From the NCBI GenBank assembly GCA_029260695.1, contig JAJDCT010000295.1, forward strand, positions 1 through 10,725: a stretch of 10,725 nucleotides of DNA. The letters run 5' to 3'. The position numbers and the translations under genes were made by a program. Positions 1-10,725 of this stretch are shown here, piece after piece (position 1 is the stretch's first letter; each line of letters starts with the position of its first letter). The DNA comes from Phycisphaeraceae bacterium (GTDB taxonomy: Bacteria > Planctomycetota > Phycisphaerae > Phycisphaerales > Phycisphaeraceae). The notes under the pieces are model-generated. The model worked only from the letters and a program-made list of their open reading frames with translations, did no database searches and was not told where the DNA came from.

Positions 1-528
1 CCTTAGAAACGTCTGGTAATAAAGCAGCGTCGCGATCGTCTTCGCGTCCCGGATGCGGTTGTCCCGTACCATCTGGATCGACTCTTTCAGGGGTATCGCT
101 TCAGTTGTGATCCGCTCGGTTTCATCTAAATCCTGGCCTCGGAATACCAGGCCACGGGCCAGGAACGCGATTAGAAGCTCCGTACAGAAACCAGGCGAGG
201 GGTAGAACTCGATCAGGCGGGTTAACTTGTTGGCGGCGTAGCCGGTCTCTTCAAGCAATTCCCGCCGGGCACAGAGGGCCAGATCCTCCCCCTCCTCCAA
301 CGTCCCGGCCGGTAGCTCCCACAAGGTCTGCCCCACCGCAAAACGCTCGTTACGGATCAGCACCACCGTCTGCTCATCCAGCATCGGCATCACCACCACC
401 GCGTTAGCCGGAACAACAACTTCCCGCCGCATCGTCCCACCGGACCGCTTGGGCAACTCCACTTCTCGCACATCAAAGCGTGCGCCGTGGAAAAGGATCG
501 TGTTATCCGCAGGGGTGTCTCCGGGCAT
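1..528 (-). CDS. NUDIX hydrolase, ADP-ribose pyrophosphatase type (3' end cut by window)
   Basis: Reading the minus strand from the ATG at 526-528 gives 176 codons with no stop before the window edge, so the C-terminus is missing. A complete Nudix box (G-x5-E-x7-R-E-U-x-E-E-x-G) spans residues 75-97: G75, E81, R89, E90, E93, E94 and G96 are all present. The two glutamates E93 and E94 belong to the metal-binding set that hydrolyses nucleoside diphosphates linked to another group X. The segment before the box (ELPAG), the GY ending of the box and the later YPSPGF motif (109-114) resemble ADP-ribose pyrophosphatases, which usually run to about 180-210 residues, so little is likely missing. Substrate is inferred from family resemblance only; GDP-mannose or another sugar nucleotide remains possible. 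No Shine-Dalgarno is visible. A TAGAAT hexamer ends 6 bases before the ATG. The gene is separated from the upstream aldo-keto reductase by 136 bases of hairpin-rich DNA and is probably transcribed on its own. Confidence 0.88.
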   Translation of the reverse strand, partial: MPGDTPADNTILFHGARFDVREVELPKRSGGTMRREVVVPANAVVVMPMLDEQTVVLIRNERFAVGQTLWELPAGTLEEGEDLALCARRELLEETGYAANKLTRLIEFYPSPGFCTELLIAFLARGLVFRGQDLDETERITTEAIPLKESIQMVRDNRIRDAKTIATLLYYQTFLR

Positions 529-552
529 CGAAACATTCTACGCCCGAACAAC

Positions 553-656
553 GATGGGGTTCGGCCCATCCACTTACATAGCCCGGCCTTTTAGGCCGGG
601 TAACCGTGCAATGAACGTGTACCAGCCGGTCACCCCGGGCAAGCCCGGGGCTATGT
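553..656. repeat. Cluster of three hairpins, two forming an inverted REP-like pair
   Basis: Three perfect stems lie in the spacer between the aldo-keto reductase stop and the NUDIX start. (1) GATGGG at 553-558 pairs with CCCATC at 565-570. (2) CCCGGCCT at 582-589 pairs with AGGCCGGG at 593-600 around a TTT loop. (3) CCCCGGGC at 633-640 pairs with GCCCGGGG at 643-650. Stems 2 and 3 carry the same flank in opposite orientation: ACATAGCCCGG at 576-586 is matched by CCGGGGCTATGT at 645-656, one G longer. The whole therefore resembles two head-to-head copies of a short palindromic element, like a REP/BIME unit. None of the stems is followed by a T-run on the minus strand, so they do not look like standard Rho-independent terminators, though they could stabilise the 3' end of the upstream message. 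Confidence 0.7.
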
Positions 657-664
657 GTGTGAGG

Positions 665-1735
665 TTACGCGACACCCGCCGGCTGCTCGTAGCTGCTGCG
701 GACCGCGCCGCCTTCGGCGGTGCTGGACTTGATGTCGCAGGGGTGGGCATCGTCGCCCAGGCCGTAGTCCTCGGTGTAGAACTTGGCGAGTTGGTCCAAC
801 ACGTCCTGCGGGAGGGTTGAGCCGTCGCATGCGGAGACGTATTCTTTAAGATCCGTCTCATTCACGATGTTCGGCTCGATCGACACCATCCCCGGCTGGC
901 TGGCGAGCCACTTGATGGCGAACTGGCGGATCGACAGGCCCAGGTCGGCCGCGATCGGGCGGATGATGTCGTTTTTTTGTAGGCCGTAGACCAGCCAGTT
1001 GCGGTCGCGGAACTTGCGGTGGTCCCAGTCGGGGAAGGTGTGGTCAGCACTCTTGAATTCCTCGTCGAGGATGCCGGAGTTGGTCGGGACGCGGGCGATG
1101 ATGCCGCCCCTGCCGCGCTGCGCTGCGATCTCGCAGAACTCCCGGCCGGGTCCCTGCTCGTAAAGGTTGTAAACCGTCTGCACGGTCGCCGCGTCGTGGT
1201 CGAGAAACGATTGGCAACCTTCTTCACGCCAACCGATCGCCGGGCCCAGCGCGACGCCCCATGCCCTGATCTTCCCCTCGGTCTTGAGCGCTTCGAGCGT
1301 GTCGAACATATCGTCGCTGAACTGCGGGAGCTTGAGGTTGTGGGCCTGGTAGAGGTCGACGCAGTCGATACCCATGGTTTTCAGCGAGGTCTCCAACTCA
1401 AAGCGGATGAACTTGCCGGTGAAGTCCTGCTTGCGTTCGCGGTGGCCGCCCTCCTCACCGGGGTCGGAATAGAAGTCGTAGCCGAACTTGGTGGAGATGA
1501 TCAGGTTGTCACGGCCGGCGTACTTGATGGTGTCGGCCATGAGTTTCTCTGACCGCCCGTTGCCGTAGGCCGGCGCGGTGTCGAAAAAGGTGACGCCCAG
1601 GTCGTAGGCCTTGTTCTGCAACGCGATGCCTTCTTCGTCGGTAAAGTCACCCCACCAGTTGGTGCCGAAGATGAAGTTGCCGAAGGCCAGCAGGCTAAGC
1701 GAGAGGTCGGTGCCGGGGATGGTTCTGTGTTGCAT
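665..1735 (-). CDS. Aldo/keto reductase
   Basis: A 356-residue cytosolic protein of the aldo-keto reductase superfamily, NAD(P)H-dependent reductases of aldehydes, ketones or sugars with a TIM-barrel fold. The catalytic tetrad can be read directly: D52 and Y57 in FFDTAPAYGNGRSE (51-63 region), K83 in ISTKFGYD, and H132 in LYQAHN. The N-terminus has the usual short entry hairpin and the GTN/AFGN loop that precedes the first barrel strand. Length is slightly above the 310-345 typical of the family, with a polar tail after about residue 325 that looks dispensable. The ATG at 1733-1735 is chosen over an in-frame TTG at 1787-1789 because the latter would translate the G-rich repeat, giving 18 unlikely residues. 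No Shine-Dalgarno is visible. It lies 125 bases downstream of the Exb-type operon, behind its own candidate promoter, and nothing links its substrate to that operon. Confidence 0.92.
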   Translation of the reverse strand: MQHRTIPGTDLSLSLLAFGNFIFGTNWWGDFTDEEGIALQNKAYDLGVTFFDTAPAYGNGRSEKLMADTIKYAGRDNLIISTKFGYDFYSDPGEEGGHRERKQDFTGKFIRFELETSLKTMGIDCVDLYQAHNLKLPQFSDDMFDTLEALKTEGKIRAWGVALGPAIGWREEGCQSFLDHDAATVQTVYNLYEQGPGREFCEIAAQRGRGGIIARVPTNSGILDEEFKSADHTFPDWDHRKFRDRNWLVYGLQKNDIIRPIAADLGLSIRQFAIKWLASQPGMVSIEPNIVNETDLKEYVSACDGSTLPQDVLDQLAKFYTEDYGLGDDAHPCDIKSSTAEGGAVRSSYEQPAGVA

Positions 1736-1741
1736 AATTTT

Positions 1742-1860
1742 TGGGGATTGGGTGTTAAGGATTAGGGTTTGGGTCAAAGCACATACCAATCATACCGTCG
1801 TGCACACACCGCGTCTGCTAAGGGGTTTCCCCCAAATCCGAATCCCTAACCCCCATACCC
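1742..1860. repeat. Imperfect inverted repeat of telomere-like G-rich strings
   Basis: The spacer between the 967-residue protein and the aldo-keto reductase carries G-rich strings in both orientations. GTTAAGGATTAGGGTTTGGG at 1754-1773 matches the reverse complement of 1831-1850 at 17 of 20 positions. The right arm continues with C-runs up to 1860, directly against the stop codon at 1861-1863; the left arm continues with TTGGGGATTGGG back to about 1741, six bases before the aldo-keto reductase ATG. The 57 bases between the arms are ordinary in composition and hold a candidate promoter. A GGGG/CCCC stem with a TTT loop sits at 1822-1832. Each arm has four runs of three or more G on one strand, although one loop per arm is 10-12 bases long, so neither meets the strict quadruplex pattern. 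The spacing suggests a small mobile or spreading element, but no transposase or target duplication is visible. Confidence 0.6.
1789..1817 (-). promoter_or_regulatory. Candidate sigma-70-type promoter for the aldo-keto reductase gene
   Basis: On the minus strand a TATGAT hexamer (1794-1789) matches five of six positions of the TATAAT consensus. Seventeen bases upstream is CAGACG (1817-1812), which matches TTGACA only at three positions. Transcription would begin near 1782 and leave a leader of about 46 bases before the ATG. The -10 is good and the -35 weak, so this is a tentative call supported mainly by its position between the two G-rich arms in front of a gene that has a longer spacer than the operon genes. 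Confidence 0.25.
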
Positions 1861-4764
1861 TTACTTCGAATACTTGTGCTCCAGCCGCTCTAGCTCCTGC
1901 CGCGTGACGGGGCCGCCCAGGTTAGGATCGGTCATGCGGAGTTGTCGGACGCGCAGGGGGATCTCCTCGGTGCCCTCGTCAAGCCGTTCGTTGATCTGCA
2001 GGCGGCGCATCCAGGCGATCCACCACTCTTTTGGGAACGGCTGGCCCAACCCTGTGATCAGCCTGTCGTAGTAGCGCACCGCCTCGATCAGCGAATCCTC
2101 GTCGCCGCGCTCGTAGAGGTTCTGGGCGTACTCGAGCATGACCTGCGCATCGTTGGGGAAGTCGTTGATGAGCCTGCCGAGAATCACGATGGCGGGCTGG
2201 ACCTGCCCGGACAGGCGCAGTGTCTTTGCACGGATCACTTCGAATGGCATTAGCTGGTTGGCGTCGAGGGGCTGTGTGTTCGCCCAGTCAAGCAGGAACT
2301 TCGACAACACCGCCGCGGCCTGTGCCTGGGCGTGTGCTTCCTTCTTGAGTGAATCCGCGGTCATGCTATCAGCGGTGGCAGCCCGGACGAGCAATCGTTC
2401 GATACGCAGATCGGCCTGGCTGAGTACGCTATCGATCACAGAGGCGGCCTGGTCGGGGTAGCCTTCTAACATCTGTCGCGCCTCGACCGCCAACGCCTTA
2501 TGTCGTCCCGCATCGGCCAGGGCGATGATCCGGTGTTCGAGCGCCTGGGATACAAGGTCGTCTTCACCCGGGTATGCGTGCTCGAACCCGTCTAACGCCT
2601 CGATCACGGCGTCGTATTCCCGATCACCCAACGCCAACTCTGCACCGACTAATCTGGCGGTGGCCGCGGCACGGCGGGCGAACTGAGCGCGGTCGGGATT
2701 GACCCGGCTATCCAGTATCTGATCCGCCTCGGAAATAATCCGTTTCATCGCGGCACTCAATTCACGACGCATACGGGGCCTGTTTGATGCCTCAGCCAAC
2801 CTGTGTTGCTCGCCCAGGCTGATCAACGTCTGACGCTGTGCCTGGAAGTACTCGTCGTGATCGAAGGGGACACGCTGATACATCTTGATCGCATCGCGGT
2901 GCCTGCCCGAGGACTGCAAGACCGAGTAGCCGAAGTACAACCGCTCACCGTCCGCCGCGGCGCTGGTCGGGAACTTGCTGAACAGCACGCCGGCGGCCCG
3001 TTCGTAGGCCTCTTCAACCTCGGCAGGTGTCGGCAGGACCTGGTGCAACTCACGCAGCAGCACAACCGACGCGGCGATCGCGTCCTCGGCCACGGGCTCG
3101 GTGGGCATCTGGTCCGCCAGGTCGGTCAGGATCGCGGTGAGTTCCAGGCGGTTGCCGGGGTCTTTGGGGGCGACCGCGTGCATCGCCATCGCCTGATTGA
3201 ACATCGCTTCGGATCGGATCGCCGGATCGATCTGGGGCCCGGTTAGCGCCCCGGCGAGCTCAATCGCCCGGGTAAGCTTTTCGTTGGCCTGCATACGACG
3301 CGGATCATCGTCTCCATCCACGCTAGGCCCCGGAACATCGGGGTCATTCAATTGCTCGAGCATCTCCTGGCCCTGCTGCCGAAGCACCTGGCTCACCGCC
3401 AGACGGACCACCGGCGGCAATGCGTCGGCTTGCTCGGATTCTTTAAGTGTGGATTCCCATCGCTGATAGATGAATTGGCGCAGGCCCTTGACCTGCTCAC
3501 CGGGGATAGGGCCGGCCAGGAGTTCCAGATAAGGTTGGTAACTCTGCGCCAAGGCGGCGTCGCGCTTGCTGGGGGGCAACAGTTTGGCGTGGGCGAACAT
3601 CACCCGGTGCGTCATGTCGGCGACCAGCAGGCCGTAGCGCAGATTCTCGATCACGGCGGGATCGGTACGGAGTTGGGTCAGTTCGTCGATCGCCGACTCG
3701 GGCTTGCCCATCTGCTGTAGCGCCGCGGCCCGCGCCAGGCGAGCGGTCAGCCAGGCGGTTCCCCGATCATCCCCGCCGACCAGCTCAGCTAATAATTTCT
3801 GGGCTTGCTCCGACCGCCCACGAGCCAAAAGAATCCGGCCCCTCAGTGACACCGATGCGTCACGGACCCCGGAAAAATCGCCCAGGTCGCCGGTGAATTT
3901 AGTCAGTTCCCGGTCGGCCAATTCAAGGAGCCTGGCCCGCTCCCTATCGGGCGAAGTCACCTGGTTTGGGATGCGTGGCCCGGCCTGCGTGCCCAGGCTT
4001 GTGAAGTAAAGCGAATCATCCGGCAAGCGTGCCACAAGGTACGCGGCCTGTGCCAGGAAGTACGGCGTGCGTCCGCGGTCATACTCATCAAACAGGCGGA
4101 AAAACACGCCGCTGCTTTGGAGTTGCTCAGAACGAGCGGGATCTCTCCCGACTTCGCCCCGAAGATTGAATAGCCGGAGTTTGGCGTCCGCCAACAACAC
4201 CAACGCCTCGGGGCCCGCGTCGGCCAAGGCCTCTTGTTGTGCGGGGGTCGTGACGCCGAACTCTGCAAACAGCACGGCTGACTGATGCAGGCCCTGCAGG
4301 TAATCTAACAACAGGTCCTGCGCCAGATCGGTCTGCCAGATCGAGCGCTGGTCGTGGTCGTAATAGTCCGCGATCAAGCCGCGCGACGCGTCGGTCATCC
4401 GCTTAAAGGCTTCGATCGTCTGCGTGCGTAATACCTGGGACCGCTCTGGGTGCTGCGAGGAGGCCTCCCGGGCCTGCTCCGCGAGCTTCTGGTATTCCAA
4501 TCGCAGCCCCGCCAACTCGATCTGCCGGGCAAGTACCGGGTCTTGAGGCCTCTCGGTCTCAACCAAATGCAGCAGCAGTTCGCTCATCCCTTCTCTGCCC
4601 AAGGCTTCGATGAGTGTCGCGGGGTCCAGTTCCTCTACCTGCGCGGCCAACTGATAGGGTGTAGCCGTCAAGATGACCACGAAGAGCGCAGAGAAGATTA
4701 GCCGCGAATGAACGCAGATGAACTCAAATCGGATTGGCCCGGAAACCCTTCTATCTGCGTTCAT
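1861..4764 (-). CDS. Large secreted helical-repeat (TPR-like) protein of unknown function
   Basis: I do not recognise a named family for this 967-residue protein. Residues 21-42 (RLIFSALFVV then a small-residue stretch ending LAAQ) form a signal peptide, preceded by an unusually long and odd n-region. The rest is nearly all amphipathic helix, rich in A, L, E, Q and R, with TPR-like pairs clearest at 843-902 and around the middle of the C-terminal half; an acidic DGDDDPRR linker breaks it roughly in the middle. No transmembrane segment follows the signal, so it is predicted to be periplasmic or envelope-exposed. It ends an operon with exbB and two exbD genes, 81 bases after the second exbD, and may be a scaffold for that complex, loosely like CpoB in Tol-Pal systems but about four times longer. 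The ATG lies inside a dispersed repeat; no other ATG, GTG or TTG upstream of the hydrophobic core gives a sensible signal peptide. Confidence 0.85.
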   Translation of the reverse strand: MNADRRVSGPIRFEFICVHSRLIFSALFVVILTATPYQLAAQVEELDPATLIEALGREGMSELLLHLVETERPQDPVLARQIELAGLRLEYQKLAEQAREASSQHPERSQVLRTQTIEAFKRMTDASRGLIADYYDHDQRSIWQTDLAQDLLLDYLQGLHQSAVLFAEFGVTTPAQQEALADAGPEALVLLADAKLRLFNLRGEVGRDPARSEQLQSSGVFFRLFDEYDRGRTPYFLAQAAYLVARLPDDSLYFTSLGTQAGPRIPNQVTSPDRERARLLELADRELTKFTGDLGDFSGVRDASVSLRGRILLARGRSEQAQKLLAELVGGDDRGTAWLTARLARAAALQQMGKPESAIDELTQLRTDPAVIENLRYGLLVADMTHRVMFAHAKLLPPSKRDAALAQSYQPYLELLAGPIPGEQVKGLRQFIYQRWESTLKESEQADALPPVVRLAVSQVLRQQGQEMLEQLNDPDVPGPSVDGDDDPRRMQANEKLTRAIELAGALTGPQIDPAIRSEAMFNQAMAMHAVAPKDPGNRLELTAILTDLADQMPTEPVAEDAIAASVVLLRELHQVLPTPAEVEEAYERAAGVLFSKFPTSAAADGERLYFGYSVLQSSGRHRDAIKMYQRVPFDHDEYFQAQRQTLISLGEQHRLAEASNRPRMRRELSAAMKRIISEADQILDSRVNPDRAQFARRAAATARLVGAELALGDREYDAVIEALDGFEHAYPGEDDLVSQALEHRIIALADAGRHKALAVEARQMLEGYPDQAASVIDSVLSQADLRIERLLVRAATADSMTADSLKKEAHAQAQAAAVLSKFLLDWANTQPLDANQLMPFEVIRAKTLRLSGQVQPAIVILGRLINDFPNDAQVMLEYAQNLYERGDEDSLIEAVRYYDRLITGLGQPFPKEWWIAWMRRLQINERLDEGTEEIPLRVRQLRMTDPNLGGPVTRQELERLEHKYSK

Positions 4765-4822
4765 CAGCGCTCATCCCTGTTGATGTCTTCTTCACGCTCA
4801 TCGCGACTTCGTGGCGATTCAT
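4703..4822. repeat. Composite dispersed repeat with a 12-bp perfect inverted repeat
   Basis: ATGAACGCAGAT at 4708-4719 and ATCTGCGTTCAT at 4753-4764 are exact reverse complements, 33 bases apart. On the minus strand the sequence from 4822 reads as two known styles of spreading sequence in a row: a CGCCACGAAGTCGCG / GCGTGAAGAAG part (4822-4788) and an AACAGGGATGAGCGCTGATGAACGCAGAT part (4781-4753). From memory, both styles occur as short dispersed repeats in Planctomycetes and other environmental genomes; I cannot check that here. The element fills the spacer after the second exbD gene and runs into the 967-residue gene, providing its start codon and the first 19 or so codons. Confidence 0.6.
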
Positions 4823-4845
4823 CCGTCCCAGACACGGTTGCGGGT

Positions 4846-5427
4846 TCACTGTGATACCTGTGCGAAGTTGATGTTGGTGTACCGGGCGCGGACGGCGGCG
4901 TTGAAGGCGTTAGCCACATGCTGCCAACGGACGCCGGCCTCGGGTTTAATGACCACGGGGCTGTCGGGTTTGAAAGCACCACTGTGCAGGCCTCGCTCGG
5001 GGTCGTACTGAAGTTGAGTCAACAACACCGCCAAATCCGCGAAACCGGTGGGTGCCTGGGGATACCCCTGGATACTGATCCGGACCTGGGTTTCCCCCGC
5101 GGGAGACAGGACGATATTCAAGGGCCGCTGTGGCGGGGTCATGTCCTGGCTGGGGCTTCCGGTCCCTTGGGGGAGTTTGGCGGTGAGCACGCCCTCGTCG
5201 GGGGTGAAATTCGCAGTAACCACGAAGTAGATCAGCAGCAGGAAGATGACATCGATCATGGCCGAGAGGTTCGGCTGCATGCTCGGCTTAGGCCGGCCGT
5301 GGCGCTTGCTCGCGGAGCGGTGGTGGACGGTCTGGTCGGCCTGCATGCCATCAGCCTGCCGGGGGTCCGCCAACCGGGGGTCGGCAGGGGTCGTCGCGTC
5401 GAGTTGATCTTGGCCTGTATTCGTCAC
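4846..5427 (-). CDS. exbD: ExbD/TolR-family protein, divergent second copy
   Basis: A 193-residue inner-membrane protein of the ExbD/TolR family, the partner of ExbB/TolQ in proton-driven envelope complexes. Layout: a hydrophilic cytosolic N-terminus (1-53), one transmembrane helix (about 57-75) with the proton-carrying aspartate D59, and a periplasmic domain to residue 193. The core NLSAMIDVIFLLLIYFVV matches the family, but the usual T-P-L before the aspartate is S-A-M. The N-terminal arm is about 35 residues longer than in the first copy and contains a short ADPR duplication (15-18 and 20-23). The start is a GTG at 5425-5427, 7 bases after the upstream exbD stop, with no Shine-Dalgarno; an in-frame ATG at 5344-5346 (residue 28) is the alternative. 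Tight spacing implies translation coupled to the first exbD, and the pair may form a mixed ExbD dimer inside the ExbB ring. Confidence 0.92.
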   Translation of the reverse strand: MTNTGQDQLDATTPADPRLADPRQADGMQADQTVHHRSASKRHGRPKPSMQPNLSAMIDVIFLLLIYFVVTANFTPDEGVLTAKLPQGTGSPSQDMTPPQRPLNIVLSPAGETQVRISIQGYPQAPTGFADLAVLLTQLQYDPERGLHSGAFKPDSPVVIKPEAGVRWQHVANAFNAAVRARYTNINFAQVSQ

Positions 5428-5434
5428 GGTGGGA

Positions 5435-5944
5435 TTACTCGCCGATCTTCACGGTCGCTGCGCCGCGTTCGGGCATGTAGGCGACCAGGTTGACTTTGTC
5501 GATCCCCGCGCGGGTGATCGCGCCCATCACGGGCTGGACCACGCCGTAGTAGAGCGCCCCGTCGCTGCGCAGGACCACCTCCGCGTCGGGGTAGGCCGAC
5601 TTGGCATCGATCAGCGCGGCGGTGACCCCCTCCAGGTCGTCGGCGGCAAACGTCTGCAACCCCACGCGGATAAACCGTGCCTCGCCGTCAAATAGAAGCG
5701 GGTTGTCTGCGCGCTCGCGGTGAGCGTAGTCGGCCGGGGCGATGTTGACGATGATCCGTCCGGCGTCGTCCAGTTCCCGGGTCGTCGGCTCGTCAAGCTG
5801 TGGAACAATCATCTGAACGCTCTGCTCGGAGATGATGTTATTCACGAGCATGAAAAAGATAATCAGGAGGAAGACCACGTCGATCAACGGCGTGATATTC
5901 ATCTGAGGCTTGGTCGGGCCGCGATGGAAGATCTGGGAAGACAT
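5435..5944 (-). CDS. exbD: ExbD/TolR-family biopolymer transport protein, canonical copy
   Basis: A 169-residue inner-membrane protein with the textbook ExbD signature MNITPLIDVVFLLIIFFM at residues 15-32; D22 in the transmembrane helix (20-38) is the residue expected to carry protons. A short basic cytosolic N-terminus (1-18) precedes it, and a periplasmic domain follows, with the conserved closing segment starting at PDAEVVLRSD (119-128) and running through YYGVVQPVM and GIDKVNLV. ExbD works as a dimer inside a pentameric ExbB ring and couples proton flow to movement of a TonB- or TolA-like partner. The ATG at 5942-5944 is followed closely by this signature, so the start is secure. It lies 48 bases after exbB across a G-rich tandem repeat and 7 bases before a second, divergent exbD. 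Confidence 0.95.
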   Translation of the reverse strand: MSSQIFHRGPTKPQMNITPLIDVVFLLIIFFMLVNNIISEQSVQMIVPQLDEPTTRELDDAGRIIVNIAPADYAHRERADNPLLFDGEARFIRVGLQTFAADDLEGVTAALIDAKSAYPDAEVVLRSDGALYYGVVQPVMGAITRAGIDKVNLVAYMPERGAATVKIGE

Positions 5945-5953
5945 GGTGATGGA

Positions 5954-5991
5954 GGGTCTTGGGTCTTGGGTCTTGGGTTTGGGGCCTGGGG
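5954..5991 (+). repeat. GGGTCTT tandem array with canonical G-quadruplex pattern
   Basis: Three exact head-to-tail copies of GGGTCTT occupy 5954-5974, followed by GGGTTT, GGGG and CCTGGGG to 5991. The first four G-runs (5954, 5961, 5968, 5975) are separated by identical four-base TCTT loops, which satisfies the strict G3-N4 quadruplex pattern; two more G4 runs at 5981 and 5988 allow alternatives. The G-rich strand is the plus strand, the template for the exbB-exbD transcript, so the RNA is C-rich. The array fills almost the entire 48-base gap between exbB and the first exbD. Confidence 0.8.
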
Positions 5992-5992
5992 T

Positions 5993-6844
5993 CTAAGGCT
6001 TAGAGTTAGTCGTTGGGGGTTGCGGGGGATCGTTTTTGGGTGGGGTTTGTTTAGGCGATGACTTGGGTTGGGTCTTGGGGGTTGTTGGTTTGGCCTGTGG
6101 GCTTGGGCCTGCTGGCTTGAAGGGTGCGATGACTTGCTCGGCGATCAGCATGCCCTCGCTGGTCAACGCGTCGATCTTGTTGCGTATCAGGGCGTAGGAC
6201 GCCAGCGCGGGGATCGCGACCACCAGGCCCCAGAAGGTGGTAATCATCGCGGTGGAGATCCCCCCTGCCAGTGCCGCGGGGTCGGGCCTGCCGCCGCTTG
6301 CCTGGAGTTTGTCGAACGCGACGATCATGCCGTAGACGGTGCCGAACAGCCCGATCATGGGTGCGATATTTCCAAGGACGTTGAGATACTCGATAGGCCG
6401 AAGCGCCCGGGTGGTCTCGCTGTCGCCTGCCTCCTCGATCGCTCGCTCCATCGCGCCGTAGCCGTGCCCCCCCTCGTTAAGCGCCGCGCTGATGATCCGG
6501 CCCAGGTAGCTTGGATCTTTGGCCGCAAACTCGATCGCCTCAACAAACCGCTTACCCATCAGCAGGTCCGACACCTTCTTTCGGGACGTCTCGGGCAGCA
6601 GCTTCGACCGGCGGTAGCGGAGCATCAGGCTCAGCGTGTACCCCGTACTTATTGCCGACAGAAACACCAACAGCCAGGTAATCAACATACCCAGGAAGTC
6701 GCCCGGCAGCAGGAACATCTTCGCGACACTGGTCGTCTCGTCCCCGCCCTGCGCCCACGCCGGGGCTACGGGCAGCACCGCCAGAGCAACAGCGGCCAGT
6801 AAAACGGAAGGTCTCATCATCACAACGCGGTTGGGTTCGTTCAT
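5993..6844 (-). CDS. exbB: ExbB/TolQ/MotA-family proton channel subunit
   Basis: A 283-residue inner-membrane protein. Residues 10-31 (MRPSVLLAAVALAVLPVAPA then WAQ) form a cleavable-looking signal peptide, a feature of ExbB subtypes with an extended N-terminus. Three transmembrane helices follow at about 50-75, 153-177 and 195-220; the second and third carry the family signatures NVLGNIAPMIGLFGTVYGMI (156-174 region) and ISTAMITTFWGLVVAIP (196-212), which line the proton path. A cytosolic helical region lies between the first and second helices. ExbB forms the pentameric ring around the ExbD dimer. From residue 243 the protein ends in a 41-residue tail with 14 prolines and 7 lysines and no hydrophobic residue, absent from typical family members. 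The ATG at 6842-6844 abuts the TAA of the upstream gene, pointing to coupled translation; ATGs at residues 9 and 10 are alternatives. Pairing with ExbD and not a MotB-like protein argues against a flagellar motor role. Confidence 0.94.
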   Translation of the reverse strand: MNEPNRVVMMRPSVLLAAVALAVLPVAPAWAQGGDETTSVAKMFLLPGDFLGMLITWLLVFLSAISTGYTLSLMLRYRRSKLLPETSRKKVSDLLMGKRFVEAIEFAAKDPSYLGRIISAALNEGGHGYGAMERAIEEAGDSETTRALRPIEYLNVLGNIAPMIGLFGTVYGMIVAFDKLQASGGRPDPAALAGGISTAMITTFWGLVVAIPALASYALIRNKIDALTSEGMLIAEQVIAPFKPAGPSPQAKPTTPKTQPKSSPKQTPPKNDPPQPPTTNSKP

Positions 6845-7930
6845 TTATTCACCTGACGGGGCATCTTTGACGGAGGCGATCCGTTCATTGAGCCTCTGGT
6901 AGTACACGGGGTCTTCCTGTTGGTCTATCAACGGCCGGGCTCGATCGTAGAGCCGGCTTGCGATGTCGTTGCGATTGATGAGTTCATGGACGTAACCGGC
7001 TTCGAGTGTGGCTGGACCGGCTACGGCGCTTCGTGGGAAATACACCACGACACGCATGAAACTCAGCCCGGCCGACTTGTAGCCGTCCCGGTCGCCGGTG
7101 CTCTCCGCCAGCGCCAATTGCACCATCCCTTTGAGGTACAGCTTCGACGCCGTCTTCCCCGGCTGGGTCAGCGACTCTTCGGCAGCCAGCAGGGCCTGGT
7201 CATAGCTGCCCCTGCGATACAGATTGGCGACCGACCCAGGCGGCACGCTGGCCGACAGCGCCGGGACAGCGGCAGCCCTACCCGTCAAGCCCGATTCAGG
7301 ATTAGCTCCAATACCGGTTGAGTCAAGGTCGGCGGGCGTGCCGGCCGCAGTTGTGAGCTTCTGCAGCAACGCCGCTTGCTCAGGACCCACCGTACCGATC
7401 GCCGCCTTTGTAAGCTCCAAGACACGTATCCTGACTGCGGCGTCGGCCTGCGCAACAACGTCCACCGGCGGCTGAGCCACAAAATAGAGATCGGCACCGG
7501 ATACGACCATATCTATATAGAGCCCCGCTGCGGAATCCGCTTTATCAAGCCGGGCGAGCGCTTGCACACGTTTCATACCGACGTACCACCGGACCCAGGG
7601 CTCCTCGGCCTGTTGCGCCACCTGCCACCACAGGGCAACCGCTTGTGTGTCATCCCCTCGACTGACCGCCGTCTCCGCTTCACCTAGCGCGGGGTACCGC
7701 CCTAGTTTGAGCCCTTCAAGGCTCTTCGCCGATCTGACCAATTCGTTACCCGAACGTGTCTGGTAGTGGACCTGGCCTTGTTGAATCGTATGGACCGTCA
7801 CCGGCTGCACCCACAAACCCGAGAGCTTCACCGCGTCCTGACCGAACGCCGACGAGATCGCAACTAGCAGCACCGCCAAGATACACACACCGCCCAACCG
7901 CGTCTTAAGTGTGCTGTTGCCTCTTGCCAT
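6845..7930 (-). CDS. Secreted TPR-like protein of unknown function
   Basis: A 361-residue protein with an N-terminal signal peptide (basic n-region, hydrophobic core about 14-27, likely cleavage after AFG near residue 30) and no further membrane segment, so periplasmic or envelope-associated. After a short segment containing LSGLWVQPVTV (36-46) there are helical-repeat regions at about 88-140 and 232-340 with TPR spacing of small and aromatic residues, joined by a G/A/P-rich linker at about 195-235. No named family is recognised. The ATG at 7928-7930 gives a normal signal peptide and has GGAA six bases upstream; an in-frame ATG at 7961-7963 would add 11 residues. The stop codon directly touches the exbB ATG, tying it to that complex. 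Its position is like that of CpoB/YbgF in Tol-Pal operons, but I see no coiled-coil trimer region, so the comparison is positional only. Confidence 0.82.
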   Translation of the reverse strand: MARGNSTLKTRLGGVCILAVLLVAISSAFGQDAVKLSGLWVQPVTVHTIQQGQVHYQTRSGNELVRSAKSLEGLKLGRYPALGEAETAVSRGDDTQAVALWWQVAQQAEEPWVRWYVGMKRVQALARLDKADSAAGLYIDMVVSGADLYFVAQPPVDVVAQADAAVRIRVLELTKAAIGTVGPEQAALLQKLTTAAGTPADLDSTGIGANPESGLTGRAAAVPALSASVPPGSVANLYRRGSYDQALLAAEESLTQPGKTASKLYLKGMVQLALAESTGDRDGYKSAGLSFMRVVVYFPRSAVAGPATLEAGYVHELINRNDIASRLYDRARPLIDQQEDPVYYQRLNERIASVKDAPSGE

Positions 7931-7986
7931 GACAGGTTCCGTGCGTGATACCGCGGGTGTCATCCGCTGTGAGGTCGGGCGTGCTG

Positions 7987-9018
7987 CTAGTCGATATTCA
8001 GGTCGGCTTCTGAAACGTATTTATACACGCCACCGCTCTGTTGGGCGATCAGCTTCATCGTTCCGGTCAGCCCGGCTTTGACCAGCGGGTCTTCGTGAAG
8101 GAATTGAAGCGTGTTGATCTTCGTCCCCGACCGATTCACACGCTCGATTTCGGCGAGCAGTTTACGCTGGTCGATCTCGTACTGCCCCTGCCCGGTGATC
8201 GCATCCGAGAGCAGGAAGACCAGTTGAGGCCGGTACTCAAACGCCTTGCGGAGCGCCCTGACGGGGTTACTCGTACCCTTGGGCGTAACAAGGTAGTTGT
8301 CCTCGGCAAGCTGCTCGATAACCTGCTGCTTGATTGCAGGGGTCGCGCGTTTGGCGTCGATCCCGTGCGGTTCGACTTCGATCACGTCGGCGCCCTGATA
8401 AAAGATCACGGTGAACTGCTGGCGCCCGCCGAGCTGGCTGACCGACCGCTTCAATTCACGGATGACAAAAGGGAAGGTATCGATCAAGGAGCCCGAGGCG
8501 TCGATGACAAAGGCGATCCGCCTGGCGTTGCCGCCGGAGCCCAGGAATTGTGCCCGCAGCTCGCCCCCACCGGAGATCGTCGCCTCGAACGGGTTGGCGT
8601 CGCCGGACGAGCCCAGCACGCCGACCAGTGTCGCGTCGCTGCGGGGCTGGGTGAGCATCTGGACCGGCGTCCTATTACGCATCGGTGAGACCGTTCGCCG
8701 CGCAACCGGGTCGGCCTTGAGCCGGGGCACCTGCTTGATCTGTAGCGGCGCGCCGGGGGTCGCGCTGAGCCGGGCGGTGGGGATAATGATCTGCTCGTCC
8801 TGGCTTGCGATCACGGTGGACCAGACCACGAACAACGCAAGCAGAACCAGACCGACGTGCAGAAGGATCGACACGGTCCAGGGGAGCAACCGGGTCAGGG
8901 CATCCTCCGTGGGGCCATCCTCTGCGGGTAACGGTCCGCCCCCGACAGGCGAATCGGGCGTCGGTGTCGTGTCCTCAATCTCAGGTGTCGGCATCGGACA
9001 GGGTCTCCATGTGGCCAT
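7987..9018 (-). CDS. VWA-domain protein with TonB/TolA-like membrane anchor
   Basis: A 343-residue, single-pass inner-membrane protein, N-terminus inside. Residues 1-44 are an acidic, proline-rich cytosolic arm; the transmembrane helix (about 46-69) reads PWTVSILLHVGLVLLALF and holds S50-x3-H54, the S-x3-H motif that TonB and TolA use to engage ExbB/ExbD or TolQ/TolR. A linker to about residue 165 leads into a von Willebrand factor A domain (166-343) with a complete MIDAS metal site: D173-x-S175-x-S177, T249 in PKGTSNP, and D272 in FLLSDA. VWA domains bind protein ligands through a divalent metal. The protein is first in the operon with exbB and two exbD genes and is the only candidate for their energised partner. 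Two starts are possible: ATG at 9018, or ATG at 8994, which has GGAG ten bases upstream; numbering here is from 9018. BatA-type or chelatase VWA proteins lack this anchor. Confidence 0.88.
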   Translation of the reverse strand: MATWRPCPMPTPEIEDTTPTPDSPVGGGPLPAEDGPTEDALTRLLPWTVSILLHVGLVLLALFVVWSTVIASQDEQIIIPTARLSATPGAPLQIKQVPRLKADPVARRTVSPMRNRTPVQMLTQPRSDATLVGVLGSSGDANPFEATISGGGELRAQFLGSGGNARRIAFVIDASGSLIDTFPFVIRELKRSVSQLGGRQQFTVIFYQGADVIEVEPHGIDAKRATPAIKQQVIEQLAEDNYLVTPKGTSNPVRALRKAFEYRPQLVFLLSDAITGQGQYEIDQRKLLAEIERVNRSGTKINTLQFLHEDPLVKAGLTGTMKLIAQQSGGVYKYVSEADLNID

Positions 9019-9072
9019 CGGTCAGGCGTAGACCCAGACCCTACCCCGCTATTCAACCCCGCCCCGGCCCGG

Positions 9073-9101
9073 TTGTCCAGTACGGGCCCGCCGACTATTC
9101 T
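9073..9101 (+). promoter_or_regulatory. Candidate sigma-70-type promoter for the MBOAT gene
   Basis: TTGTCC at 9073-9078 and TATTCT at 9096-9101 each match the consensus at four of six positions and are separated by exactly 17 bases. The start of transcription would fall near 9108, leaving about 41 bases before the ATG at 9149. It sits in the 130-base divergent spacer shared with the VWA operon; no equally good pair was found for the minus-strand direction. Confidence 0.4.
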
Positions 9102-9148
9102 GGCCGCTGCCGATCCGTCCCACTTCGCGGACCACTTTGACCGCGCCC

Positions 9149-10633
9149 ATGGTATTCAGCTCCTACACCTTTATCCTCGCTTTCCTTCCTGTGGTCTTAA
9201 TCGGATTCGCGCTGCTTGGGCGTATCGGCCCGCAGCGGTCAAGGTTTGTCTGGCTGGTGCTCTGCTCACTGGTCTACTGTGGCTGGTGGCGGCTGCCGGA
9301 CCTGCTGCCGTTGGTGCTGTCGATCGCGATGAATTACCGGCTGGGCCGATGGCTCGAAACCGGCAACCCACGACGCAAGAGATGGCTGCTGATCTTGGGC
9401 GTGTCTGCCAACCTGGCGTTGCTGGGTTACTTCAAATACGCCGGGTTCCTGATGACCAGCGCCAACGCCCTGCTGGGCACCACCTGGGACGCGCCGCCGA
9501 TCATCCTGCCGATCGCCATCTCGTTCTACACGTTCCAACAGATCGCCTACATCAGTGACGCCTACCTGGGCCGAACACGCGAACACCGCTTCATCGACTA
9601 CTGCCTGTTCGTCTCATTTTTCCCGCAACTGATCGCCGGCCCGATCGTCCACCACGGGCAGATGCTGCCGCAGTTCTACCGCCGACGCCTGCGGTTTGAC
9701 TCCGCCGACCTGAGCGTGGGCATCAGCCTGTTCGTCTTCGGGCTCGCCAAGAAGGTGCTGATTGCGGACGAGTTGTCGCCGCTGGTGGGGATGGTTTTCG
9801 ATGCGGACCCGGGCTCGCCGTTGACGTTTGGGCTGGCCTGGGTCGGCCTGACCGCGTACGCGCTGCAGATCTACTTCGACTTCAGCGGCTACTCAGACAT
9901 GGCGCTGGGGCTTGGGCGGCTGTTTGGGATACGTCTGCCGCTGAACTTCAACTCCCCGTACCGCGCGACCAGCGTGATCGACTTCTGGAAGCGCTGGCAC
10001 ATCACGCTGTCCGAGTTTTTACGTGAGTACCTTTACATCCCATTAGGGGGCAACCGCAATGGCAAGTCACGCCGGTATGTGAACCTGATGCTGACGATGC
10101 TGCTCGGCGGGCTCTGGCACGGCGCGAGTTGGTCGTTTGTGTTGTGGGGCGGTTTGCACGGGGTGTACCTGATGGTGAACCACGCCTGGCGTTCTCTGGT
10201 CGGGACAGGCAAGCCGGAACAGGCTTATGCAGGCGGCTTGGTTGGCATCTGGGTGTCTCGTGTACTCACGTTTGCAGTGGTCCTGATCGCCTGGGTGCCG
10301 TTCCGTGCGGACGGGCTGCCGCAGATTCAACGCTTCTACTCCGCGATGTTCGGCCTGTCCGGTTTTGACACCGGCCTGGGTGAACTAGGCAGCGACAAGG
10401 CGATCATCATCCTGGCATGCCTGCTGCTTGTCTGGCTGATGCCCAACGTCCCCACCATGATGCGGCGTTACCGCCCGACGACCGGCAAAAGTCTGACGTG
10501 GGACGGGTGGAAACCGTTAGGCGGATGGGTCTGGCGGCCCGAGCCGTTCTGGGCGATCGTGACGGGGCTGCTCACGGTCGGCTGCCTGATGCAGATGTCT
10601 CGGGCCGGGGAGTTTATCTACTACCGTTTCTAG
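9149..10633 (+). CDS. MBOAT-family membrane O-acyltransferase, AlgI type
   Basis: A 494-residue polytopic inner-membrane protein of the MBOAT family, AlgI branch, which passes acyl (often acetyl) groups across the membrane for attachment to exported polysaccharides. It opens with MVFSSYTFILAFLPVVLIGF, the usual AlgI-like first segment, and contains the family core: LIAGPIVHHGQMLPQF, then YFDFSGYSDMALGLGRLFG, LPLNFNSPYRA, FWKRWHITLSEFLREYLYIP (residues about 279-298, H284), and LGGLWHGASW with the catalytic-type histidine at H324, close to His-322 of Pseudomonas AlgI. Length fits the family (about 460-520). The ATG at 9149-9151 is chosen because the family starts at this motif; a TTG at 9137 would add four residues. 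The next gene starts 11 bases after the stop; such MBOAT genes are often followed by a secreted SGNH-type or AlgJ/AlgX-like partner. The polysaccharide substrate is unknown. Confidence 0.95.
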   Translation: MVFSSYTFILAFLPVVLIGFALLGRIGPQRSRFVWLVLCSLVYCGWWRLPDLLPLVLSIAMNYRLGRWLETGNPRRKRWLLILGVSANLALLGYFKYAGFLMTSANALLGTTWDAPPIILPIAISFYTFQQIAYISDAYLGRTREHRFIDYCLFVSFFPQLIAGPIVHHGQMLPQFYRRRLRFDSADLSVGISLFVFGLAKKVLIADELSPLVGMVFDADPGSPLTFGLAWVGLTAYALQIYFDFSGYSDMALGLGRLFGIRLPLNFNSPYRATSVIDFWKRWHITLSEFLREYLYIPLGGNRNGKSRRYVNLMLTMLLGGLWHGASWSFVLWGGLHGVYLMVNHAWRSLVGTGKPEQAYAGGLVGIWVSRVLTFAVVLIAWVPFRADGLPQIQRFYSAMFGLSGFDTGLGELGSDKAIIILACLLLVWLMPNVPTMMRRYRPTTGKSLTWDGWKPLGGWVWRPEPFWAIVTGLLTVGCLMQMSRAGEFIYYRF

Positions 10634-10644
10634 GATACGAACAC

Positions 10645-10725
10645 TTGCGCCGACACACCCGACAATTCGTCCGCACCTACATGACACTGGTGCTGTGCCT
10701 GCTCGGCGGGTTGGTGGTGTTCAAC
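10645..10725 (+). CDS. N-terminus of a membrane or secreted protein (cut by window)
   Basis: An open frame begins 11 bases after the MBOAT stop and runs off the right edge. From the TTG at 10645-10647 it encodes a basic segment (RRHTRQFVRTY) and then a hydrophobic run (MTLVLCLLGGLVVF), which together look like the n-region and core of a signal anchor or signal peptide. An in-frame ATG at 10681 is an alternative, but would remove the basic residues that normally precede such a core. The tight spacing suggests co-transcription with the acyltransferase. By position it may be an AlgJ/AlgX-like or SGNH-hydrolase-type partner, but only 27 codons are visible and the family cannot be read from them. 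Confidence 0.6.
   Translation, partial: MRRHTRQFVRTYMTLVLCLLGGLVVFN

Follow-up and report, generated by a model that had tools for sequence, protein, structure and literature searches.

Genomic context of the VWA gene

The window, by which we mean the whole stretch of DNA analyzed here (10,725 nucleotides from a member of the Phycisphaeraceae), comes from a draft genome (G000) of 2.84 Mb in 492 contigs that is 77% complete. Six genes lie on its minus strand in the order VWA, TPR, ExbB, ExbD, ExbD, TPR. As the gaps between them measure only 0 to 81 bases, the row is likely one operon. Its members are listed below in gene order.

7987..9018 (-): putative VWA force transducer (ORF, Pfam, AlphaFold2 model, homologue alignment, and Foldseek)
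6845..7963 (-): small TPR-like protein, 372 aa (AlphaFold2 model, Foldseek TPR matches)
5993..6844 (-): ExbB/TolQ-family proton channel (PF01618, 102.9 bits)
5435..5944 (-): first ExbD/TolR-family subunit (PF02472; transmembrane [TM] aspartate in PLIDVVFLL)
4846..5427 (-): second, different ExbD/TolR-family subunit (PF02472; TM aspartate in AMIDVIFLL)
1861..4764 (-): large TPR protein, 967 aa (Pfam; signal peptide seen by eye, lipobox pattern not matched)

The initial annotation had placed exbB and two exbD genes in the same row as the VWA gene, and the profile matches agree with it, the two ExbDs scoring 69.9 and 62.2 bits. The 372-aa protein has a signal peptide (by eye), a five-stranded beta domain (residues 43-87), and then TPR-like helices; its AlphaFold2 model has a mean pLDDT of 88.7, and no Pfam family matches it at an E value of 0.01. 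Both it and the 967-aa protein are probably periplasmic. A pattern search found a lipobox in 3 of 52 large and 1 of 40 small TPR proteins, one weak match in L048 having been set aside beforehand, and with so few lipoboxes the TPR proteins look soluble and periplasmic. Divergent from the VWA gene, a gene for an MBOAT acyltransferase (Pfam) occupies positions 9137-10633 of the plus strand.

Architecture of the VWA protein

The VWA gene encodes 343 amino acids from an ATG at position 9018 (window ORF list); the protein-database entry begins at residue 9 (P0001, 335 aa). An AlphaFold2 model built on an 82-row alignment (mean pLDDT, 77) divides the protein into an N-terminal tail, a helix (45-71), a linker (72-155), and a VWA domain (156-341). 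The helix is the single long hydrophobic one ahead of the linker, with S50 and H54 inside it, and we read it from the sequence as a putative membrane helix. The 84 residues of the linker are of low confidence and without structure, as in a disordered segment, and the alpha/beta domain that follows is mostly confident.

This domain matches VWA_3 (E value, 1.9e-4) with a score that falls short of the Pfam cut-offs, and VWA models are the sole matches of the protein. In Foldseek, the predicted domain at 156-341 matched VWA domains, including those of inter-alpha-inhibitor heavy chain 1 and CMG2 and integrin I domains. A VWA-family profile found nothing at an E value of 0.01 among the sequences of solved structures, where the fold search did match. 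Given the predicted fold and the Foldseek matches, the VWA assignment is clear despite the weak Pfam score, and it upholds the suggestion that a VWA domain takes the place of a TonB or TolA C-terminal domain. As modeled, the protein thus follows the three-part plan of TonB and TolA with a different head.

The full motif shared by TonB and TolA, SHLS, is given in the available text of PMC12215075 as S-x3-H-x6-L-x3-S, with a histidine that neither Ton nor Tol can do without and a leucine and serine that are less well conserved for Ton. The second half of this motif is missing from the VWA protein, which has A61 and V65 instead of the leucine and serine.

Conservation of the docking motif and the putative metal site

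The first half of the motif is kept almost without exception. Among 120 homologues listed, 3 are truncated and lack the site; in the other 117, H54 is conserved in all and S50 in 114, the remaining 3 having alanine. H54 is also kept in 32/32 order-wide sequences, which include that of the window and are otherwise 25-80% identical to it. In 73 VWA copies from order-wide loci, histidine occurs in 72 of the 72 that cover the site, and the serine position holds serine in 64, alanine in 7, and a gap in 2. Inspection by eye of 18 remoter Planctomycetota loci (L214-L231) revealed S-x3-H in a hydrophobic N-terminal helix in 16; one of the other two has threonine for serine and one does not cover the site. 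The conservation of H54 and S50 rules out a chance motif, and the proposed TonB/TolA-type anchor stands with respect to the first half of SHLS.

The metal ion-dependent adhesion site (MIDAS) had been described as complete, with D173, S175, S177, T249, and D272. Four of these residues are well conserved in the 120 listed homologues (D173 in 120, S175 and S177 in 114 each, and D272 in 119), so that this part of the description holds; T249 does not fit as well. Position 249 is variable (threonine in 18 and serine in 25 of the 120), whereas position 250 is serine or threonine in 94 of 120, which suits the usual Ser/Thr of a MIDAS. Judged from the alignment, the second-loop residue is therefore probably S250 (S/T) rather than T249. 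With this change, the elements of a MIDAS-bearing VWA domain (DxSxS, a second-loop Thr/Ser, and a third-loop Asp) are all present at the sequence level. Order-wide, D272 is kept in 53 of the 73 VWA copies, with a gap at this position in 2 others, and the MIDAS is incomplete in distant families. The description of the head as an adhesion domain is not supported, given this loss of D272 and a domain without known ligand.

Residues of the motor

In the ExbB proteins of these operons, the pore threonines T169 and T203 and the proline P212, together with S63 of TM1, are invariant in 21/21 aligned sequences. T169 and T203 align with Thr145 and Thr178 of solved TolQ, which are named as essential in the available text of PMC12905483. 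In E. coli, an S-x3-W in TM1 of ExbB touches the Ser/His of TonB, according to the accessible part of PMC12215075. We did not see S-x3-W at that TM1 spacing, by eye, in the operon ExbBs, nor likewise in the TonB-linked ExbBs of the order (L104, L107, L114, and L117). Placement of the Ser/Trp contact residues through alignment of ExbB TM1 to solved TolQ was tried and abandoned, as the alignment was weak and too poor for this purpose.

The TM aspartate of ExbD was found by pattern in 92 of 111 proteins and by eye in 18 of the other 19. The sole ExbD that lacks it is encoded at L074 3762-4181 (G031), in a second VWA motor row and beside a normal ExbD, with which it could possibly form a one-proton heterodimer. 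In the genome of the window, what we take by eye to be a MotA-like gene lies near an FlhB-like gene (L036, G000:C138, 5881-6660), and this genome probably encodes a flagellum with its own stator.

Distribution and neighborhood in the order

The named relatives of the VWA gene belong mostly to Phycisphaeraceae and Phycisphaerales MAGs, from which we infer that the order covered by the genome comparison is Phycisphaerales. A VWA match was found in 146/151 genomes of the order (any match, E value of 1e-3), a count in which weak matches in family f2, and second matches, may be other VWA proteins. Two well-completed genomes missed by this search (G098 and G125) match profile A1 over the helix region and may carry just a diverged second system. 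Still without an A1 match are G130 and G139, both <80% complete, and G148 (71%) has a partial match. Across the phylum, A1 matches 126/148 genomes and leaves 22 without a match; as many of these matches cover the VWA domain alone, they do not measure distribution. We conclude that the VWA system is near-universal in the order.

This spread bears on the idea that the VWA domain is moved and thereby pulls on a substrate or a surface adhesin, as with CglB in Myxococcus gliding. Such a role suits the VWA/MIDAS fold and is listed as a possibility in the available text of PMC12204202. A near-universal operon would more readily suggest a housekeeping role, and we consider gliding or adhesion quite improbable.

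The neighborhood was compared in 59 loci from as many genomes. Besides the window, these are 58 relatives chosen by hand so as to combine close and widely spread cases. Within 9 kb downstream of the VWA gene, exbB is found on the same strand in 54 of these loci. At least two exbD genes follow in 53, a large TPR gene in 52, and a small TPR gene in 39, with no small TPR gene recognized downstream in the other 20. The full set of VWA, ExbB, two ExbDs, and large TPR protein is present in 51/59. The eight incomplete loci comprise two that run into a contig end (L041 and L049), one without a recognized large TPR gene (L090), and five without exbB (L053, L084, L087, L089, and L095).

All five loci without exbB retain S-x3-H, and in four of the five genomes a matching exbB-exbD-exbD set is present elsewhere. 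The motor that corresponds to L053 lies with TPR genes on another contig (L139). At L084, L087, and L089, the VWA and small TPR genes stand together and exbB-exbD-exbD is elsewhere (L138, L137, and L136, respectively). At L095 (G012), the VWA gene is beside a large TPR gene, and a separate set of VWA, TPR, exbB, exbD, and exbD occurs at L141. For family f5, the VWA locus of three genomes was retrieved; in each, VWA gene and motor are split and S-x3-H is kept. The expectation that S-x3-H is always next to exbB/exbD is thus borne out for exbB in 54/59 loci and fails as a strict rule in 5/59, where the motif is kept in the absence of these neighbors.

The frequent company of a large TPR gene (52/59) can also be read in another way, with S-x3-H serving just to dock a VWA assembly factor while the ExbD periplasmic domains work with the TPR proteins. 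VWA domains often serve as assembly platforms, which favors such a scaffold. The long flexible linker of the AlphaFold2 model, as in TonB and TolA, points away from it, as does the need of Ton and Tol for the same histidine (PMC12215075, in its available text), and we regard a pure scaffold as unlikely.

A second VWA gene stands in tandem on the same strand in 13/59 loci (L051, L052, L053, L056, L057, L059, L060, L061, L064, L068, L069, L070, and L071), and these tandem genes precede the motor. A few of the copies deviate, with alanine for Ser50 (e.g., L051, L052, and L056) or a changed MIDAS (L071 9220-10548). The two proteins of a pair may form a heterodimer or split roles between them. Separate from these pairs, second, diverged VWA-plus-motor rows were observed at L134 (G070:C13) 7890-10628, L135 (G031) 4302-10380, L141 (G012) 4997-8906, and L145 (G019) 5327-8844. 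The VWA proteins of L134 and L135 also have S-x3-H in the N-terminal helix (by eye).

Ton and Tol components in the order

TonB_C matches occur in 36/101 genomes of the order (33 over the cut-off) and receptor plug matches in 32/101, with 28 genomes shared between the two lists (hand count). Neither domain is matched in the genome of the window (77% complete) or in a 95%-complete congener (G070). A hidden TonB serving this channel was thus considered and set aside: the initial annotation had named a real TonB/TolA gene just outside the operon as grounds for rejecting its proposal, and no TonB domain is matched in either genome. Five TonB loci were inspected; in four, all of family f5 (L096-L099), exbD and exbB lie beside tonB, and at the fifth (L100), which is at a contig start, neither was seen. 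Because VWA matches extend to 146/151 genomes, against 36/101 for TonB_C and 32/101 for plugs, and because four of the five TonB loci inspected have exbB and exbD beside them, we conclude that the VWA system is independent of Ton and more widespread. The same distributions largely refute a role of the VWA protein as a TonB substitute that opens TonB-dependent receptors. The docking motif and motor are indeed shared with TonB, but plugs track TonB_C (28/32) while the VWA protein is nearly everywhere, including two genomes without a plug match, so that such a role is extremely improbable.

The Tol system presents a different picture. A TolB_N search (E value, 0.001) matched none of 101 genomes of the order, although in a set of 14 controls it was positive in E. 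coli, Caulobacter, and Bacteroides. Pal (TIGR02802) exceeded its curated cut-off in 0/101 genomes, compared to 2/14 controls. In 101/101 genomes the Pal model also has weaker matches, mostly two in each, that may be MotB or diverged Pal. These results, with the spread of the VWA gene (146/151) and its two TPR partners, raise the prospect that the VWA motor does the work of Tol-Pal, i.e., constricts the outer membrane when the cell divides and keeps the envelope stable, while TPR proteins stand in for TolB, Pal, and CpoB; CpoB is itself a TPR protein (PMC12204202, available text). The weaker Pal-model matches count against this, and a TolB recognizable by structure alone would escape the TolB_N search. 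We therefore see a Tol-Pal role as tentative and unlikely. Broader still is the proposal that VWA-ExbB-ExbD-ExbD-TPR is the sole proton-driven envelope transducer common to essentially all Phycisphaerales and replaces TolA-TolB-Pal by a metal-dependent VWA grip, possibly force-strengthened like integrin I domains. As a whole, it strikes us as improbable.

Proposed mechanism

The reading that we favor, at a probability of about 0.75, is that the protein belongs among the published vWA force transducers and is driven by protons via S50/H54, with a VWA domain that grips a ligand and an output in the envelope. By analogy with TonB and TolA, S50/H54 would let the membrane helix dock against the outer face of an ExbB5-ExbD2 motor, in which the two different ExbDs probably pair as a heterodimer. 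The motor would then be turned or tilted by the flow of protons, and the flexible linker would carry force across the periplasm. The fold suggests that the VWA domain grips its ligand via the MIDAS metal site. Our best guess at this ligand is the two TPR proteins, which could otherwise serve as adaptors, either to the outer membrane or to peptidoglycan. As for the output, we would guess at envelope upkeep or constriction, possibly Tol-like, rather than nutrient import. Weighing against the favored reading are the S-x3-W not seen in the ExbBs, the absent L-S half of the motif, the 20/59 loci without a recognized small TPR gene, and the MIDAS deviations.

If the favored reading is correct, a third type of output head joins those of the proton-driven envelope motors, and an order with no TolB_N match in 101 genomes may depend on a VWA machine. 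A Tol-like envelope role is now testable. The homologue in Poriferisphaera corsica (KS4_09340; P0077) has S-x3-H in its helix, and since this species is a cultured member of the group, function is open to genetic test.

Comparison with known systems

The VWA system resembles E. coli TonB-ExbBD in the S-x3-H of its membrane helix, the ExbB/ExbD motor, and the flexible periplasmic linker. It differs in having no TonB C-terminal domain (PF03544), two different ExbDs, and the first half of SHLS alone, and in the lack of a plug match in G000 or G070, both of the genus of the window. With TolA-TolQR it has in common the motor, the docking motif, and a TPR protein in the gene row; in contrast to that system, TolB_N is unmatched, and Pal not matched over the cut-off, in the 101 genomes, and for the VWA protein itself Pfam gives VWA models only.

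Two classes of VWA protein are relevant in the available text of Williams-Jones et al. 2025 (PMC12204202). The second of these, TPH-vWA, likewise joins a membrane-anchored VWA domain to a TolQ-like channel, but as described there it has a TM aspartate, no S/H, and no tolR/exbD neighbor. The presence of two ExbDs and the retention of S/H rule out membership in this class.

The other class, the vWA force transducers, is the close match. Its members are reported to have the TonB/TolA motif and adjoining tolQ-like, paired tolR-like, and TPR genes, and AF3 models place their helix at the TonB/TolA site; the same paper calls their function unknown and states that no phenotype of a deletion is on record (PMC12204202). 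The new output that the initial annotation had suggested with respect to known Ton and Tol systems is therefore already in print. As in the Tichowtungia family of that class, the protein studied here has a Ser/His helix with a conserved SHLS histidine, a disordered linker, and a C-terminal vWA domain. The published pattern of a disordered region plus domain II of ~100 residues ahead of the vWA fold corresponds to the 84 residues and the domain at 156-341 in our model. The neighboring tolQ-like, paired tolR-like, and TPR genes are also shared, and Planctomycetes are among the named hosts (PMC12204202). The gene order differs, as the VWA gene is upstream of the motor here and "often" downstream there, and the present system has two TPR genes, one small and one large, along with tandem VWA copies and split loci.

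We found no report of the Phycisphaerales operon or of a Tol-replacement role in a search that covered few subscription journals and no bioRxiv preprints. To the account in PMC12204202, the present analysis adds the near-universality of the system in the order, its independence of Ton, and the absence of a TolB_N match in 101 genomes, as well as the retention of the motif in split operons, an arrangement of genes that includes a second, large TPR gene, and the tandem VWA copies.
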